A DNA stretch of 64,000 nucleotides, taken from NCBI RefSeq assembly GCF_010500815.1, contig NZ_JAAAMG010000001.1, positions 310,001 through 374,000 of the forward strand, in the 5' to 3' direction. Each line of letters starts with the position of its first letter. Position 1 is the first letter of the stretch. Position numbers and translations under genes: made by a program. Origin of the DNA: Jiella pacifica. Lineage in GTDB: Bacteria > Pseudomonadota > Alphaproteobacteria > Rhizobiales > Rhizobiaceae. This document shows, one piece after another, positions 1-64,000 of this stretch. The notes under the pieces are model-generated. The model ran no database searches and was not told the DNA's origin. It saw only the letters and a list, made by a program, of their open reading frames with translations.

Positions 1-360
1 GTCGAAGAGGTGCTGGCGCGGGTGCGGGCGCTGATCCGCCGCGCCGCCGGCCACGCCTCCGCGGAGATTCTCTGCGGTCCCGTTCGCCTCGACACCCGGA
101 CTTCGCGGGTCACCGTGTCGGGCAGACCGCTGAAGCTGACCTCCCACGAGCATCGTCTGCTCGACTATCTGATGCATCACCAGGGTGCCGTGGTCTCTCG
201 CACGGAGCTGATCGAGCATCTTTACGACCAGGATTTCGACCGCGATTCCAATACCATCGAGGTGTTCGTCGGGCGACTGCGCAAGAAGCTCGGGGCCGAT
301 CTGATCGAGACCATCCGCGGCCAGGGCTATCGGATGGCGGCCGAAGGAGACGACAGCTGA
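1..360 (+). CDS. feuP: FeuP-like OmpR-family response regulator, C-terminal part (5' end outside window)
   Basis: The frame is open from base 1, so the gene starts upstream; only the last 119 residues are here. They hold the end of the receiver domain (a VLARVRALIRRA linker helix) and a complete winged-helix DNA-binding domain with the typical LTSHEHRLLDYLMHHQG, SRTELIEHLYD and NTIEVFVGRLRKKLG segments and the terminal IRGQGYRM. The last codons are followed after 59 bases by the partner kinase. The linker and wing closely match my memory of rhizobial FeuP, which with FeuQ controls genes such as the cyclic glucan exporter ndvA in Sinorhizobium; the downstream cycHJKL-degP-glnE order supports this. 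The phospho-acceptor Asp is outside the window, so function is inferred from the output domain and synteny. Confidence 0.85.
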   Translation, partial: VEEVLARVRALIRRAAGHASAEILCGPVRLDTRTSRVTVSGRPLKLTSHEHRLLDYLMHHQGAVVSRTELIEHLYDQDFDRDSNTIEVFVGRLRKKLGADLIETIRGQGYRMAAEGDDS

Positions 361-419
361 GCCTCCAGCGATCGGTCCGGAGGAGGCTCGGCCTGCTCTC
401 GTCCCAGCATGGGCCGAGC

Positions 420-1808
420 ATGGCCGGCGCCCGCATGGAGACGCGCCTCCTGCCGCGGTCGCTGACCGCCCGGGTGATCCTGCTCACCAGCCTGTGGGCG
501 GTGGCCGCGCTCTTCGTCGTCGGAGCGTTGATCTCGACCCTCTACGAGCGGACGGCGCGCCAGGGCTTCGAGAACCTGCTCGGCGCCCAGCTCTACAATC
601 TCGTCAACGCCGTCAGCGTCGACGAGAGCGGCCGGCTCAGGGGCAATCCCGACCTCGGCGATCTGCGCTATGCCCGGCCGCTCTCCGGCTGGTACTGGGA
701 GGTTCTTCCGGCGACGGACAACACCTCGGGGCGGCTGACCTCGGCCTCCCTCGTCCTGCTGACGGTTCCGCAGGCGCCGGTCTCCGAGGTTCCCTTCGAT
801 CAGATGTATCGCCGCACCTACGAGGAGCCCGGCCTCAACGGCGAGACCCTCGCGGTACTGGAGACCGAGGTCGTTCTCGATTCGGAGAACCATACCGCCC
901 GTTTCCGGGTGATGGGCAGCCTCTCCTCCGTTCTCGACGAGATCAGGGATTTCGATCATACGCTGTTGCTCTATCTCGGCGCGGTCGGCTTGGGGACCGT
1001 CCTCGTCAACGTCGTCGTCATTCTCGTCGCACTGAGGCCGCTCGGCCGGGTGCGCGGCTCGCTCGCCGCCATTCGCGAGGGTCGAGCCGAGCGGCTGGAG
1101 ACCGGCTTTCCCGTCGAGATCGAGCCGCTCGCCGTCGAGATGAATGCCTTGATCGACAACAATCGCCGCATCGTCGAGCGCTCGCGCACCCAGGTCGGCA
1201 ATCTCGCCCATTCGCTGAAGACGCCGATCGCGATCCTCACCAACGAGGCGGCGAGCTTGGATGCCGAGAAGGGCCGGGTCGTATCCGAACAGGCGGAGCG
1301 GATGCGCAGCCAGGTGCAGCATTATCTCGACCGGGCGCGGATGGCGGCGCAGAGCCAGAGTATCGTGTTTCGAACTCCGGTGCGGGAGGTTCTGGAGCGC
1401 CTCGCCCGCGTCATCGCCAAGCTGAACCCGCGCCTCGACGTCGAGTTCGACGGACTGGAGACGGGCGATTTGATCTTTGCCGGCGAACGACAGGATCTCG
1501 AGGAGGCCGTCGGCAATCTTCTCGACAATGCCGGCAAGTGGGCGGGAAGCCGTATCCGGCTGTCGTGCCGGGCCGAGGGGCCGGACCGGCTCTCCGTCGC
1601 CGTCGAGGACGACGGCCCGGGGCTCTCGACAGAAGAGATCCGGGAAGCGTTGAAGCGGGGCCGCCGTCTCGACGAGGCGACGCCCGGCAGCGGCCTCGGC
1701 CTGTCGATCGTCCGCGACATCGTCGGCGAATATCGGGGCGCCCTGCAACTCGGTCGGTCCGACCTCGGAGGGCTTTCGGCAAAGGTCTTTCTGCCGCGGA
1801 TGAGATAG
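420..1808 (+). CDS. feuQ: FeuQ-like sensor histidine kinase
   Basis: 462-residue inner-membrane sensor kinase, partner of the upstream regulator. Transmembrane helices lie at about residues 18-42 and 180-204, enclosing a periplasmic sensor domain of about 135 residues. A HAMP-like segment follows, then the phospho-acceptor His264 in NLAHSLKTPIAIL, a PhoQ-type H-box. The catalytic domain shows the N-box NLLDNAGKW, the G1 box DDGPGL and the G2 box GSGLGLSIV. Two ATG starts are possible (420 and 435, 5 codons apart); neither has a strong ribosome site and the first is used. In Sinorhizobium FeuQ activity is restrained by the small periplasmic protein FeuN, whose gene would lie outside this window. 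The family assignment rests on the PhoQ-type H-box and the conserved neighbours. Confidence 0.85.
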   Translation: MAGARMETRLLPRSLTARVILLTSLWAVAALFVVGALISTLYERTARQGFENLLGAQLYNLVNAVSVDESGRLRGNPDLGDLRYARPLSGWYWEVLPATDNTSGRLTSASLVLLTVPQAPVSEVPFDQMYRRTYEEPGLNGETLAVLETEVVLDSENHTARFRVMGSLSSVLDEIRDFDHTLLLYLGAVGLGTVLVNVVVILVALRPLGRVRGSLAAIREGRAERLETGFPVEIEPLAVEMNALIDNNRRIVERSRTQVGNLAHSLKTPIAILTNEAASLDAEKGRVVSEQAERMRSQVQHYLDRARMAAQSQSIVFRTPVREVLERLARVIAKLNPRLDVEFDGLETGDLIFAGERQDLEEAVGNLLDNAGKWAGSRIRLSCRAEGPDRLSVAVEDDGPGLSTEEIREALKRGRRLDEATPGSGLGLSIVRDIVGEYRGALQLGRSDLGGLSAKVFLPRMR

Positions 1809-1967
1809 GCCGCCGCCAGACACGCGCCGGGCGCCCGTCTCCGGTCGCCCGTCCGGGCCGATTTGCGGCCTACCGCGTCCGTCCGATCCTTGACAGCGGC
1901 GCGTTCGGAAGAGCATCCCAAGGCTCGATCCTCGGCATCCCGTCCTCCCGCTCCTGGACCTTCGCGC

Positions 1968-2369
1968 ATGAGACTGGCAACGGCCATCCCCGTTCTCCTA
2001 TCGACGCTGCCTCTCGGCGGCTGCCTGAGCTTCGGACCATCGTCGAGCCCGGCTGCGGTCTCCTCCGGCGCCGTCGCCCTGGCGGGCGGCCTCGTCGGGC
2101 AAACCGCGTTCGCCGCGCAGATGCCGGACGAAGCGAGGACGAAGGCCGTGGAGGCGGAGTTCCAGGCGCTGCAGTTCAGCCCGGCCGGCGAGGCCGTGCG
2201 CTGGAGCGTCGACGGCTACAGCGGCGAGGTGGTGCCGACGCAGGTCTACCGCGTCGGCTCGCAGGACTGCCGGGCCTATTCCCACGTGCTTCTTACGGGA
2301 ACGCGGCCAGTCAAGACGACGGGCGTCGCCTGCAAGACCCAGGCAGGACTTTGGAAGCCGGTGGCGTGA
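1968..2369 (+). CDS. Small outer-membrane lipoprotein, surface-antigen type
   Basis: 133-residue lipoprotein. The ATG at 1968 is chosen because it places a signal peptide directly at the N-terminus, ending in the lipobox LGGC (Cys near residue 19); the frame is open further upstream but that extension is Arg/Pro-rich and has no signal character. A Ser/Ala-rich linker follows, then a C-terminal domain of about 80 residues with two cysteines (in SQDCRAYSH and VACKTQAG). These look like the motifs of the 17-kDa surface-antigen / RT0821-Lpp0805 family seen in Rickettsiales and rhizobia. It lies between feuQ and the cytochrome c maturation genes. Its role is not known; a structural or envelope function is likely. 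Confidence 0.7.
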   Translation: MRLATAIPVLLSTLPLGGCLSFGPSSSPAAVSSGAVALAGGLVGQTAFAAQMPDEARTKAVEAEFQALQFSPAGEAVRWSVDGYSGEVVPTQVYRVGSQDCRAYSHVLLTGTRPVKTTGVACKTQAGLWKPVA

Positions 2370-2663
2370 GCGGCTGAGCCGGTTCCGTGCGCCTACCCGA
2401 GTGGGGGCACCCGACCGTTGCGGAATGACCGGAGGCTCGCGGTTCCGCGCCTCGATACCAATCTCCGGATGAAGTGAATGGGCAAGCATCCGGGGCGTCT
2501 GATAATCAGCTTGGCGAGCGTCGGCGCGGAACCCGGCTCCTCGGATGGTCGACCCTTCTGGATCGACCCCGAGCGGGCTGGGCTTGCGACGACGGGGAAC
2601 ATGGGAGGGAGCGCTACGCGGTTTGCCATTGTTTGCACCGCGCGGCGCGCGTAAGTGTCTGGC

Positions 2664-3941
2664 ATGGTTTTCTGGATCGTTGCAGCCGCGATGACGGCCG
2701 TCGTCACTCTGGCCATCGTCTGGCCGCTGCTGCGCGGCAAGGACGAGGACGCCCACGCGACCGCAGATCACGACGTCGAGGTCTACGCCGCGCAGTTGCG
2801 CGAACTCGACGGCGACCTCGAACGCGGCACCATTGCCGAGGCCGAGGCGGCGACGGCCCGCGCCGAGATCGGCCGGCGCCTGTTGCGGGCAGCCGAGCGG
2901 GCGCGATCGGCGGGAAAGGCCGGCCGTGCGGCTCGAAGCTTCAAGCGCCCGACGATCCTCGCGGCGGCCGTTTCGGTCGCGGTGATGCTACCCGCCATCT
3001 CCTTCGTCTTCTACGACACGGTCGGCGCTCCGTCCCTGCCAGATCGGCCGCTGGCGCTGCGCGAACAGCCGCAGCAGGATCTCGATCTCGCCGGGCTCGT
3101 TGAAAAGGCCGAGGCGCGTCTCAAGCAAAACCCGGCGGACGGCGGCGGCTGGGACGTCTTGGCGCCGATCTATCTCAGAATGAACCGCCAGGCGGACGCG
3201 GCGGAGGCCTATCGCAGGGCGATCGAGCTCAACGGCCCGTCGGCCAGCCGCTTCGGCGGGCTGGGTGAGGCCCTGACGGAGATCGCCAATGGGGAGGTCA
3301 CGGACGACGCGAAAGCCGCCTTCGAGCGGGCGCTGCAGATCAACTCCTCCTATCTGCCGGCGAAGTTCTTCCTGGCTCTCGATGCCTCGCAGGAGCAGCG
3401 GCCCGCCGATGCCGAGACCCGGTGGACCGAGCTGATCTCCCAGAGCCCGCCAAATGCTCCCTGGCTGCGGATCGCCGAGGCGGGCCTGGCCGATGCGCGT
3501 CAACGGCTCGGCAAACCTGCGCCCGCCGCGGCGAACGAGGCGCCAGCACAGGAGGCCGGCGTCGCGGCGTCGGATTCGCAACCGGGCTCGCCGCCCGGCG
3601 TCGCGAACGGCGAGGGTGGCTTCGCTGGGCCGGATGCCGCTGCGGTCGAAGCGGCGTCTCAGATGTCCGGGGGCGACAGGCAGGCGATGATCGAGGGGAT
3701 GGTCGAGACGCTCGCCGCGCGGCTCAAGCAGAGCCCCGATGACGTCGAGGGCTGGAAGCGGCTGATCCGCTCCTATACGGTGCTCGGCAAGACCGGCGAG
3801 GCGAAGGCGGCGCTCGGAGATGCGCGTCGGGCGTTTCCGGAGGATTCCGCCGCAGCTCGCGAAATCGCCGCTTTTGCGGGAGAGATCGGTCTTTCCGGGG
3901 AAATCGGTCTTTCCGGGGAAGAGGAGTCGACGTCCCGATGA
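2664..3941 (+). CDS. ccmI: Cytochrome c maturation protein CcmI (CycH)
   Basis: 425-residue membrane-bound apocytochrome c chaperone, first gene of the ccmI-E-F-H operon. An N-terminal helix (residues 1-22, ending in IVWPLLRGK) is followed by a cytoplasmic loop with leucine-zipper-like heptads, a second helix near residues 92-110, and a long periplasmic region with tetratricopeptide-like repeats that holds apocytochrome c for haem ligation. The ATG at 2664 is preferred over a GTG three codons earlier because it starts directly at the first helix as in other CcmI proteins. The C-terminus carries a tandem EIGLSG duplication. The stop codon overlaps the ccmE start (ATGA), indicating translational coupling. 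Confidence 0.93.
   Translation: MVFWIVAAAMTAVVTLAIVWPLLRGKDEDAHATADHDVEVYAAQLRELDGDLERGTIAEAEAATARAEIGRRLLRAAERARSAGKAGRAARSFKRPTILAAAVSVAVMLPAISFVFYDTVGAPSLPDRPLALREQPQQDLDLAGLVEKAEARLKQNPADGGGWDVLAPIYLRMNRQADAAEAYRRAIELNGPSASRFGGLGEALTEIANGEVTDDAKAAFERALQINSSYLPAKFFLALDASQEQRPADAETRWTELISQSPPNAPWLRIAEAGLADARQRLGKPAPAAANEAPAQEAGVAASDSQPGSPPGVANGEGGFAGPDAAAVEAASQMSGGDRQAMIEGMVETLAARLKQSPDDVEGWKRLIRSYTVLGKTGEAKAALGDARRAFPEDSAAAREIAAFAGEIGLSGEIGLSGEEESTSR
3883..3918 (+). repeat. 18-bp in-frame tandem duplication in ccmI
   Basis: Two adjacent 18-bp units that differ at one base encode EIGLSG twice near the CcmI C-terminus. The unit length is a multiple of three, so the frame is kept. It looks like a slippage duplication in a tail that is probably flexible. 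Confidence 0.9.
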
Positions 3942-4435
3942 CCCGCAAGGCCAAGCGACTTTATCTCATCGGCGCGATGCTCGTCGTCGTGGGCGGAGCG
4001 GCGGGGCTGGTGCTGACCGCGCTGTCGAGCTCGGTCGCCTATTTCCAATCGCCCACCGATCTGGTGACGAACGCTCCGGCGCCCACCCAGCGCATCCGGC
4101 TCGGCGGCCTCGTCGAAGAGGGCACGGTGAAGCGCGACGGATCGTCCCACGTCACCTTTTCCGTCACCGATACGGTCGACAGCGTGCCCGTGACCTATAC
4201 GGGCATCCTGCCGGACCTCTTCCGGGAAGGCCAGGGCGTCATCGCCGAGGGGACCCTCGGGCCGGATCGCGTCTTCCTCGCCGATACGGTGCTGGCCAAG
4301 CACGATGAGACCTACATGCCGAAGGAAGTGGTCGACGACCTGAAGGCCCGCGGCCTGTGGGAAGACGGCAAGGGCCTCGTCAACAAGCCGGAGGAGACGG
4401 TTTCCGCGTCGCCGGTTTCGGGAGCTGGCTCATGA
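3938..4435 (+). CDS. ccmE: Cytochrome c maturation haem chaperone CcmE (CycJ)
   Basis: 165-residue periplasmic haem chaperone with one N-terminal membrane anchor (about residues 9-30). It binds haem covalently and transiently through the conserved His122 in the motif KHDETYMPKEV, with Tyr126 beside it, and delivers haem to the CcmF/H ligation complex. The OB-fold beta-barrel core covers roughly residues 48-125 (QRIRLGGLVEEGTV onward). Length and motif are typical of the family. The start overlaps the ccmI stop and its own stop overlaps the ccmF start, both as ATGA, so the three are translated as a unit. Confidence 0.96.
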   Translation: MTRKAKRLYLIGAMLVVVGGAAGLVLTALSSSVAYFQSPTDLVTNAPAPTQRIRLGGLVEEGTVKRDGSSHVTFSVTDTVDSVPVTYTGILPDLFREGQGVIAEGTLGPDRVFLADTVLAKHDETYMPKEVVDDLKARGLWEDGKGLVNKPEETVSASPVSGAGS

Positions 4436-6414
4436 TCGTCGAGATCGGCCATTTCGCCCTCGTCCTGTCCTTGTCGGTGGCGCTCGTCCAGTCGGTGCTG
4501 CCGATGTTCGGCGCGATGCGGGGCGATCAGCGGCTGATGGAGACCGGCACGATCGCCGCCACCGGTTGCTTCGTCCTGATCGCCATCGCCTTTTCTGCGT
4601 TGATGACGTCCTACGTCACGTCGGACTTCTCGGTGCTCAACGTCTTCGAGAACTCCAACTCGAAGCAGCCGCTGCTCTACAAGTTCACCTCGACCTGGGG
4701 AAACCACGAGGGCTCGATGCTCCTGTGGGTGCTGATCCTGGCCTTCTTCGGTGCGTTGGTCGCCCTGTTCGGCCGCGACCTTCCGGCGACGCTGAAGGCC
4801 AACGTCCTGTCGGTGCAGGCCTGGATCCTCACCGCGTTCCTCTTGTTCATCCTCCTGACGTCCAATCCGTTCCAACGTCTCGACCCGGCGCCGATGGAGG
4901 GGCAGGACCTCAATCCGATCCTCCAGGACATCGGCCTCGCGATCCATCCGCCGATGCTCTATCTCGGCTATGTCGGCTTCTCGATCGCCTTTTCCTTCGC
5001 CATCGCGGCGCTGATCGATGGGCGGATCGACGCCGCCTGGGCGCGCTGGGTCCGGCCGTGGACGCTGATCGCCTGGATCTTCCTGACGCTCGGCATCTCC
5101 ATGGGATCCTACTGGGCCTATTACGAACTCGGCTGGGGCGGCTGGTGGTTCTGGGATCCGGTCGAGAACGCCTCCTTCATGCCCTGGCTGGCGGGCACGG
5201 CGCTGCTTCACTCGGCGCTCGTGATGGAGAAGCGTTCGGCCCTGAAGATCTGGACGATCCTTCTGGCGATCCTGACGTTCTCGCTGTCGCTGCTGGGCAC
5301 CTTCCTGGTCCGCTCCGGCGTCCTCACCTCCGTCCACGCCTTTGCCACCGATCCGACGAGGGGCGTCTTCATCCTCGCCATCCTGTGCTTCTTCATCGGC
5401 GGCGCTCTCGTCCTCTTCGCCATCCGCGCCTCGGCGCTGGAGGGGGGCGGGCTGTTCGCGCCGATCAGCCGAGAGGGTGCGCTGGTCTTCAACAATCTGT
5501 TCCTGACCACCGCCGCCGCGACGGTGCTCGTCGGAACCCTCTATCCGCTGCTCCTCGAGGTGCTCACCGGCGAGAAGATCTCCGTCGGTGCGCCGTTCTT
5601 CGATCTGACCTTCGGTCCGATCATGGTGCCGCTGCTCTTCGCGGTTCCCTTCGGGCCGCTGCTCGGCTGGAAGCGCGGCGATCTTCTCGGCGCCGCCCAG
5701 CGCCTCTACTTCGCCGCCTGCTGCGCACTCGCTGCCCTCATCGGCATTCTCGCCTATACCGGCGGGACCAGGATCCTGACCGCTTTCGGTTTCGGGCTGG
5801 CCTTCTGGCTGCTTGCCGGCAGCCTGACCGACCTGTTTTCCAGGGCTGCATTCCTGAAGAAGGGCTGGCGCACAGGTCTCGCGCGTCTCCTCGGCCTGCC
5901 GCGCTCGGCCTTCGGCACGACGCTCGCGCATTTCGGCCTCGGCGTCACGCTGCTCGGTATCGTCTCGGTTTCGAGCTTTCAGGAAGAAGTCATCACCACG
6001 ATGGCGCCCGGCAACAGCGCCGAGATCGCCGGCTACACGCTGACCTTCGATCGCATCGCACAGCGCCCCGGCCCGAACTTCGAGGCCCAGGCAGCGCACT
6101 TCTCGGTGCGCAGGGGCGGCGTCGTGATGACAGAAATGGACAGCGCGAAGCGGTTCTTTCCGGTCCGCCAGATGACCACCACCGAATCCGGGATCTGGAC
6201 CCACGGCTTCTCGCAGCTCTACGTCTCGCTCGGCGATCCGTCGGCCGACAAGCAGTCGATCGTGGTCCGCATCTGGTGGAAGCCGCTGGTGACGCTGATC
6301 TGGATCGGCACCGTCTTCATGGCGGTGGGCGGCGTCTTTTCGCTCGCCGACCGGCGGCTGCGAGTGGGGGCTCCCATGCGGGGCCACCGCAAGGCGGCAC
6401 TGGCGGAGGCCTGA
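4432..6414 (+). CDS. ccmF: Cytochrome c haem lyase subunit CcmF (CycK)
   Basis: 660-residue polytopic inner-membrane protein of the haem-handling family. With CcmH and CcmI it attaches haem to apocytochrome c in the periplasm. The diagnostic tryptophan-rich WWD segment ([17 protein letters not shown]) lies at about residues 230-247. It is flanked by conserved membrane histidines, for example in [13 protein letters not shown] near residue 170 and in [11 protein letters not shown] after the WWD segment. A long periplasmic domain precedes the last helix. The ATG at 4432 overlaps the ccmE stop; the frame stays open 75 bases upstream but this is only the shadow of ccmE. Five bases separate it from ccmH. 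Confidence 0.97.
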
Positions 6415-6418
6415 CGGC

Positions 6419-6913
6419 ATGCTGGTGCGCACTCTCGCCATTCTCCTGGCCGCTCTCCTGCTCATTGTCGCCTCGGCGCCGGCGAGCGTGTTCGTCACGC
6501 CCGCCTTCGCGGTCAATCCGGACGAGATGCTGTCCGACCCGGGCCTCGAGACGCGGGCCCGCAAACTTTCGGCCGGGTTGCGTTGCCTGGTCTGCCAGAA
6601 CGAATCGATCGACGATTCCAACGCCGATCTCGCCAAGGATCTCCGGCTCCTGGTCCGCGAGCGCCTGAAGGCCGGCGACACAGACGAAGAAGTGATCGAC
6701 TATCTGGTCTCGCGCTATGGCGAGTTCGTGCTGTTGAGGCCGCGCTTCGACTGGGCCAATCTGGCCTTGTGGGCAACGCCGATGGTGGTGCTTCTGTTCG
6801 GCGGCGTTCTCGCCTTCGTCACCGTCTCGGGTCGGCGCAAGCGCCAGGCACCACAAGACCTTTCGGCCGCGGAAGAAGCCGCCATCGCCAAGATCACCGC
6901 CGATCGCCGGTAA
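6419..6913 (+). CDS. ccmH: Cytochrome c maturation thiol protein CcmH (CycL)
   Basis: 164-residue membrane-anchored thioredoxin-like protein that keeps the haem-binding cysteines of apocytochrome c reduced during ligation. It has an N-terminal signal/anchor (residues 1-31), the family motif [19 protein letters not shown] with redox cysteines Cys56 and Cys59, and a C-terminal helix (about residues 120-140). The short length matches the alphaproteobacterial CcmH rather than the longer CcmH-CcmI fusion of E. coli, consistent with separate ccmI here. The ccmABCD and ccmG genes are not in this window; in rhizobia they usually lie elsewhere. Confidence 0.96.
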
Positions 6914-7069
6914 GATCGGTTTCGCCGTTCCATGACATTGTTTTGAACGCAGATTTGAGTTCGCCCGGGCCTTCGCTGCTTTTCCGCCGACAATACTCCG
7001 AAACGTTACCGACTTTTCATCCCGGGGAAAATCTCCCGTAAGATGGCTGTCCTTAGGTTTCTGTTCATC

Positions 7070-7099
7070 GGACGGGACGCCGAGCGGTGTCGCCCGTCC
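7070..7099 (+). promoter_or_regulatory. Stem-loop in the degP leader
   Basis: A 7-bp inverted repeat (GGACGGG pairing with CCCGTCC) with a 16-base loop lies 40 bases before the degP start. It is either the weak end signal of the ccm operon or a leader structure of degP. No T-tract follows. Confidence 0.35.
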
Positions 7100-7138
7100 C
7101 GTAGCAGATCTTCTTGAAGACGCTTGAAAGGAACCAAG

Positions 7139-8659
7139 ATGCAGCAGGATAACCAACCCCGCACCATGCGCAGCCGCCTCTTCGCCGGCACGCTGGCGGC
7201 CGGCGTCGCCGGTGCGGCTCTGGCTGGCGGCATGGCCGTCAACACGCTTCCGGTTTTCGCCGAGCCGGTGCGCGTCGACGCGCCGCAGCAACTTCCCTCC
7301 TTTGCCGACCTCGTCGAAAAGGTTTCGCCGGCCGTCGTCTCCGTCCGTGTCGACGAGACCATGAAGCCGGCCGCCGACGACGGCGACGACCAGATGCAGA
7401 GCCCATTCGGCAATCTGCCGGAGGATCATCCGCTGCGCCGGTTCTTCGACATTCCGGGCGCCCCCGGCTTCCCCGGCACGCCGCGCGGCCGCCAGATGCC
7501 GCGTCATGGCGTCGCGCAAGGCTCGGGTTTCTTCATCTCCGAGGATGGCTATCTCGTCACCAACAACCACGTGGTCGACGGCGGCTCGAACTACACCGTG
7601 GTGATGGACGACGGCACCGAGCACAAGGCCAAGCTGATCGGCTCCGATCAGCGCACCGACCTCGCTCTCCTGAAGGTCGATGCGGACCAGAAGTTCACCT
7701 ATGTCGGCTGGGGCGACGACAGCAAGGTTCGCGTCGGCGACTGGGTGGTGGCCGTCGGCAATCCGTTCGGCCTCGGCGGCACCGTCACCGCCGGCATCGT
7801 CTCGGCCAACGGCCGCGACATCGGCGCCGGCCCCTATGACGACTTCCTGCAGATCGACGCGGCGGTCAATCGCGGCAACTCCGGCGGTCCGGACTTCAAC
7901 CTGAACGGCGAAGTCGTCGGCATCAACACCGCGATCTTCTCGCCGTCGGGCGGCAATGTCGGCATCGCCTTCGCCATTCCGGCCTCGGTCGCCAGGGACG
8001 TCATCCAGTCGCTGAAGGAGCATGGCTCGGTCGAGCGCGGCTGGCTCGGCGTGCAGATCGCTCCGGTAACGGACGACATCGCCGAGGCAGTCGGTCTTGC
8101 CGACGCGAATGGCGCCATCGTCACCCTGCCGGACAACGAGACGCCGGCGTCGAAGTCCGGCATCCAGACCGGCGACGTCATCACCGCGGTGAACGGCGAG
8201 ACGATCAAAAGCCCGCGCGAACTTGCCCGGATGATCGGCAACGAACGGCCGGGTACGAAGGTCGACATCACGGTCTGGCGCAACAACAAGGCGGAGACCA
8301 TCGACGTCACGCTGGGCAACCTCTCGGCTCTCGACGAGGCGGCCTCGGCCAATGGCGGCCAGGACCGGCGCGTGCCGACCAACCCGTCGTCGCTGTCCGG
8401 CTACGGCCTGACGCTGACCCCGTCCGAGGACGGCCAGGGCGTCGTCGTCACCGACATCGACCCGGATTCGACCGCCGCCGAAAAGGGCATGCAGCCGGGC
8501 GACGTGATCGTCTCGGTCAACGGCAAGTCGGTGCAGAGCCGCGGCGACGTCAGCCAGGCGCTCTCTGATGCCGCCAGGTCCGGCCGCAAGGCGGCGCTGT
8601 TCCAGCTTCGCCAGGGCGACCAGAACCGCTTCGTCGCACTGCCGCTCTCCAAGAGCTGA
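7139..8659 (+). CDS. degP: Periplasmic serine protease/chaperone DegP (HtrA, Do family)
   Basis: 506-residue periplasmic protease that degrades or refolds damaged envelope proteins. A signal peptide spans about residues 1-41 (cleavage after VFA). The S1C protease domain has the triad His144 (TNNHVVD), Asp174 (RTDLALL) and Ser248 (RGNSGG). Two PDZ domains follow, at about 270-365 and 395-495, which recognise substrates and control oligomer state. The ATG at 7139 is chosen over an upstream TTG because GAAAGGA sits at the right distance. The residues after the active site read GGPDFN, where a small or hydrophobic residue is more usual than Asp. DegP next to ccm genes and a two-component pair is a conserved rhizobial arrangement. 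Confidence 0.96.
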   Translation: MQQDNQPRTMRSRLFAGTLAAGVAGAALAGGMAVNTLPVFAEPVRVDAPQQLPSFADLVEKVSPAVVSVRVDETMKPAADDGDDQMQSPFGNLPEDHPLRRFFDIPGAPGFPGTPRGRQMPRHGVAQGSGFFISEDGYLVTNNHVVDGGSNYTVVMDDGTEHKAKLIGSDQRTDLALLKVDADQKFTYVGWGDDSKVRVGDWVVAVGNPFGLGGTVTAGIVSANGRDIGAGPYDDFLQIDAAVNRGNSGGPDFNLNGEVVGINTAIFSPSGGNVGIAFAIPASVARDVIQSLKEHGSVERGWLGVQIAPVTDDIAEAVGLADANGAIVTLPDNETPASKSGIQTGDVITAVNGETIKSPRELARMIGNERPGTKVDITVWRNNKAETIDVTLGNLSALDEAASANGGQDRRVPTNPSSLSGYGLTLTPSEDGQGVVVTDIDPDSTAAEKGMQPGDVIVSVNGKSVQSRGDVSQALSDAARSGRKAALFQLRQGDQNRFVALPLSKS

Positions 8660-8669
8660 CCGGCCGACA

Positions 8670-8702
8670 GATGGGCGGGGAGACGTTCGCTCCCCGCCCA
8701 TC
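8670..8702 (+). terminator. Strong hairpin after degP
   Basis: Perfect 13-bp inverted repeat with a 7-base loop, starting 10 bases after the degP stop codon. No T-run follows, so it could act as a weak terminator or an mRNA 3'-end stabiliser. Confidence 0.6.
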
Positions 8703-8878
8703 CTGGCAGGCGAGCGCCGGATGACGGCGCTCGCTCATCACTTTCCGTTGCCGCCCGTCGGCCCGATCGCGACATCTTCATCCTGCGGCTGCAAGGCCGC
8801 AGCAAGGTCGAATTACGGACCGTGGCGGCCGACGCATTGATTTCCGACTCCGGCACGTCGATCTTAGAGGCTCGAACC

Positions 8879-9595
8879 ATGACAGAAGCCGCATCCGCCA
8901 CCGCGCCGACGGAGTCCATGCGAATCCTCATCATCGAAGACGACCGCGAGGCGGCATCCTATCTCGTCAAGGCGCTGAAGGAGGCCGGCCATGTCGCCGA
9001 TCACGCCGCCGACGGCGAAGAGGGGTTGCACGTCGCCGAGACGCGGGGCTACGACGTTCTCATCGTCGATCGGATGCTGCCGAAGCTCGACGGGCTCTCC
9101 ATCATCGCGAAGCTGCGCGAGACCGGCCATCGCACGCCTGTTCTGATCCTTTCGGCCCTCGGCCAGGTCGACGACCGGGTGAAGGGGCTGCGCGCCGGCG
9201 GCGACGACTATCTGTCGAAACCCTTCGCGATCTCCGAGCTTCTGGCGCGCGTCGAGGTGCTCGGCCGGCGGCGCGGATCGAAGGACGTCGAGACGTCCTA
9301 CCGCGTCGGTGATCTCGAGCTCGATCGTCTGTCCCACGAGGTCCGCCGGGCCGGCAAGCCCATCGTCCTGCAGCCGCGGGAGTTCCGGCTGCTCGAATAT
9401 CTGATGAAGCACGCGGGCCAGGTGGTCACCCGGACGATGCTCCTGGAAAACGTCTGGGACTATCACTTCGACCCGCAGACCAACGTCATCGACGTCCACA
9501 TCTCGCGGCTGCGCTCGAAGATCGAGCGCGACTTCGATTCGGCGATCCTCCACACCGTGCGCGGCGCCGGCTACATCATGCGCGCCGAGGGCTGA
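8879..9595 (+). CDS. OmpR-family response regulator
   Basis: 238-residue two-component regulator. Receiver domain from about residue 14 with the acidic pair Asp21-Asp22 (IIEDDRE), phospho-acceptor Asp64 (LIVDRMLPK) and the conserved Lys in YLSKPF. It is followed by a winged-helix DNA-binding domain ending VRGAGYIM. The ATG at 8879 follows an AGAGG ribosome site; a later ATG at 8918 would start directly at MRILIIED. It is paired with the kinase 72 bases downstream. The CzcR/TctD-like sequence gives no ligand. Position between degP and the kinase-glnE genes matches SMc02366/SMc02367 in Sinorhizobium as I remember it. Targets are not evident; degP is a plausible one. Confidence 0.9.
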   Translation: MTEAASATAPTESMRILIIEDDREAASYLVKALKEAGHVADHAADGEEGLHVAETRGYDVLIVDRMLPKLDGLSIIAKLRETGHRTPVLILSALGQVDDRVKGLRAGGDDYLSKPFAISELLARVEVLGRRRGSKDVETSYRVGDLELDRLSHEVRRAGKPIVLQPREFRLLEYLMKHAGQVVTRTMLLENVWDYHFDPQTNVIDVHISRLRSKIERDFDSAILHTVRGAGYIMRAEG

Positions 9596-9667
9596 CCGCC
9601 TCGCGACGTTTCCGTCTGGCGGCTCGCCGATCCTCGCCTTCCGCTCTCCAGCCCATAGTTCGGCCGC

Positions 9668-11086
9668 ATGGGACGTTTCCGCTCATTGATGCGCATGACC
9701 GCCGTCCGGCTTTCGGCGGTCTACTTCCTGCTCTTCGCCATCTGCGCGGTCGTGCTCGTGGTCTATGTCACGGCGACGGCTTCGACCATCGTCGAGGAGC
9801 AGAGCCGGCAGGCGATCACGGACGAGCTCTCGGACCTCGAGCAGGTTTACCAGCAGAGCGGCATCATCGGCCTGGTGCGAACGATCGATCGGCGTTCGCG
9901 CCAGCCGGGCGCCTCGCTCTATCTCGTCACCGACCCTTCGGGGCGCATTCTCGCCGGCAACGTCGCCAGCCTGCAGGCCGGCGTCCTCGACGATCGCGGC
10001 CAGACGCCGGACGCCTTTTCCTACGAGCGCTATTCCGACGAGACCGGTGGTCGCTTCCATCTGGCGATCGCCGAAGTCGTGGCGCTGCGCAATGGCATGC
10101 GCGTCCTCGTCGGTCGCGATCAGAGCGAGCAGTTGCGCTTTCGTGGCGTCGTTCAGAGCGCACTGATCCTTGCTCTCGCCCTGATGGGCGTTGCCGCGCT
10201 GATCGCCTGGTTCTTCGTCGGGCGCAGCGCGCTGAAGCGGCTCGACGGTGTCACTGCGGCGAGCACCCGCATCCTCTCCGGCGATCTGTCCGAGCGGCTG
10301 CCGGTCACCGGGGCGGGCGACGAGTTCGACCGCCTGTCGGAGAATCTCAACACCCTTCTCGCCCGGATCTCGCTGTTGCAGGTCGGGCTGCAGGAGGTCT
10401 CCGACAACATCGCCCATGATCTGAGGACGCCCTTGACCCGGCTTCGCACCCGCGCGGAAGCAGCGCTGTCGGCGCCGCCCGACGCGCGCGAAGCGCGCGA
10501 GGTGCTCGACCAGATGATCGCCGAATGCGACCAGATGATCCGGACCTTCGACGCATTGCTGATGATCTCGCGGGTCGAAGCGGGCTCCGACCAGGTGATG
10601 AAGTCGGAAATCGATCTCGCGGCGATCGTCGCCGACGTCGTCGACCTCTACGAGCCGCTCGCCGAGGACGCCTCGGCCGATCTGGTGCTGGCGGTGCCGC
10701 CGGCGCTGAAGGCCTATGCCAGCCGCGAACTGATCGCGCAGGCATTGTCGAACCTCCTCGACAATGCCCTGAAATACGCCGCCGCCCCGGACCGGCAGAC
10801 GCGCATTTCCGTCACCCTGACCGAGGACGAAGCGAACTGGCGGCTTTGCGTCAGCGACGACGGGCCGGGCATTCCCGCCGACCTGCGCGAGCGGGTTCTC
10901 GAGCGGTTCTACCGGCTGGACAAGAGCCGCTCGATGCCGGGCTCCGGGCTCGGCCTGTCGCTGGTCCGGGCGATTGCGCGCATCCATGGCGGCCGGCTCC
11001 TCCTTGCGGATGCCGATCCCGGCCTTACCGTTTGTCTGGAAGTTCCGAAGGATGAACGGCAAGCGGGCGAGCGTGGTGATGGGTGA
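9668..11086 (+). CDS. Sensor histidine kinase, partner of the upstream regulator
   Basis: 472-residue inner-membrane kinase. Transmembrane helices at about residues 13-34 and 162-184 bound a periplasmic sensor region of about 125 residues. A HAMP domain follows (about 185-238), then the phospho-acceptor His250 in DNIAHDLRTPLTRL. ATPase boxes are NLLDNALKYA (N), DDGPGIPADL (G1) and GSGLGLSLV (G2). It is a canonical HisKA/HATPase kinase of the CzcS/QseC group. The last 8 bases overlap the glnE start, so kinase and glnE may be co-transcribed, although a functional link to nitrogen control is not implied. Confidence 0.9.
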   Translation: MGRFRSLMRMTAVRLSAVYFLLFAICAVVLVVYVTATASTIVEEQSRQAITDELSDLEQVYQQSGIIGLVRTIDRRSRQPGASLYLVTDPSGRILAGNVASLQAGVLDDRGQTPDAFSYERYSDETGGRFHLAIAEVVALRNGMRVLVGRDQSEQLRFRGVVQSALILALALMGVAALIAWFFVGRSALKRLDGVTAASTRILSGDLSERLPVTGAGDEFDRLSENLNTLLARISLLQVGLQEVSDNIAHDLRTPLTRLRTRAEAALSAPPDAREAREVLDQMIAECDQMIRTFDALLMISRVEAGSDQVMKSEIDLAAIVADVVDLYEPLAEDASADLVLAVPPALKAYASRELIAQALSNLLDNALKYAAAPDRQTRISVTLTEDEANWRLCVSDDGPGIPADLRERVLERFYRLDKSRSMPGSGLGLSLVRAIARIHGGRLLLADADPGLTVCLEVPKDERQAGERGDG

Positions 11087-14039
11087 GATTGCGAACGGCG
11101 ACGGTGGATTTCTGATCGGCGGGGCGAACCGGCCAAGTCCGCTCGACGGGGACACGGCCCAGCGCTGGCGCGCCGATCTCCAAAAACTCGCAGCCGAGCG
11201 CGGCCTGGAAAATCTCGACCGGCTGCTGTCGGGCGATCATCTGGATGCGGAGCGGCTCGTCGCCGTGATCGATCTCTCTCCTCATCTCAACGCCATCGTC
11301 TTCAAGGACCCCGAGTGGCTGGAGGAGCTGACGAAGGGCTCCTCCGCCGATCTGACGCGCGAGACGATCGAAACGGTGGCCGGCCTGCCGGGCCCCGACG
11401 AGACCGAGCAGACGCTGATGGCGGCGCTTCGCCGGGCGCGGCGGCGCGTCGCGCTGTTTCTCGGCCTCGCCGACGTTTTCGGCGCGGCGACGCCCGACGC
11501 GACCACCCGCGCGCTTTCCGACTTCGCGGCCACCGCGGTCGGGGCGGCCCTCCGGTTCTGTCTGCGCGACCTCCATGCGAGGGGGAAGATCGTCTTGCCC
11601 CATGCCGAGGATCCGGAGAAGGGTTGCGGCGTCTTCGTTCTTGGCATGGGCAAGCTCGGCGCCCATGAACTGAACTATTCCTCGGACATCGACGTCATCG
11701 TTCTCTACGACGAGAGGCAGGGGCTCACCGAGGATCCGCTCGACGCGCCGGAAACGCTGTCGCGGATGGTGCGGCGGCTGACGCGCATCCTCGCCGAGCG
11801 AACGGGCGAGGGCTATGTCGCGCGGGTCGACTTGCGGCTTCGGCCCGATCCCGGTGCAACCCCGGTCGCGGTCTCCACCGCGATGGCGCTCACTTATTAC
11901 GAGGGGTCGGGGCGCGACTGGGAGCGCGCGGCGATGATCAAGGCGCGGCCGATCGCCGGCGACGTCGACGCTGGCGAGCGCTTCCTGAAGGAAATCACCC
12001 CTTTCGTCTGGCGCAAATATCTCGATTTTGCCGCCGTCGCCGCCATCGAGGACATGAAGCAGCGGATCGACCGCCACCGCGGCTTCGATACGGTCGGCCT
12101 GAAGGGCCACAACGTCAAGCTCGGCCGCGGCGGCATTCGCGAAGTCGAGTTCTTCGCCCAGGCCCAGCAGCTGATCGCCGGGGGCAGGGCGCCGAAGCTC
12201 AGGCGGCGGCGCACCGACGAGGCGCTGGCCGAGCTGGCGAGCGGCGGCTGGATCGACGCGGCGACCGCGAGCGAACTCACCGAAGACTACTGGCTGCTGC
12301 GCCGCGTCGAGCACGCCATCCAGATGCTGGCGGACGAGCAGAGCCACACTCTGCCGGAGGACGCGACCAAGCTGCGCGCCGTTGCCCGGCTGGCCGGCTT
12401 CGAGGGTGAGGAGGCGCTCGGGGAAGCTCTGCTGCCTTGCCTGAAGCGGGTCGATCGCCGCTTTGGCCGGCTGTTCACCGAGACGCGGGGGGCGCCCTCC
12501 GCCCGGCCGGACGACGAGGGCCTGCGTCGGCTTTCGCGCTCGGACGATGATGGCGAGGCGATCGCCGCGCTCAAGGTCCTCGGTTACGGCCGGCCGGAGG
12601 ACATCGCCCGGGTGGTCCACGGCTGGTCGCTCGGCCGCTACAAGGCGACGCTGACCTCCACGGCCCGCGCGCGGCTCACCGAAGTCCTGCCGACGCTGAT
12701 CGCCGCCTTCGCCAAGGCGCCGGATCCGGACAACGCCCTGATGGCCTTCGACCGGTTCCTGGCGGGCCTGCCGTCGGGCATCCAGTTCTTCTCCCTGATC
12801 GCCTCGAACCCGAAGATCCTCGAGCTGCTGGCCGCCGTCATCACCTCGGCGCCGGCCCTGCGCGAGACCATCGCCGCAAGGCCCCATGTCTTCGACGCCC
12901 TGCTCGACCCCGCCTTTCTCGGCGAGGTCCCGACCCGCGACCTTTTGCGCGAGCGGCTTTCCGCCTTTCTCGGCATTGCCCGCGACTACGAGGACGTGCT
13001 CGGCCGTTTGCGGATCTTCGCATCCGAGCAGAGATTTCTCGTCGGCGCTCGCATGCTGAGCGGCATCGTCGAGGCGGACGAGGCCGGGCCGGCATTCTCG
13101 AACATCGCTGACGTCGTTCTCGAAGCGACGCTTCCGGCGGTCGAGGCAGAGTTCGCCCTGACCCACGGACGGATCCCCGGCGCGCGGACCGCGCTTCTCG
13201 GCATGGGCCGACTCGGCAGCCGGGAGCTGACGGCGAGTTCCGACGTCGACCTCATCCTCTTCTACGATCACGACGAAGGGGCCGAGAGTTCGGACGGCAA
13301 AAGGCCGCTCGCCCCGAGCGCCTATTTCGCCCGGCTGACCCAACGCCTGATCGCGGCGATGACGGCGCCGATGCGCGAGGGCATCCTCTACGACGTCGAT
13401 TTCCGCCTACGTCCTTCCGGCAACAAGGGGCCGCTCGCCACCGAGCTCGGCGCCTTCCGGCGCTATCAGGAAGGCGAAGCCTGGACCTGGGAGCGGATGG
13501 CGTTGACGCGGGCCCGCATCGTCGCCGGCGATCCGGACTTTGCAGGCGAGGTCGCCGAGACGATACGGGTCATTCTGGCAGAACCGCGGGAGGTCGAGCA
13601 GACGACGAAGGACGTTGCGGCGATGCGCCAGCGCATCGAGGCCGGCAAGCCGCCGCGTGGTCCGCTCGATCTCAAGCTCCTGCCGGGTGGGCTGATCGAT
13701 CTGGAGTTCCTGGCACAATGGGCTCTTCTGACGCAGAACGCCGATCTTGGCCTTTGCGGCGCGCCCAGTGAGGCCGTGCTCGCGGCCGCGGACTTCGGCC
13801 CGGCCGCTGACGGCAAGGCGCTGGCGAGGGCGATGAACCGCTTCACCCGGATCGTCCAGCTCCTGCGTCTCGGGCCGGCGGACGTGCGCACCATCGCGGC
13901 GGTGCCGGTCGGTCTTTCCCGGGCGATCGCCCGGGCGGTCGATCTCGATGATCCTGAAAAAGTGGAGGCTTGGCTTGCGGCCGAAACCGAGCGCGTTCGC
14001 GCCGCCTTTACGAACGTCCTCGGCGCGCCACCCGCCTGA
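11079..14039 (+). CDS. glnE: Bifunctional glutamine synthetase adenylyltransferase/adenylyl-removing enzyme GlnE
   Basis: 986-residue cytoplasmic enzyme that adenylylates (inactivates) and deadenylylates glutamine synthetase in response to PII signals and glutamine. Two nucleotidyltransferase domains are visible. The N-terminal adenylyl-removing half has GMGKLGAHELNYSSDIDVIV near residues 189-208, and the C-terminal adenylyl-transfer half has GMGRLGSRELTASSDVDLIL near residues 707-726. Each carries the Asp-x-Asp metal site. PII/GlnB-type regulation occurs through the linker in homologues. The ATG at 11079 gives the usual alphaproteobacterial length; an ATG at 11052 (nine codons more) preceded by AAGG is also possible. 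Both overlap the kinase gene. Confidence 0.96.
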   Translation: MGEIANGDGGFLIGGANRPSPLDGDTAQRWRADLQKLAAERGLENLDRLLSGDHLDAERLVAVIDLSPHLNAIVFKDPEWLEELTKGSSADLTRETIETVAGLPGPDETEQTLMAALRRARRRVALFLGLADVFGAATPDATTRALSDFAATAVGAALRFCLRDLHARGKIVLPHAEDPEKGCGVFVLGMGKLGAHELNYSSDIDVIVLYDERQGLTEDPLDAPETLSRMVRRLTRILAERTGEGYVARVDLRLRPDPGATPVAVSTAMALTYYEGSGRDWERAAMIKARPIAGDVDAGERFLKEITPFVWRKYLDFAAVAAIEDMKQRIDRHRGFDTVGLKGHNVKLGRGGIREVEFFAQAQQLIAGGRAPKLRRRRTDEALAELASGGWIDAATASELTEDYWLLRRVEHAIQMLADEQSHTLPEDATKLRAVARLAGFEGEEALGEALLPCLKRVDRRFGRLFTETRGAPSARPDDEGLRRLSRSDDDGEAIAALKVLGYGRPEDIARVVHGWSLGRYKATLTSTARARLTEVLPTLIAAFAKAPDPDNALMAFDRFLAGLPSGIQFFSLIASNPKILELLAAVITSAPALRETIAARPHVFDALLDPAFLGEVPTRDLLRERLSAFLGIARDYEDVLGRLRIFASEQRFLVGARMLSGIVEADEAGPAFSNIADVVLEATLPAVEAEFALTHGRIPGARTALLGMGRLGSRELTASSDVDLILFYDHDEGAESSDGKRPLAPSAYFARLTQRLIAAMTAPMREGILYDVDFRLRPSGNKGPLATELGAFRRYQEGEAWTWERMALTRARIVAGDPDFAGEVAETIRVILAEPREVEQTTKDVAAMRQRIEAGKPPRGPLDLKLLPGGLIDLEFLAQWALLTQNADLGLCGAPSEAVLAAADFGPAADGKALARAMNRFTRIVQLLRLGPADVRTIAAVPVGLSRAIARAVDLDDPEKVEAWLAAETERVRAAFTNVLGAPPA

Positions 14040-14045
14040 TCGGTC

Positions 14046-16460
14046 TCAAGCTGCGGCGCGGGCGGCCGGAGCTTTCCCGGCCCGGCGCGACGCCATCGCG
14101 GCGTTCGTTGCGGGCGCGGCGAGCGAAGTCGTGCCGGCGCGGGCCGCCGGCTCGGTCATCACCGGCAGCCTGAGGCTGACGATGGTGCCGTCGCCGACGC
14201 GCGAACCGATGCGGAAACGTCCGCCATGCAGGTTTACCAGGGCTTTGGCGATGGCGATCCCGAGACCGGTGCCGTGGCATTTCGAGCGCACCAGCTCGTT
14301 GCCGATCTGGGAGAAGGGCAGGCCGAGCTTGGCCAGGGCCGGTTGCGGAATGCCGGGTCCGTCGTCGGCGATGGTCAGCATGGCGGCCCGTCCGATCTGC
14401 CGCAGCCGCAGCCGCACCGTGCCGCCATCGGGGGTGAATTTCACGGCGTTCGACAGAAGGCTCAGCACGACCTGCGAAGTCGCACGCGGATCGGAGACCA
14501 TCGTCAGTGCCTCCGGCACCTCGATGGAAAGCGCAATGTTCTTCTTCTTGGCGAGCGGTTCGATCATCGCTGCGCTCTCGAGGACGAGGTCGCTGAACTC
14601 GACCTCCTCGCTGAACAGTTCGAGCCGGCCGGATTCGATCGTCGCCATCTTCAGGACGTCGTCGATCATCGTCAGAAGATGGGTGCCGCTCGTGTGGATG
14701 TCGTCGACATATTCGCCATACTTGTCGCCGATCGCGCCGAAGGTGCGCTGGCGCATGATGTCGGAAAAGCCGAGAATGGCGTTGAGCGGGGTCCTCAGCT
14801 CGTGAGACATGTTGGCGAGGAACGCCGTCTTGGCCCGCGAGGCGCTTTCCGCCCGTTCCTTTTCGACGATGTAGCGCAGATTGAGTTCGCTCAGCTGGTC
14901 GGCCTTGCGCTCGGCGTCGGTGGTGGCCGCCTCCAGCTTGGCGATGGTCGCGAGCAGCTTCTGCTTGGAGTCCTTCGTCAGCGTCTTGTGATGCTTGATC
15001 TGGGTGATGTCGGTGCCGACCCAGACGGTGCCGCCATCGGCCGTCAGCCGGGTCGAGATGAGCAGCCAGCGCCCGTCCGGCATCTGCGCCTCGACGGCGC
15101 TCTCTCCCGCCATCAGCTCGTCGCCGTCGAGGGTGATCTGGCGGATCGGCCGCCGGGCCTTGCGCAGAACCTTGTCGACCGGTGTACCGGCGGCGACGTC
15201 CGCCTCGTCGAGGCCGAAGGTCTTGCGGTAGATCGAATTGCACACCACGACCTTCTGTTCGTGATCGCACAACAGGAAGGTCTCGGAGATGTTCTCGATC
15301 GTGTTCATCAGCCGGTGATTGGCCTCGTCGGTGCGACGCACGAGTTCCTTCTGCTCGCTGACGTCGGCGGCGATGCCGATCAGGTGAACCTCGCCGTCCG
15401 CCCCTTGCGTCACGTTCGCCCGGCCGCGGATCCAGATGTATTCGCCGTCGGCTCGCCGCATCCTGAAGACCTGATCGAGATGCTCGATCTTGCCGGCCGC
15501 GACACGCCGCGCGACGTGGAACAGGCCGCCGTCGTCGGGATGCAGCAGCGGGGCGACGTCGGCAAAGGCCATGACGCCGTCCGTCGGCTTCATGCCGAGG
15601 ATCTCGTACATCGAGCGCGACCAGTACATCTGGCCCCGGCCGATGTCCCAGTCCCACAATCCGCACATGCCACGCGACAGGGCGATGTCGACGCGTTGAT
15701 GGGCCTCATTAAAAAGGCCGCTGTAATCCTCCGCCCGGCGCGACTGGCGGAAATAAGCCTTCAGCACGAGAAGCAGGATGGCGCCGGTCAAGACGAAAAG
15801 CGAAACGCCGATCGCCGTCTTCTGGCGCCAGTCCGCCAGATAGTCCGCCTCTGGCCAGAACAGGCTGATCTTGCCGCCGTCGACCGGCAGATCGGCGGTG
15901 GCGGCGATCGCGTTGCCGCCCCTGAAGCTGACATCGACGATCTTGTCGGCCGCATCGACGCCGAGAAGTTCGCGCGGGTCGGAGACGAAGCCATAGATGC
16001 TCTTGCCGATCAGATCCGCCTGAACGGGGTGTGACGCGACGACGAGGCCGTCCCGGTCCGTGACGAAGAGCAAGGCGCCGGCGGGAAGGATGTCGCTGGC
16101 GACCAACTGCTCCGCGAACGGCTCGCGGTCGAAATCCACCCCGCTGGATTCCATCAGCTTCAGGCTGGTGGTCAGCAGCGCCGTGACGGTCGCCAGGTCC
16201 TTATGGGCATCTTCGACGTAGGATGAGCGGTCGCCGAGCGTCAGCGTCAATCGCGAGGCGGCGAGCGTCACCAGAAACAGCAGGACGAGGGCGGGGATGA
16301 CCCGTCGGGACAAGAAGAGGTCGCCGGTGCTAGACGCGTCCTCGTCCGGGCCGTCCTCGAACTGCCACGGCGATCCCGTAGCCTTTCGATATCGGCCCAG
16401 TAACCCCAGGCATTCGAGCACACCTTCCCCGTTCGGTGCGCTGGACGCGTCCGCTCGCAT
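14046..16460 (-). CDS. PAS-domain sensor histidine kinase
   Basis: 804-residue membrane sensor kinase, convergent with glnE (6 bases between stop codons). Helices at about residues 50-72 and 212-236 enclose a periplasmic domain of about 140 residues. Two cytoplasmic PAS domains follow (about 255-375, whose PAC part reads EYIWIRGRANVTQGADGEV, and 380-490), then a coiled region. The H-box LANMSHELRTPLNAILGF lies near residue 550, and the ATPase domain has LLSNAVKF, DDGPGIPQPA and GTGLGIAIAKA. The ATG at 16460 follows GAGGGG at 6 bases; a TTG one codon earlier is in frame. No receiver domain or adjacent regulator is present, so it is an orphan kinase. The architecture resembles the PleC/DivJ/PdhS-type cell-cycle or development kinases of alphaproteobacteria, but I cannot assign it to one of them. 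Confidence 0.88.
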   Translation of the reverse strand: MRADASSAPNGEGVLECLGLLGRYRKATGSPWQFEDGPDEDASSTGDLFLSRRVIPALVLLFLVTLAASRLTLTLGDRSSYVEDAHKDLATVTALLTTSLKLMESSGVDFDREPFAEQLVASDILPAGALLFVTDRDGLVVASHPVQADLIGKSIYGFVSDPRELLGVDAADKIVDVSFRGGNAIAATADLPVDGGKISLFWPEADYLADWRQKTAIGVSLFVLTGAILLLVLKAYFRQSRRAEDYSGLFNEAHQRVDIALSRGMCGLWDWDIGRGQMYWSRSMYEILGMKPTDGVMAFADVAPLLHPDDGGLFHVARRVAAGKIEHLDQVFRMRRADGEYIWIRGRANVTQGADGEVHLIGIAADVSEQKELVRRTDEANHRLMNTIENISETFLLCDHEQKVVVCNSIYRKTFGLDEADVAAGTPVDKVLRKARRPIRQITLDGDELMAGESAVEAQMPDGRWLLISTRLTADGGTVWVGTDITQIKHHKTLTKDSKQKLLATIAKLEAATTDAERKADQLSELNLRYIVEKERAESASRAKTAFLANMSHELRTPLNAILGFSDIMRQRTFGAIGDKYGEYVDDIHTSGTHLLTMIDDVLKMATIESGRLELFSEEVEFSDLVLESAAMIEPLAKKKNIALSIEVPEALTMVSDPRATSQVVLSLLSNAVKFTPDGGTVRLRLRQIGRAAMLTIADDGPGIPQPALAKLGLPFSQIGNELVRSKCHGTGLGIAIAKALVNLHGGRFRIGSRVGDGTIVSLRLPVMTEPAARAGTTSLAAPATNAAMASRRAGKAPAARAAA

Positions 16461-16590
16461 CAAAGACCCCTCGTTGCCGCATCAACAATTCGGTATCCGC
16501 ATTACCGAATCGTGTTGAATTGATCAGACACGAATCGCCTTGTCCATAGCTGGCGGACTCGGATGGGTAAAATTTTCAATAAGCCAGGCG

Positions 16591-19245
16591 TTATTTCCGA
16601 GAACGATCCACAATATCCTGAAGATCTTTGGAAAGTCCTTTTATTTCAGAGAGTTGACGCAAGGTTTCCTCAAGCTTGGCGCGCCTGCCCGGTTCGAAAC
16701 TGCGCCATGCGCGGAACGTCGTGGCGATGCGGGCGGCGATCTGCGGATTGATCCTGTCGAGGGCGGCGAGCTTCTCGGCGACCCACCGATAGCCGGCCCC
16801 GTCGGGGCGGTGGAAGGCCACCTGGTTGCCGGCCGCGAAGCTGCCGAAGACGGTTCGAACCCGGTTCGGATTGCGCATGGTGAAGCGGGGATGGTTGGCC
16901 AGGCGCTCGACCGTTTCGACGGCCTCGTATGTCGGTGCGGTGGCCTGCAGGGCGAACCATTTGTCGAGAACGAGATCGTCGTTCTCGTAGCGCCGATAGA
17001 AGTCGTCGAGCGCGCTTTCGCAGGCCGCCTCGCCGGCAAAGCGGTGGGCGAGGATCGCCAGGGCGCCGAGCCGGTCGGTCATGTTGCTCGCCGCGCGGTA
17101 TTGGGCGACGGCGGCTGCGGGATCGCCGGTCGCGGCGCAGCGGTAGGCGAGGGCGGTGTTGGCCAGGGCCCGGCGCCCGGCGCTCTCGGCATCCGGCGAG
17201 AAGGGTTCGGCGGAGGGTCGGCCAGTGCTGAGGCGCTCGAACAGGGCGAGGCCTTTTGCGCCGATCGCGACCCGGGCGGCGTCGACCACCTCATGCACCC
17301 TGTCGGGATCGACGTTCTCGCGCAATTGCCGGGCGACGTCGCTCTCGCCCGGCAGTGTGAGCGCCTGCGCCCGGAAGGCCGGCGCGAGCTCGTCGTCGTC
17401 CGCCGAGGCGAGGAGAGCGTCGACGATCGCGCTCTTCAGTGCCGGCTCCTCGTCGCCGAGGGGGCGCCTTGCCGCCGAGGTCAACGCCTCGGCGATCAGA
17501 TCGTCGAGGGCCCGCCAGCGATTGAAGAGGTTGGGGTCGAGCCGGCCGAGGGCGAGCCGTTCGGCCTCGCTCTGCTGGTGTTCGAGCATCACCGGGGCGG
17601 AGAAATCCCTCAGCACCGAGAGATAGGGTCGATCGGAGAGGCCCGTGAAGGTGATCGTCGCCTCCTCGCCGGTGAGGACGATCACGTCGTCCTTCAGGCG
17701 GGCCTCGCCGGAAACGTCGCCCTCGGCCCGCCTGTCCTCGCCATTGCCGCCGACGAGCCCGAAGCGCACCGGCAAAACCATCGGCTCCGTACCGGTTCCG
17801 GCCGCGCCCTGCGTCAGGCTCTGGCGAAGCGTCACGGTGTGCCGCCTTTCCTTCGGGTCCCAGCTTTCCGACACGGTGAGGGTCGGCGTGCCGGCCTGGG
17901 CGTACCACAGCGCGAATTGCGAGAGATCAAGTCCGCCGGCTTCCTCGAAACAGGCGAGGAAATCCTCGATCGTCGCCGCATCGCCGTCGTGGCGCTCGAA
18001 ATAAAGGTCCATCCCCTTGCGGAAGTCCGCTTCGCCCAGCAGCGTCGCGATCATCCGCACGACTTCGGCGCCCTTGTCATAGACCGTCGCCGTGTAGAAG
18101 TTGTTGATCTCGCGATACTCTCCCGGCCGCACCGGATGCTGCAGCGGCCCCTGGTCCTCGGGGAACTGATGCGCCTTCAGCCGCCGCACGGAGGCGATCC
18201 GCTGCACCGTCGGCTCGCGCTCGTCGGCGGAGAACTCCTGGTCGCGATAGACCGTCAGCCCTTCCTTCAGACAGAGCTGGAACCAGTCGCGGCAGGTGAT
18301 CCGGTTGCCCGTCCAGTTGTGGAAATATTCGTGGGCGATCACCGTCTCGACGCCGGCATAGTCCGTGTCGGTGGCGATGTCCTGGTCGAGCAGGACGTAT
18401 TTGTGATTGAAGACGTTGAGGCCCTTGTTCTCCATCGCCCCCATGTTGAAGTCGGCGATGGCGACGACGTTGAAGACGTCGAGGTCGTATTCCCGGCCGA
18501 AGCGCCGCTCGTCCCAGACCATCGAGCGCTTCAGCGCGTCCATGGCGTAGGACGCCTGGGGGGCGCGGCCTTTTTCCGTGTAGACCCCAAGGGCCACGGT
18601 CCTCCCGCTCATCGTCACGAAGCTGTCGTGCAGCGCGTCGAGATCGCCGGCGACGACGGCGAAAAGGTAGGATGGCTTCTTGAACGGGTCGTCCCAGACG
18701 GCATAGTGCCGGCCGTCGGCAAGTTCGCCTGCTTCGACGGGATTGCCGTTAGACAGGAGCACCGGCGCGACCGCCTTCTCAGCCTCGATCCGCACCTTGT
18801 AGGGCGCCAGCACGTCCGGCCGGTCGGGGAAATAGGTGATGCGGCGGAAGCCCTCGGCCTCGCACTGGGTGCACCAGATGCCGTTGGAGCGAAAGAGCCC
18901 CATCAGCTTGGTGTTTTCCTCCGGGGCGATGCGGGTCTCCAGCCGGACTTCGAACCCGCCGCTTTCGGGAAGCTCCGACACGACCAGCGCGTCGGGCGTC
19001 GCTTCGTAGCGCGAAGGGGGGAGTATCTCGCCGTCGACCGCGATGCTCTCCAGAATCAATTCGTCGCCGTCGAGACAAAGCGGCGCGTCGGCCGCCGCGC
19101 CCTCGCGGCGTTCGAACGCCAGGATCGTCACGACGTCCGCATGGCCTTCGAACAGTCGCAGCGTCATGTCGACGCCGCGAAGGACGAAGTCGGTCGGCCG
19201 GTAGTCGGTTAGCTTCACGATCTGGCCGTCTTCGGTGCGCTGCAT
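16591..19245 (-). CDS. pepN: Aminopeptidase N (M1 family)
   Basis: 884-residue zinc aminopeptidase that removes N-terminal residues from peptides in the cytoplasm. The exopeptidase motif GAMEN (in NMGAMENKGLN) and the zinc site His305-Glu306-x-x-His309 with Glu328 (HEYFHNWTGNR, then CLKEGLTVYRDQEF) are intact and spaced as in E. coli PepN. The ATG at 19245 is preceded by AAAGGACAGGA; the frame extends 15 codons further upstream without a better site. It is transcribed alone, divergent from the molybdopterin subunit gene. The 130 bases between its stop and the downstream kinase gene hold that kinase's promoter region but no recognisable terminator. Confidence 0.96.
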   Translation of the reverse strand: MQRTEDGQIVKLTDYRPTDFVLRGVDMTLRLFEGHADVVTILAFERREGAAADAPLCLDGDELILESIAVDGEILPPSRYEATPDALVVSELPESGGFEVRLETRIAPEENTKLMGLFRSNGIWCTQCEAEGFRRITYFPDRPDVLAPYKVRIEAEKAVAPVLLSNGNPVEAGELADGRHYAVWDDPFKKPSYLFAVVAGDLDALHDSFVTMSGRTVALGVYTEKGRAPQASYAMDALKRSMVWDERRFGREYDLDVFNVVAIADFNMGAMENKGLNVFNHKYVLLDQDIATDTDYAGVETVIAHEYFHNWTGNRITCRDWFQLCLKEGLTVYRDQEFSADEREPTVQRIASVRRLKAHQFPEDQGPLQHPVRPGEYREINNFYTATVYDKGAEVVRMIATLLGEADFRKGMDLYFERHDGDAATIEDFLACFEEAGGLDLSQFALWYAQAGTPTLTVSESWDPKERRHTVTLRQSLTQGAAGTGTEPMVLPVRFGLVGGNGEDRRAEGDVSGEARLKDDVIVLTGEEATITFTGLSDRPYLSVLRDFSAPVMLEHQQSEAERLALGRLDPNLFNRWRALDDLIAEALTSAARRPLGDEEPALKSAIVDALLASADDDELAPAFRAQALTLPGESDVARQLRENVDPDRVHEVVDAARVAIGAKGLALFERLSTGRPSAEPFSPDAESAGRRALANTALAYRCAATGDPAAAVAQYRAASNMTDRLGALAILAHRFAGEAACESALDDFYRRYENDDLVLDKWFALQATAPTYEAVETVERLANHPRFTMRNPNRVRTVFGSFAAGNQVAFHRPDGAGYRWVAEKLAALDRINPQIAARIATTFRAWRSFEPGRRAKLEETLRQLSEIKGLSKDLQDIVDRSRK

Positions 19246-19540
19246 CAGTCCTGTCCTTTCGTCCCGCTGGCACGGTTTTCCCATCCGCAATGAGCCTCGC
19301 CGCTGCGAAGCGCAAGTCGTCGCCGACGCCTTCGGTTGCCGCCGGGAAGCGAAGATGCGTGGCGAGGTTCTTCGGCCTTGGCGCGTTGCCGCCCTCGACG
19401 GGAGTTGCCTCGTGCAATAATTGTCGCCTCTGGCCGTCGAGCGAAGTCATTCCGGGAATGCATCGCCCCGGCGCCGAACTGCACTGCGGCGATCGCCGGT
19501 GCGGATCGAAAAGATCGTTCGTCTCCCGGGGGAATCCGCC
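19246..19540. other. Divergent intergenic region pepN / molybdopterin-subunit gene
   Basis: 295 bases carrying the promoters of both flanking genes by position. No convincing -35/-10 pair, palindrome or small gene was found by eye. Confidence 0.5.
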
Positions 19541-21856
19541 ATGACCGTCATGACACCGAAATTTGGCCTCGGCGCTTCCGTGCTGCGCCTCGAGGACGAC
19601 CGCCTGCTGCGCGGCGCCGGCCAGTACACCGACGACGAGAGCCGACCGGACATGCTGCATGCGGCCGTGGTGCGCTCCCCGCATGCCAGCGCCCGCTTCA
19701 CCATCGCCGATCTGGAAGCCGCAAAGGCGGCGCCGGGCGTCCGTCTGGTGCTGACCCATGCCGACGTCGCCGAGCTCGGCGACATTCCCTGCCTCGGCAA
19801 GCCGGCCATGGCCGACGGCAACGCATTTGCGGCGCGCAATGCCCCGGTGCTCTGCAAGGACACCGTGCGGCATGTCGGCGACGCCGTCGCCTTCGTCGTC
19901 GCCGACACAGCCATGCAGGCGAAGGACGCCGCCGAATTGGTGACGGTCGAATACGAGCCGCTCGACGCCGTCGCCGATCTCGAGGCGGTGATGGGCGAGG
20001 GCGCCCCCTTGGTCTGGCCGGAAGCCGGCAGCAACGTCGCCGGCCGGATGCATGTCGGCGACGCGGCGGCAACCAGGGCGGCCTTCGATGCCGCCGCCCG
20101 CACGGTGCGCATCGACCTCGTCCAGAATCGGCTGGTCTGCAACTACATGGAGGTCCGTTCGGCGGTCGGCGAATATGTCGAGGCCGAGGACCGCTATCTC
20201 CTCACTTCCGGCAGCCAGGGCGTCCACGGCCTGCGCGACACGCTGGCCAACGTCGTCTTCAAGGTCGATCCCGCGAAGATCCGCGTCCTCACCCGCGACG
20301 TCGGCGGCGGCTTCGGCACCAAGGCCTTCCTCTACCGCGAATACGCGCTGGTGCTCTTCGCCGGCAAGAAGCTCGGCCGGCCGGTGAAGTGGACCGCCGA
20401 TCGCGGCGAGCATTTCGTCACCGACACCCATGGCCGCGACAACGTCGTCTCCGGCGAGATGGCGATCGACGCAGATGGCCGCTTTACCGGCCTGAAGATC
20501 AACATCGCGGCCAATCTCGGCGCCTATTCCTCGCAATACGGCCCGATGATCCCGTGGTTCGGCATGTCGATGGCCACCGGTCTCTACGACATCCCGGCGA
20601 TCGACGTGGCCTGCGACCTCTATTTCACCAACACCGTGCCGGTGGACGCCTATCGCGGTGCCGGCCGGCCGGAGGCGGCCTATCTGATCGAGCGGCTGGT
20701 CGACAAATGCGCCGCCGAACTCGGGATCGGGCGCGACGAGATCCGCCGGAAGAACTTCATCAAGCCGGAACAGCTTCCCTACAAGACCGCCTTCGGCCGG
20801 CTTTACGACACCGGCGATTTCGCCGGCCACATGGCCGAAGGCATGCGTCGGGCCGGCTGGGACGACTTCGAGACGCGGCGCGCGGCGGCCGCCGGCGAGG
20901 GCAAGCTGCGCGGCATCGGCATGGCGACCTATGTCGAGGCCTGTGCCTTCCCGGGCTCCGAGCCGGCCTATGCCGAGCTGCAGAGCGACGGCCGGGTGAG
21001 CGTGAAGATCGGCACCCAGACCAACGGCCAGGGCCATGCCACGGCCTATGCCCAGTTCGTCGCCGAAGCGCTGAAGCTCGACTACGACCGGATCGACGTG
21101 CGCCAGGGCGACACCGACGAGACGCCGACCGGCGGCGGCACCGGCGGCTCGCGGTCGATCCCGCTCGGCGCCGTCTCGGTGCGCCGGGCGAGCCAGGCGC
21201 TGGCCGAGAAGATCAAGAAGCTCGCTTCCGACGAACTCGAGGCGGCCGCCGCCGACATCGAGATCGAGGGCGGTTTCGCCCGCGTCGCCGGCACGGACCG
21301 AGCCATCGACTTCGCCGCGCTCGCAGCCGCCGCCAAGAGCCCGGACGACCTCAAGGCGATGGGTGAGTTCAAGCAGGACGAATGCACCTATCCGAACGGC
21401 ACCCACATCTGCGAGGTCGAGATTGATTCCGAGACCGGCGCCGTCGAGATCGTCGCCTATACGATCGTCGACGACTTCGGCGTGACGGTGAACCCGATGC
21501 TGCTCGCCGGCCAGATCCATGGCGGCGTCGCGCAAGGGCTCGGCCAGGCGCTGATGGAGGACACGGTCTATTCGCCGGATGGCCAGCTCGTTTCGGCGAG
21601 CTTCATGGACTACGCCATGCCGCGGGCCTGGGACCTGCCGATGTTCGACTTCAAGACCCGCAACGTGCCCTCGACGACCAATGCCCTCGGCATCAAGGGC
21701 GCCGGCGAGGCCGGGACGATCGGCGCGGCGCCGGCGGTGATGAACGCCGTCGCCGATGCGCTCAAACCGGCGGGCGTCGACCACATCGACATGCCGGCGA
21801 CGCCCTCGCGGGTGTGGAGCGCGCTGAAGGCGGCAAAGGCGGCGACCGCGGCTTGA
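19541..21856 (+). CDS. Lone molybdopterin-binding subunit of the xanthine oxidase family (CoxL-like, form II)
   Basis: 771-residue catalytic-type large subunit. An N-terminal a/b hammerhead domain (residues 8-130, with LRGAGQYTDD) is followed by the molybdopterin-binding domain. Visible are the VGGGFGTK loop, AYRGAGRPEA near residue 370 and the C-terminal KGAGEAGTIG with the catalytic Glu. The active-site loop is the AYRGAGR form, not the AYRCSFR of true aerobic CO dehydrogenase, so CO oxidation should not be assumed. Such enzymes normally need an FAD subunit and a 2Fe-2S subunit; neither lies in this window. The ATG at 19541 follows GGGGGAA; an ATG three codons later is possible. The substrate is unknown; an aldehyde or N-heterocycle is typical. 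Confidence 0.88.
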   Translation: MTVMTPKFGLGASVLRLEDDRLLRGAGQYTDDESRPDMLHAAVVRSPHASARFTIADLEAAKAAPGVRLVLTHADVAELGDIPCLGKPAMADGNAFAARNAPVLCKDTVRHVGDAVAFVVADTAMQAKDAAELVTVEYEPLDAVADLEAVMGEGAPLVWPEAGSNVAGRMHVGDAAATRAAFDAAARTVRIDLVQNRLVCNYMEVRSAVGEYVEAEDRYLLTSGSQGVHGLRDTLANVVFKVDPAKIRVLTRDVGGGFGTKAFLYREYALVLFAGKKLGRPVKWTADRGEHFVTDTHGRDNVVSGEMAIDADGRFTGLKINIAANLGAYSSQYGPMIPWFGMSMATGLYDIPAIDVACDLYFTNTVPVDAYRGAGRPEAAYLIERLVDKCAAELGIGRDEIRRKNFIKPEQLPYKTAFGRLYDTGDFAGHMAEGMRRAGWDDFETRRAAAAGEGKLRGIGMATYVEACAFPGSEPAYAELQSDGRVSVKIGTQTNGQGHATAYAQFVAEALKLDYDRIDVRQGDTDETPTGGGTGGSRSIPLGAVSVRRASQALAEKIKKLASDELEAAAADIEIEGGFARVAGTDRAIDFAALAAAAKSPDDLKAMGEFKQDECTYPNGTHICEVEIDSETGAVEIVAYTIVDDFGVTVNPMLLAGQIHGGVAQGLGQALMEDTVYSPDGQLVSASFMDYAMPRAWDLPMFDFKTRNVPSTTNALGIKGAGEAGTIGAAPAVMNAVADALKPAGVDHIDMPATPSRVWSALKAAKAATAA

Positions 21857-21870
21857 CGCTGTGCTGCTTC

Positions 21871-21892
21871 GGCCTCGCCGCGGGGCGAGGCC
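21871..21892 (+). terminator. GC-rich hairpin after the molybdopterin subunit gene
   Basis: Perfect 9-bp stem (GGCCTCGCC with its complement) and 4-base loop, 15 bases after the stop codon. No T-run follows apart from a GGAAAATC segment, so termination is probable but not certain. Confidence 0.5.
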
Positions 21893-22049
21893 GCGGAAAA
21901 TCGGCGGCATGTGAGGAATATCGTAAGGAAATCGTCTCAACTTTGATTTCGCCCGGCCCTCACTTCACCCGTCACGCCTCGGCCGGGCGTCTTTTCCATC
22001 AAACGAGATAGGTTCGCGGAGCCGAACGGCCGCGGACAGGGATGACATC

Positions 22050-23000
22050 ATGGCGACCTCGCCACCGGCCGATCCGAACCCGAGCCTCGGGATCGGCCTG
22101 AAATGCATGTCGGTGGTCGTCTTCGTCGCCATGCAGACCCTGATCAAGACGGTTGGGGAGGATATTCCCGCCGGCGAGGTGGTGTTCTTCCGCTCCTTCT
22201 TCGCGCTGATCCCGGTCATCCTCTATCTCGCCTGGCTCGGGGATCTGAAGCAGTCGCTGAAGACCGACGATCTGCCCGGCCACATGCTGCGCGGTCTGGT
22301 GGGCGCCATCTCGATGACGCTGTCGTTCTTTTCCCTGCCGCGCCTGCCCTATGCGGAATGGATCTCGATCAACTACGCTGCGCCGCTCCTGACCGTCGTC
22401 TTTGCGGCGATCTTTCTGAAGGAAATCGTCCGGGCCTATCGCTGGACGGCGGTGGTGATCGGCCTTGTCGGGGTCTCGGTCGTCACCGCGCCGAATCTCA
22501 GCCTGTTCTCGACTGGCGGCCTCGGCGGCTCGGAGGCGCTGGGTGCTCTCGCCGCGCTCGGTTCGGCAAGTCTGGCCGCCGTCGCGATGATCCAGATCCG
22601 GCGGTTGGTGCGAAAGGAGAAGACGGCGACGATCGTCGTCTATTTCTCGCTGACCTCGTCGCTGATCGCGCTTCTCTCGCTGCCCTTCGGCTGGGTCCTG
22701 CCCTCGACCGAGGATGCGCTGATCCTTGTGACGGCAGGGCTCTTCGGCGGTATCGGCCAGCTGCTCCTGACCGCGAGCTACCGCTACGCCGATACCTCGA
22801 CGATCGCCCCCTTCGAATACACCTCGCTGATCCTCGCCATCGCCATCGGCGTCTTCCTGTTCGGCGATCCTGTGGCCTGGACGACGATCGTCGGCTCGCT
22901 GATCGTCGTTTCGGCCGGAATCTTCATCATCTGGCGCGAGCACCAGCTCGGCCTCGAGCGCCGCAAGGCGCGGCGCGTCGCACCTCCGGGCGGCGGCTGA
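22050..23000 (+). CDS. DMT-family (EamA) transporter
   Basis: 316-residue inner-membrane protein made of two EamA repeats, about ten transmembrane helices in total, starting near residue 14 and ending near residue 295. The family exports small metabolites, amino acids or S-adenosylmethionine; the substrate here cannot be read from sequence. The short cytoplasmic tail is Arg-rich. The ATG at 22050 is preceded by AGGGA at a suitable distance. It appears to be a single-gene unit between the molybdopterin subunit and alkaline phosphatase. A second, unrelated EamA gene lies at 50.8 kb. Confidence 0.85.
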   Translation: MATSPPADPNPSLGIGLKCMSVVVFVAMQTLIKTVGEDIPAGEVVFFRSFFALIPVILYLAWLGDLKQSLKTDDLPGHMLRGLVGAISMTLSFFSLPRLPYAEWISINYAAPLLTVVFAAIFLKEIVRAYRWTAVVIGLVGVSVVTAPNLSLFSTGGLGGSEALGALAALGSASLAAVAMIQIRRLVRKEKTATIVVYFSLTSSLIALLSLPFGWVLPSTEDALILVTAGLFGGIGQLLLTASYRYADTSTIAPFEYTSLILAIAIGVFLFGDPVAWTTIVGSLIVVSAGIFIIWREHQLGLERRKARRVAPPGGG

Positions 23001-23255
23001 GAGAACTTCGGGGCGCTCGGCGAGGCGCGCCGGCGAGCTTCGTTCGGATGCGCTCCATCCTCTTCGGGCTCATCATGGGGCGTTCGTCAACCGGCGGCAT
23101 CGTCACCGTTATGTTATGATATACGGTTACAAAGCGGAGGCAGCGTCACGAAGCCGCCGGCGGGGGGCGTCGGCTCATTAAAATTCTGTCACGTCGGGTC
23201 GCTAGAGCAGCGGCGTGACGGGGCGCGTTTGCCCCTCGACAGGAGAGGCCCAACG

Positions 23256-24833
23256 ATGAAGAAACTGCTGCTCGCGAGCGTCGCCGCGCTCGTTTCCACC
23301 GCTGCCGTCGCGCAGGATTCCCTGCCGCAGGCGAACAGCCAGTGGTTCACGGACGCTCAGGCGAAGATCAAGGAAGTGATGGCGCGCCAGCCCAACACCA
23401 AGCGCGCCAAGAACGTCATTCTCCTGGTCGCCGACGGCAACGGCGTCACCACCAACTATGCGACGCGCCTTTTCATGGGCCAGCAGGAAGGCGGCATGGG
23501 CGACGACTACGTCCTGCCATACGAGGCGTTCCCGCATCTCGCCCTCGCCAAGACCTACAACATCAACGCCCAGACGCCCGATTCCGCGCCGACCGCCGGC
23601 GCGATGAACACCGGCGTCAAGCAGCTGTTCAACACGATCAACCTCAACGAGAACGGCGTCTTCGAAGACTGCGCCTCGGTCGAGGGCAACACGCTCAAGA
23701 CCTTCGCCGAGATCGTCAGCGAGAGCGACAAGTCGGTCGGCATCATCTCCACCGCCCGCATCACCCATGCGACGCCGGCCGCCGTCTACGCCAAGACCGC
23801 CGCCCGCGACTGGGAGGATTCAGTTCCGGAGGGCTGCACTGCGCAGAAGGACATCGCATCGCAGCTCATCGACCAGATGAAGGCCGGCGTCATCGATCTC
23901 GCCATGGGTGGCGGCCGCGGCATGTTCGTCGGCGCGGACACGACCTTGGACGAGCAGGAAGGCACCAAGGGCAAGCGCGCCGACGGCAAGAACCTCATCG
24001 ACGAGGCGACCGAGGCCGGCGCCCAGTATGCCTGGAACACCGAGACCTTCAGCGGGCTCGACCTTGCGGCCGACAAGCCGGTGCTCGCTCTCTTCGAGGG
24101 CAGCCACATGAAGTACGAGGCCGACCGCACCGACGCCGACGAGCCCTCGCTCGCCGACATGACCAAGGCGGCCATCGAGTATCTCTCCAGGAACGAGAAC
24201 GGCTACTATCTCGAGATCGAGGCCGGCCGCGTCGATCACGCCAACCATGACGGTAACGCCTACCGCACCGTCACCGACGGCGTCGCCTTCGCCAAGGCCG
24301 TCGCCATGGCCGACGAGCTGACCAATGACGAGGACACCCTCATCATCGTCACCGCCGACCACGAGCACGCCATCGCCCTCAACGGCTATTGCGGCCGCGG
24401 CTCGCCGATCCTCGGCCTGTGCTACGACGTCAACACCAACACCGCCGGCGGCAACTACAAGCACGCCGACGAGCCGAATCTTGCGGCCGACGGCAAGCCC
24501 TACACGGTCATCGGCTTTCTGAACGGCGCCGGGTCGGTGCTGAAGGAACAGGAAGACAAGACCTTCTCCGGTTCGCGCGACGACGTCAGCAACGAAGAGG
24601 CGCAGGACAAGGAATATCTGCAGCAGGCGCTGATCCCGATGACTTCAGAAACCCACGCCGGCACCGACGTCGCGATCTACGCCAAGGGCCCCTGGTCGCA
24701 CCTGTTCGACGGCACCGTCGAGCAGAACTACATCTTCCACGTGATGAACCACGCCGTGCAGGCCGACGACGCCGCGGCCTCCACGGGCGGTGCCATGGAA
24801 GCCACCCCGGCTGCGGCCGGCACCGCCAACTAA
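23256..24833 (+). CDS. phoA: Periplasmic alkaline phosphatase (PhoA family)
   Basis: 525-residue secreted phosphomonoesterase. A signal peptide spans about residues 1-19 (cleavage after VAQ or VA). The nucleophile is Ser110 in the motif TPDSAPTAGAMNTG. Metal-site segments include LLVADGNGVTT near the N-terminus, VDHANHDGN and TADHEHA, the usual Asp/His ligands of two Zn and one Mg. The ATG at 23256 follows AGGAGAGG. The C-terminus ends in an Ala/Thr-rich tail after VMNHAVQADD. Expression is probably phosphate-controlled as in most PhoA genes, but only an isolated CTGTCAC half-site at 23186 was found, not a full Pho box. A clear terminator follows. Confidence 0.93.
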   Translation: MKKLLLASVAALVSTAAVAQDSLPQANSQWFTDAQAKIKEVMARQPNTKRAKNVILLVADGNGVTTNYATRLFMGQQEGGMGDDYVLPYEAFPHLALAKTYNINAQTPDSAPTAGAMNTGVKQLFNTINLNENGVFEDCASVEGNTLKTFAEIVSESDKSVGIISTARITHATPAAVYAKTAARDWEDSVPEGCTAQKDIASQLIDQMKAGVIDLAMGGGRGMFVGADTTLDEQEGTKGKRADGKNLIDEATEAGAQYAWNTETFSGLDLAADKPVLALFEGSHMKYEADRTDADEPSLADMTKAAIEYLSRNENGYYLEIEAGRVDHANHDGNAYRTVTDGVAFAKAVAMADELTNDEDTLIIVTADHEHAIALNGYCGRGSPILGLCYDVNTNTAGGNYKHADEPNLAADGKPYTVIGFLNGAGSVLKEQEDKTFSGSRDDVSNEEAQDKEYLQQALIPMTSETHAGTDVAIYAKGPWSHLFDGTVEQNYIFHVMNHAVQADDAAASTGGAMEATPAAAGTAN

Positions 24834-24857
24834 GGCGCTGCGAAACACCATCGGAGG

Positions 24858-24891
24858 GACCCGGCCGCCGTGCCGGGTCTTTCCCGTTTTT
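24858..24891 (+). terminator. Rho-independent terminator after alkaline phosphatase
   Basis: An 8-bp stem (GACCCGGC with its complement) and 6-base loop are followed by TTTCCCGTTTTT, 24 bases after the phosphatase stop. It separates the phosphatase from the four-gene module that starts at 24957. Confidence 0.8.
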
Positions 24892-24956
24892 GATCTTCGA
24901 CGCGAAATTCCCGGTTGTCGTGACCGCGTCGACGATAGCGACAGAGGAGACGAGCG

Positions 24957-25382
24957 ATGCAGCGACGTCGGTTTCTTGCGGCCTCTGCGGCCGCGCTTCT
25001 GGTCCCGCATCTTGCCAGGGCCGAGGACGGCCCGGTGCGCATGCGCGATCTCTACAACAAGGATCTCACCTTCTCGGACTATGCCAAGTCCATGGCGGGC
25101 CAGCGCATCGCCGTCGAAGGCTTCATGGCGCCGCCCCTGAAGGCGGAATCGAATTTCTTCGTCCTCACCAAGCGGCCGATGGCCGTCTGCCCGTTCTGCG
25201 AGAGCGAGGCGCAATGGCCGGACGATATCCTCGCCGTCTACACCAGCCGGATCATCGACACGGTGCCGTTCAACGTCAAGATCGTCACCAGCGGCAAGCT
25301 CGAACTCGGCACCTACGAGGATCCCGAACTCGGCTTCGTCAGCCGCGTGCGCCTCGCCAATGCCGTCTATGAGCGCAGCTGA
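24957..25382 (+). CDS. Tat-type exported protein of unknown function, first gene of an ABC module
   Basis: 141-residue protein with an N-terminal MQRRRFLAASAAALL twin-arginine-like signal, probable cleavage after ARA near residue 22. The mature part (about 118 residues) has two cysteines in VCPFCES, a CxxC pair suited to metal or redox chemistry, and beta-rich segments such as RIAVEGFMAPPL. It is reminiscent of DUF3299-type proteins found beside similar ABC transporters, but I hold that only loosely. RBS GAGGAGA precedes the ATG. The end overlaps the ATPase gene by 23 bases, so the two are translationally coupled. It may be a periplasmic factor that delivers or receives the substrate of the transporter. 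Confidence 0.7.
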   Translation: MQRRRFLAASAAALLVPHLARAEDGPVRMRDLYNKDLTFSDYAKSMAGQRIAVEGFMAPPLKAESNFFVLTKRPMAVCPFCESEAQWPDDILAVYTSRIIDTVPFNVKIVTSGKLELGTYEDPELGFVSRVRLANAVYERS

Positions 25383-26061
25383 GGCGCGCGGCGTGTCCCT
25401 CGACCTGCAGGTCCGCGATCTTGTCGTCCGATCGCGCGAGGGCCGCGATCTCCTGACGGTCGCGCGGCTCGACGTTCCCGCCGGCTCGAAGATCGGCATC
25501 CGGGGGCCTTCCGGCGCCGGCAAGTCGACGCTGCTCTTCGCCATTGCCGGCCTGCTGAAGCCGGCGAGTGGCGACGTGTCCTGGGGTGAACACCGGATAT
25601 CCGACATGCGCGCCGCCGAGCGGGCCCGCTTTCGCCGCGAAAACGTCGGCCTGGTCTTCCAGGATTTCCTGCTGTTCGAAGAACTTTCCTCCCTCGGCAA
25701 TGCGGCAATCGCCGCCCGCTATGCCAAAGCTTCGACGCGCCGATCGATCGTCGCGTCGGCGCGGGCCGGCCTCGCCCGGCTGGGCCTCGAAAGCCTCGGT
25801 GGCCGGCGGGTCGACAGCTTTTCCGGCGGCGAGCGCCAGCGCGTCGCGGTCGCCAGAGCGCTTGCCAACGATCCGGCCATCATCCTCGCCGACGAGCCGA
25901 CGGCGAGCCTCGACCGCGCCTCGGCCGATCGGATGGTCGACGATCTCGCCAGCCTTGCCAGCGAGAGCGGCCGCACCCTCGTCGCGGTCAGCCACGATCC
26001 GGCCCTGCACGAGCGCATGGACTGGGTCATCGACGTCGTCGACGGGCGCCCGCTCGTCTGA
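25360..26061 (+). CDS. ABC transporter ATP-binding protein (LolD/MacB type)
   Basis: 233-residue cytoplasmic ATPase. Walker A GPSGAGKST, Q-loop in GLVFQDFLLFEELS, signature FSGGERQRVAVARAL, Walker B IILADEPTASLD and the switch histidine in AVSHDP are all present. The sequence is of the LolD/MacB/FtsE class, which works with FtsX-like permeases such as the next gene. Starts at 25360 and 25369 are both ATG inside the preceding gene; a GTG at 25393 is a third option. It is not likely to be a classical importer because no solute-binding protein of that kind is present and the permease is of the mechanotransmission type. Confidence 0.88.
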   Translation: MPSMSAAEARGVSLDLQVRDLVVRSREGRDLLTVARLDVPAGSKIGIRGPSGAGKSTLLFAIAGLLKPASGDVSWGEHRISDMRAAERARFRRENVGLVFQDFLLFEELSSLGNAAIAARYAKASTRRSIVASARAGLARLGLESLGGRRVDSFSGGERQRVAVARALANDPAIILADEPTASLDRASADRMVDDLASLASESGRTLVAVSHDPALHERMDWVIDVVDGRPLV

Positions 26062-26093
26062 ATTCTCACCGACGCCCGAAGGGGGCTTTTGCC

Positions 26094-27419
26094 GTGGTTC
26101 CCGAGTTCTGGCCCGAGTTCTGGTATGGGCTGCCGGTCTTCGTTCAGGACGCCGCCTGGTTCGTCCTGCTGCTTCTGCCGGCCCTGGTCACCGGCCTCGT
26201 GGTCGTCTGGTCGTTTCGGCCGTTCTCGCTCGTCTGGGCGATGATTTGGCGCTATCGCTGGACCAATGCGCTGTTCGTCCTCCTCATTGCCATCTCGGTC
26301 GGCCTCGGCGTCGGGCTGATCGCCCAGGAGCGCGGCATCCGTCAGGGCACGGCGCGGGCGGCGGAAAAGTTCGACCTCGTCGTCACCGCGCCCGGCTCGG
26401 AAGTGCAGATGATGCTGGCGACGGTCTATCTCCAGCCGGTCGACGTGCCGCTCCTCGACGGCAAGACCTACGATGCGATCGCCAGCAACGAAAACGTCGC
26501 ACTCGCCGCGCCGATCGCATACGGCGACTCCTTCCATGAGTCCTCGGTGATCGGCACCACGGCCGCCTTCGTCACGCACCTCTCTGGCGATCTCGCCGAG
26601 GGCCGGATGTTTGCGGCGGTCGACGAGGCGGTGGTCGGCGCTCGCGTGCCCCTCGACATCGGCGCGACCTTCACGCCGGCGCACGGCGTCGGCGATGCCG
26701 CGGAAGAGGGCGCGCATGAGGGCGCGCTGCTGCGCGTCGTCGGGCGGATGGCGCCGACCGGAAGTCCGTGGGACCGGGCGATCCTCGTTCCGGTCGAGAG
26801 CGTCTGGAAGGTCCACGGCCTGCCGCTCGGCCATGGGCCGGAGCGGGAAGGGCAGATCGGCCCGCCCTTCGATCCGGACTATTTCCCCGGCACCCCGGCC
26901 ATTCTCGTGCGCGCCGACCAGCTCTGGGCGAATTATGCCCTGCGCTCCGAATTTACCACCGACCGCACCATGGCCTTCTTCCCCGGCGCCGTCCTGTCGC
27001 AGCTCCACGGCCTCCTCGGCGACGTGCGGCAGGTGATGTCGGTGATGGCGGTGGTCACGCAGGTCCTGGTGACGCTCGGCGTTCTCGCCGGCCTCGCCGT
27101 GCTGATCCGGCTCTACGCCCGTCGCCTCGCCCTCCTCAGGGCGCTCGGCGCGCCGGACCGCTTCGTCTTTGCCGTCGTCTGGACCTACGCCGCGACCCTG
27201 ATCTTCACCGGCGCGATCCTCGGAATCGTCGTCGGCATGGCTGCCGTCGGGATCATCTCAAAGATTGTCACGGCGCGCACCGACATCCTCGTCGAGGCGA
27301 CGCTCGCCTGGCCGGAGTTCCACCTCGTCGCCGGCTTCGTCAGCCTCACCGTGCTGATGGCTTTGACGCCGGCCTTCATGGCCCTGTCGCGCGACGTCAT
27401 TACCGATCTTCGATCATGA
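26094..27419 (+). CDS. FtsX/MacB-like ABC permease
   Basis: 441-residue inner-membrane permease. N-terminal hydrophobic segments at about residues 15-37 and 61-80 are followed by a large periplasmic domain (about residues 85-305). Three helices then lie at about 318-338, 362-385 and 405-428, the FtsX topology. The periplasmic domain opens with FDLVVTAPGSEVQMM and carries several His residues, including HGLPLGHGPE and VTHLSGD. GTG start with GAAGGGGG upstream. It lies 32 bases after its ATPase gene and 19 bases before a His-rich periplasmic protein, which suggests metal transfer rather than lipoprotein or peptide export; this is inference. Confidence 0.82.
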   Translation: MVPEFWPEFWYGLPVFVQDAAWFVLLLLPALVTGLVVVWSFRPFSLVWAMIWRYRWTNALFVLLIAISVGLGVGLIAQERGIRQGTARAAEKFDLVVTAPGSEVQMMLATVYLQPVDVPLLDGKTYDAIASNENVALAAPIAYGDSFHESSVIGTTAAFVTHLSGDLAEGRMFAAVDEAVVGARVPLDIGATFTPAHGVGDAAEEGAHEGALLRVVGRMAPTGSPWDRAILVPVESVWKVHGLPLGHGPEREGQIGPPFDPDYFPGTPAILVRADQLWANYALRSEFTTDRTMAFFPGAVLSQLHGLLGDVRQVMSVMAVVTQVLVTLGVLAGLAVLIRLYARRLALLRALGAPDRFVFAVVWTYAATLIFTGAILGIVVGMAAVGIISKIVTARTDILVEATLAWPEFHLVAGFVSLTVLMALTPAFMALSRDVITDLRS

Positions 27420-27438
27420 GCCATCTCGGAGCCCTTTC

Positions 27439-28029
27439 ATGCTGAAGCCCGCCGCCATTGCCGCCGCCCTCCTTGTCGCCCTCGCGACGCCCGGCCTTGC
27501 CGATGACGCCCATGACGATGCCGCCCATGCGGGCGAGGCCCAGCATCAAGAAGCCGGCCGCCCTCACGCCGGCGAGGCCCATGAAGAGGCTGGCCATCAC
27601 GACCACGACGAGGAAGAGGCGGACCACCTCGCCGAGATGAACGGCGTGAGGGCGCTGCATGCCTGGACGCCCGCGACGGACGGAACCACTGCGCTGGTCT
27701 TCGTGACGATCGAAAACCGGTCGAACAGGGACATCCGTCTGGAAGGAGCCGAGAGCGACATGGCGGAGAGCGCCGAACTCGTCGGCTTCCAGGTGAAGGA
27801 CGGCGAGCCTGCCTACGAGGCCTTGCCCTTCGTCCCGGTGAAGCCCGGCCGCGAACTCGTCCTCCAGCCGAATGGCCTCGCCATCCGTCTGACCGGGCTC
27901 GGCCGGCCGCTGTCGAAGGGCGACGAGATCGAGGTGGAGTTCCATTTCGACACCGGCCACGTCCCCATGCATGTCCAGGTCGAGGCGGCAAACGCCACCA
28001 ACCACAGCCATGCCGGGCATCAGCACTGA
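27439..28029 (+). CDS. His-rich periplasmic protein with PCu(A)C-like fold, last gene of the ABC module
   Basis: 196-residue exported protein: signal peptide to about residue 21 (ATPGLA), then about 40 residues very rich in His, Asp and Glu (for example HHDHDEEEADH), then a domain of about 115 residues that resembles the periplasmic copper chaperone family PCu(A)C (LVFVTIENRS, ELVLQPNGLAIRLTGL, GDEIEVEFHF). A second His cluster ends the protein (NHSHAGHQH). The usual PCu(A)C copper ligands His/Met around the SVELHEM region are replaced (AELVGFQ), so metal binding is more likely through the His-rich ends. A DUF2796/ZrgA-like zinc role is an alternative. No terminator with a T-tract follows. 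Confidence 0.72.
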   Translation: MLKPAAIAAALLVALATPGLADDAHDDAAHAGEAQHQEAGRPHAGEAHEEAGHHDHDEEEADHLAEMNGVRALHAWTPATDGTTALVFVTIENRSNRDIRLEGAESDMAESAELVGFQVKDGEPAYEALPFVPVKPGRELVLQPNGLAIRLTGLGRPLSKGDEIEVEFHFDTGHVPMHVQVEAANATNHSHAGHQH

Positions 28030-28382
28030 CGGCTGCGGCAAAGATGCGCCGTCGGGCGTAGCCCAGTCACGGGCGGTGGTGTGACGTCGTTTGCGTGAGA
28101 GTGGCCGATCGGTCGCGATCGGTCATAGAGACGCTTATTCAGGCGTATGCGCCGAGGCACCCCCCTTTGCCCTGCCGGGCATCTCCCCCTCAAGGGGGGA
28201 GATCGATCTCGTTCCACCGTCTCGAACACGCCGATGCGTTGGCCAACGGGATCGTCGACTACGGCAGGGAGCCGCCACCAAAGCCTCCAATCTCCCCCCT
28301 TGAGGGGGAGATGCCCGGCAGGGCAGAGGGGGGTGAGGTCGCGCCGCTGCGCTCGCCATACTGGCGCCCGAGCCGCGCGGGT
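28030..28382. other. Intergenic region with a palindromic repeat element
   Basis: 353 bases between the His-rich protein gene and the end of the surf1 gene. Its main content is the long inverted repeat listed separately. No credible coding region is present. Confidence 0.7.
28158..28335. repeat. Large inverted repeat of rhizobial palindromic type
   Basis: Two 46-base arms (28158-28203 and 28290-28335) are inverted copies with 45 of 46 positions identical, separated by 86 bases. Each arm contains the core CTGCCGGGCATCTCCCCCT followed by a self-complementary run of C and G tracts, so each arm can also fold alone. The core matches my memory of an abundant intergenic palindrome in Mesorhizobium, Brucella and related genomes. 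The pair, with spacer, looks like a MITE-like or REP-pair element. It is placed between two converging genes, where it could also stop transcription. Confidence 0.85.
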
Positions 28383-29174
28383 TCAGCGCGGGCGACGTCG
28401 CCCGTGGCGGATGACGACGACGGCGCCGACGAGGGTGAGGCCGGCCATGGCGAACCAGGTCAGCGCATATTGCAGATGGGAATTTCGAAAGGCGATCCGC
28501 GTCAGGCCGGGGACGGGATAGTCGACGCTGCCGGGCGGCGGAGCGCCCATCTCGGCGTTCGGCGGGGGCGTATGGGCGAGGGGCGAGCCGGCGTCGATGA
28601 AATAGGGAGCGACCGGGTCGCTGAGATTCTCCCACGCGGCGATCGCCGTGACGTCGCGGGAATACCAGCGCCCTTCGGCCGGAACGTTGGAGCGCAGGAA
28701 GGCGCCGTCCGGCTGGCTCATGCGCAGGAGACCGGCGACGGTGGCCTCGCTTTCGCCGAGATCCGCGTCGGCGGGAAAATCCCGGTAAGGCACGAAGCCG
28801 CGATTGACCAGGACGGTGAAGCCGCGCTCGTCCATCAGCGGCGTCATTAGCCAGAAGCCCCCGCCATAGTCGGTGGTCGCCTGGGCGAAAACGGACTTGC
28901 CCCGCAGAAAGCGCCCGGTTGCCACGACGTGGCGATATTCGTCGCCCGCGAAATCGATCGAGCTCCATTCGTCCGGCCCTGGCGCCGCGACAGGGGCGGC
29001 CGCGACGCGCGCATTCACCGCTGCGATGAGATCGAGTTTCCACTCCCGGCGCTCGAGCTGCCAGATGCCGAGAGCCAGGAAGCCGGCGAAGAGAACAAGG
29101 CCGGCAAACGCAGCGAGCGCTGCTTGGAAACGAAAAAGGGGAGGGCGCTTGCGCGCTGTCTCCCCAGTCGTCAC
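28383..29174 (-). CDS. SURF1-family oxidase assembly protein (Surf1q type)
   Basis: 263-residue inner-membrane protein with two helices (about residues 16-38 and 237-256) enclosing a periplasmic domain; motifs GIWQLERREWK and VNRGFVP are typical. SURF1 helps insert haem into subunit I of haem-copper oxidases. The gene follows cyoD on the same strand, which points to the ubiquinol-oxidase version described in Paracoccus (Surf1q, beside the qox operon) rather than the one for cytochrome c oxidase. The GTG at 29174 is chosen because GAGGAT lies 5 bases upstream; a TTG five codons earlier is the alternative. Confidence 0.92.
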   Translation of the reverse strand: MTTGETARKRPPLFRFQAALAAFAGLVLFAGFLALGIWQLERREWKLDLIAAVNARVAAAPVAAPGPDEWSSIDFAGDEYRHVVATGRFLRGKSVFAQATTDYGGGFWLMTPLMDERGFTVLVNRGFVPYRDFPADADLGESEATVAGLLRMSQPDGAFLRSNVPAEGRWYSRDVTAIAAWENLSDPVAPYFIDAGSPLAHTPPPNAEMGAPPPGSVDYPVPGLTRIAFRNSHLQYALTWFAMAGLTLVGAVVVIRHGRRRPR

Positions 29175-29276
29175 ACGATCCTCAGGCAACGTCCGTTCCC
29201 TTGGCTGCTACGTCCGCCGCCTCGTTCGCCTACAGCGCCGTGAGGTGCCAGATTCGTCGACGCGGCGGGTCGTGTC

Positions 29277-29834
29277 TTAGCGGCCCATGCTTCCATGGTC
29301 CATGCTGTCAGGACGCATTTCCGACTGCCCGGACTCGCCGGACTGTCCGGTGGTCTGGGTATTTCCATCCGCCGGCGCAGTCGCTCCGCCCATGGGCCGG
29401 CCGTCCTCCATCTGCATCTGCTGCTGCAGGGTCGCGGGTCCGTCCACGTCCATGACCTCGTGGTCCATCGGCATCATGTTGCTGTTGAGGTGGTACATCA
29501 CCCACAGCGAGCCAGCGATGGTGATGACCAGGACCACGAAGGTGAAGATCAGCGCCATCACCGTCCAGCCGCCCTCGGACTTGGCGTCCATGTGCAGGAA
29601 GTAGATCATCTGGACGACGATCTGCGCGACGGCGGCGAGCACCACCAGAACCGCGGTGACGACGCCGTCCTCGATCGGCCGGGCCATGACGAGCCAGAAC
29701 GGGATGACGGTGAGGACGACCGACAGGCCGAAACCGGTCAGATAGCCCCGGATCGTCGAATGGGCCTCGCCGGTCTCGTGATTGCCGCTGGCCGTGCCGC
29801 GATTGGGGTCGGAAGCGTGGGAGCCGCTGCTCAT
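29277..29834 (-). CDS. cyoD: Cytochrome bo3 ubiquinol oxidase subunit IV, with a Met/His-rich tail
   Basis: 185-residue membrane subunit IV that aids assembly and copper-site stability of the oxidase. Three helices lie at about residues 32-52, 58-80 and 90-112 (GLSVVLTVIPFWLVM, MIYFLHMDAKSEGG and IFTFVVLVITIAGSLW). Usual CyoD proteins have about 110-130 residues; here about 65 extra C-terminal residues follow the last helix and are rich in Met, His, Gln and Gly, including NMMPMDHEVMD and the end MDHGSMGR. By E. coli CyoD topology this tail would be periplasmic. The start overlaps the cyoC stop by one base (TGATG). Confidence 0.9.
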   Translation of the reverse strand: MSSGSHASDPNRGTASGNHETGEAHSTIRGYLTGFGLSVVLTVIPFWLVMARPIEDGVVTAVLVVLAAVAQIVVQMIYFLHMDAKSEGGWTVMALIFTFVVLVITIAGSLWVMYHLNSNMMPMDHEVMDVDGPATLQQQMQMEDGRPMGGATAPADGNTQTTGQSGESGQSEMRPDSMDHGSMGR

Positions 29835-30460
29835 CAAATCACCCGGATGAGATAGACGAAGGTGAAGACGCCGATCCAGATGACGTCGAGAAAGTGCCAG
29901 AACATCGACAGGCACATCAGTCGCCGGCGATTGCCGGCGATCAGGCCGCGATTGCGGATCTGAACCATCAGCACGACCATCCAGAGGATGCCGACCGAGA
30001 CGTGCAGCCCGTGGGTCGCGACAAGGGTGAAGAAAGCCGAGAGGAAGGCGCTGCGCTGCGGCGTCGCGCCCTCGTGGAACAGGACGGCGAATTCGTAGAT
30101 CTCGATGCCGACGAAGCAAAGGCCGAACGCGGCCGTGACGGCCAGCCAGCCGAGCACGGCGCGCTTGTTGCGGTTCTGCATGGCGATCATCGCAAAGCCG
30201 TAGGTGATCGAGGAGAACAGCAGCATCGCCGTGTTCACCGCGAGCAGCGGCAGTTCGAAGATCTCGTCCGGCCGCGGCCCCGCCGCATAGGCGCCGGCCA
30301 GGACGCCGTAGGTCGCGAACAGGACCGCAAAGATGAGACAGTCGCTCATCAGATAGATCCAGAAGCCGAGCATGGTGCTGCCACCCGGCTCGTGCTCATG
30401 TTCATCGAGGTCGAAGAAGACCGGCGTGTCGTTTTCGGTCGTCGCTGCGATGTTGGCCAT
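29834..30460 (-). CDS. cyoC: Cytochrome bo3 ubiquinol oxidase subunit III
   Basis: 208-residue inner-membrane subunit with five predicted helices, of the haem-copper oxidase subunit III family. Typical features are [19 protein letters not shown] near residue 30 and the closing [21 protein letters not shown]. It lacks the first two helices of mitochondrial-type subunit III, as usual for quinol oxidases. The ATG at 30460 follows cyoB with a 4-base gap; a TTG one codon earlier is in frame but unlikely. It is part of cyoA-cyoB-cyoC-cyoD. Confidence 0.96.
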
Positions 30461-30464
30461 CAAT

Positions 30465-32468
30465 TCAGCTCCGCGCCGCGAGGGCGTCTGCGAAGGTGCG
30501 CTCCGATGCCGCGACCTCCTCGGCCGGGATGTAGTAGTCCCGGTCGTAGTTGAAGGTATGAGCGATCGCCGCCGCGATGAGCGCGACGAAGGAGAGCGCC
30601 GCCAGCCACCAGATGTACCAGATCATCGCGAAGCCGCAGACCGTGGCGAGGCCGGCGATGATGACGCCCGCGCCGGTGTTCCTCGGCATGTGGATCGGCC
30701 GGAAGCCCTCCATCGGCCGAGAAAAGCCCCGCCGCTTCATGTCGGTATAGGCGTCGAGGCCATGCACCATCGGGGTGAAGGCGAAGTTGTAGTGCGGCGG
30801 CGGCGAGGAGGTCGCCCATTCCAGCGTCCGGCCGTCCCACGGATCGCCGGTCGTGTCGGCGAGTTCGTCGCGCCGGCGCACCGAGACGAAGATCTGCACG
30901 AGGAAGGCGGCGATGCCGATGGCGATCAAGACGGCGCCGAAGGCGGCGATGACGAACCAGATCTGCAGGGACGGATCGTCAAACTCGCGCAGCCGCCGCG
31001 TGACCCCCATCAGGCCGAGCACGTAGAGCGGCATGAAGGCGAAGTAGAAGCCGATCACCCAGAACCAGAAGCTGACCTTGCCCCAGAACGGATCCAGCTT
31101 GAAGCCGAAGGCCTTGGGGAACCAGTAGTTGATCGCCGCGAACATGCCGAACAAGACGCCGCCGATGATCACGTTGTGGAAGTGGGCGACGAGGAACAGC
31201 GAGTTGTGGACGACGAAGTCGACCGGCGGCACGGCGAGAAGGACGCCGGTCATGCCGCCGAGGGTGAAGGTGACGAGGAAGGCGATCGTCCACAGCATCG
31301 GCACCTCGAAGCGCACGCGCCCCCGATACATCGTGAACAGCCAGTTGAAGATCTTCGCGCCCGTCGGGATCGAGATGATCATCGTCGTGATGCCGAAGAA
31401 CGAGTTGACGCTCGCCCCGTTGCCCATGGTGAAGAAGTGGTGGAGCCAGACGAGATAGGCGAGAATGGTGATGACCACGGTCGCGTAGACCATCGAGGTG
31501 TAGCCGAACAGTCGCTTGCCCGAGAAGGTCGAGGTGACTTCGGAGAAGACGCCGAAGGCCGGCAGGATGAGGATGTAGACCTCCGGATGCCCCCAGATCC
31601 AGATGAGGTTGAAATACATCATCGAATTGCCGCCGAGGTCGTTCGTGAAGAAGTGCGTTCCGACGTAGCGATCGAGTGACAGGAGGGTGAGGACGGCGGT
31701 CAGCACCGGGAAGGAGGCGACGACCAGGACGTTGGTGCAGAGCGCCGTCCAGGTGAAGATCGGCATGCGCATCATCGTCATGCCCGGCGCGCGCATCTTC
31801 ACGATGGTCGCCAGGAAGTTGACGCCCGACAACAACGTGCCGACGCCGGCGATCTGGAGGCCCCAGATGTAGTAGTCGACGCCCACCCCCGGACTGTTCG
31901 AGGCGTCCGACAGCGGCGGGAAGGCAAGCCAGCCGGTGCGGGCGAACTCGCCGAGGAAGAGCGACAGCATGATCAGGGCGACGCCGCCGGCGGTCATCCA
32001 GAAGGAGAAATTGTTGAGGAAGGGGAAGGCGACGTCCCTGGCGCCGATCTGCAGCGGCACGACGATGTTCATGATCCCGACGATCAGCGGCATCGCCACG
32101 AAGAAGATCATGATCGTGCCGTGGGCGGTGAACACCTGGTCGTAGTGGTGCGACGGCAGGAAGCCTTCCGAGCCGTTGAAGGCCATCGCCTGCTGGGCGC
32201 GCATCATCAGGGCGTCGGCAAAGCCGCGCAAAAGCATGACGATCGCCAGCACGATGTACATGATGCCGATGCGCTTGTGGTCGACGCTGGTGAACCACTC
32301 GTTCCAGAGATAGCCCCAGAGCCTGTAGTGGGTGAGCGCTGCGACGAGCGCGAGGCCGCCGAGGGCGACGACGGCGAACGTTCCGACCAGGATCGGCTCG
32401 TGATACGGGATCGAATCGAGCGTCAGACGCCCGAATATCAGCCGTGTGAGGTCCAAATTGCCCAGCAT
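30465..32468 (-). CDS. cyoB: Cytochrome bo3 ubiquinol oxidase subunit I
   Basis: 667-residue catalytic subunit with about 15 helices. It binds haem b, haem o3 and CuB, reduces oxygen to water with electrons from ubiquinol and pumps protons. The conserved [14 protein letters not shown] (CuB His and the cross-linked Tyr), the HH pair in [10 protein letters not shown] and the haem ligands in [13 protein letters not shown] are intact, as is the N-terminal HGTIMIFF. Length is typical of CyoB. AAGG lies shortly before the ATG. The gene is 54 bases downstream of cyoA. Confidence 0.98.
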
Positions 32469-32522
32469 GGATTTGTGCCTTGATACTTTGTCATCCGCCC
32501 CGGCTCATGCCGAAGCCGTTCG

Positions 32523-33665
32523 TCATTCTGCATTGAGCTGCGGCGGGGCGGCCGTGCCTTCGCCGGCGGGTTCCTGCCCGCCACTCTCATCGCTGTGCGG
32601 CTCGCGGTTCGTCGCCGGGGCGGTGGCGCCCTGGGGTTCGTCGCCGTGGCCCTCATCCGCGCCGCCATGGCCGAACTGGTCGAGATCGTAGGTCTCGTAT
32701 TTCAGCTGGTCGATGGTGACGTCCCGCCCGGGCTCGGCCTTGCCGGCGTCGATCATCATGACCTCCTGCATGCACAGCTTGCCCGGGCGCACGCACATGC
32801 CGAGGATGCGCTTGTAGAGATCGTCCTGCACCGAAGAGTAATAGGTGACGGGAAAGCCCTCGGTCGGCTTGGCGAGGTCGAGATAGGACTGCGTGTCGAG
32901 CGCTTGGTCCGAGCCCTTGAGGTTTTCGATCCAGGCCTCGAAGTCGCCTTCGTCCTGGCTGTAGAATTTGAAATGCATGTCGGAGAAGCCGGCGCCGTTG
33001 TAGTGGCTGGCAAAGCCGTCGAACACGCCGGGCTCGTTCATCACCGCGTGAAGCTTCGTCTCCATGCCCGGCATCGAATAGATCATGCCGGCGAGCGTCG
33101 GGATGTAGAAGGCGTTCATCACCGATTCCGCCGTCAGGTGGAAGCGGATCGGCCGGTTCACCGGAGCGGCGAGCTCGTTGACGCTGGCGACGCCGTACTG
33201 GGGATAGACGAACAGCCATTTCCAGTTCAGCGCCACCACCTGAACCTCCAGCGGTTCCTCGTCGAGCGCGACGCCCTCGCTGGTGGTGATCTCGTCGAGC
33301 GGCCGGTAGGGGTCGAGCAGATGCGTGCCCACCCACGTCACCGCGCCGAGGACGATGATGATCATCAGCGGCACGGTCCAGATGACGAGCTCGAGCTTGG
33401 TCGAGTGGTCCCAGTCGGCGTCATAGCTCGACGCCTTGTTGGAGGCGCGATAGCGCCACGGGAAATACAGCGACATGAAGATGACCGGCAGGATGATGAT
33501 CAGCATCAGCCCGGTGGCGATCAACAGCATGTCGCGCTGGCGCGCCGCGATGTCGCCGCCCGGAAACAGCAGCGGGGAATCGCAGGCGCTCAGGACGAAC
33601 GGCAGCGCGAGGACGAGGAGGAAGCGAAACGGACGCAATGGAGCGGCCCCGTATTGATCTGACAT
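32523..33665 (-). CDS. cyoA: Cytochrome bo3 ubiquinol oxidase subunit II, with a long charged tail
   Basis: 380-residue lipoprotein subunit II. The signal peptide ends in the lipobox LSAC (Cys28). Two helices (about residues 45-70 and 90-112) and a periplasmic cupredoxin domain follow. The CuA ligands are absent, as expected for a quinol oxidase. Conserved segments are VQVVALNWKWLFVYPQ and IPTLAGMIYSMPGMETKLH. After the cupredoxin domain and PGKLCMQEVMMIDAGK, the last 60 or so residues are Gly/His/Glu-rich and low-complexity, longer than in E. coli CyoA. It starts the cyoABCD-surf1 transcription unit and is divergent from the MFS gene. Confidence 0.97.
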   Translation of the reverse strand: MSDQYGAAPLRPFRFLLVLALPFVLSACDSPLLFPGGDIAARQRDMLLIATGLMLIIILPVIFMSLYFPWRYRASNKASSYDADWDHSTKLELVIWTVPLMIIIVLGAVTWVGTHLLDPYRPLDEITTSEGVALDEEPLEVQVVALNWKWLFVYPQYGVASVNELAAPVNRPIRFHLTAESVMNAFYIPTLAGMIYSMPGMETKLHAVMNEPGVFDGFASHYNGAGFSDMHFKFYSQDEGDFEAWIENLKGSDQALDTQSYLDLAKPTEGFPVTYYSSVQDDLYKRILGMCVRPGKLCMQEVMMIDAGKAEPGRDVTIDQLKYETYDLDQFGHGGADEGHGDEPQGATAPATNREPHSDESGGQEPAGEGTAAPPQLNAE

Positions 33666-33766
33666 GGAGCGTGCAGCGCTCGGCTAGAAGCCTTTTATTG
33701 ACTGCCGCTCGGAGGTGGTATTGAACAAATTGTGCAGTGCCTCAACCCCCGTCTTCGCACCCGCAC

Positions 33767-33783
33767 ACGACCTTACAGGTCGT
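33767..33783. promoter_or_regulatory. Palindrome between cyoA and the MFS transporter gene
   Basis: Perfect 7-bp inverted repeat ACGACCT-TAC-AGGTCGT in the 168-base divergent promoter region, 51 bases before the MFS start and about 100 before cyoA. Size and placement suit a dimeric regulator. No FNR-type TTGAT-N4-ATCAA site was found. Confidence 0.4.
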
Positions 33784-33833
33784 TAATGTTCGGATGCTTG
33801 CCGCCTGTCGTCATTCGTGCTTGGGATCGCAAA

Positions 33834-35153
33834 ATGAGCGATACTGTTGCCAATCCCGATTTCACCAGTGCTTCGACGTCGCGCGACGCCCAGGGGCATC
33901 TCCTCAATTCCGGCGACATCGCCATCGGTGTCGTGATCGGACGGTCGTCGGAATTCTTCGACTTCTTCGTCTTCGCCATCGCCGCCGTGCTGGTGTTTCC
34001 CTCGCGGGTCTTTCCCTTCGTCGACCCGGTTACCGGCGTCCTCTATTCCTTCGCGATCTTCGCACTGGCCTTTATCGCCCGGCCCTTCGGGACCTGGCTG
34101 TTCATGGCCATCGACCGCCAGCACGGCAAGTCGACGAAGCTTACCATCGCCTTGTTCTTGCTGGGAACTTCAACGGTTGTCGTCGCCTTCCTGCCTGCCT
34201 ACGAGGATGTCGGGGCGATATCGATCTGGCTCCTGGCATTGCTTCGCATCGGCCAGGGTGTCGCGCTCGGCGGCACATGGGACGGTCTCGCCTCGCTGCT
34301 CGCGATGAACGCGCCGGCGAACCGCCGCGGCCTGTGGGCGATGGTGCCGCAGCTCGGCGCGCCCTTCGGGCTGATCGTCGCGTCGGGCCTTTTCGCCTTC
34401 TTCCACGGCTTCCTGCCGAGCGAAGAGTTCCACGAATGGGCCTGGCGCTTCCCCTTCTTCGTCGCCTTCGCCATCAACGTCGTGGCGTTGTTCGCGCGGC
34501 TGCGCATCGTCGCGACGCCCGAATATGTGCATCAGTTCGAGCGCCGCGAGCTTCAGGCCGCGCGGGTCCGCAAGACGTTCCGGCACAACACCCGCTTCAT
34601 CATCGTCGGCGCCTTCGCGCCGCTGGCGAGCTTTGCCATGTTCCACATGGTCACGGTGTTCCCGCTGTCCTGGGTGGATCTCTTCACCGAACAGGAAGTC
34701 ACCCGGTTCCTGATCATCGAAGGCGTCTGCGCGGTGATATTCGCCATCGCGATCGTCGCCTCGGGATTCCTCGCCGACAAATACGGCCGGCGCAACGTTC
34801 TGGGGGTCTGTGCGCTCCTCATCGCCATCTTCAGTGGCTTCGCCCCGTCGCTCCTGGGGCAGGGCTTCGCCGGCGAACTGATTTATATGTTCTTCGGCTT
34901 TGCGCTTCTCGGCGTGTCCTTCGGCCAGTGCTCCGGCGCCGTCGCCTCCAACTTCCCGCGCAACTACCGCTACACCGGCTCGGCGATCGTCTCCGACCTC
35001 GCCTGGCTGTTCGGCGCGGGTTTCGCGCCCTTCGTCGCGCTCTACCTGTCCTATCACCTCGGCCTCGTGGCCGCGGGTCTCTATCTCCTGTCCGGCGCTG
35101 CCTGCACGATGCTGGCGCTTCGCTACAACGACCTGCTCGACAGCCGCGAGTGA
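33834..35153 (+). CDS. MFS transporter, metabolite:H+ symporter type
   Basis: 439-residue inner-membrane transporter with 12 predicted helices. The first helix (GRSSEFFDFFVFAIAAVLVF) and the loop IARPFGTWLFMAIDRQHGK match the metabolite:H+ symporter group (ShiA/ProP/KgtP-like) of the major facilitator superfamily. The central loop SEEFHEWAWRFPFFVAFA is also typical. The substrate is unknown; organic acids or shikimate-like compounds are common. The ATG at 33834 is used; the frame extends 34 codons upstream but only through the divergent promoter region. Its position, divergent from cyoABCD, may reflect shared control. Two hairpins follow the stop. Confidence 0.87.
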   Translation: MSDTVANPDFTSASTSRDAQGHLLNSGDIAIGVVIGRSSEFFDFFVFAIAAVLVFPSRVFPFVDPVTGVLYSFAIFALAFIARPFGTWLFMAIDRQHGKSTKLTIALFLLGTSTVVVAFLPAYEDVGAISIWLLALLRIGQGVALGGTWDGLASLLAMNAPANRRGLWAMVPQLGAPFGLIVASGLFAFFHGFLPSEEFHEWAWRFPFFVAFAINVVALFARLRIVATPEYVHQFERRELQAARVRKTFRHNTRFIIVGAFAPLASFAMFHMVTVFPLSWVDLFTEQEVTRFLIIEGVCAVIFAIAIVASGFLADKYGRRNVLGVCALLIAIFSGFAPSLLGQGFAGELIYMFFGFALLGVSFGQCSGAVASNFPRNYRYTGSAIVSDLAWLFGAGFAPFVALYLSYHLGLVAAGLYLLSGAACTMLALRYNDLLDSRE

Positions 35154-35161
35154 ATTTCCGA

Positions 35162-35180
35162 GCCGGGTGACGAACCCGGC
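35162..35180 (+). terminator. First hairpin after the MFS gene
   Basis: Perfect 7-bp stem GCCGGGT/ACCCGGC with a 5-base loop, 8 bases after the MFS stop. No T-tract; it stands directly before the stronger terminator. Confidence 0.5.
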
Positions 35181-35195
35181 CCGGCGGACTGGATG

Positions 35196-35230
35196 AAACG
35201 GCCGGCAACTTCAGTTGCCGGCCGTTTTGA
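35196..35230 (+). terminator. Rho-independent terminator of the MFS gene
   Basis: Two 15-base arms are perfectly complementary (AAACGGCCGGCAACT and its complement) with only two bases between them, so the top opens to a small loop. The descending arm ends in TTTT and the ascending arm begins with AAA, so it could work on both strands. Confidence 0.88.
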
Positions 35231-35519
35231 TTCCAACTCCTACGCGTTCCTGCGACTGCTTCGGCCCTGTCGAAGCGGCACCCGGCCCGTCGATATTGCA
35301 CTTTCGATATGCACTGAAGTCATGGGCAAAGAGCATTTTTTGGGCATTGCGATGCTCAGGTGTCCCCCGCTGGCCCCGGGGCGGTGGCCGGCATTCGATG
35401 CCGAAGCGGTCCGCCGGACGGTTTGACCTCGCGGTGGATCCGGGAAAAGGTGGGCAACACCCCGGCCGATTTCTGGCGGTTCGGGGCAGCGAAGCGAACG
35501 CCGTGCGAGGGAGGACATT

Positions 35520-36287
35520 GTGAGCCTAGCGTTATTCGACCTCACCGGCCGCCGGGCCCTCGTCACCGGCTCGTCCCAGGGCATCGGCCTTGCTCTGGCG
35601 AAGGGGCTCGCGGCGGCGGGCGCCGAGATCGTCGTCAACGGGCGAAACGCCGAAAAGCTCTCGGCGGCGGCGGCCGAACTGCGCGACGCCGGCGGGGTGG
35701 TCCACGAGCTGGCCTTCGACGTCACCGATCATCACGCGGTGCGGGCGGCGGTGGATCGCTTCGAGGCCGAGAGCGGGGCGATCGACATCCTGATCAACAA
35801 TGCCGGCATGCAGCACCGAGGGCCGCTCGAGGAGTTCCCGGCGGAGGCCTTCGAGCGGCTGCTCCAGACCAACATCGCCAGCGTCTTCCATGTCGGCCAG
35901 GCGGTGGCGCGGCACATGATCGGCCGCGGCCGGGGCAAGATCGTCAACATCTGCTCGGTGCAGACGGCGCTGGCCCGGCCGGGGATCGCTCCCTACACGG
36001 CGACCAAGGGCGCCGTGGCCAACCTCACCAAGGGCATGGCCACCGACTGGGCGAAATACGGCCTTCAGTGCAATGGCCTCGCGCCGGGCTATTTCGAGAC
36101 GCCGCTCAACCAGGCGCTGGTCGAGGATCCGGAATTTTCCGCCTGGCTCGCCAAACGGACCCCGGCCGGCCGCTGGGGCAAGGTCGAGGAACTCGTCGGC
36201 ACGGCGATCTTCCTGTCCTCGGAGGCTTCGTCCTTCGTCAACGGCACGACCATCTTCGTCGACGGCGGGATCACGGCGTCGCTCTGA
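35520..36287 (+). CDS. SDR-family oxidoreductase, gluconate 5-dehydrogenase-like
   Basis: 255-residue short-chain dehydrogenase. The Rossmann motif TGSSQGIG follows the start, NNAG is in ILINNAGMQHRG, and the catalytic Ser-Tyr-Lys are in ICSVQTALARPGIAPYTATKGA. The sequence around FDLTGRRALVTGSSQGIG and the C-terminal SFVNGTTIFVDGGIT resemble gluconate 5-dehydrogenase (IdnO/Gno), which reduces 5-ketogluconate with NADPH; a related sugar or alcohol substrate is equally possible. GTG start with GGGAGGA upstream. No sugar-acid catabolism genes are next to it, so the specific substrate is unproven. Confidence 0.85.
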   Translation: MSLALFDLTGRRALVTGSSQGIGLALAKGLAAAGAEIVVNGRNAEKLSAAAAELRDAGGVVHELAFDVTDHHAVRAAVDRFEAESGAIDILINNAGMQHRGPLEEFPAEAFERLLQTNIASVFHVGQAVARHMIGRGRGKIVNICSVQTALARPGIAPYTATKGAVANLTKGMATDWAKYGLQCNGLAPGYFETPLNQALVEDPEFSAWLAKRTPAGRWGKVEELVGTAIFLSSEASSFVNGTTIFVDGGITASL

Positions 36288-36361
36288 TCCCCTCAAAGGC
36301 TATGACGCCCGGCGAAGCGCCTTTGCCGGGCTGGCATCGCCCCGGCAGGTGCCGTGTCGCG

Positions 36362-36979
36362 TCACTTCTGGTCGTCGCGCGGAAACATCGGCACATGCGG
36401 CGCCGTCTCGCGCGAAAACAGCCCGCCGAGGCGCGGGTCGTCTGCAAGCTCCAGCATCTGCCGGACGGGCTCGAAGCCGAAGCGGCGGTAGAACGCGATC
36501 GCACGCGGATGGTCGATCGTGTTGGTGTGCAACCAGAGGCGATCGACCGGGGCCGAAAACGCGAAATCGAGAAGCGGCGCCATCATGAACCGCGCCGCGC
36601 CCTTGCCGACGAGGCTGGGCGTCACGCCGAAATAGACGAGCTCGGCGACCCCATAGGCCGGAAAATCGAGTTCGGCGATCCCCTCCGCCCGGCCGTCGAC
36701 GAACAAGGCGTGGATGACGGTCGACGGGTCGGCGATCTTCGTGGCGATGGCCTCCTCGCTCTGGATCAATCGCTGGTACCAGAGATGGTCCGATCCGACC
36801 CGGCGCAGAAGATCGACATACCAGTCGAAGTCGGGGCGCTCGACCCTTGCAAAGCGCCAGCCGGGCTTTTCTTCGACGGTGAATTCGCCCGGCCGCGGCG
36901 GCTCCGTCCGCTCGAGGATCGTCGCGATGGCGGCGATCTTGCCGGGGGGAATGTCGGTGAAGCCGTCGGAAAGGGGCAT
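36362..36979 (-). CDS. GNAT-family N-acetyltransferase
   Basis: 205-residue cytoplasmic protein. The GNAT fold is seen in the C-terminal half: beta strand AELVYFGVTPSLVGKGAARFMM holds the acetyl-CoA pyrophosphate loop (V-GKGAA in place of Q/RxxGxG/A), and LWLHTNTIDHPRAIAFYRRFGFEP is the conserved second motif. The N-terminal half, with DFDWYVDLLRRVG, is less typical. The ATG at 36979 is preferred over a frame extension of 25 codons. The acceptor substrate is unknown. It is convergent with the SDR gene. Confidence 0.82.
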   Translation of the reverse strand: MPLSDGFTDIPPGKIAAIATILERTEPPRPGEFTVEEKPGWRFARVERPDFDWYVDLLRRVGSDHLWYQRLIQSEEAIATKIADPSTVIHALFVDGRAEGIAELDFPAYGVAELVYFGVTPSLVGKGAARFMMAPLLDFAFSAPVDRLWLHTNTIDHPRAIAFYRRFGFEPVRQMLELADDPRLGGLFSRETAPHVPMFPRDDQK

Positions 36980-37262
36980 GGCGCGTCGACCGTTCTTCGT
37001 TTGATGGCAACAGGGGACGGGAGATCCGATAACGGCCGGTGGCGCCCGAGACAATGCCGTCTCGTCGCGGCGACGTTTGCCAGACGCCGATCATTTCTTC
37101 GTCGGCCGGGTTCAATTTCGGCCGGGCTTCGGCTAGAGACGCCGCTCGCCGGGGCGACGCTCCGTGAAACCAACCCGCCCGACCGTGTCACTTTCCCATT
37201 CGCGCCGCCGCTGGAGGCCACGCGAGGGCGTGCTGCGGCCCGATGCCAGCCGAGGCTGCACC

Positions 37263-38558
37263 ATGTCCAGGATCCACGCCGGCCTCGATTTCGGCACCAC
37301 CAATTCCACCCTCGGCCTCGCGCCTTCGGGCGTCGCCAATGCCGGGCCCCGCCTCCTTCCCGTCGAGGGCGAGGCGCCGACACTGCCCTCGGCGCTGTTC
37401 TTCAGCTTCGAGGACGGCAAGACCTATTTCGGCCGGGCCGCGGTCTTCGAATATGTCGACGGCGCGGAAGGGCGCTTCATGCGGGCGCTGAAGTCGGTGC
37501 TCGGCTCCTCGCTGATGGAAGAGACGACGCGGGTCGGCCGCGAGCGCCTGAGCTTCGTCGAGCTGATCGGGCGCTTCCTTGCCCATCTGCGGACGAAACT
37601 GGAAGCGGAGGCATCCCGGGCGGAAGCATCCGGGGAAGGGAGCATCGTCCTCGATCAGGTGGTGCTCGGCCGGCCGGTGCGTTTCGTCGACGAGGACGAC
37701 GCGGCCGACCAGGCTGCGCAGGACCAGCTCGAGGCGGCGGCGAGAGGCGTCGGCTTTTCCGACATCGCGTTTCAGTTCGAGCCGGTCGCCGCGGCTCTTT
37801 ACTACGAGAGCCAGATCGTCGCGGAGGAGCTCGCGCTCGTGGTCGACATCGGCGGTGGCACCTCGGACTTTTCCATCGTCCGGCTGTCACCCCAGCGGGC
37901 GCGGGCGCAGGACAGGTTGGACGACATTCTCAGCTTCACCGGCGTTCACGTAGGCGGCACCGATTTCGACCGGCAGCTGTCGATTGCGGAAGTGATGCCG
38001 CATTTCGGCCTCGGCAGCGCGACCGCCGACGGCAAGCGGCGCCTTCCCGTCTGGTATTTCAACGACATGGCGACATGGCACCGGATCAACACGCTCTATA
38101 CGCCGGCGATCGCCCGCGACATCCGGGGACTGGAGCGCGAGGCGGCGGAGCCGAAGAAGCTTGCCCGCTTCGCCCATCTCCTGGAGCATCGCTCCGGCCA
38201 CAGGCTGGCCGGCGCGGTGGAGGCGGCGAAGATCGCCCTCAGCGATGCCGAAGAAGCCACCGTAATGCTGCGGGAGCCGGGAATGGTTTTCGAAGCGCCG
38301 ACGACGCAGATGGCCTTCGAGGCCGCGACCGCCGAGCTCGTCCGCCGCATCGGCGGGGCGATCGAAGAGGCCCTGCGTCAGGCGGGCGTGACGGCCGAGG
38401 CGATTGAGACGGTGATCCTGACGGGCGGCGGCGCCCAGGTTCCCGCCGTCAGGGCAGCCGCGGTGTCGCGCTTTCCCGGCGCCAAGATCGCCCAGTCCGA
38501 CGCCTTCGGCTCGGTCGGCCTCGGGCTCGGCATCGACGCGGCTCGCAAGTTCGGGTGA
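37263..38558 (+). CDS. Hsp70-family actin-like ATPase (YegD type)
   Basis: 431-residue cytoplasmic protein with an Hsp70-like nucleotide-binding domain only. The phosphate-1 loop LDFGTTNSTLGLA starts at residue 7, phosphate-2 is VVDIGGGTSDFSIV near residue 190, and the adenosine motif is VILTGGGAQVPAVR near residue 380. The substrate-binding domain of DnaK is missing, as in E. coli YegD, and a Lys/Ala-rich middle insertion is present. Start at 37263 gives MSRIHAGLDFGTTN; a longer frame upstream has no coding character. Its chaperone activity and partners are unknown; it stands alone between a GNAT and an alcohol dehydrogenase. Confidence 0.86.
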   Translation: MSRIHAGLDFGTTNSTLGLAPSGVANAGPRLLPVEGEAPTLPSALFFSFEDGKTYFGRAAVFEYVDGAEGRFMRALKSVLGSSLMEETTRVGRERLSFVELIGRFLAHLRTKLEAEASRAEASGEGSIVLDQVVLGRPVRFVDEDDAADQAAQDQLEAAARGVGFSDIAFQFEPVAAALYYESQIVAEELALVVDIGGGTSDFSIVRLSPQRARAQDRLDDILSFTGVHVGGTDFDRQLSIAEVMPHFGLGSATADGKRRLPVWYFNDMATWHRINTLYTPAIARDIRGLEREAAEPKKLARFAHLLEHRSGHRLAGAVEAAKIALSDAEEATVMLREPGMVFEAPTTQMAFEAATAELVRRIGGAIEEALRQAGVTAEAIETVILTGGGAQVPAVRAAAVSRFPGAKIAQSDAFGSVGLGLGIDAARKFG

Positions 38559-38645
38559 GACGAGGCCACGCGTTTCGGTGGTCTTCGTCGATCCCATCCG
38601 ATCCCATCGGCAAGGCCGCCGCAGCGCGTCGGCCCGCCCGACACG

Positions 38646-39773
38646 TCACATTGTGATGACGTGGCGGACCGTGCGCCCTTCCGCCAGCGCGTCGAGCGCG
38701 GCGTTGATGTCGTCGAGCCCGCCCGTGCTTGTCAACAGCCGATCGACCGGCAAAAGTCCCGCTCGGAACATCGCGACATAGCGCGGAATGTCCCGGGTCG
38801 GGACGCAACTGCCGATGTAGCTGCCCTTCAACGTGCGCTCCTCGGCGACGAGCGAGATCGGTGGAATGGCGAAGCGCTCGTTCGGGGCGGCCAGCCCGCC
38901 GGTGACGGTGAGGCCGCCACGCCGGGTGATCCGATAGGCGAAATCGAGAGCCGGGACCGCGCCCGCCAGTTCCACCGCTGCGTCGACGCCGCCCCGCGTC
39001 AGCGCCTTCACCTCGGCTTCGGCACCCTCGGCGCGCGGATCGATGGCGACGGTCGCGCCGAGCTCAAGCGCCAGCGTACGCTTTTCCGCGAGCGGATCGA
39101 CGGCGACGATCGTCGCCGCGCCGGCGGCCCGCGCCCCGAGCAGGGCAGCGAGGCCGACGCCGCCGAGGCCGACGATCGCGACGCTCTGGCCGGCCCTGAC
39201 GGCAGCGGTGTTCACCACGGCACCGACGCCGGTCAGCACCGCGCAGCCGAACAAGGCAGCGTGTTCGAAGGGCAGGTCCCGGTCGATCTTCACCAGCGAA
39301 TGGCGCGAGACGACTGCTGCCTCGGCGAAGGCCGAGACGCCGATGTGATGATGGACCCTCTCGCCTCGATAGGAAAGCCGGATCGCCCCGCCGAGCAGCG
39401 TTCCGGCGCCGTTCGCCGCCGCGCCCGGCTCGCACAAGGCGGGCCGTCCTTCGGCGCAAGGGGCGCAATGGCCGCAGGAGGGGACGAAGACCATGACGAC
39501 GTGATCGCCGACGGCAAGGTCGTCGACGCCGTCGCCCAGCGCCTCGACGATGCCGGCGGCCTCATGGCCGAGCGCCATGGGGACGGGCCGGGGCCGGGCG
39601 CCGTTGACGACGGAGAGATCCGAGTGACAGAGGCCGGCCGCCTTGATGCGTACCAGGGCTTCGCCGCGCCCCGGCGCCTCAAGCTCGAGCGTCTCGATGG
39701 CGAGCGGTCGGGTCTCGGCATAGGGCGCGGCGACGGGCGATGCGTTGAGAACGGCGGCGCGAATGGTGGTCAA
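38646..39773 (-). CDS. Zinc-dependent alcohol dehydrogenase (MDR family)
   Basis: 375-residue NAD(P)-dependent alcohol dehydrogenase. Catalytic-zinc segments are LCHSDLS and GHEAAGIV, the structural zinc cysteines are in CGHCAPCAEGRPALC, and the cofactor site is IVGLGGVGLAALLGARAAGA. The closing ADALAEGRTVRHVITM is typical of class III-like or aryl-alcohol enzymes (AdhC/FrmA relatives). The TTG at 39773 is chosen because GAGGAG lies 8 bases upstream and it yields TTIRAAVLNAS, the normal family N-terminus; the frame extends 43 codons further without a start of that quality. The substrate is unknown. Confidence 0.88.
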   Translation of the reverse strand: MTTIRAAVLNASPVAAPYAETRPLAIETLELEAPGRGEALVRIKAAGLCHSDLSVVNGARPRPVPMALGHEAAGIVEALGDGVDDLAVGDHVVMVFVPSCGHCAPCAEGRPALCEPGAAANGAGTLLGGAIRLSYRGERVHHHIGVSAFAEAAVVSRHSLVKIDRDLPFEHAALFGCAVLTGVGAVVNTAAVRAGQSVAIVGLGGVGLAALLGARAAGAATIVAVDPLAEKRTLALELGATVAIDPRAEGAEAEVKALTRGGVDAAVELAGAVPALDFAYRITRRGGLTVTGGLAAPNERFAIPPISLVAEERTLKGSYIGSCVPTRDIPRYVAMFRAGLLPVDRLLTSTGGLDDINAALDALAEGRTVRHVITM

Positions 39774-39952
39774 GGCTGTTCTCCTCGATTGACAGGCGGA
39801 TCGGACGTCGGAATCGCCGGGGCCGAAGCGACGATGCCACGCTAGTCGTTCTGACGCTCGAAGGAAGCCGCTTTTTTTGATCGCCGATTGGGCTGCCGGC
39901 AAAGGACCTCCCGTAGTCGCCGGATGGCGACGGCGGACTTCGAGGTGTTCGC

Positions 39953-39976
39953 TTGTGACAACTGTCTACATATAAT
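39953..39976 (+). promoter_or_regulatory. AT-rich promoter-like segment before the first tail-collar gene
   Basis: A perfect TATAAT at 39971-39976 sits in the most AT-rich stretch of the window (about 39950-40060). The nearest -35 candidate TTGTGA at 39953 is only 12 bases away, so spacing is not ideal. The gene start is 105 bases downstream. Confidence 0.3.
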
Positions 39977-40080
39977 ACGATTGCAAATAATCGGGATTTT
40001 CGCGGTTTTATTCGTTTTCTTCTTTGAAGGAATGCGACATACTCCAGTAAAAATCGCAATCAGTGCGGGAGGGGAGCGAA

Positions 40081-40716
40081 ATGCGCAGACGAATTCAAGG
40101 AAAATGGGCCGTGCTGGCGGCGCTGGTCACGGCATTCATGGGCTTGCAGACCCGACCGTCCGCGGCCCAGGTCGATCAATATATCGGCCAGATGATGCTG
40201 ACGGCTGCATCCTACTGCCCTCGGGGAACGATCGAGGTCGACGGCCAGACGCTGCCCATTCCACAGAACACCGCGATCTTCTCTCTTGTGGGAACGATCT
40301 ATGGCGGAAACGGTACGTCCAATTTCGATCTTCCGGATCTTCGGGGTCGCACGCCGATTCAACTCGGCCAGGGGCCGGGCCTGCCCGACTACGACCAGGG
40401 AGAGGAAAGCGGCTCCGTCTCGACGACCCTGACGACACAGAATCTCCCGGCTCACACCCATGCCGCTACTGCGACCCTCAACGCTTCGGGGCAGGCCGCG
40501 ACAAGCGCGACGCCCACCGGCAACAGCCTGGCGGCGGCCACCGGCGGCAACATCTACCGGTCGCGAGGCACACCGGATCAGGCGTTAAATTCCGCCTCGG
40601 TCGCGGTTTCGGTCGCCAGCGCGGGTGGTGGGCTTGCCTTCGACAATCGCACGCCTTTCCTGACCCTACGCTGGTGTATCGTCCTGGAGGGTCTCTATCC
40701 GCCTCGCAACGATTAG
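40081..40716 (+). CDS. Secreted tail-collar (MdpB-like) protein, copy 1
   Basis: 211-residue exported protein. The signal peptide runs to about residue 29 (LQTRPSAA). The mature part has the phage tail collar / microcystin-dependent-protein fold: CPRGTIEVDGQTLPI, AIFSLVGTIYGGNGTSNFDLPDLRG and RWCIVLEGLYP. Between these lies a Ser/Thr/Ala-rich insertion of about 80 residues (TATLNASGQAATSATPTGNS). RBS GGGAGGGGAG. It is a tandem paralogue of the next gene; the two differ in sequence but share every block. The free-standing form with a signal peptide suggests an extracellular or surface role such as adhesion or sugar binding, not a phage tail. Confidence 0.82.
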   Translation: MRRRIQGKWAVLAALVTAFMGLQTRPSAAQVDQYIGQMMLTAASYCPRGTIEVDGQTLPIPQNTAIFSLVGTIYGGNGTSNFDLPDLRGRTPIQLGQGPGLPDYDQGEESGSVSTTLTTQNLPAHTHAATATLNASGQAATSATPTGNSLAAATGGNIYRSRGTPDQALNSASVAVSVASAGGGLAFDNRTPFLTLRWCIVLEGLYPPRND

Positions 40717-41000
40717 CTTGCCGAAGAGATGGGGCCTTGGCGACCTCTAGGGCAGGCCAAACTGAAAGAATTGGCGGGCCAAGCCGGTTGCTCGGCAAGA
40801 CAGGCGGAGGTCTCCGGGCGCCGACGAGCTGAAGCAGGCAAGCGCGGATCCGGTCCGCAGAACGGACGAGATCCGCCGTTTTCTCTCGTCACTTCAGGCT
40901 CGTCACTGCAGGCCGGCTCCGTCGCAGTTTCGCCTCGACGACCCCCCAGCCCCCTACGTACGCAAAGACGCCGATCCTTGATCCACTTTCGAGAGATGTC

Positions 41001-41639
41001 ATGGCCCAAAAACCGATCTTCTCCAGAACAGCGCAGACCTCTCTTGCCGTGCTCGCTCTTGCCGCGCTGACCTGCGGCACCACGGCAGCCGTCGCCCAGG
41101 AGTTTTACATCGCGCAGATCCTGCCGATCGCAAACAACTACTGTCCCCGTAACACCATCGAGGCGAGCGGCCAGCTCCTCCCGATCAATCAGAACCAAGC
41201 CCTGTTCGCCTTGTTGGGCGCGAATTACGGCGGAGACGGCCGCGTCACCTTCGCCCTGCCGGATATGCGCGGTCGGGAGATCATCCATCTCGGCCAGGGG
41301 CCCGGGCTGCCGCAATATGGGCTCGGTCAACGGGGTGGCAGTTCGACCGTCACGCTGACCCAGTCGAACATGCCACAGCATTCCCATCAGGCAACGGCAA
41401 CCCTCAATGCCTCCGGTGCCGCGGCATCGTCCGCCACACCCACCGGCAACAGCCTCGCGATGTCCGCAAGTCCGCTGCTCATCTACGACACCACGGCCCC
41501 AACCGGCTCGCTCAACGCCGATTCTCTCAGCGTTTCCATGGCGAATGCAGGCTCCGGGCAGGCGTTCCAGCACCAGAGCCCGAGTCTGGCCATCCGCTGG
41601 TGCATTGTCACCGCGGGAGTCTTCCCGAGCCGTAACTGA
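41001..41639 (+). CDS. Secreted tail-collar (MdpB-like) protein, copy 2
   Basis: 212-residue paralogue of the preceding gene, 284 bases downstream. It has a signal peptide ending near residue 32 (TTAAVAQ). The collar blocks are CPRNTIEASGQLLPI, ALFALLGANYGGDGRVTFALP, DMRGREIIHLGQGPGLPQYG and RWCIVTAGVFP. The Ala/Ser/Thr insertion TATLNASGAAASSATPTGNS is nearly the same as in copy 1, while other parts have diverged. GAGAG precedes the ATG at 41001. No phage structural or lysis genes are near, so this is a secreted host protein pair. Confidence 0.82.
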   Translation: MAQKPIFSRTAQTSLAVLALAALTCGTTAAVAQEFYIAQILPIANNYCPRNTIEASGQLLPINQNQALFALLGANYGGDGRVTFALPDMRGREIIHLGQGPGLPQYGLGQRGGSSTVTLTQSNMPQHSHQATATLNASGAAASSATPTGNSLAMSASPLLIYDTTAPTGSLNADSLSVSMANAGSGQAFQHQSPSLAIRWCIVTAGVFPSRN

Positions 41640-42086
41640 GCGGAGCCCTGAAAACACGCGGGTGATCGAAGGCCAAGGCCAAAGCGGCGCCAAGGCGGCG
41701 GGCCGTCGACCCGCGGCCGTGGCTTCACGGTTGCGGCCCGGCACCGGAAGCCGCGGTCCGTCTTCGAAAATCTCCTGACAAGGGCATGCTGGTCTCGACC
41801 CGTTCATGCCGCCTCCCGCACCGTCGTGTTGGCGGAATGCGCCCGCCATGTCGGCAATTGGCCGAGCCCCATGTCGATTGGCCGAACCGACGACCGAGGA
41901 GTGACGGGGCGTCGGCGCGAGACGGACTCGTCCTGCGGCCGCGACTTCCGCAGCTCCCCGCCTCAGGCGCAAAGTCGACGCGTGGGAGATTCCGAGCCCT
42001 GAAACGGCCTCATTTGCGAAAGAGGTGCGGGGTGTTTAAGGAACCCTCGACGAGTTGCAATCAATGCGCCGAAAGGACATGAGGCC
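41640..42086. other. Intergenic region before the IalB gene
   Basis: 447 bases, GC-rich, with short self-complementary runs but no terminator with T-tract, no clear promoter and no ORF with coding character. A 98-codon open frame on the plus strand is Arg/Pro-rich and is judged non-coding. Confidence 0.5.
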
Positions 42087-42758
42087 GTGCAAGACCGGAT
42101 GAAGAACGCTTCGCTTTCGAAGCTCGCGGGCGTGCTCGTGGGTACAGCCACGCTGCTCGCCGGTGCGCCCCTGGCCAACGCCCAGGATGCCAATGCCAAT
42201 GCCAACACCCAGGTGCTCCCGACCGAATGGTTCAAGGTGTGCACCAAGCAGGGTGACAACGACATCTGCAACACGCAGTATTCCCTGATCGCCGAGACCC
42301 GGCAGCTGATCACCGCGGTCAACCTCATCGAGGTCAAGGGCAAGGTCAATCAGAAGGTGATCCAGGCCGTGGTGCCGACGGGCCGCGTCATCCCCCCGGG
42401 CGTGCAGATCAAGGTCGACGGCAACCAGCCGCAGGCGTTGAACTATTCGGTGTGTTTCCCGAACCGCTGCATCGCCGAGGCGGAGCTGACCGACGCTCTG
42501 GTCGCCAGCATGAAGAAGGGAAGCCAGATGGTCGTGACTTCCATCAACTTCCAGCGGCAGGCGAACCCGATCCCGGTGTCGCTCAAGGGCTTCACCGACG
42601 CCTTCGACGGTCCGCCGAAGGACGAGTCGGCGCTCGCCCAGCGGCAGAAGGAACTGAACGACGCGTTGCAGAAGCAGGCCGAAGAGCGGCGTAAGCGCTT
42701 CGAGGACGCCCAGAACGCCGCCAAGCAGGGCGGCGAAGCGCCCGCCACGGCGCAGTAG
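42087..42758 (+). CDS. Invasion-associated locus B (IalB) family protein
   Basis: 223-residue exported protein with a signal peptide to about residue 33 (LANAQ). The IalB core covers residues 45-175: WFKVCTKQGDNDICNTQYSL, VVPTGRVIPPGVQIKVDG and NYSVCFPNRCIAEAELTD, with four cysteines probably in two disulphides. A charged coiled tail (ALAQRQKELNDALQKQAEERR) ends the protein. IalB was named for erythrocyte invasion in Bartonella, but non-pathogens carry it widely; it is an envelope protein of unknown function. GTG at 42087 with GAGG just upstream; ATG at 42099 is the other option. Confidence 0.88.
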   Translation: MQDRMKNASLSKLAGVLVGTATLLAGAPLANAQDANANANTQVLPTEWFKVCTKQGDNDICNTQYSLIAETRQLITAVNLIEVKGKVNQKVIQAVVPTGRVIPPGVQIKVDGNQPQALNYSVCFPNRCIAEAELTDALVASMKKGSQMVVTSINFQRQANPIPVSLKGFTDAFDGPPKDESALAQRQKELNDALQKQAEERRKRFEDAQNAAKQGGEAPATAQ

Positions 42759-42906
42759 CCGGGGGAGGCAGGACCGCCAGCTGGGTGGGCCGCTCGGGCA
42801 CGTCCCGGAGGGGCCGGTGGCGGGAGGCTTCCCTTCGCCGTCTCCGCGGCGCGGTCGAGCCACAGCCACTGCCCCGACGTCCGCCTCGCACGGCGATGAA
42901 TGAATT

Positions 42907-42938
42907 CGGCCGGCCTTCTCGCGAAGGCCGGCCGTTTT
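42907..42938 (+). terminator. Rho-independent terminator between IalB and hspQ
   Basis: Perfect 12-bp stem (CGGCCGGCCTTC with its complement), 4-base loop TCGC and a TTTT tail, 148 bases after the IalB stop and 29 bases beyond the hspQ stop on the other strand. Confidence 0.85.
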
Positions 42939-42966
42939 CCGTTGATGGCGTGAGAACGGCCGGCCG

Positions 42967-43299
42967 TCAGTTCCGGTTCTCGACCTTCAGCCGATAGGAG
43001 CCGTCCACCGGTCCGATGAACATCTCGCCGACCTGAGGGTGGCGAACCGGAACTCCCGTTTCGTCCGGCAGGAGGTTCTGTTCGGAGACATAGGCGACGT
43101 ACTCGGTTTCGTCGTTCTCGGCGAACAGGTGATAGAAGGGCTGGTCCTTGCGCGGACGCACGCCGGCCGGGATGGACTGATACCATTCCTCGGTGTTGTC
43201 GAACTCCGGATCGACGTCGAAGATCACGCCGCGAAACGGAAACAGCCGGTGGCGGACGATCTGGCCGATGAAATAGCGGGCGGTTTGCATTGACGTCAT
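42967..43299 (-). CDS. hspQ: Heat-shock protein HspQ
   Basis: 110-residue cytoplasmic protein of the HspQ (YccV) family, which binds hemimethylated oriC DNA in E. coli and acts as a Lon substrate-specificity factor. The family signature FPFRGVIFDVDPEFDNTEEW and the closing YVAYVSEQNLLPDE and HPQVGEMFIGP are intact. ATG at 43299 is chosen because CGGAGTC precedes it; an ATG at 43290 would drop MTS. It is convergent with IalB and divergent from the AEC transporter. Heat or envelope-stress control is likely from the family but no heat-shock promoter was identified. Confidence 0.94.
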   Translation of the reverse strand: MTSMQTARYFIGQIVRHRLFPFRGVIFDVDPEFDNTEEWYQSIPAGVRPRKDQPFYHLFAENDETEYVAYVSEQNLLPDETGVPVRHPQVGEMFIGPVDGSYRLKVENRN

Positions 43300-43405
43300 G
43301 ACTCCGTTATCGAACAGGCTCAGCCGTTCCACGACCTGCTTGCCGCGCGTCTTCTTGCCCCGGTGACCGTCTTAGCATGACACCCCTCGACGTTGGTTTG
43401 CTCCG

Positions 43406-44365
43406 GTGATCGAAATCATCGGATTGATTTCGCCGTTCTTCGGCCTGATCGCGCTCGGCTACGCGGCAGGTCGGCTCGCGCCGCATCCCATCGGCGGGCT
43501 GGCGTGGCTGAACGTATTCGTCATCTACATTGCGCTTCCATCCCTGCTTTTCCAGATTCTTTCCAAGACGCCGGTCGAGAAGCTCGGGAGCATCGGCTTC
43601 GTCGTCGCGACCACCCTGTCGACTTTCATCATCTTCGCCTTCGGCTTTGCGATCGCCTTTCTTCGCGGCGGTCGCGACATCCCGGCCGCCACCATCCAGG
43701 GGCTGGGCGGCGCCTACGGCAACATCGGCTACATGGGGCCGGGCATCGCGCTTGCCGCTCTCGGGCCTGCGGCCGGCGTTCCCGTCGCACTCGTCTTCTG
43801 CTTCGACAACGCGCTGCACTTCATCATGGCGCCGCTGATGATGGCGCTCGGCGGCGAGAGGCAGCCGCCGCTGGCCATGGTGCGGCAGGTTCTCGTCAGG
43901 ATCTTCACCCACCCGTTCATCATCGCCACGATCATCGGCGTCGGCGCGGCGATCCTCGGCCTCCATCCGACCGGACCCCTGGACCAAACCCTGCAACTCC
44001 TGGCGGGCGCCGCCGCACCATGCGCGCTGTTCGCCATGGGAGTGACGCTGGCACTTCGCCCGCTGAAGCGCGTGCCGCCGGAGCTTTTCGCGATCGTGCC
44101 GATGAAACTGGTGCTGCATCCGGTCGTCGTCTGGCTGGTGCTGGGCGCCACCGGGCCGTTCGACGCGGTCTGGGTCCAGAGCGCCATGCTTCTCGCCAGC
44201 CTGCCGACGGCCACCAACGTCTTCGTCATCGCGCAGCAATACGACGTGTGGGTGGAACGCGCCTCGGCCGTGGTGCTGGTCACGACCGTGTTGTCAGTTG
44301 CGACGGTGACGCTGCTCCTCTACGCGATCACCACCGGTCTCTTGCCCACCGATCCATTTGCGTAA
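43406..44365 (+). CDS. AEC-family (auxin efflux carrier) transporter
   Basis: 319-residue inner-membrane protein with ten predicted helices in two five-helix repeats. Family features include IGLISPFFGLIALGYAAGRL at the start and GGAYGNIGYMGPGIALAALG in the middle. AEC proteins in bacteria move malonate, malate or other weak organic acids. GTG start at 43406. The last 72 bases overlap the end of the convergent UbiH-like gene, so part of each C-terminus is encoded by the same DNA on opposite strands. Confidence 0.85.
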   Translation: MIEIIGLISPFFGLIALGYAAGRLAPHPIGGLAWLNVFVIYIALPSLLFQILSKTPVEKLGSIGFVVATTLSTFIIFAFGFAIAFLRGGRDIPAATIQGLGGAYGNIGYMGPGIALAALGPAAGVPVALVFCFDNALHFIMAPLMMALGGERQPPLAMVRQVLVRIFTHPFIIATIIGVGAAILGLHPTGPLDQTLQLLAGAAAPCALFAMGVTLALRPLKRVPPELFAIVPMKLVLHPVVVWLVLGATGPFDAVWVQSAMLLASLPTATNVFVIAQQYDVWVERASAVVLVTTVLSVATVTLLLYAITTGLLPTDPFA

Positions 44366-45541
44366 CGACCGGGGCAGGCCGACGAAGCCAGCGCCCGGCA
44401 CGAGGCCTTCGCGCATGGCGAACTGCCTGAGTGGAGGCAGGAGTCCCATGGCCGCCAACGTCCCGCTGCGGGCGATCTGGCCGGGCAGGAAGCCCATCAG
44501 CAGCGAGCGGTTGAGCAAGTCGACGCCGGCGGTGCGGGAGGCGACGTCGCCGCGACGCCCGGCATCGTAACGTCGCAGCATCAGCCGCGAGCCAGGATCG
44601 TCGCGGCTTTCCTCGGCGAGTCGCACCAGCGCCTCGGCGTCGCGCAGGCCGAGATTGAGCCCCTGTGCACCGATCGGCGGAAAGGCATGGGCGGCTTCGC
44701 CGACGAGGGCGAGACGGGCGTCGGTCATCCTCTCGACCCGGCTGCCGCCGAGAGGATAGCGGGCGATCGGCCCATCGATCGACACGTCGCCGAGGATCCA
44801 GTGCATCTTCTCCGCGATCGTCGTTTCGAGCTTTTCCGGCTTGAGGTCGACATAGAGTTCGGCGAGCTTCGGATCCTCGACCCAGACGATCGATGAACGG
44901 CGGCCGGGCAGGGGAACCTGGGTGAATGGTCCGGTCCTGGTGTGGAACTCGGTCGAGACTGAGCGGTGGTCGCGGCCATGCTGGACGTTGAGGACGATCG
45001 CGGTCTGCGGATAGCTCCACTGGCGCGAGCCGATGCCGGCGGCCTCGCGCATCGGCGACCGGCGCCCGTCGGCGGCGACCACAAGATCCGCGCCGATCTC
45101 GGTGCCGTCCTCCAGCGTGACCACCGCGCGCTCGTCGGAAAGCATCAGCCCGCGCGCCGCGAGCGGGCGGACCTCCAGATTGCCGGTGCTCGCCACACAC
45201 GCCTCGAGCGCCCTCGCCAGATCGGCGTTCAGGACGTTGATGCCAAAAGCCGAAAGACCGACCTGGCTTGCCTTGAACTCCACCGTCGGGGCCCGGAACA
45301 GCCGGCCGAGATCGTCGACGATCCGCATCACGGCGAGCGGCGCCTTGTTCTCGCCGAGCGCGTCGACGACGCCGAGTTCGGCGAGAAAGGCGAGTGAGCG
45401 GCCGAGGATTGCCGAGCTGCGGGTATCTTCGGGCGCCTTTGGTGCCGCGAGAAGCGTGTCGAAACCCGCCGCGGCGAGCCCGAGTGCGGTAGCGGTACCG
45501 GCCAGCCCTCCACCGACGACGATGATCTGCCTGCGTTGCAT
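44294..45541 (-). CDS. UbiH/UbiF-family FAD-dependent monooxygenase
   Basis: 415-residue FAD-dependent hydroxylase of the ubiquinone biosynthesis group. Motifs are VVGGGLAGTATALG (Rossmann), VVAADGRRSPMREAAGI (the DG motif) and LVGEAAHAFPPIGAQGLN with NLGLRDAEAL (FAD and ribityl site). It is likely one of the C5/C6/C1 hydroxylases of ubiquinone synthesis; which one cannot be told from sequence alone. The C-terminus past residue 390 is Arg-rich (VEEQRHRRN). The final codons overlap the AEC gene by 72 bases. The start is divergent from phosphatidylcholine synthase. Confidence 0.85.
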   Translation of the reverse strand: MQRRQIIVVGGGLAGTATALGLAAAGFDTLLAAPKAPEDTRSSAILGRSLAFLAELGVVDALGENKAPLAVMRIVDDLGRLFRAPTVEFKASQVGLSAFGINVLNADLARALEACVASTGNLEVRPLAARGLMLSDERAVVTLEDGTEIGADLVVAADGRRSPMREAAGIGSRQWSYPQTAIVLNVQHGRDHRSVSTEFHTRTGPFTQVPLPGRRSSIVWVEDPKLAELYVDLKPEKLETTIAEKMHWILGDVSIDGPIARYPLGGSRVERMTDARLALVGEAAHAFPPIGAQGLNLGLRDAEALVRLAEESRDDPGSRLMLRRYDAGRRGDVASRTAGVDLLNRSLLMGFLPGQIARSGTLAAMGLLPPLRQFAMREGLVPGAGFVGLPRSLRKWIGGQETGGDRVEEQRHRRN

Positions 45542-45572
45542 CCGAAGGCTCCCTGCGCACTAGTTGGGTCGT

Positions 45573-45600
45573 CGAGCCGTGACGAAAGACTCACGGCTCG
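45573..45600. promoter_or_regulatory. Inverted repeat between the UbiH-like and pcs genes
   Basis: A perfect 10-bp inverted repeat CGAGCCGTGA/TCACGGCTCG with an 8-base loop, followed by TCTT, in the 125-base divergent intergenic region. It could be an operator or a leader hairpin of pcs; the T-run is too short for a confident terminator. Confidence 0.4.
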
Positions 45601-45666
45601 TCTTGGATTTCGCAGATACGCCCGTTACAGCCAATGGCAATGGCCGGAACGAAGGGCGGGACTGCG

Positions 45667-46449
45667 ATGTTCGCCAATCAACGCAAAGACGGCGCGAGGA
45701 ACGACAGCCAGCCAATGTCCGAGGCAACCGAAGAATACGACAGGGCCGACCGGTGGCGTGCCTTCGCGATCCACCTCCTGACCGCGAGCGGCGCCTTCAT
45801 GGCGTTCCTCTCGTTGATCGCCGCCGCCGAACAGCGGTGGGTGGCGATGTTCGGTTGGCTGGGTCTTGCCCTTTTCGTCGACGCGATCGACGGCCCCCTG
45901 GCGAGGAAGGTCGACGTCAAGGGCGTCTTGCCGCACTGGTCGGGGGATCTGCTCGATTCGATCATCGATTACGCGACCTATTCGCTGATCCCCGCCGTGG
46001 CGCTCTATCTGTCGGGGATGATCGGCCGGCCCTCTTCCTTCGTGGCGGCGGCGTTGATCGTCATCTCCAGCGCCATCTACTATGCCGACACGCGGATGAA
46101 GACGAAGGACAATTTCTTCCGTGGCTTTCCCGTCGCCTGGAACTTCGTCGTCTTCACGCTCTTTGCCGTGCAGCCGCCGGAATGGGCCGCCTTCGCGCTG
46201 GTCGTCCTGTGTTCGGCCGCGACCTTCCTGCCGGTGAAGTTCGTCCATCCGGTGAGGGTGAAGCGGCTCCGGCCACTGACGCTCGCCATCGTCGCCGTCT
46301 GGTCGGTGCTGGGACTTCTCGTCCTCGTCGACAATTTCGAGGCTTCCGCCCTCGTCAGGTGGGGACTTGTGGCGTCCGGGCTCTATCTGCTCACCATCGG
46401 CGGTGTGCTCCAGGCGCTCGACCGGCTGCGCCCGCACCGCCGACACTGA
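45667..46449 (+). CDS. pcs: Phosphatidylcholine synthase (CDP-alcohol phosphatidyltransferase)
   Basis: 260-residue membrane enzyme with about eight helices that condenses CDP-diacylglycerol with choline to make phosphatidylcholine in one step, as in Sinorhizobium and Brucella. The CDP-alcohol transferase signature DAIDGPLAR lies in the segment that continues to WSGDLLDSIIDY, the Pcs-specific form with a longer spacing to the Asp pair. Start at 45667 is chosen for GAAGGGCGGG upstream; ATGs at 45634, 45640 and 45715 are alternatives, the last giving the 244-residue form closest to other Pcs proteins. The product needs choline from the environment. Confidence 0.93.
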   Translation: MFANQRKDGARNDSQPMSEATEEYDRADRWRAFAIHLLTASGAFMAFLSLIAAAEQRWVAMFGWLGLALFVDAIDGPLARKVDVKGVLPHWSGDLLDSIIDYATYSLIPAVALYLSGMIGRPSSFVAAALIVISSAIYYADTRMKTKDNFFRGFPVAWNFVVFTLFAVQPPEWAAFALVVLCSAATFLPVKFVHPVRVKRLRPLTLAIVAVWSVLGLLVLVDNFEASALVRWGLVASGLYLLTIGGVLQALDRLRPHRRH

Positions 46450-46486
46450 CAGATCGACGGCCGGTCACGACAGGGGAGACACCGCC

Positions 46487-47461
46487 ATGAGTAAGGCGAT
46501 CATCGTCAAGGAAACCGGTGGACCGGAGGTCCTGTCCTTCGAGGATCATGATCCCGGCCAGCCCGGCAAAGGCGAGATCCTGGTCGAGCAGAAGGCGGCG
46601 GGAATCAACTTCATCGACGTCTATTTCCGCACCGGCCTCTACAAGTCCGAGAAGATGCCGTTCGTGGCCGGCAAGGAGGGGGCCGGTATCGTCGCCGCGG
46701 TGGGCGAGGGCGTCACACTGTTCAAGACGGGTGACCGCGTCGCTTACAACGGCATCAACGGCACCTATGCGGAGAAGATCGTCGTTCCCGCCGACAAGGC
46801 GGTGTTGGTGCCCAAGGAGATCGAGCTCGAAACCGCCGCTGCCGTGATGCTGAAGGGCATGACGGCGGAATATCTCCTGCGCCGCACCTATCCGGTGGAT
46901 TCCGACACGGTTCTCCTGTTCCACGCCGCCGCCGGGGGCGTCGGCCTGATTGCCGGCCAGTGGGCGAAGCATCTCGGCGCGACGGTCATCGGCACGGCGG
47001 GCTCGAAGGAAAAGTGCGACCTCGCGCTGAAGAACGGCTACGATCACGTCATCAACTACCGCGAGCAGGACTTCGTCAAGGAAGTCGGCAGGATCACTGA
47101 GGGTCGCAAATGCGACGTGGTCTACGATTCCGTCGGCAAGGATACCTATCCGGGCAGCCTCGATTGCCTGCGTCCGCGCGGGCTGTGGGCGACCTTCGGC
47201 CAGTCTTCCGGCAAGTACGAGCCGATCGACACGGCGATCCTCAGCCAGAAGGGCTCGCTCTACGTCACGCGCCCGACCCTGTTCAGCTACGTCTCCACCC
47301 GGGCCGAACTCGAGGCTTCGGCCAAGGCGCTGTTTGACGTCATCGCGTCGGGGGCGGTGAAGATCACCATCGGCCAGAAATACCCGCTCGCCGAGGCGCA
47401 GAAGGCCCATCGCGATCTCGAAGGCCGCAAGACTACCGGCGCGAGCATTCTGACGATCTAG
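46487..47461 (+). CDS. qorA: Quinone oxidoreductase (zeta-crystallin type)
   Basis: 324-residue NADPH-dependent quinone reductase of the MDR family without zinc. The cofactor motif AAAGGVGLIAGQWAKHLGA follows a GroES-like N-terminal domain; the Arg/Asn-rich IIVKETGGPEVLSFED opening and AGINFIDVYFRTGLY are typical of QOR1. It reduces quinones by one electron and may help with redox stress. The ATG at 46487 follows GGGGAGA. It lies 37 bases after pcs and may be co-transcribed, although no functional link is known. Confidence 0.92.
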   Translation: MSKAIIVKETGGPEVLSFEDHDPGQPGKGEILVEQKAAGINFIDVYFRTGLYKSEKMPFVAGKEGAGIVAAVGEGVTLFKTGDRVAYNGINGTYAEKIVVPADKAVLVPKEIELETAAAVMLKGMTAEYLLRRTYPVDSDTVLLFHAAAGGVGLIAGQWAKHLGATVIGTAGSKEKCDLALKNGYDHVINYREQDFVKEVGRITEGRKCDVVYDSVGKDTYPGSLDCLRPRGLWATFGQSSGKYEPIDTAILSQKGSLYVTRPTLFSYVSTRAELEASAKALFDVIASGAVKITIGQKYPLAEAQKAHRDLEGRKTTGASILTI

Positions 47462-47474
47462 ACGAGTTCGTTCC

Positions 47475-47499
47475 GACGGCCGCTTTCGAGGCGGCCGTC
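47475..47499 (+). terminator. Hairpin after the quinone oxidoreductase gene
   Basis: Perfect 9-bp stem GACGGCCGC/GCGGCCGTC with a 7-base loop, 13 bases past the stop. No T-tract. Confidence 0.5.
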
Positions 47500-47610
47500 G
47501 CACGTCCGGGCGGGGTCGCTTCGTCGTTGCCGATCAGGCAGATGACGGAACCAAGAAGCCTCGCCGGCTCTTTAGGTGCGTCCCACCCCATCTCTTCTGG
47601 AGAAGCCTCC

Positions 47611-49866
<2,256 letters not shown>

Positions 49867-49898
49867 AACGCAGGCTGACGAGAAGGCGAGCCTAGAAT

Positions 49899-49932
49899 TG
49901 CGGCCCTCTGCGAACTATCGCGGAGGGCCGCA
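49899..49932. terminator. Bidirectional hairpin between glgX and the FAH gene
   Basis: A 14-base inverted repeat with one T/C difference (a G-U pair in RNA) and a 6-base loop, between two convergent genes. The flanks are only weakly T-rich on either strand. Confidence 0.6.
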
Positions 49933-49963
49933 CTCGCATTGGGGCCATTATCGGTGTGGCCGA

Positions 49964-50647
49964 TCAGACCACCATCACCACCAGCGTCCCGACGCCCTCG
50001 ACCGTCCCTTCCAGCCTGTCGCCGCGCACCACGGCGCCGACGCCGGCGGGGGTGCCGGTCATGATCAGGTCGCCCGGGGCGAGCTCGAACAGGCCGGAGA
50101 GATGGGCGATGACCTCGCCGGTCTTCCAGATCATCTGCGAGAGGTCCCCCGACTGGCGGGTCTCGCCATTGACCGCAAGCGTGATCGCCCCTGCCGATGG
50201 ATGGCCGATCGCCGAGGCCAGAACGATTTCCGAGATCGGCGCGGACTTTTCGAAAGCCTTGGCGATTTCCCAGGGGCGCCCGAGCTTCTTCGCCCCGGCC
50301 TGCAGGTCGCGGCGGGTCATGTCGAGGCCGACGGCGTAGCCGAAGACGTGATCGAGCGCCTCGTTTGGGGCGATGTCCGTGCCGCCCTTCGACAGCGCAA
50401 CGACGAGTTCGACCTCGTGATGGACGTCCTTCGTCGCGCTCGGATAGGGGAACTCGCCGGTCTGGACGAGATTGTCCGGGTTCTTCTGGAAGAAGAACGG
50501 TGGCTCCTTCTCCGGATCGTGCCCCATCTCGACGGCGTGCTCGGCATAGTTCCGGCCGACGCAATAGATCCGTCGCACCGGAAACTCGTCGCTCGAACCG
50601 CGGATCGGCAGGGTAGGGATCCACGCTGGCGGAAAGGCATAGGCCAT
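49964..50647 (-). CDS. Fumarylacetoacetate hydrolase-family protein
   Basis: 227-residue protein of the FAH superfamily, which includes acylpyruvases, oxaloacetate decarboxylases and 2-keto-4-pentenoate hydrolases. Visible are [17 protein letters not shown], the metal Glu residues in [25 protein letters not shown] and [11 protein letters not shown]. The short length and VGRNYAEH motif are of the YcgM/FAHD1 type, so acylpyruvate hydrolase or oxaloacetate decarboxylase activity is likely. ATG at 50647 with GAGG upstream. The gene is convergent with glgX. Confidence 0.9.
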
Positions 50648-50766
50648 GGCGGTGCCTCGTTCGTTTGGGCGCTGCTGCGACGGCGCCTGATCGAACGAGG
50701 CGTAGCGGGCAGAGTGGCCGTGCGCAATCGCATACGCGCCGCTTTCGCCGCCAAGGCTGCCGCCGT

Positions 50767-51624
50767 TCAGCGGTTCTCGCGCCACCAGATGTAGAGGCCG
50801 CTGGCGACGAGGATCGCCGCGCCGAGCGCCGTCGTCCAGCGCAGGGGGTCGCCGAAGACGACGACGGTCAGGATGCTCGCCGCAAGCACCTGGATGTAGA
50901 GGAACGGCGAGAGCAGCGAGGCCGGCGCGAAGGAAAAGCCGCGCACCAAAAGCGCATGCCCGATCGAGCCGACGCAGCCGATCGCGACCATGAGGGCGAG
51001 GACGGAGGGGCTCGGCGTCTCCCAGACAGGAATGACCAGGAACGTCAGCAGCACGGCCCCCGGCGCCGTGGTGTTGAACATCGTCGAGGCGGAGTCGTCC
51101 CTGCCGGCAAGCCGGCGCGTCAGCATCAGATAGGCGGCGTTGAACACCGCCGCGCCGACGACGAGAAAAAGCGCCGGCTCGATCGAATCGAGCCCCGGCC
51201 GCAGCACCACCAGCATGCCGAGGAAGCCCGCGACGACCGCGGCGATCCGGTGGATGCCGATCCGTTCGTGGAGAAAGACGACCGAGAACACCGTGACGAG
51301 GATCGGCGCGAAGAACAGGACGGAGGTCGCGTCGGCAAGCGGCACATAGCTGAGCCCGGCATACATCAGCGACGTCGCCGTCAAGAGGCAGGCGCCGCGA
51401 AGAAGCTGCAGAAACGGGTGCGAGGTCTTGAGGAACGACGTGCCGCGGGTCGCGCCCAGCGTTCCCGCCATGATTAGCGTCTGGATGAAATACCGCCCCC
51501 ACAGGAGCTGGATCAGCGGGACGAGGGTCGTGAGATGCTTGCCGAGCGAATCCTGTACGGCGAAGCTGATACCGGCCGCGAGGGTGAACAGGATGCCGGC
51601 GAGGAACGCGGAAAAGCGTGGCAA
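50767..51624 (-). CDS. DMT-family (EamA) transporter
   Basis: 285-residue inner-membrane protein with about ten helices and two EamA repeats. The opening [20 protein letters not shown] leads straight into the first helix; VQDSLGKHL is a conserved loop of the family. The substrate is unknown. The only in-frame start is TTG at 51624, without a strong ribosome site, so the true start is uncertain. It begins just after the terminator of the pspA unit and 119 bases before the FAH gene, with which it may be transcribed. Confidence 0.8.
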
Positions 51625-51635
51625 GAGCTGAGACC

Positions 51636-51670
51636 GGAAAATAGAAGGCCCCGGCGCTCGGGCCGGGGCT
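51636..51670 (-). terminator. Terminator of the DUF2170-pspA unit
   Basis: On the minus strand the 8-bp stem GCCCCGGC/GCCGGGGC (6-base loop) is followed by CTTCTATTTTCC. It stands 46 bases after the pspA stop, directly before the EamA gene start. Confidence 0.7.
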
Positions 51671-51715
51671 GGGATATCGGCCGCGGACGGCCGGATCGAT
51701 CGAGGCGAAGGCGGA

Positions 51716-52462
51716 TCAGCTTTCTTTCGGCCGGTCCAGGCTGAGCGGATCCTTCGAAGCGCCGATCTGCTGCGTCGAACTCGTGCCCATGATCTGGGCG
51801 AGCACGTCGTCGGCCGACTGCGACTGGCCGCCGATGCCCGCCGCCAGCAGCTGGCGGTCGAGATCGGACCCCGATTCCAGCGCCGCGAGCTCTTCGCCCG
51901 CCTCCAGACGGCCCTGGGTCATCTCCTGCTTCTTGCGGATGCGTTCCAGAGAATCCATCGCGCTGCCGAGCTTGGAATTGACGCCCGAATGGGTGGTGGC
52001 GATGGCCGACTGCGCCTTGATCAGCGACTCGTTGGCCTTCACGTTCTCCACCTCGCGCCGCATCTGCTGGATGCGCTGCTCGGTGTCCTGAACCGCCTTG
52101 ATCATCTGCTGCTGGCGCTGCGACAGGCGCTCAAGCTCGGCCTCGTCGCGAGCCGCCTCGGTGCGGGTCTTGGAGATCCGGTCGGCAAGCCCGCGGGCGA
52201 GATCCTCGCGGCCGGCCTGGAACGCGGCCCGGGCGCTCTCGGTGTCCTTGCGCTCCTTGTCGCGCGCCTCGTGGACGCGCCGCTGCAGCGACTTGTTGGA
52301 GGCCATGATGCCGGCGAGATCGGAGCGCGCGCGCTTGAGCGCGTTCTCGGCGTCGCGGATCTCCTGGTCGAGAATGCGCAGCGCCTGCGTGTCGGCGACG
52401 CCTTCCGCCGCCTCGTTGACGCCGCCCTTGACGGCGGTGAACAGCTTGTTCCAGACACTCAT
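51716..52462 (-). CDS. PspA/IM30-family protein (YjfJ type)
   Basis: 248-residue peripheral membrane protein, almost wholly alpha-helical and rich in Glu, Arg and Ala: a long coiled-coil from about residue 25 to 190 with RDAENALKRARSDLAG and ALAQRQQQMIKAVQDTE-like heptads. The N-terminus MSVWNKLFTAVKGG is the usual membrane-sensing amphipathic segment. PspA proteins bind stressed membranes and hold the proton-motive force. The ATG overlaps the DUF2170 stop (ATGA) so the two are coupled. The neighbours identify this as the YjfJ subgroup rather than the pspABC operon form. It is followed by a terminator. Confidence 0.9.
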   Translation of the reverse strand: MSVWNKLFTAVKGGVNEAAEGVADTQALRILDQEIRDAENALKRARSDLAGIMASNKSLQRRVHEARDKERKDTESARAAFQAGREDLARGLADRISKTRTEAARDEAELERLSQRQQQMIKAVQDTEQRIQQMRREVENVKANESLIKAQSAIATTHSGVNSKLGSAMDSLERIRKKQEMTQGRLEAGEELAALESGSDLDRQLLAAGIGGQSQSADDVLAQIMGTSSTQQIGASKDPLSLDRPKES

Positions 52463-52890
52463 GCGGCGAATTCCCCGTTCTTCCATTCCTCGATCATGTT
52501 CGCGGCATCGACCGCGTTGGTCGCGAGGACGGCCACTTCCTCGACCATGGATTCGGCGGTGGAGTTGGCCGACAAGGAGCCGAACAACTCGTAATATTCC
52601 TTGCCGTCGATGGTCACGATGCCGAAGGTCGAGAGCGGCAGGAGCTTGTGGGTCGACAGGACCATCCGCTCGAAGGCCTCGCGGCGCGGGATCGTATCGG
52701 CCGGCGCCAGCATCACGCTGGCCAGGACCTGATCGCCGCCGGCCGCCACGAGCACGTCGAGATCGCCCTTCTCCTTGAGCGTCACGCGGATCACGTCGCC
52801 GGTCTCGACGACCGTCACGTCGACGTCGCCGAGCGCCTCCGGGTCGGAGGCGAAGAGCTCCGTCAGGCTGGCAAGATTCCACTTTTTCAC
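52459..52890 (-). CDS. DUF2170 protein (YjfI type), partner of PspA
   Basis: 143-residue cytoplasmic protein of the DUF2170/YjfI family. Visible features are WNLASLTELFASDPEALG at the N-terminus and the conserved middle SHKLLPLSTFGIVTIDGKEYYELFGSLS-type segment (about residues 80-106), where the sequence reads STHKLLPLSTFGIV and EYYELFGSLSA. A GTG at 52890 is preferred because GAGGG lies 7 bases upstream; a TTG seven codons earlier is the alternative. The protein is always found with PspA homologues such as E. coli YjfJ. Its function is unknown. It is the first gene of the minus-strand arm of the stress locus. Confidence 0.82.
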   Translation of the reverse strand: MKKWNLASLTELFASDPEALGDVDVTVVETGDVIRVTLKEKGDLDVLVAAGGDQVLASVMLAPADTIPRREAFERMVLSTHKLLPLSTFGIVTIDGKEYYELFGSLSANSTAESMVEEVAVLATNAVDAANMIEEWKNGEFAA

Positions 52891-53039
52891 TGGGTATCCC
52901 TCAGTTGCCAAGGTTCGTTGCCGGGTTCTACATCACCGACGTGGCACTGTCCAAACCGTTTTCCGCCCTCCGTGGCCGATATTGACCTTGGGGAATATCC
53001 GGCCGCATAACCGCCAAAACAGCCCGAACCGGAACCCGC

Positions 53040-54098
53040 GTGCCGTTATTTTCGCAATATATGCGTCGATTTTACGTCGCCCTCGCCGAACTCACCTGGG
53101 GCGCGATCGCGGCGCTCTCATTCGGCCATCTGGCGGTCAGCTGGCTCCTGCTGGCGATCGTCGGCGAAAGCGACTTCGTGTCCCGTCCGGTCGATTTCGT
53201 CTACTATTACATCGTCACGGCGACCACCGTCGGCTACGGTGACCTGTCGCCGCAGACCGGCGCCGGCCGGCTCGTGGCGGCGTTCTTCGTCCTGCCCGGC
53301 GCGATCGCCATCTTCACCGCAGTGCTCGGCAAGCTGCTCGCGGCGGTGAGCAACACCTGGAGGGGCCGGATGAAGGGGCTGGGGAATTTCAGCGACCGCG
53401 CCGATCACGACGTCGTCATGGGCTGGCAGGAAGCAACGACGCGGCGCCTGCTCGGGCTGATCCATCGGGAGCGTCGGGATGGCGAGGCGGTGACGGTCCT
53501 GATCGCCAAGGACCTCGAACAAAATCCGGCACCCGAGAATGTCGATTATGTGAGGGTGGACCGGCTCGCCGATCCCGCCGGCCTCGAACGCGCGGGCGCT
53601 GTCAATGCACGCTCGATCATCGTGCGCGGGGTCAGCGACGACGAGACGCTGGCGGCTGCCCTCGTCGCCTCCGCCACATGCCCGAGGGCACACGTCGTCG
53701 CCTATTTCGATTTCGAATCGACCGCGAGCATTCTGCGTCAGCAGAATTCGCGCATCGAGTCGGTGACGTCGCTCTCCTCCGAGTTGATGGTCCGCGCCGC
53801 CCGCGATCCGGGCACCTCCGTCGTCGCCAATCTCCTCTTGTCGGCCGGCAAGGACGACACCGCCTTCTCCGTCAGGGTGCCCGAGGGCGCGGCGGCGTTT
53901 CCCTACGAGGCGGCGCTTCGGCTCATGCGCCGACGGCACGCGGTCACCCTCGTCGGCATGAACCGCCATGGAAATGTCGATCTCAATTGCCACGAAGGGA
54001 CCGAGATCCAATCCGGCGATGTCCTCTTCTACATCGCCGACCACAGGCTCGATCCCGGCGCCATCGCCTGGGACGCGTTCGCAAAGGAGAGCGCATGA
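53040..54098 (+). CDS. Potassium channel with RCK domain
   Basis: 352-residue ion channel. Two helices (about residues 18-41 and 76-100) flank the pore with the K+ filter TTVGYGD at residues 62-68. The cytoplasmic part has a Rossmann-like RCK/TrkA-N domain (about residues 120-250) and a TrkA-C-like end (about 270-345), where ligands gate the pore. GTG at 53040 is used; an ATG at 53061 in the same frame is possible. It is the first gene of the plus-strand arm, divergent from DUF2170-pspA, and overlaps the next gene (ATGA). A K+ channel in this locus suggests control of membrane potential under envelope stress. Confidence 0.9.
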   Translation: MPLFSQYMRRFYVALAELTWGAIAALSFGHLAVSWLLLAIVGESDFVSRPVDFVYYYIVTATTVGYGDLSPQTGAGRLVAAFFVLPGAIAIFTAVLGKLLAAVSNTWRGRMKGLGNFSDRADHDVVMGWQEATTRRLLGLIHRERRDGEAVTVLIAKDLEQNPAPENVDYVRVDRLADPAGLERAGAVNARSIIVRGVSDDETLAAALVASATCPRAHVVAYFDFESTASILRQQNSRIESVTSLSSELMVRAARDPGTSVVANLLLSAGKDDTAFSVRVPEGAAAFPYEAALRLMRRRHAVTLVGMNRHGNVDLNCHEGTEIQSGDVLFYIADHRLDPGAIAWDAFAKESA

Positions 54099-54757
54099 TC
54101 TTCTCGCTGTTCGGCAGCAAGAACAAGGCCGATGATCTTCCCAAGGAGCGCGGACCTCTGGGTGTTGCAATCGGCGGCGCGATCGAGATCGACACGCTGG
54201 CGCTCGAGGCCGACGCGGCCGGCAGCAACCCCGGCATGGAGTTGCCGGCGGGCGGCAATTTCATCGTCGTCGCCTATGGCGAGGCGCGGCTCGACGGCGA
54301 AACGATCCTGTCACGCTACTACGACGAGGACGACCGGCTGCTCCAGACGCTGTCGGCGACTGGTAAGCCCGGCGACGCGATTCAGGACGTCAGCCTCTAC
54401 GCCTCCTGGGACAGCGTCGTGCCTGCGGGCCGGGCGGAGTGGAACAGGTGGACGGGCTCATCGGGGCTGATTGGCCAGCCGAGCTACGACGCCGATGGCA
54501 TTCTGTTCGATCGCTATTGGGGCGAGGGGGCGGGGCGTGCCGATCTCGTCGAGTTCGTCGAGGACGTCGACGACGGAACCAGCGTCCGCCAGATCCATCA
54601 GACCTGCATGCTCTATTCGCGGCCGCTCGGCCGGGCCCAGGAGATGCTGCTGATCAACATCGAGCGCGACATCGCACAGCGGGCGAGCCGCGAGGGCGGA
54701 TCGGTCGAATTCCTGCTTGGCTATGGCCTGTCGCCGGGAGACGTGCGACGGGTCTGA
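54095..54757 (+). CDS. DUF2491 protein (YjfK type)
   Basis: 220-residue cytoplasmic protein. Blocks typical of the family are GLEVGGAIEIDTL-like (here LGVAIGGAIEIDTLALE), GNFIVVAYGEARLDG and FDRYWGEGAGRADLVEFVED. No catalytic motif is visible. The start overlaps the channel stop (ATGA), so channel and DUF2491 are translated together. E. coli YjfK is encoded beside YjfJ and YjfL, the same set as here. Its role in the locus is unknown; its linkage to PspA and the channel suggests a regulatory or membrane-associated partner. Confidence 0.85.
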   Translation: MIFSLFGSKNKADDLPKERGPLGVAIGGAIEIDTLALEADAAGSNPGMELPAGGNFIVVAYGEARLDGETILSRYYDEDDRLLQTLSATGKPGDAIQDVSLYASWDSVVPAGRAEWNRWTGSSGLIGQPSYDADGILFDRYWGEGAGRADLVEFVEDVDDGTSVRQIHQTCMLYSRPLGRAQEMLLINIERDIAQRASREGGSVEFLLGYGLSPGDVRRV

Positions 54758-54796
54758 TACCAGCGGCCCGGGAGAATGGCTCCCGGGCCGCTGGTA
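54758..54796 (+). terminator. Very strong 17-bp hairpin after DUF2491
   Basis: A perfect 17-bp inverted repeat starts at the base after the stop codon, with a 5-base loop. The strength and position mark it as a terminator, attenuator or mRNA-stabilising end. No T-run follows, and DUF350 starts 166 bases on, so partial read-through is likely. A second small stem CCGGTC/GACCGG follows at 54835-54849. Confidence 0.7.
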
Positions 54797-54962
54797 GGAA
54801 GCCCGCGCGGCGATCGAGCGGTAACCCCTTGGCGCCGGTCGAAGACCGGAGCCGGCGGTATGAGGAACCGCCGCAGTGACGGCACGAGGCGGCGTGGACC
54901 ATGAGCGCCGCGGGCGAAACGACGATGCGGGCGAGATATCCCGCGCAACGAGAGGAATTTGA

Positions 54963-55364
54963 ATGTTCGGTTATGCTGCGGGCCTGCCGGCCTTTCTCGC
55001 CTATTTCGTTCTCGGGCTGGTGCTCTACGGCCTGTTCAGCTGGGTCTACACGACGCTGACCCCGCAGAAGGAAATCACCCTGATCCGGGCCGGCAACACT
55101 TCCGCCGTCGTCGCCTTCATGGGCGCGATTCTCGGATTCTCGTTGCCGCTCGCCTCGGCCGCCGCCAACTCGGTCTCGATCGTCGACTTCATCATCTGGT
55201 CGGTCATCGGTCTCCTCGCCCAGATTCTCGCCTTCTTCATCGCCTCGCGGACGATGACCGGCCTGCACCAACGCATCACCGACGGTGAGATCGCGGCAGG
55301 GATCTGGACCGGCGGCATCGCGCTGTCCGTCGGCATCCTCAATGCCGCCTGCATGACCTACTGA
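54963..55364 (+). CDS. DUF350 membrane protein (YjfL type)
   Basis: 133-residue inner-membrane protein with four helices arranged as two DUF350 repeats (about residues 9-31, 46-68, 73-94 and 108-130). The second and fourth contain small Gly/Ala-rich stretches such as AFMGAILGFSLPLASAAA. GAGAGGAATTTGA precedes the ATG. DUF350 proteins are always found next to glutathionylspermidine synthase-like and PspA genes; the biochemical activity is unknown. The gene is 11 bases before DUF1190 and continues the plus-strand arm of the stress locus. Confidence 0.88.
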   Translation: MFGYAAGLPAFLAYFVLGLVLYGLFSWVYTTLTPQKEITLIRAGNTSAVVAFMGAILGFSLPLASAAANSVSIVDFIIWSVIGLLAQILAFFIASRTMTGLHQRITDGEIAAGIWTGGIALSVGILNAACMTY

Positions 55365-55375
55365 GGAGGCCTGGA

Positions 55376-55957
55376 ATGCGCAGACGCTTCACCAGAAGAA
55401 CACCGCCGATTCTCACGCTCGGCACGATCGCCGCCACGGGCATGGTCCTTTACGGCTGCGGTGACGAGGCGCCCCAGGACGTCGCCTTCTCAACGCCGCA
55501 GCAATGCGCCGATGCCGGCGTCGACGCGCAGATCTGCGAGGCCGAATATCAGCAGGCCCTGCAGAAGCATCTGACCGACGCCCCGCATTACGCCAGCCTG
55601 CAGGAATGCGAGGCGGCGATCGGCGAGGGCAAGTGCTTTCAGGCCGGTGGTGCGAGCGGTCAGAACTCCGCGGGCCAGACCAGCGGCTCGGGGTCCGGCT
55701 TCTTCGTGCCGTTCATGACCGGCTACCTGATCTCCTCGGCCTTGTCGAACCTGTCGAGCTACGGCGCCTATCGCGACTATCGCTACTCCTCCGGCTACTC
55801 GTCGACGCCGATCTACCGCGACCGGGCCGGCACGGCGCTGACCAGCACCGTCGAGAACGGCAAGGCGGTGAGCCGGCCGGTCAACGTCAACACCCGCACC
55901 GTGTCGCGGTCGGGCTTCGGCGGCCGCTCCTCCTCGCGCGGCTTCTTCGGTGGATAA
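55376..55957 (+). CDS. DUF1190 lipoprotein-like protein (YgiB/YjfM type)
   Basis: 193-residue exported protein. After a basic N-terminus (MRRRFTRR) and a helix to residue 28 lies YGCGDEAPQ with a possible lipobox Cys. The DUF1190 core has six or so cysteines in PQQCADAG, AQICEAEYQQA, QECEAAIGEGKCF. The C-terminal half is Gly/Ser/Tyr/Arg-rich low-complexity (SSYGAYRDYRYSSGYSS) ending GGRSSSRGFFGG. E. coli YgiB and YjfM have the same layout and sit beside YgiC/YjfC. RBS GAGGAGGCC. It is followed 72 bases later by the ATP-grasp gene. Confidence 0.87.
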   Translation: MRRRFTRRTPPILTLGTIAATGMVLYGCGDEAPQDVAFSTPQQCADAGVDAQICEAEYQQALQKHLTDAPHYASLQECEAAIGEGKCFQAGGASGQNSAGQTSGSGSGFFVPFMTGYLISSALSNLSSYGAYRDYRYSSGYSSTPIYRDRAGTALTSTVENGKAVSRPVNVNTRTVSRSGFGGRSSSRGFFGG

Positions 55958-56029
55958 GCCCTTGGCCATGCCGATGGCGGCGAAGGCCGGCGACGCGGTG
56001 ATCCGCGTTGCTGCCAAGGACCGGTCGCG

Positions 56030-57187
56030 ATGAAGCGGATCGACGTTCCCGAGCGCGAGAACTGGCGCGAGGCGGCCGAAAGCGTCGGCTTCGGCTTCCA
56101 CGAAATGTATGGCGAGCCCTATTGGATCGATGGCGCCGCCTACGTCTTTTCACTCGCCGAAGTCGAGGAGGCGATCGAGGCGCCGTCCCAGGACCTGCAC
56201 GACATGTGCATGGATCTCGTCGGCGACGTCGTGCGCGACGAACAGGCGATGGAGAAGCTGCAGGTTCCCGAGGCGATGCGCGATCTCGTCGCCTCGTCCT
56301 GGCATCGCGGCGACAAGCAGCTCTACGGTCGCTTCGACCTTGCCTATGACGGCACCGGCCCGGCGAAACTCCTGGAATACAACGCCGATACGCCGACCTC
56401 GATCTTCGAGGCGGCCTTTTTCCAGTACAACTGGCTGACCGACAACGTCGCCCGCGGCGCCCTGCCGGAGGACGCCGACCAGTACAATTCCATCCAGGAG
56501 GCGTTGGTCGAGGCGTTCGGAGCGTTTTCGAAGGAGCCGATCTTCCACTTCGCCGCCTGGACCGAAAGCGACGAGGATCGCGGCACCGCGGCCTATCTGA
56601 TGGACTGCGCCGTCCAGGCCGGCCACCGCACCAGCCTCCTCGACATCCGCGACGTCGGAGTGGACGACCAGGGCCGCTTCACCGACACCGAAGACCGGGT
56701 GATCGACCTCCTCTTCAAGCTCTACCCTTGGGAGGACATGCTGCGCGAGCCCTTCGCGAAGTATCTCTCGACTGCCGGTGCCACCATCGTCGAGCCGGCG
56801 TGGAAGACCATCCTGTCCAACAAGGGCATCCTGCCGTTGCTGTGGGACCGCCATGCTGGCCACCCGAACCTGCTTCCCGCCTGGTTCGACGACGTCCCCC
56901 AGGCGAAGACCCTGAAGGACGCCGTGCGCAAGCCGCTATTTTCGCGCGAAGGCGAGAATGTCGAGGTGTTGAAGGAAGGCGAGCGCGTCGAGATCACCGA
57001 GGGCTCCTACGGCAGCGAAGGCTTCATCGTCCAGGCCCTCACGTCGCTGTTCGAGAAGGACGGCGCCTATGCCGTGCTCGGCTCCTGGATCGTCGGCGAC
57101 CGGGCCTGCGGCCTCGGCATGCGCGAGGACCGCTCGCCGATCACCCGCAACCTCTCCCGCTTCGTGCCGCACATCATATTGGAGTAG
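56030..57187 (+). CDS. Glutathionylspermidine synthase-like ATP-grasp enzyme (YjfC/YgiC type)
   Basis: 385-residue enzyme with the synthetase domain of glutathionylspermidine synthase but without the amidase half of E. coli Gss. ATP-grasp signatures include LLEYNADTPTSIFEAAFFQ, PWEDMLREPF and KTILSNKGILPLLW, with a closing RITRNLSRFVPH-like segment (here SPITRNLSRFVPHII). ATG at 56030 with AAGGACCGG nearby. It lies in the same orientation as the DUF350 and DUF1190 genes. It is not proven to make glutathionylspermidine; YgiC/YjfC homologues form a separate group with an unknown amide-ligase substrate. Confidence 0.9.
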   Translation: MKRIDVPERENWREAAESVGFGFHEMYGEPYWIDGAAYVFSLAEVEEAIEAPSQDLHDMCMDLVGDVVRDEQAMEKLQVPEAMRDLVASSWHRGDKQLYGRFDLAYDGTGPAKLLEYNADTPTSIFEAAFFQYNWLTDNVARGALPEDADQYNSIQEALVEAFGAFSKEPIFHFAAWTESDEDRGTAAYLMDCAVQAGHRTSLLDIRDVGVDDQGRFTDTEDRVIDLLFKLYPWEDMLREPFAKYLSTAGATIVEPAWKTILSNKGILPLLWDRHAGHPNLLPAWFDDVPQAKTLKDAVRKPLFSREGENVEVLKEGERVEITEGSYGSEGFIVQALTSLFEKDGAYAVLGSWIVGDRACGLGMREDRSPITRNLSRFVPHIILE

Positions 57188-57651
57188 GCGACAGCCGGCT
57201 CGAGGGATCGGTCGGATCACATCCAGCTCCTTCGCTGCGATCCAGTTCGCTCAGCCACGATCGGGCCGGGCAACATGCGCCGCGGAGTTGGGCCGGCTGG
57301 ATCATGGCCCGGATCGCCGGCTTGCTTCCCTGACGTAACGGAAATTTCTTGTCGCGGCCCCGGAGGCGCGGTATCACCAGGGTGGTGCCGATCGCTCGGC
57401 GTCGCCGAGGTCCGTCCAGTCGAACGGCGGATTTTCTCGTGCGCCTCAGCGATCCCGTGCCTCGGTGGGCGCCGCAGAAGCGTCTTCGAAGTCTCATTCG
57501 CTGTATCTTCGCGTACAGCCGCGTCGGCAGGTTGAAACCCGATCTCGGGCCGCTCCGGCGCAATGGTTCGGTGTCTCGTCCACTCTCCCGTCGGGAGCGG
57601 TCATGACGCCGGGCAGGGGCATATCATCCACCGACCCATGGGCCTCGACCG
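57188..57651. other. Intergenic region after the ATP-grasp gene
   Basis: 464 bases. No terminator with a T-tract, tRNA or credible small gene was seen; short open frames are Arg/Ser/Pro-rich and unlike the neighbours. The promoter of the 961-residue protein gene should lie here by position. Confidence 0.5.
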
Positions 57652-60537
57652 ATGACCGTAACGCACCGCTCCCGCCGCCTCGCGCTTCTTGCCGGCGTGG
57701 CTCTCCTTGCCGCATCGCCCGCCGATGCCGGCCAGCTTCTGGCCCAGGCCGCGACAGACTGCCGGGAGGCGAAGGACCACTTCGAGATCGCCCGGCAGAT
57801 CGACACGCCGGGGGCCTATCAGGCCCATATCGATGCTTTCGGTGCCTGCCCCTATGCCAGCTTCGCCCGCATCCTGCAGGGCCAGAGCGAGGAGAAGGCC
57901 GGCCGATCGACCGAAGGCGGGGCAAGCGCCTCGCCGGCCGCACCGGCAGGGGAAAGCCCGGCGCCGCAGTTCTCGCAGCAACCGGCCCCCATGGCACCGG
58001 ACGGCGCCGAGACGCCGCCTCCGGCGGCGGCCGAGGCTCCTTTGCCGGACGCGCCGATGCAGGCCGATACGGCGCCGCAGCCGGTGCCGCAGGACGGCGA
58101 AACGGTGGCGCCGAGCGTCGCCCAGGACCCGTTCTCGGGGGCTGGCGGCAACCCGACCACCGCCGGCGGCAGCGATGCCGATCCCCAGCCGGTTCCGATC
58201 CCCGCACCCGACGCCGACCTTGCCGCGCCGGCGGCGCCGACGGGCCCGGCCAATGCCGGCGATGTCGCCGCGCCTCAGCTCCCCGCCGTTACCCCCCAAG
58301 CGCCCACCGACGAGGGCAAGCTCCTCGCCGATACGATGGTCGACCGGCTGAACGCATTGCAGGGCGGCGCGAGCCAGAGCGGGCCACGGTTCCACTACGA
58401 TTCCGCTGTTCTCGACCAGGGTGATCTCTTCGTCACCAATCTCCGGCTGACCAAGGACGACGGCCAGCCGAACTGGAGCGGCTTCGTGGCGCCCTCGACG
58501 GTCGTCCTGAAGCCGAAGATCGAGGCGGACGGGACCTTCTCCGCCAATTCGATCTTCATGACCAAGGCGAGCGTCCGGGCGACGGAACGCAACGGTCCGA
58601 ACGACCGGGTGGCGACGATCGCCTCGATCTCGATCCTCGATCCGCGGCTCTCCGCCGTCGGCGCGACGCCCGCCAGCGACAGCCTCGGCCCGGTCGACCT
58701 GCGCGGCATCGACATCCGCTCGGTCATCGGCTTCGATCCGACCGGCGAGCTTCTCAAGATCGCCGCGATCCAGCTGACCACCAACGGCGTCTCCGACGGC
58801 CTGCCGCAGTCGGCGACGTTCAGCGTCAAGAATCTCGCCTTCACGCCGCAGCAGATGGCGACGATCACCGAAAGCAGTGTCGCCGACTTCGAGGAGCTCG
58901 GGCCCGACTTCTTCGACTTCACCCTGACCACCATGATGCAACGCGACACGGCGGCGCAGAATCTCAAATTGACGCAGGTCCTAGAAGTCGGCCAGGAGGG
59001 GAGCCTGACCGTCTCGGCCGCACTCGCGAACTTCTCGCCCGCCGACATCCGCACCCTGCTCGGTGCGAAGAACCCGGCAGCGCTGGTCGGCGTCGGGGCT
59101 GGCCTCGGGGAAGCCGAGGTGAATTTCGTCAACACGTCGCTGGTCGACAAGGTTCTCGCAATCGTCGCGAAGGCCCAGAACATCGATCCGCCGCTGTTCA
59201 GGGCGGCGATACCGACCGCCGCGCGCGACGCGATCCTCGGCGCCACCGGCAATGCGACGCTCGCCGAGAACGCCGCCGATGCCTTGCGCGCATTTCTGAG
59301 CGACCCGCGCTCGCTGCGGGTCGCGGTCAAACCGGGGCAACCTGCGCCGCTCGTCGGTACCGCCTTCGCGCTTGCCGGCGCGGCGGATCCGCTGCAGCAG
59401 ATGGCGGTGCTGTCGCCGACGGTCTCGGTGAATGGCGGCGAAGCCGTGCCGCTGCTCGGCACGGCGCCGGCCGCGCCTTCGGCCGAACCCGTTCCGCCCG
59501 CAGCGCAAGGTGGGACGGAAGATCTCGCACCGCCCGCGGAAGACCGGCCGGACGCGCAAGCGCCGATCGACCCGCTGCCGCTGGTGCCGTCGCCCGGCGG
59601 CGTCCCTCTGGCGCCCCCGCCCGCTTTGGCAACGCCGGGTGACGCGCAGACGCCCCGCCCGGGGGCTGCGACGGCGAGCGTCCTTGCCGAATGCGACCGG
59701 TTCGCCGCCGATTCCGACGATCCCACCAAGCCGGCGGAAGTCGCCGGGGTGAAGGCGCCGGCCGACATCGACGTGACGAAGGCCGTGCCGGCCTGCGAGG
59801 CGGCCCATCGTCTGGCTCCAGGCGATGCCCGCATGACATTCCAGCTCGGCCGCTCCTATCAGGCGGCGGGGCGCGACGAGGATGCGGCAAGTCTCTACCG
59901 CGAGGCGGCGGAGGCCGGCCAGTCCGTCGCCCAATACGAACTGGCCTTGGCTTTTTACGACGGCCGCGGGGTTGCGCAGGACCCGCGCCAGGCGGTCGAA
60001 TGGCTGGAGAAATCCTCGAGCCAGGGCAACGGCTTTGCGAAGTACTTCCTCGGCATCGAGAAGGTGAACGGCACATACGTTCCGCAGGACTATCCCGGCG
60101 CCTACGTGATGTTCGAGGAAGCGGCCGCCTTCGGCGTGCCCGAGGCGCTCGTCGAACTCGGCAAGATGGCCTATAGCGGCCAGGGTGTTGCCGAAGACTA
60201 CGCCAAGGCCTTCGAGTTCTACCGCGAAGCGGCGGAAAAGGACGTGCCGGGCGGGCATTTCTACGTCGGCTTCATGGATGCCTTCGGCATCGGCGCGCCG
60301 GGCGCGACGCCGCTCGATGCGGCAAAGAGCATGATGGCCGGGCTCGCCCAGGGCTATGCCGATGCCGAGGAACTGATCGTGACCGAAGGCGGCAAGATCT
60401 TCGCGACGCCGATCCGCCAGGCGATCCAGGACTATCTGCGGGCCGAGGGGGTCTATCGCGGCCGCAGCGACGGCATTTTCGGACCGGCGACGATCGAGGC
60501 GATCAATGCTTGGCGAGCGGCGAGCCCGCGCGGCTGA
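57652..60537 (+). CDS. Large secreted protein with Sel1 repeats and a peptidoglycan-binding end
   Basis: 961-residue exported protein. A signal peptide spans about residues 1-27 (ASPADAG). Residues 30-85 hold three Cys around TDCREAKDHFE and AFGACPYASFARILQG; residues 85-220 are a Pro/Ala linker. Residues 235-600 form a domain I do not recognise, opening with FHYDSAVLDQGDLFVTNLRL. A second Pro/Ala linker (600-675) leads to three or so Sel1-like repeats (about 705-850: AVPACEAAHRLAPGDAR, AQYELALAFYDGRGVAQDP, LVELGKMAYSGQGVAEDY). The C-terminus (about 915-955: YLRAEGVYRGRSDGIFGPAT) matches the PG_binding_1 type. It is likely periplasmic and wall-associated. Confidence 0.8.
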   Translation: MTVTHRSRRLALLAGVALLAASPADAGQLLAQAATDCREAKDHFEIARQIDTPGAYQAHIDAFGACPYASFARILQGQSEEKAGRSTEGGASASPAAPAGESPAPQFSQQPAPMAPDGAETPPPAAAEAPLPDAPMQADTAPQPVPQDGETVAPSVAQDPFSGAGGNPTTAGGSDADPQPVPIPAPDADLAAPAAPTGPANAGDVAAPQLPAVTPQAPTDEGKLLADTMVDRLNALQGGASQSGPRFHYDSAVLDQGDLFVTNLRLTKDDGQPNWSGFVAPSTVVLKPKIEADGTFSANSIFMTKASVRATERNGPNDRVATIASISILDPRLSAVGATPASDSLGPVDLRGIDIRSVIGFDPTGELLKIAAIQLTTNGVSDGLPQSATFSVKNLAFTPQQMATITESSVADFEELGPDFFDFTLTTMMQRDTAAQNLKLTQVLEVGQEGSLTVSAALANFSPADIRTLLGAKNPAALVGVGAGLGEAEVNFVNTSLVDKVLAIVAKAQNIDPPLFRAAIPTAARDAILGATGNATLAENAADALRAFLSDPRSLRVAVKPGQPAPLVGTAFALAGAADPLQQMAVLSPTVSVNGGEAVPLLGTAPAAPSAEPVPPAAQGGTEDLAPPAEDRPDAQAPIDPLPLVPSPGGVPLAPPPALATPGDAQTPRPGAATASVLAECDRFAADSDDPTKPAEVAGVKAPADIDVTKAVPACEAAHRLAPGDARMTFQLGRSYQAAGRDEDAASLYREAAEAGQSVAQYELALAFYDGRGVAQDPRQAVEWLEKSSSQGNGFAKYFLGIEKVNGTYVPQDYPGAYVMFEEAAAFGVPEALVELGKMAYSGQGVAEDYAKAFEFYREAAEKDVPGGHFYVGFMDAFGIGAPGATPLDAAKSMMAGLAQGYADAEELIVTEGGKIFATPIRQAIQDYLRAEGVYRGRSDGIFGPATIEAINAWRAASPRG

Positions 60538-60684
60538 GACGAGAGACAGACCGAGGGAAACGAAGGTCGGGCGTTGCTGCTGCCGCCGCGGCGCGCGATC
60601 GCAAGGATGCTCTCGGCTGTGGCCCTACCATGGCGGGCGAGACCGCCTAGCTTTGTCAGGGAAACGCAACCACCGGCAGGCAGG

Positions 60685-61674
60685 ATGACGAGCATGGCAA
60701 AGCGGCGACTGGAGATCGACTCGGACGCATTCGATCCCGAGGCCACCGATCCCGAGCTCGTCAAGCTGACGGAGTGGCTGCGCAAAGAACACCGCCAGCG
60801 CCCCGACACCTGGTCGATGCCGCTGGACAAGGTCCGCAAGGCCCGCAAGGAGGGCAAGGGGATCTTTCCTTTCGCGCCGAAGGACAAGAACGCCGAGACG
60901 CACGTCCATATCGGTTCGGCCGGCCGGGAGATCGCGATGCGGATCTTCCGGCCGACGGATCGCGCCACGCGCGGCAGCTTTCTTCACATTCACGGCGGCG
61001 GCTGGGTCTTCGGAGGTTCGGAGGAATCCGATCCGCGTCTGCGCTCGCTCGCCGACGCGACGGGCCTGACGGTCGTCTCGGTCGAATATCGGCTGGCGCC
61101 CGAACATCCCTTTCCGGCCGCGCCGGACGACTGCGTGGATGTTGCCGTCGCGCTCGCCAATGGTCATCTGCCGGCGCCACGCGGTTTTCTTGCCATCGGC
61201 GGGGAGTCGGCCGGCGCCCATCTCGCCGTCCTCACCTTGATCAGGCTGCGCGACGACTACAAGCTGCGCCCGTTCCGGGCGGCGCTGCTCGTCGCCGGCT
61301 GCTACGATCTGTCGCTGACGCCGAGCGTTCGGGCCGCCGGCGAGGAGCGCCTCGTGCTCAATGCCGAGGACGTGAAGGAGTTCGTGCTGCGTTTCGTGCC
61401 GGATGCGTATGCCCTGAAGGATCCGGTCGTCTCACCGCTCTATGCGGACCTTTCCGACCTGCCGCCGGCGCGCTTCAGTTGCGGCACCAAGGACCTGCTC
61501 CTCGACGACACGCTGTTCATGGCCAGCCGCTGGTTTGCTGCCGGCAATGCCGTCGAGCTTCATCTGATTAATGGCGGCGTCCACGTCTTCGAAGCTTTCG
61601 GAACCGAAACCGGCAAGAGGTCGCTGATGGCCATGGAAGCTTATCTTCGCGACAGGATCGATTTCCCGGCGTGA
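60685..61674 (+). CDS. Alpha/beta hydrolase of the HSL (hormone-sensitive lipase) family
   Basis: 329-residue cytoplasmic esterase/lipase. The oxyanion motif HGGG is at residues 103-106 (LHIHGGGWVFGG), the nucleophile Ser175 in IGGESAGAHLAV, and the catalytic Asp and His follow in KDLLLDDTLFM and NGGVHVFEAF. The family hydrolyses short-chain esters or lactones. ATG at 60685 follows GGCAGGCAGG; an ATG at 60694 is an alternative and the longer frame upstream is Arg/Pro-rich. Its substrate is unknown. It stands alone, 147 bases after the secreted Sel1 protein gene. Confidence 0.9.
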   Translation: MTSMAKRRLEIDSDAFDPEATDPELVKLTEWLRKEHRQRPDTWSMPLDKVRKARKEGKGIFPFAPKDKNAETHVHIGSAGREIAMRIFRPTDRATRGSFLHIHGGGWVFGGSEESDPRLRSLADATGLTVVSVEYRLAPEHPFPAAPDDCVDVAVALANGHLPAPRGFLAIGGESAGAHLAVLTLIRLRDDYKLRPFRAALLVAGCYDLSLTPSVRAAGEERLVLNAEDVKEFVLRFVPDAYALKDPVVSPLYADLSDLPPARFSCGTKDLLLDDTLFMASRWFAAGNAVELHLINGGVHVFEAFGTETGKRSLMAMEAYLRDRIDFPA

Positions 61675-61982
61675 TCGCGGGAACTTCTTTGCCGGGTAGC
61701 GATTTTCATGCGCCCCTGTGTAACCGTAACGCCCACGCGCGAAGCGCTGCGCGTGCGGTGCGGCATTTATGCAACCCGTTGAATGTCGATACGAATCCGA
61801 CGTCGTCGCCCTCGATATATTCGTGGCGTTAATGTATCATTCACTTAAATTCGCCAAGGTGAGATCTAGAAAATCTCCAGCTGTCATTTTCATGCCGCAG
61901 TTATGGGCAAGTTCGAAGTGACATAAGGGGGCGCCCGCCGGGGGAAGGGTTGGGCGCGACACGTCAGTCGAGGGGATGCCGG
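61675..61982. other. AT-richer intergenic region before the DUF882 gene
   Basis: 308 bases. The segment 61790-61900 is clearly more AT-rich than the surrounding genes (CGTTAATGTATCATTC and CTTAAATTCGCC) and has the small inverted repeat GAGAT/ATCTC at 61861-61877. Two TTAA boxes are 12 bases apart, not the 7 of a CtrA site. It probably carries the DUF882 promoter. Confidence 0.4.
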
Positions 61983-63644
61983 ATGTTCGGACGAACACTT
62001 GGCGCTGGGCGTTTGGCCTTGCGTTTCGCAGCCATGGCCGTCGCAACGCTTTTGGCGGGCGCCGTCGCAACGAGCGCCGCAGCCGACACGCGGACCTTGA
62101 AGTTCTACAATCTTCATACGCGGGAGAAGGCGGCCTTCTCCTACAAGGTCAACGGCCGCTACGACCAAGGCGAGTTGAAGAAGATCAACTGGTTCATGCG
62201 CGACTGGCGCAAGGCCAAGGCGACGACGATGGATCCGGGTCTTCTCGACCTGATCTGGGAGGCCTACCGCCAGTCGGGCTCGCGGGATTACATCCACGTC
62301 ATCTGTGGCTATCGCTCGCCGGCCACCAACCAGATGCTGCGGTCGCGCTCCTCGGGCGTCGCCAAGCAGAGCCAGCATACGATGGGGCGAGCCCTCGATT
62401 TCTACATCCCCGACGTCCCGCTCAAGAAGATGCGCGAGATCGGCCTGAAGATGCAGGTGGGCGGCGTCGGCTATTATCCGCGCTCGGGTTCGCCCTTCGT
62501 CCACTTCGACGTCGGTAACGCCCGCCATTGGCCGCGGATGAACCGGCGTGAGCTCATGGCCGTCTTCCCGAATGGCAATACCGTTCACGTTCCCTCCGAC
62601 GGCAAGCCGTTGCCAGGCTACCAGCAGGCGCTCGCCTCCTACAAGTCGCGCCGCGGCCAGTCTGGCATCCAGGTGGCCAATGCCAGCTCGTCCCGCTCGT
62701 CGGGCGGTGGCAAGTCGCTGATCGCGATGCTGTTCGGTAGTGGCGATGCCGCCGAAGCGGCCGAGGACGAGGCCGATGTCGCCGCGCCGGCCCAGGCGCC
62801 GGCGAGAGCTGCTCCCGTTCGTCAGGAGGTCCAGATCGCCGCGGTCGTGCCTCAGCGGCGTCCGAGCCGCGACCTGCCGACCGGCGTCTCGGTTCCCGTC
62901 GCCGACACCTTCGATACCGGCGCGCCGTCCGCTCCGGCAGCCGCCGTCGCGGCCCCCGCTGCCACCCAGGTCGCTGCGCTCGAAGTCTCCCGCGTTCCGG
63001 TCCCGACCTTCGCCGCCCGCTCTTCCGTGGCACCTGCCGAGGCGGAAGTCTCCGACGAAACGGTCGGCGCGCTGGTCGCGGCACTCGAAAAGGAAGAGCG
63101 TGGCGCCGGGCCCGTCGCTGCCGGGCAGATGGCCTTCGCCGTCCCGACGCCGACCAACCGGCCGAACTTCGACGCCGTTCTGAACGGTGGGGTGACGCCC
63201 GAACCGCGGCGTGAAGCCGTTGCGGCATTGGGCGCGCTCGCCGACGAGCGGCGCGACGTGGTTGCCGCAGTCGTTCCGAAGACCCGGCCCGAAGGCAAGG
63301 CCCAGGTCGCGGATGCAAACCCCGGCTTGATGAACGTCTCCTATTCAGAGCGGGCGAAGCCCAGCAAGAAAGTGACCGCTGCCGTCGAACCTGCGTCCCG
63401 CGACGAGACGATCGAGGCTGAAATTGGTGCCGCCAAGGGTGGCCGTGTCGTCCGCGTCGGGAAGCAGAGCGCAGCGGGCGCCGTGGCCGGCCAGGACGCG
63501 ATCACCACGCGCATCGCCTTTGCCGCGCTGGTTTCCGCGCCCCGCAAGTCGGCCGGGAATGCCAGCGCACATCCGAGCAGCGATCTCGGGGAGGCGCTGC
63601 GGGCAAAGGGTGTGACCCTGATCGAGGCCCGGTTTGCAGATTGA
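61983..63644 (+). CDS. DUF882 / M15-like exported protein
   Basis: 553-residue protein with a signal peptide of about 34 residues (ATSAAADT). Residues 35-190 form the DUF882 (YcbK-like, peptidase M15_2) domain with metal ligands His132 and Asp139 in SQHTMGRALDF and His174 in PFVHFDVG, suggesting a zinc D,D- or L,D-peptidase acting on peptidoglycan. The long C-terminal half (about 250-553) is Ala/Pro/Val-rich and of low complexity, common in rhizobial members. ATG at 61983 with GAGGGG upstream. It ends 94 bases before a terminator hairpin. It is related in role to murein endopeptidase MepK. Confidence 0.9.
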   Translation: MFGRTLGAGRLALRFAAMAVATLLAGAVATSAAADTRTLKFYNLHTREKAAFSYKVNGRYDQGELKKINWFMRDWRKAKATTMDPGLLDLIWEAYRQSGSRDYIHVICGYRSPATNQMLRSRSSGVAKQSQHTMGRALDFYIPDVPLKKMREIGLKMQVGGVGYYPRSGSPFVHFDVGNARHWPRMNRRELMAVFPNGNTVHVPSDGKPLPGYQQALASYKSRRGQSGIQVANASSSRSSGGGKSLIAMLFGSGDAAEAAEDEADVAAPAQAPARAAPVRQEVQIAAVVPQRRPSRDLPTGVSVPVADTFDTGAPSAPAAAVAAPAATQVAALEVSRVPVPTFAARSSVAPAEAEVSDETVGALVAALEKEERGAGPVAAGQMAFAVPTPTNRPNFDAVLNGGVTPEPRREAVAALGALADERRDVVAAVVPKTRPEGKAQVADANPGLMNVSYSERAKPSKKVTAAVEPASRDETIEAEIGAAKGGRVVRVGKQSAAGAVAGQDAITTRIAFAALVSAPRKSAGNASAHPSSDLGEALRAKGVTLIEARFAD

Positions 63645-64000
63645 GCCGACATTCGCCCCGCAGCCGGGAACGGCCGCGGGGATGGCGAATGGGACATCCG
63701 TTCGTTCGTCGACGGAAGACCTTCTCGGGACCGCTTCGACACCGTCCGTCATTCGACCGGACGGTGTCCTCTTTCATAGCCGCAGTGGACGGCAACTGGC
63801 CAATGCGTGAGGCTCGCATCGAGCGACGTTCAGCCTCGCTCAGTGCCATGCAATGGTGCAGCCTTCGCGGCGACGTTTCGCGTCGAGTCGGTCCGCAGAA
63901 GGCGGCCGCTCAAATGCCTGGAGATGCGGCCAAAGATCGCAATCCGAGAGCGGTGTTAAGCACTGGCCGGCCAATCCTGACCAGTTCCCCTGGGCGGGTG
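63645..64000. other. Intergenic region at the window end
   Basis: 356 bases: an imperfect hairpin at 63650-63691 (CATTCGCC/GGCGAATG with a bulge), the terminator below, then 230 bases in which no gene, RNA or repeat was recognised. The next gene starts outside the window. Confidence 0.5.
63738..63774 (+). terminator. Terminator of the DUF882 gene
   Basis: Perfect 11-bp stem GACACCGTCCG/CGGACGGTGTC with a 9-base loop, followed by CTCTTT. Confidence 0.75.

What the first reader, a model, noticed from the sequence alone, without database searches (positions are those of the whole stretch)
51716..57187. Divergent PspA-DUF2170 and K+ channel-DUF2491-DUF350-DUF1190-ATP-grasp stress locus
Seven genes on two divergent arms make up the protein set of the E. 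coli yjfI-J-K-L-M-C locus, with a two-helix RCK potassium channel at the head of the plus arm. Several genes are coupled by ATGA overlaps. PspA senses membrane damage, the channel could set potential, and the ATP-grasp enzyme may modify a peptide or polyamine. The function of the whole, and of DUF2170, DUF2491, DUF350 and DUF1190, is not established to my knowledge. The set has been noted in comparative studies of PspA partners, but the channel coupling is worth testing.
Basis: partly seen in the sequence, partly recalled or inferred. Interest (0 to 1): 0.75.

Follow-up and report, generated by a model that had tools for sequence, protein, structure and literature searches.

The report
Stress locus with taggable envelope protein
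This is a known seven-gene bacterial envelope-stress locus, and comparing many genomes suggests that one of its membrane-anchored proteins carries a conserved tail, usually ending in two glycines, to which the locus's own enzyme may attach the polyamine spermidine.

Summary
In detail: all seven genes lie at the stated coordinates in an Aurantimonadaceae-type genome. The set, potassium channel included, is already in print as a PspA-associated operon (Ravi et al. 2024, PMC11237479). The channel is frequent but optional: 49 of 67 DUF2491 loci, 16 of 22 clusters. The ATP-grasp protein belongs with E. coli YgiC/YjfC, published as peptide-spermidine ligases (title only seen). Comparison adds this: the DUF1190 protein in the ligase's locus ends in a disordered tail with an RGGFG-like motif and, in 138 of 164 cases, a terminal Gly-Gly. 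Where Pfam finds no full DUF1190, a small membrane-anchored protein with that tail lies within 250 bp of the stand-alone ligase in 22 of 25 loci and further off in 2. None adjoins 12 amidase-fused glutathionylspermidine synthetases, and 7 DUF1190 copies set apart lack it. I propose that DUF1190's C-terminus is the acceptor for polyamine attachment. This is inferred, not shown, and the main biochemical paper could not be read.

The parts
51716..52462 (-). PspA/IM30 family protein (YjfJ-like), 248 aa
   Evidence: Pfam PF04012 2.9e-44
52459..52911 (-). DUF2170 protein (YjfI/BacA-like, CesT/Tir-type fold per the literature); ATGA overlap with pspA at 52459-52462; start codon uncertain (TTG at 52911 or an in-frame GTG further in)
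   Evidence: Pfam PF09938 1.4e-39; sequence
52912..53039 (.). intergenic region between the divergent arms; short blocks conserved in 6 Aurantimonadaceae-type sequences
   Evidence: alignment
53040..54098 (+). two-helix potassium channel with RCK-type cytosolic part (MthK-like), 352 aa
   Evidence: Ion_trans_2 2.2e-13; MthK 1.5e-13 over 54-331
53226..53243 (+). potassium selectivity filter TVGYGD
   Evidence: sequence; T[VIL]G[YF]GD in 48 of 51 aligned channel ORFs, the other 3 being fragments that do not cover it
54095..54757 (+). DUF2491 protein (YjfK-like), beta-rich, fold unassigned
   Evidence: PF10679 1.4e-48; AF2 pLDDT 88.7; no PDB match at E<=0.001
54758..54796 (+). perfect 17-bp hairpin with 5-nt loop in the DUF2491-DUF350 gap; not in the 10 relatives checked
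54963..55364 (+). DUF350 membrane protein (YjfL-like)
   Evidence: PF03994 1e-37
55376..55957 (+). DUF1190 envelope protein (YjfM/YgiB-like): N-terminal hydrophobic segment with Cys28, four further Cys, flexible C-terminal tail
   Evidence: PF06693 2.8e-29; alignment A2; AF2
55907..55954 (+). conserved C-terminal tail of DUF1190 from R178 to the terminal Gly192-Gly193: proposed acceptor end for the ligase
56030..57187 (+). stand-alone GSP_synth ATP-grasp ligase of the YgiC/YjfC type, 385 aa
   Evidence: PF03738 2.9e-146; 50%/47% identity to E. coli YgiC/YjfC; PDB 7uk8/7uk6 1.4e-121/3.9e-111

Best explanation
The locus is an Aurantimonadaceae member of the PspA-CesT/Tir-ATP-grasp envelope-stress operons. 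Its biochemical core is a substrate-enzyme pair. DUF1190 is made in the cytosol with an N-terminal membrane anchor (often a lipobox) and an unstructured Ser/Gly/Arg-rich tail carrying RGGFG and a small C-terminal end, mostly Gly-Gly. The adjacent YgiC/YjfC-type ATP-grasp enzyme recognises the tail (RGGFG probably as docking motif), activates the C-terminal carboxylate with ATP and joins it to spermidine or a similar amine, as glutathionylspermidine synthetase does with the Gly of glutathione. Export then presents a polycationic tip on a flexible tether at the membrane surface, which could pin or neutralise anionic lipid surfaces under stress. PspA with its DUF2170 partner supports the inner membrane; DUF350, DUF2491 and, in many lineages, the RCK potassium channel are accessory and may set ion balance. 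Shown here: the gene set, tail conservation, its tie to the ligase, disorder in the model. Published by title: ligase activity of the E. coli relatives. Inferred: that this tail is the acceptor, that the amine is spermidine, timing before export, and the role of the charge.
For: (1) Of 164 DUF1190 proteins with the ligase in the locus, 138 end in GG, 163 end in two of G/S/T/A and 164 have a GFG-like motif in the last 60 residues. Among 67 clusters at 60% identity 49 end in GG, where shuffling the last 20 residues gives a mean of 5.2 and a maximum of 15 in 20,000 trials; Gly frequency in them is 0.73 at -1, 0.87 at -2 and 0.07 at -3, although the stretch after GFG varies from 8 to 53 residues. 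(2) No GG ends among the ORFs of the six other families in the same sources. (3) Where Pfam finds no full DUF1190 in the genome, a protein with the same tail lies within 250 bp of the stand-alone ligase in 22 of 25 loci and elsewhere in the fetched stretch in 2 more; 5 of these 24 (L229, L231, L234, L236, L257) match my own DUF1190 profile weakly, the others not at its E cut-off. (4) None of 12 amidase-fused ligases (the glutathione type) has such a neighbour; 3 of 693 ORFs pass the relaxed tail rule there, all on the opposite strand and more than 1 kb away. (5) The 7 DUF1190 copies set aside (6 in sources without the ligase, plus L134's second, partial copy) fail the tail rule. (6) 61 of 63 genomes with DUF1190 also have GSP_synth, about 14 expected. 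(7) In 47 aligned proteins R178, G180, F181, G182 are invariant and G192, G193 at least 90% conserved. (8) AF2: residues 158-186 below pLDDT 50, residues 31-90 about 72-89. (9) Full-length homology to YgiC/YjfC. (10) Joining a protein's -GG end to spermidine exists in nature: SUMO Pmt3 (PMC12270671).
Against: The terminal residue is not strictly Gly: GS, SS, AT, GT, IS, AS occur (26 of 164), and divergent partners end in AS (L225), GE (L226) or HS (L228). One stand-alone but distant ligase (L235) has no tail neighbour, and a second ligase copy in G419 (L258) has none beside it. L134 carries a second, partial DUF1190 0.4 kb from a ligase that lacks the tail. The mature tail should lie outside the cytosol whereas the ligase needs ATP, so modification must precede export. 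No ligase column co-varies with the terminal residue after correction (best p 9.3e-5 in 1204 tests). Loss of the tail without the ligase is confounded with divergence, since most of those copies are partial. The loci are related by descent, and clustering at 60% only partly removes that. I could not read the biochemical paper on YgiC/YjfC, so its tested peptides, and whether it already names this acceptor, are unknown to me.
Confidence: 0.58

Rival explanations
1. The RGGFG...GG tail is a docking or structural element (for the ligase, DUF350, TolC or peptidoglycan) and the ligase's true acceptor is a small soluble peptide; tail and ligase are coupled through complex formation, not by catalysis on the C-terminus.
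For: The invariant tail residues are R-x-G-F-G, not the last two; the terminal residue varies among G, S, T and more rarely others; the ligase is homologous to glutathione-using enzymes.
Against: Gly enrichment is sharply confined to positions -1 and -2 despite a spacer of 8-53 residues, which is expected of a free C-terminus and not of an internal docking motif.
Confidence: 0.22
2. The first reader's module: the potassium channel and PspA are the core, sensing membrane damage and resetting the membrane potential; the ligase is accessory.
For: Channel in 49 of 67 DUF2491 sources and 16 of 22 clusters; selectivity filter intact in 48 of 51 channel ORFs, the rest being fragments; ATGA overlap with DUF2491 in the window.
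Against: DUF350, DUF1190 and the ligase are in 67 of 67 of those sources while the channel is in 49; 97 of 164 sources with the DUF1190-ligase pair have no DUF2491. Both counts lean on sampling through DUF1190 or the ligase.
Confidence: 0.1
3. The tail is merely a Gly/Ser-rich surface sequence inherited with the operon, without a role in the enzyme's chemistry.
For: Tail composition is Ser/Gly/Arg-rich and low in complexity.
Against: The tail persists when the rest of the protein has diverged beyond recognition, is absent beside the amidase-fused ligases, and its GG is at the end far above shuffled expectation.
Confidence: 0.08

Closest known systems
PspA-CesT/Tir-ATP-grasp operon, 'third group' of Ravi et al. 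2024 (PMC11237479; section 19 and passages read)
   Same: Same seven families: CesT/Tir-like DUF2170, PspA, ATP-grasp ligase, potassium channel, DUF350, DUF1190, DUF2491.
   Different: Here the set lies on two divergent arms. The text I read calls DUF1190 a metal-chelating lipoprotein and does not mention the tail.
E. coli yjfIJKLMC and ygiBC
   Same: Six of seven families; the ligase is 47-50% identical; YjfM and YgiB also end in GG.
   Different: No channel in K-12 yjf; single direction; ygiBC is only the DUF1190-ligase pair, downstream of tolC.
Glutathionylspermidine synthetase/amidase and trypanothione synthetase
   Same: Same ATP-grasp family; joins a Gly carboxylate to spermidine (established knowledge, recalled).
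   Different: Bifunctional enzymes that use free glutathione (recalled); 12 of 12 long, amidase-type bacterial loci have no tail-bearing neighbour.
SUMO/ubiquitin-spermidine conjugation in eukaryotes (PMC12270671; abstract and passages read)
   Same: A protein's C-terminal -GG joined to spermidine with ATP.
   Different: E1/E2 chemistry on a beta-grasp protein; here a one-step ATP-grasp ligase and a disordered tail are proposed.

Membership tests
PspA-CesT/Tir-ATP-grasp operon (Ravi et al. third group) | DUF2170-PspA dyad with GSP_synth-type ATP-grasp, potassium channel, DUF350, DUF1190 and DUF2491 together | tested here: met
   all seven over cut-off with one model each
PspA-CesT/Tir-ATP-grasp operon (Ravi et al. 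third group) | one co-directional run of genes | tested here: not met
   two divergent arms in the window; 38 of the 65 sources with DUF2170 are divergent, others such as E. coli are co-directional; I take this as an arrangement, not a family-defining trait
YgiC/YjfC peptide-spermidine ligase | stand-alone GSP_synth protein with full-length homology to YgiC/YjfC | tested here: met
   50% and 47% identity; PDB 7uk8/7uk6
YgiC/YjfC peptide-spermidine ligase | joins spermidine to peptides | not testable with these tools
   known to me from the title of Pederick et al. 2023 as cited in PMC10948618, PMC12568646 and PMC12270671; paper not held
Bifunctional glutathionylspermidine synthetase/amidase | N-terminal amidase domain | tested here: not met
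   385 aa; Pfam finds GSP_synth only
DUF1190 (YgiB/YjfM) | Pfam PF06693 over cut-off | tested here: met
   103 bits against 22
DUF1190 (YgiB/YjfM) | lipobox Cys after an N-terminal hydrophobic stretch | tested here: inconclusive
   VLYG-C in the window; C28 is invariant in the 47 aligned proteins and a simple pattern finds it in 128 of 164, but some Rhizobiales-order copies (L127, L129, L133) have no Cys there
MthK-type RCK potassium channel | two-helix pore with TVGYGD filter and RCK domain | tested here: met
   the TrkA_N model alone stays below its cut-off
CesT/Tir-like chaperone (DUF2170) | family profile and chaperone activity | tested here: inconclusive
   PF09938 met, NCBIfam BacA model 84.4 bits, below its cut-off of 300; fold from literature; activity not tested

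The most novel reading that the evidence does not exclude
Bacteria carry a genetically encoded C-terminal polyamine-tagging system: a membrane-anchored protein with a ubiquitin-like -GG end on a disordered tail is the dedicated substrate of an ATP-grasp peptide-spermidine ligase, giving a tethered polycation at the envelope. It forms the common core of ygiBC, yjfMC and the PspA/potassium-channel operons; in the channel-bearing versions the tethered polyamine may act on the channel, since polyamines are known channel blockers (recalled).
Probability: 0.5. Interest if true: 0.82.

Novelty: new member of a known kind. Interest (0 to 1): 0.6.

Why it matters
The gene set is known, but its chemistry is open in what I could read. 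If the DUF1190 tail is the acceptor, it names a candidate natural substrate for YgiC/YjfC, gives DUF1190 a role, and reveals a bacterial counterpart of the SUMO-spermidine conjugates reported in 2025 (PMC12270671). It can be tested in E. coli K-12 with two genes and mass spectrometry. Cut with trypsin, the C-terminal peptides of YgiB and YjfM would be only 4-5 residues (SMGG, GHWGG), so routine proteomics could easily have missed an adduct.

Tried and rejected
Channel as the defining core: rejected because it is absent from 18 of 67 DUF2491 sources while DUF350, DUF1190 and the ligase are in all 67. That sampling is biased, since loci were drawn through DUF1190 or the ligase. A separate DUF2491 scan found 29 of 398 genomes; compared by eye, four of them (G042, G272, G299, G422) have neither a DUF1190 nor a GSP_synth hit. 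These four were not fetched.

DUF2491 fold: the best PDB match was YceI-like at E 0.015, too weak to use; the second aligner's library was not available. DUF1190 core: no usable PDB match. Further tails in the own genome: one search with the last 43 residues found only this gene at E<=10; a short low-complexity query can miss others. Co-variation between ligase columns and terminal residue: nothing significant after correction. Shared promoter of the two arms: short conserved blocks but no common operator recognised. A PPK2 family search of the own genome was made only to learn the genome handle (no hit). A first filter pattern missed 22 of 51 channel ORFs because it was written too narrowly; the alignment settled it.

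Tail rules: the strict rule missed 3 of the first 20 loci (L224, L226, L228), found by eye and with a relaxed rule; the relaxed rule in turn missed L229, L233 and L236, which the strict one found, and of its 22 hits 6 are unrelated ORFs. The 22 of 25 is the union of both with positions checked by eye; in L254 a small ORF lies between tail protein and ligase, and in L233 the tail protein is downstream of the ligase. With the strict rule 145 of 164 DUF1190 proteins pass, and 15 of 20,368 other ORFs do; one of these 15 overlaps the DUF1190 gene of L101 in another frame. Rows left out of both groups: a sub-cut-off hit in G365, a fragment with a stop in G242, the ligases that adjoin a fetched DUF1190 (counted among the 164), and the second copy in G419 (L258, told as a result against). 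One of 47 DUF1190 representatives (L198) was not passed to alignment A2.
Full report
What is there. The window lies in a 5.77-Mb genome in 74 contigs. Its ligase is 85-89% identical to those of Aurantimonas and Jiella, so the host is an Aurantimonadaceae-type bacterium. All seven genes of the finding are present. The minus arm is DUF2170 then PspA, with an ATGA overlap at 52459-52462. The plus arm is the potassium channel, DUF2491 (ATGA overlap at 54095-54098), DUF350, DUF1190 and the GSP_synth ATP-grasp protein, with gaps of 205, 11 and 72 bp between the last four. E. coli K-12 yjfIJKLMC has the other six families in one run and no channel.

What is known. Ravi et al. 2024 (PMC11237479; [quoted passage not shown] 2023), which I know only as cited in held papers; the paper itself is not held. 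RefSeq names both proteins accordingly, and crystal structures exist. E. coli yjfIJKL is strongly up-regulated in heat-evolved strains, which the authors attribute to a promoter deletion (PMC12492005, passages). P. aeruginosa BacA, a DUF2170 protein, has a solved type-III-chaperone-like structure (PMC10948618, passages). YgiB is listed as increased in tolA-mutant outer-membrane vesicles (PMC7973035, one passage).

Sampling. I collected 87 stretches around DUF1190 hits from two genome searches: class, 21 of 142 genomes, and phylum, 63 of 398; regions were fetched, the window's own hit left out. I added 80 stretches around ligase hits from named genomes (the best 80 of at least 249 relatives), the window, and two E. 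coli stretches: 170 sources in all. Profiles built from these sequences marked the seven families. All 170 sources contain DUF1190 and 164 contain the ligase. All 80 ligase-anchored sources contain DUF1190.

Channel. In 67 sources with DUF2491, DUF350, DUF1190 and the ligase are present in all 67, PspA in 66, DUF2170 in 65 and the channel in 49; by 60% clusters of DUF2491 the channel occurs in at least one member of 16 of 22. It keeps a T[VIL]G[YF]GD filter in 48 of 51 aligned channel ORFs, the other three being fragments that do not cover it. The channel is thus a frequent but optional member. The sample was drawn through DUF1190 or the ligase, so DUF2491 loci lacking both would be missed; a separate DUF2491 scan found 29 of 398 genomes, four of them without hits.

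The tail. In the 164 DUF1190 proteins that share a locus with the ligase, 138 end in Gly-Gly, 163 end in two residues from G/S/T/A, and all 164 have a GFG-like motif in the last 60 residues. Among 67 clusters, 49 end in GG, while shuffling each last-20 stretch gives a mean of 5.2 and at most 15 in 20,000 trials. Gly frequency in these clusters is 0.73 at -1, 0.87 at -2 and 0.07 at -3, and the spacer after GFG ranges from 8 to 53 residues. None of the ORFs of the six other families ends in GG (all). In an alignment of the window's protein with 46 representatives of the ligase-anchored sources, R178, G180, F181 and G182 are invariant, with C28, C44, C54, C78, C87, A61, P70 and P112; T175, G192 and G193 are among the columns conserved at 90% or more. 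The AlphaFold2 model has pLDDT of about 72-89 for residues 31-90 and below 50 for residues 158-186.

Tests of the link with the ligase. (a) The 6 DUF1190-like proteins in sources without the ligase fail the tail rule; so does a second, partial DUF1190 in L134 that sits 0.4 kb from a ligase. One of the six (L136, genome G219) matches the profile over most of its length and its genome has no GSP_synth hit. (b) I fetched all 25 stand-alone ligase loci from genomes without a full DUF1190 hit (24 genomes with none, plus G317, whose three partial hits lie elsewhere). A protein with the same tail lies within 250 bp of the ligase in 22, elsewhere in the fetched stretch in 2 (L238 at 2.3 kb, L255 at 5.2 kb), and is missing in 1 (L235, a distant ligase). 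Of these 24, 18 end in GG, 3 in GS, and one each in AS, GE and HS. Five of them match my own DUF1190 profile weakly (L229, L231, L234, L236, L257). (c) Of the 12 long, amidase-type GSP_synth proteins (620-646 aa as called; type judged from length and family), none has such a neighbour; 3 of 693 ORFs there pass the relaxed rule, all on the opposite strand and more than 1 kb away. (d) 61 of 63 genomes with DUF1190 also carry GSP_synth; about 14 would be expected from the frequencies. (e) A second ligase copy in G419 has no tail neighbour (L258); that genome's tail-bearing DUF1190 adjoins its other copy (L111).

Reading. The simplest account is that the tail's C-terminus is the acceptor on which the YgiC/YjfC-type ligase works. 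Its relatives join the Gly carboxylate of glutathione to spermidine (recalled), and a -GG end joined to spermidine is documented for SUMO, and in vitro for ubiquitin, in eukaryotes (PMC12270671, abstract and passages). The RGGFG motif would be the recognition element. The amine, the chemistry on this protein and the physiological role remain inference. The strongest objections are that about one in six ends is not Gly and that the mature tail should lie outside the cytosol.

Is it in print? In the passages I read of eight papers (PMC11237479, PMC12492005, PMC10948618, PMC12568646, PMC12506659, PMC7973035, PMC12270671, PMC13055217) the tail is not mentioned. Searches by family and gene names showed no title or abstract about it; two searches listed only 40 of 83 and 20 of 76 papers. 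The paper most likely to discuss the acceptor could not be read, so I do not claim priority.

Other parts. DUF2491 is confidently predicted as a beta-rich fold (pLDDT 88.7) without a reliable PDB match (best E 0.015, YceI). The intergenic region shows short blocks conserved in six Aurantimonadaceae-type sequences, which does not settle whether the arms are co-regulated.

Noticed in passing
window 54758-54796: A perfect 17-bp inverted repeat with a 5-nt loop (about -39.5 kcal/mol as RNA) sits between DUF2491 and DUF350 with no T-run after it; the equivalent gap of 10 relatives has no stem above 6 bp, and the arm occurs nowhere else in the genome without mismatch. Possibly an mRNA-stability or attenuation element.
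   Followed up: partly
L112:9690-10760 (minus strand): The channel gene is split between two open frames in this relative, a possible channel loss in progress: the other 6 members of its DUF2491 cluster have no channel.
   Followed up: no
L134:7800-8663: This open frame from a genome of the window's order carries an RAGFGETG motif upstream of the membrane segment as well as the usual tail; it may be a second recognition site or an artefact of the frame start.
   Followed up: no
L137, L138, L139 (genome G317): Three scattered DUF1190-like proteins without the tail in one genome, whose ligase instead adjoins a 119-aa tail protein (L224).
   Followed up: partly
L101, L102, L105, L107, L108: In these loci the ligase lies upstream of DUF1190, the reverse of the usual order.
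   Followed up: no
window 57652-60537: The downstream gene encodes a 961-aa protein with Sel1 repeats and a weak peptidoglycan-binding match; unrelated to the module as far as seen.
   Followed up: no
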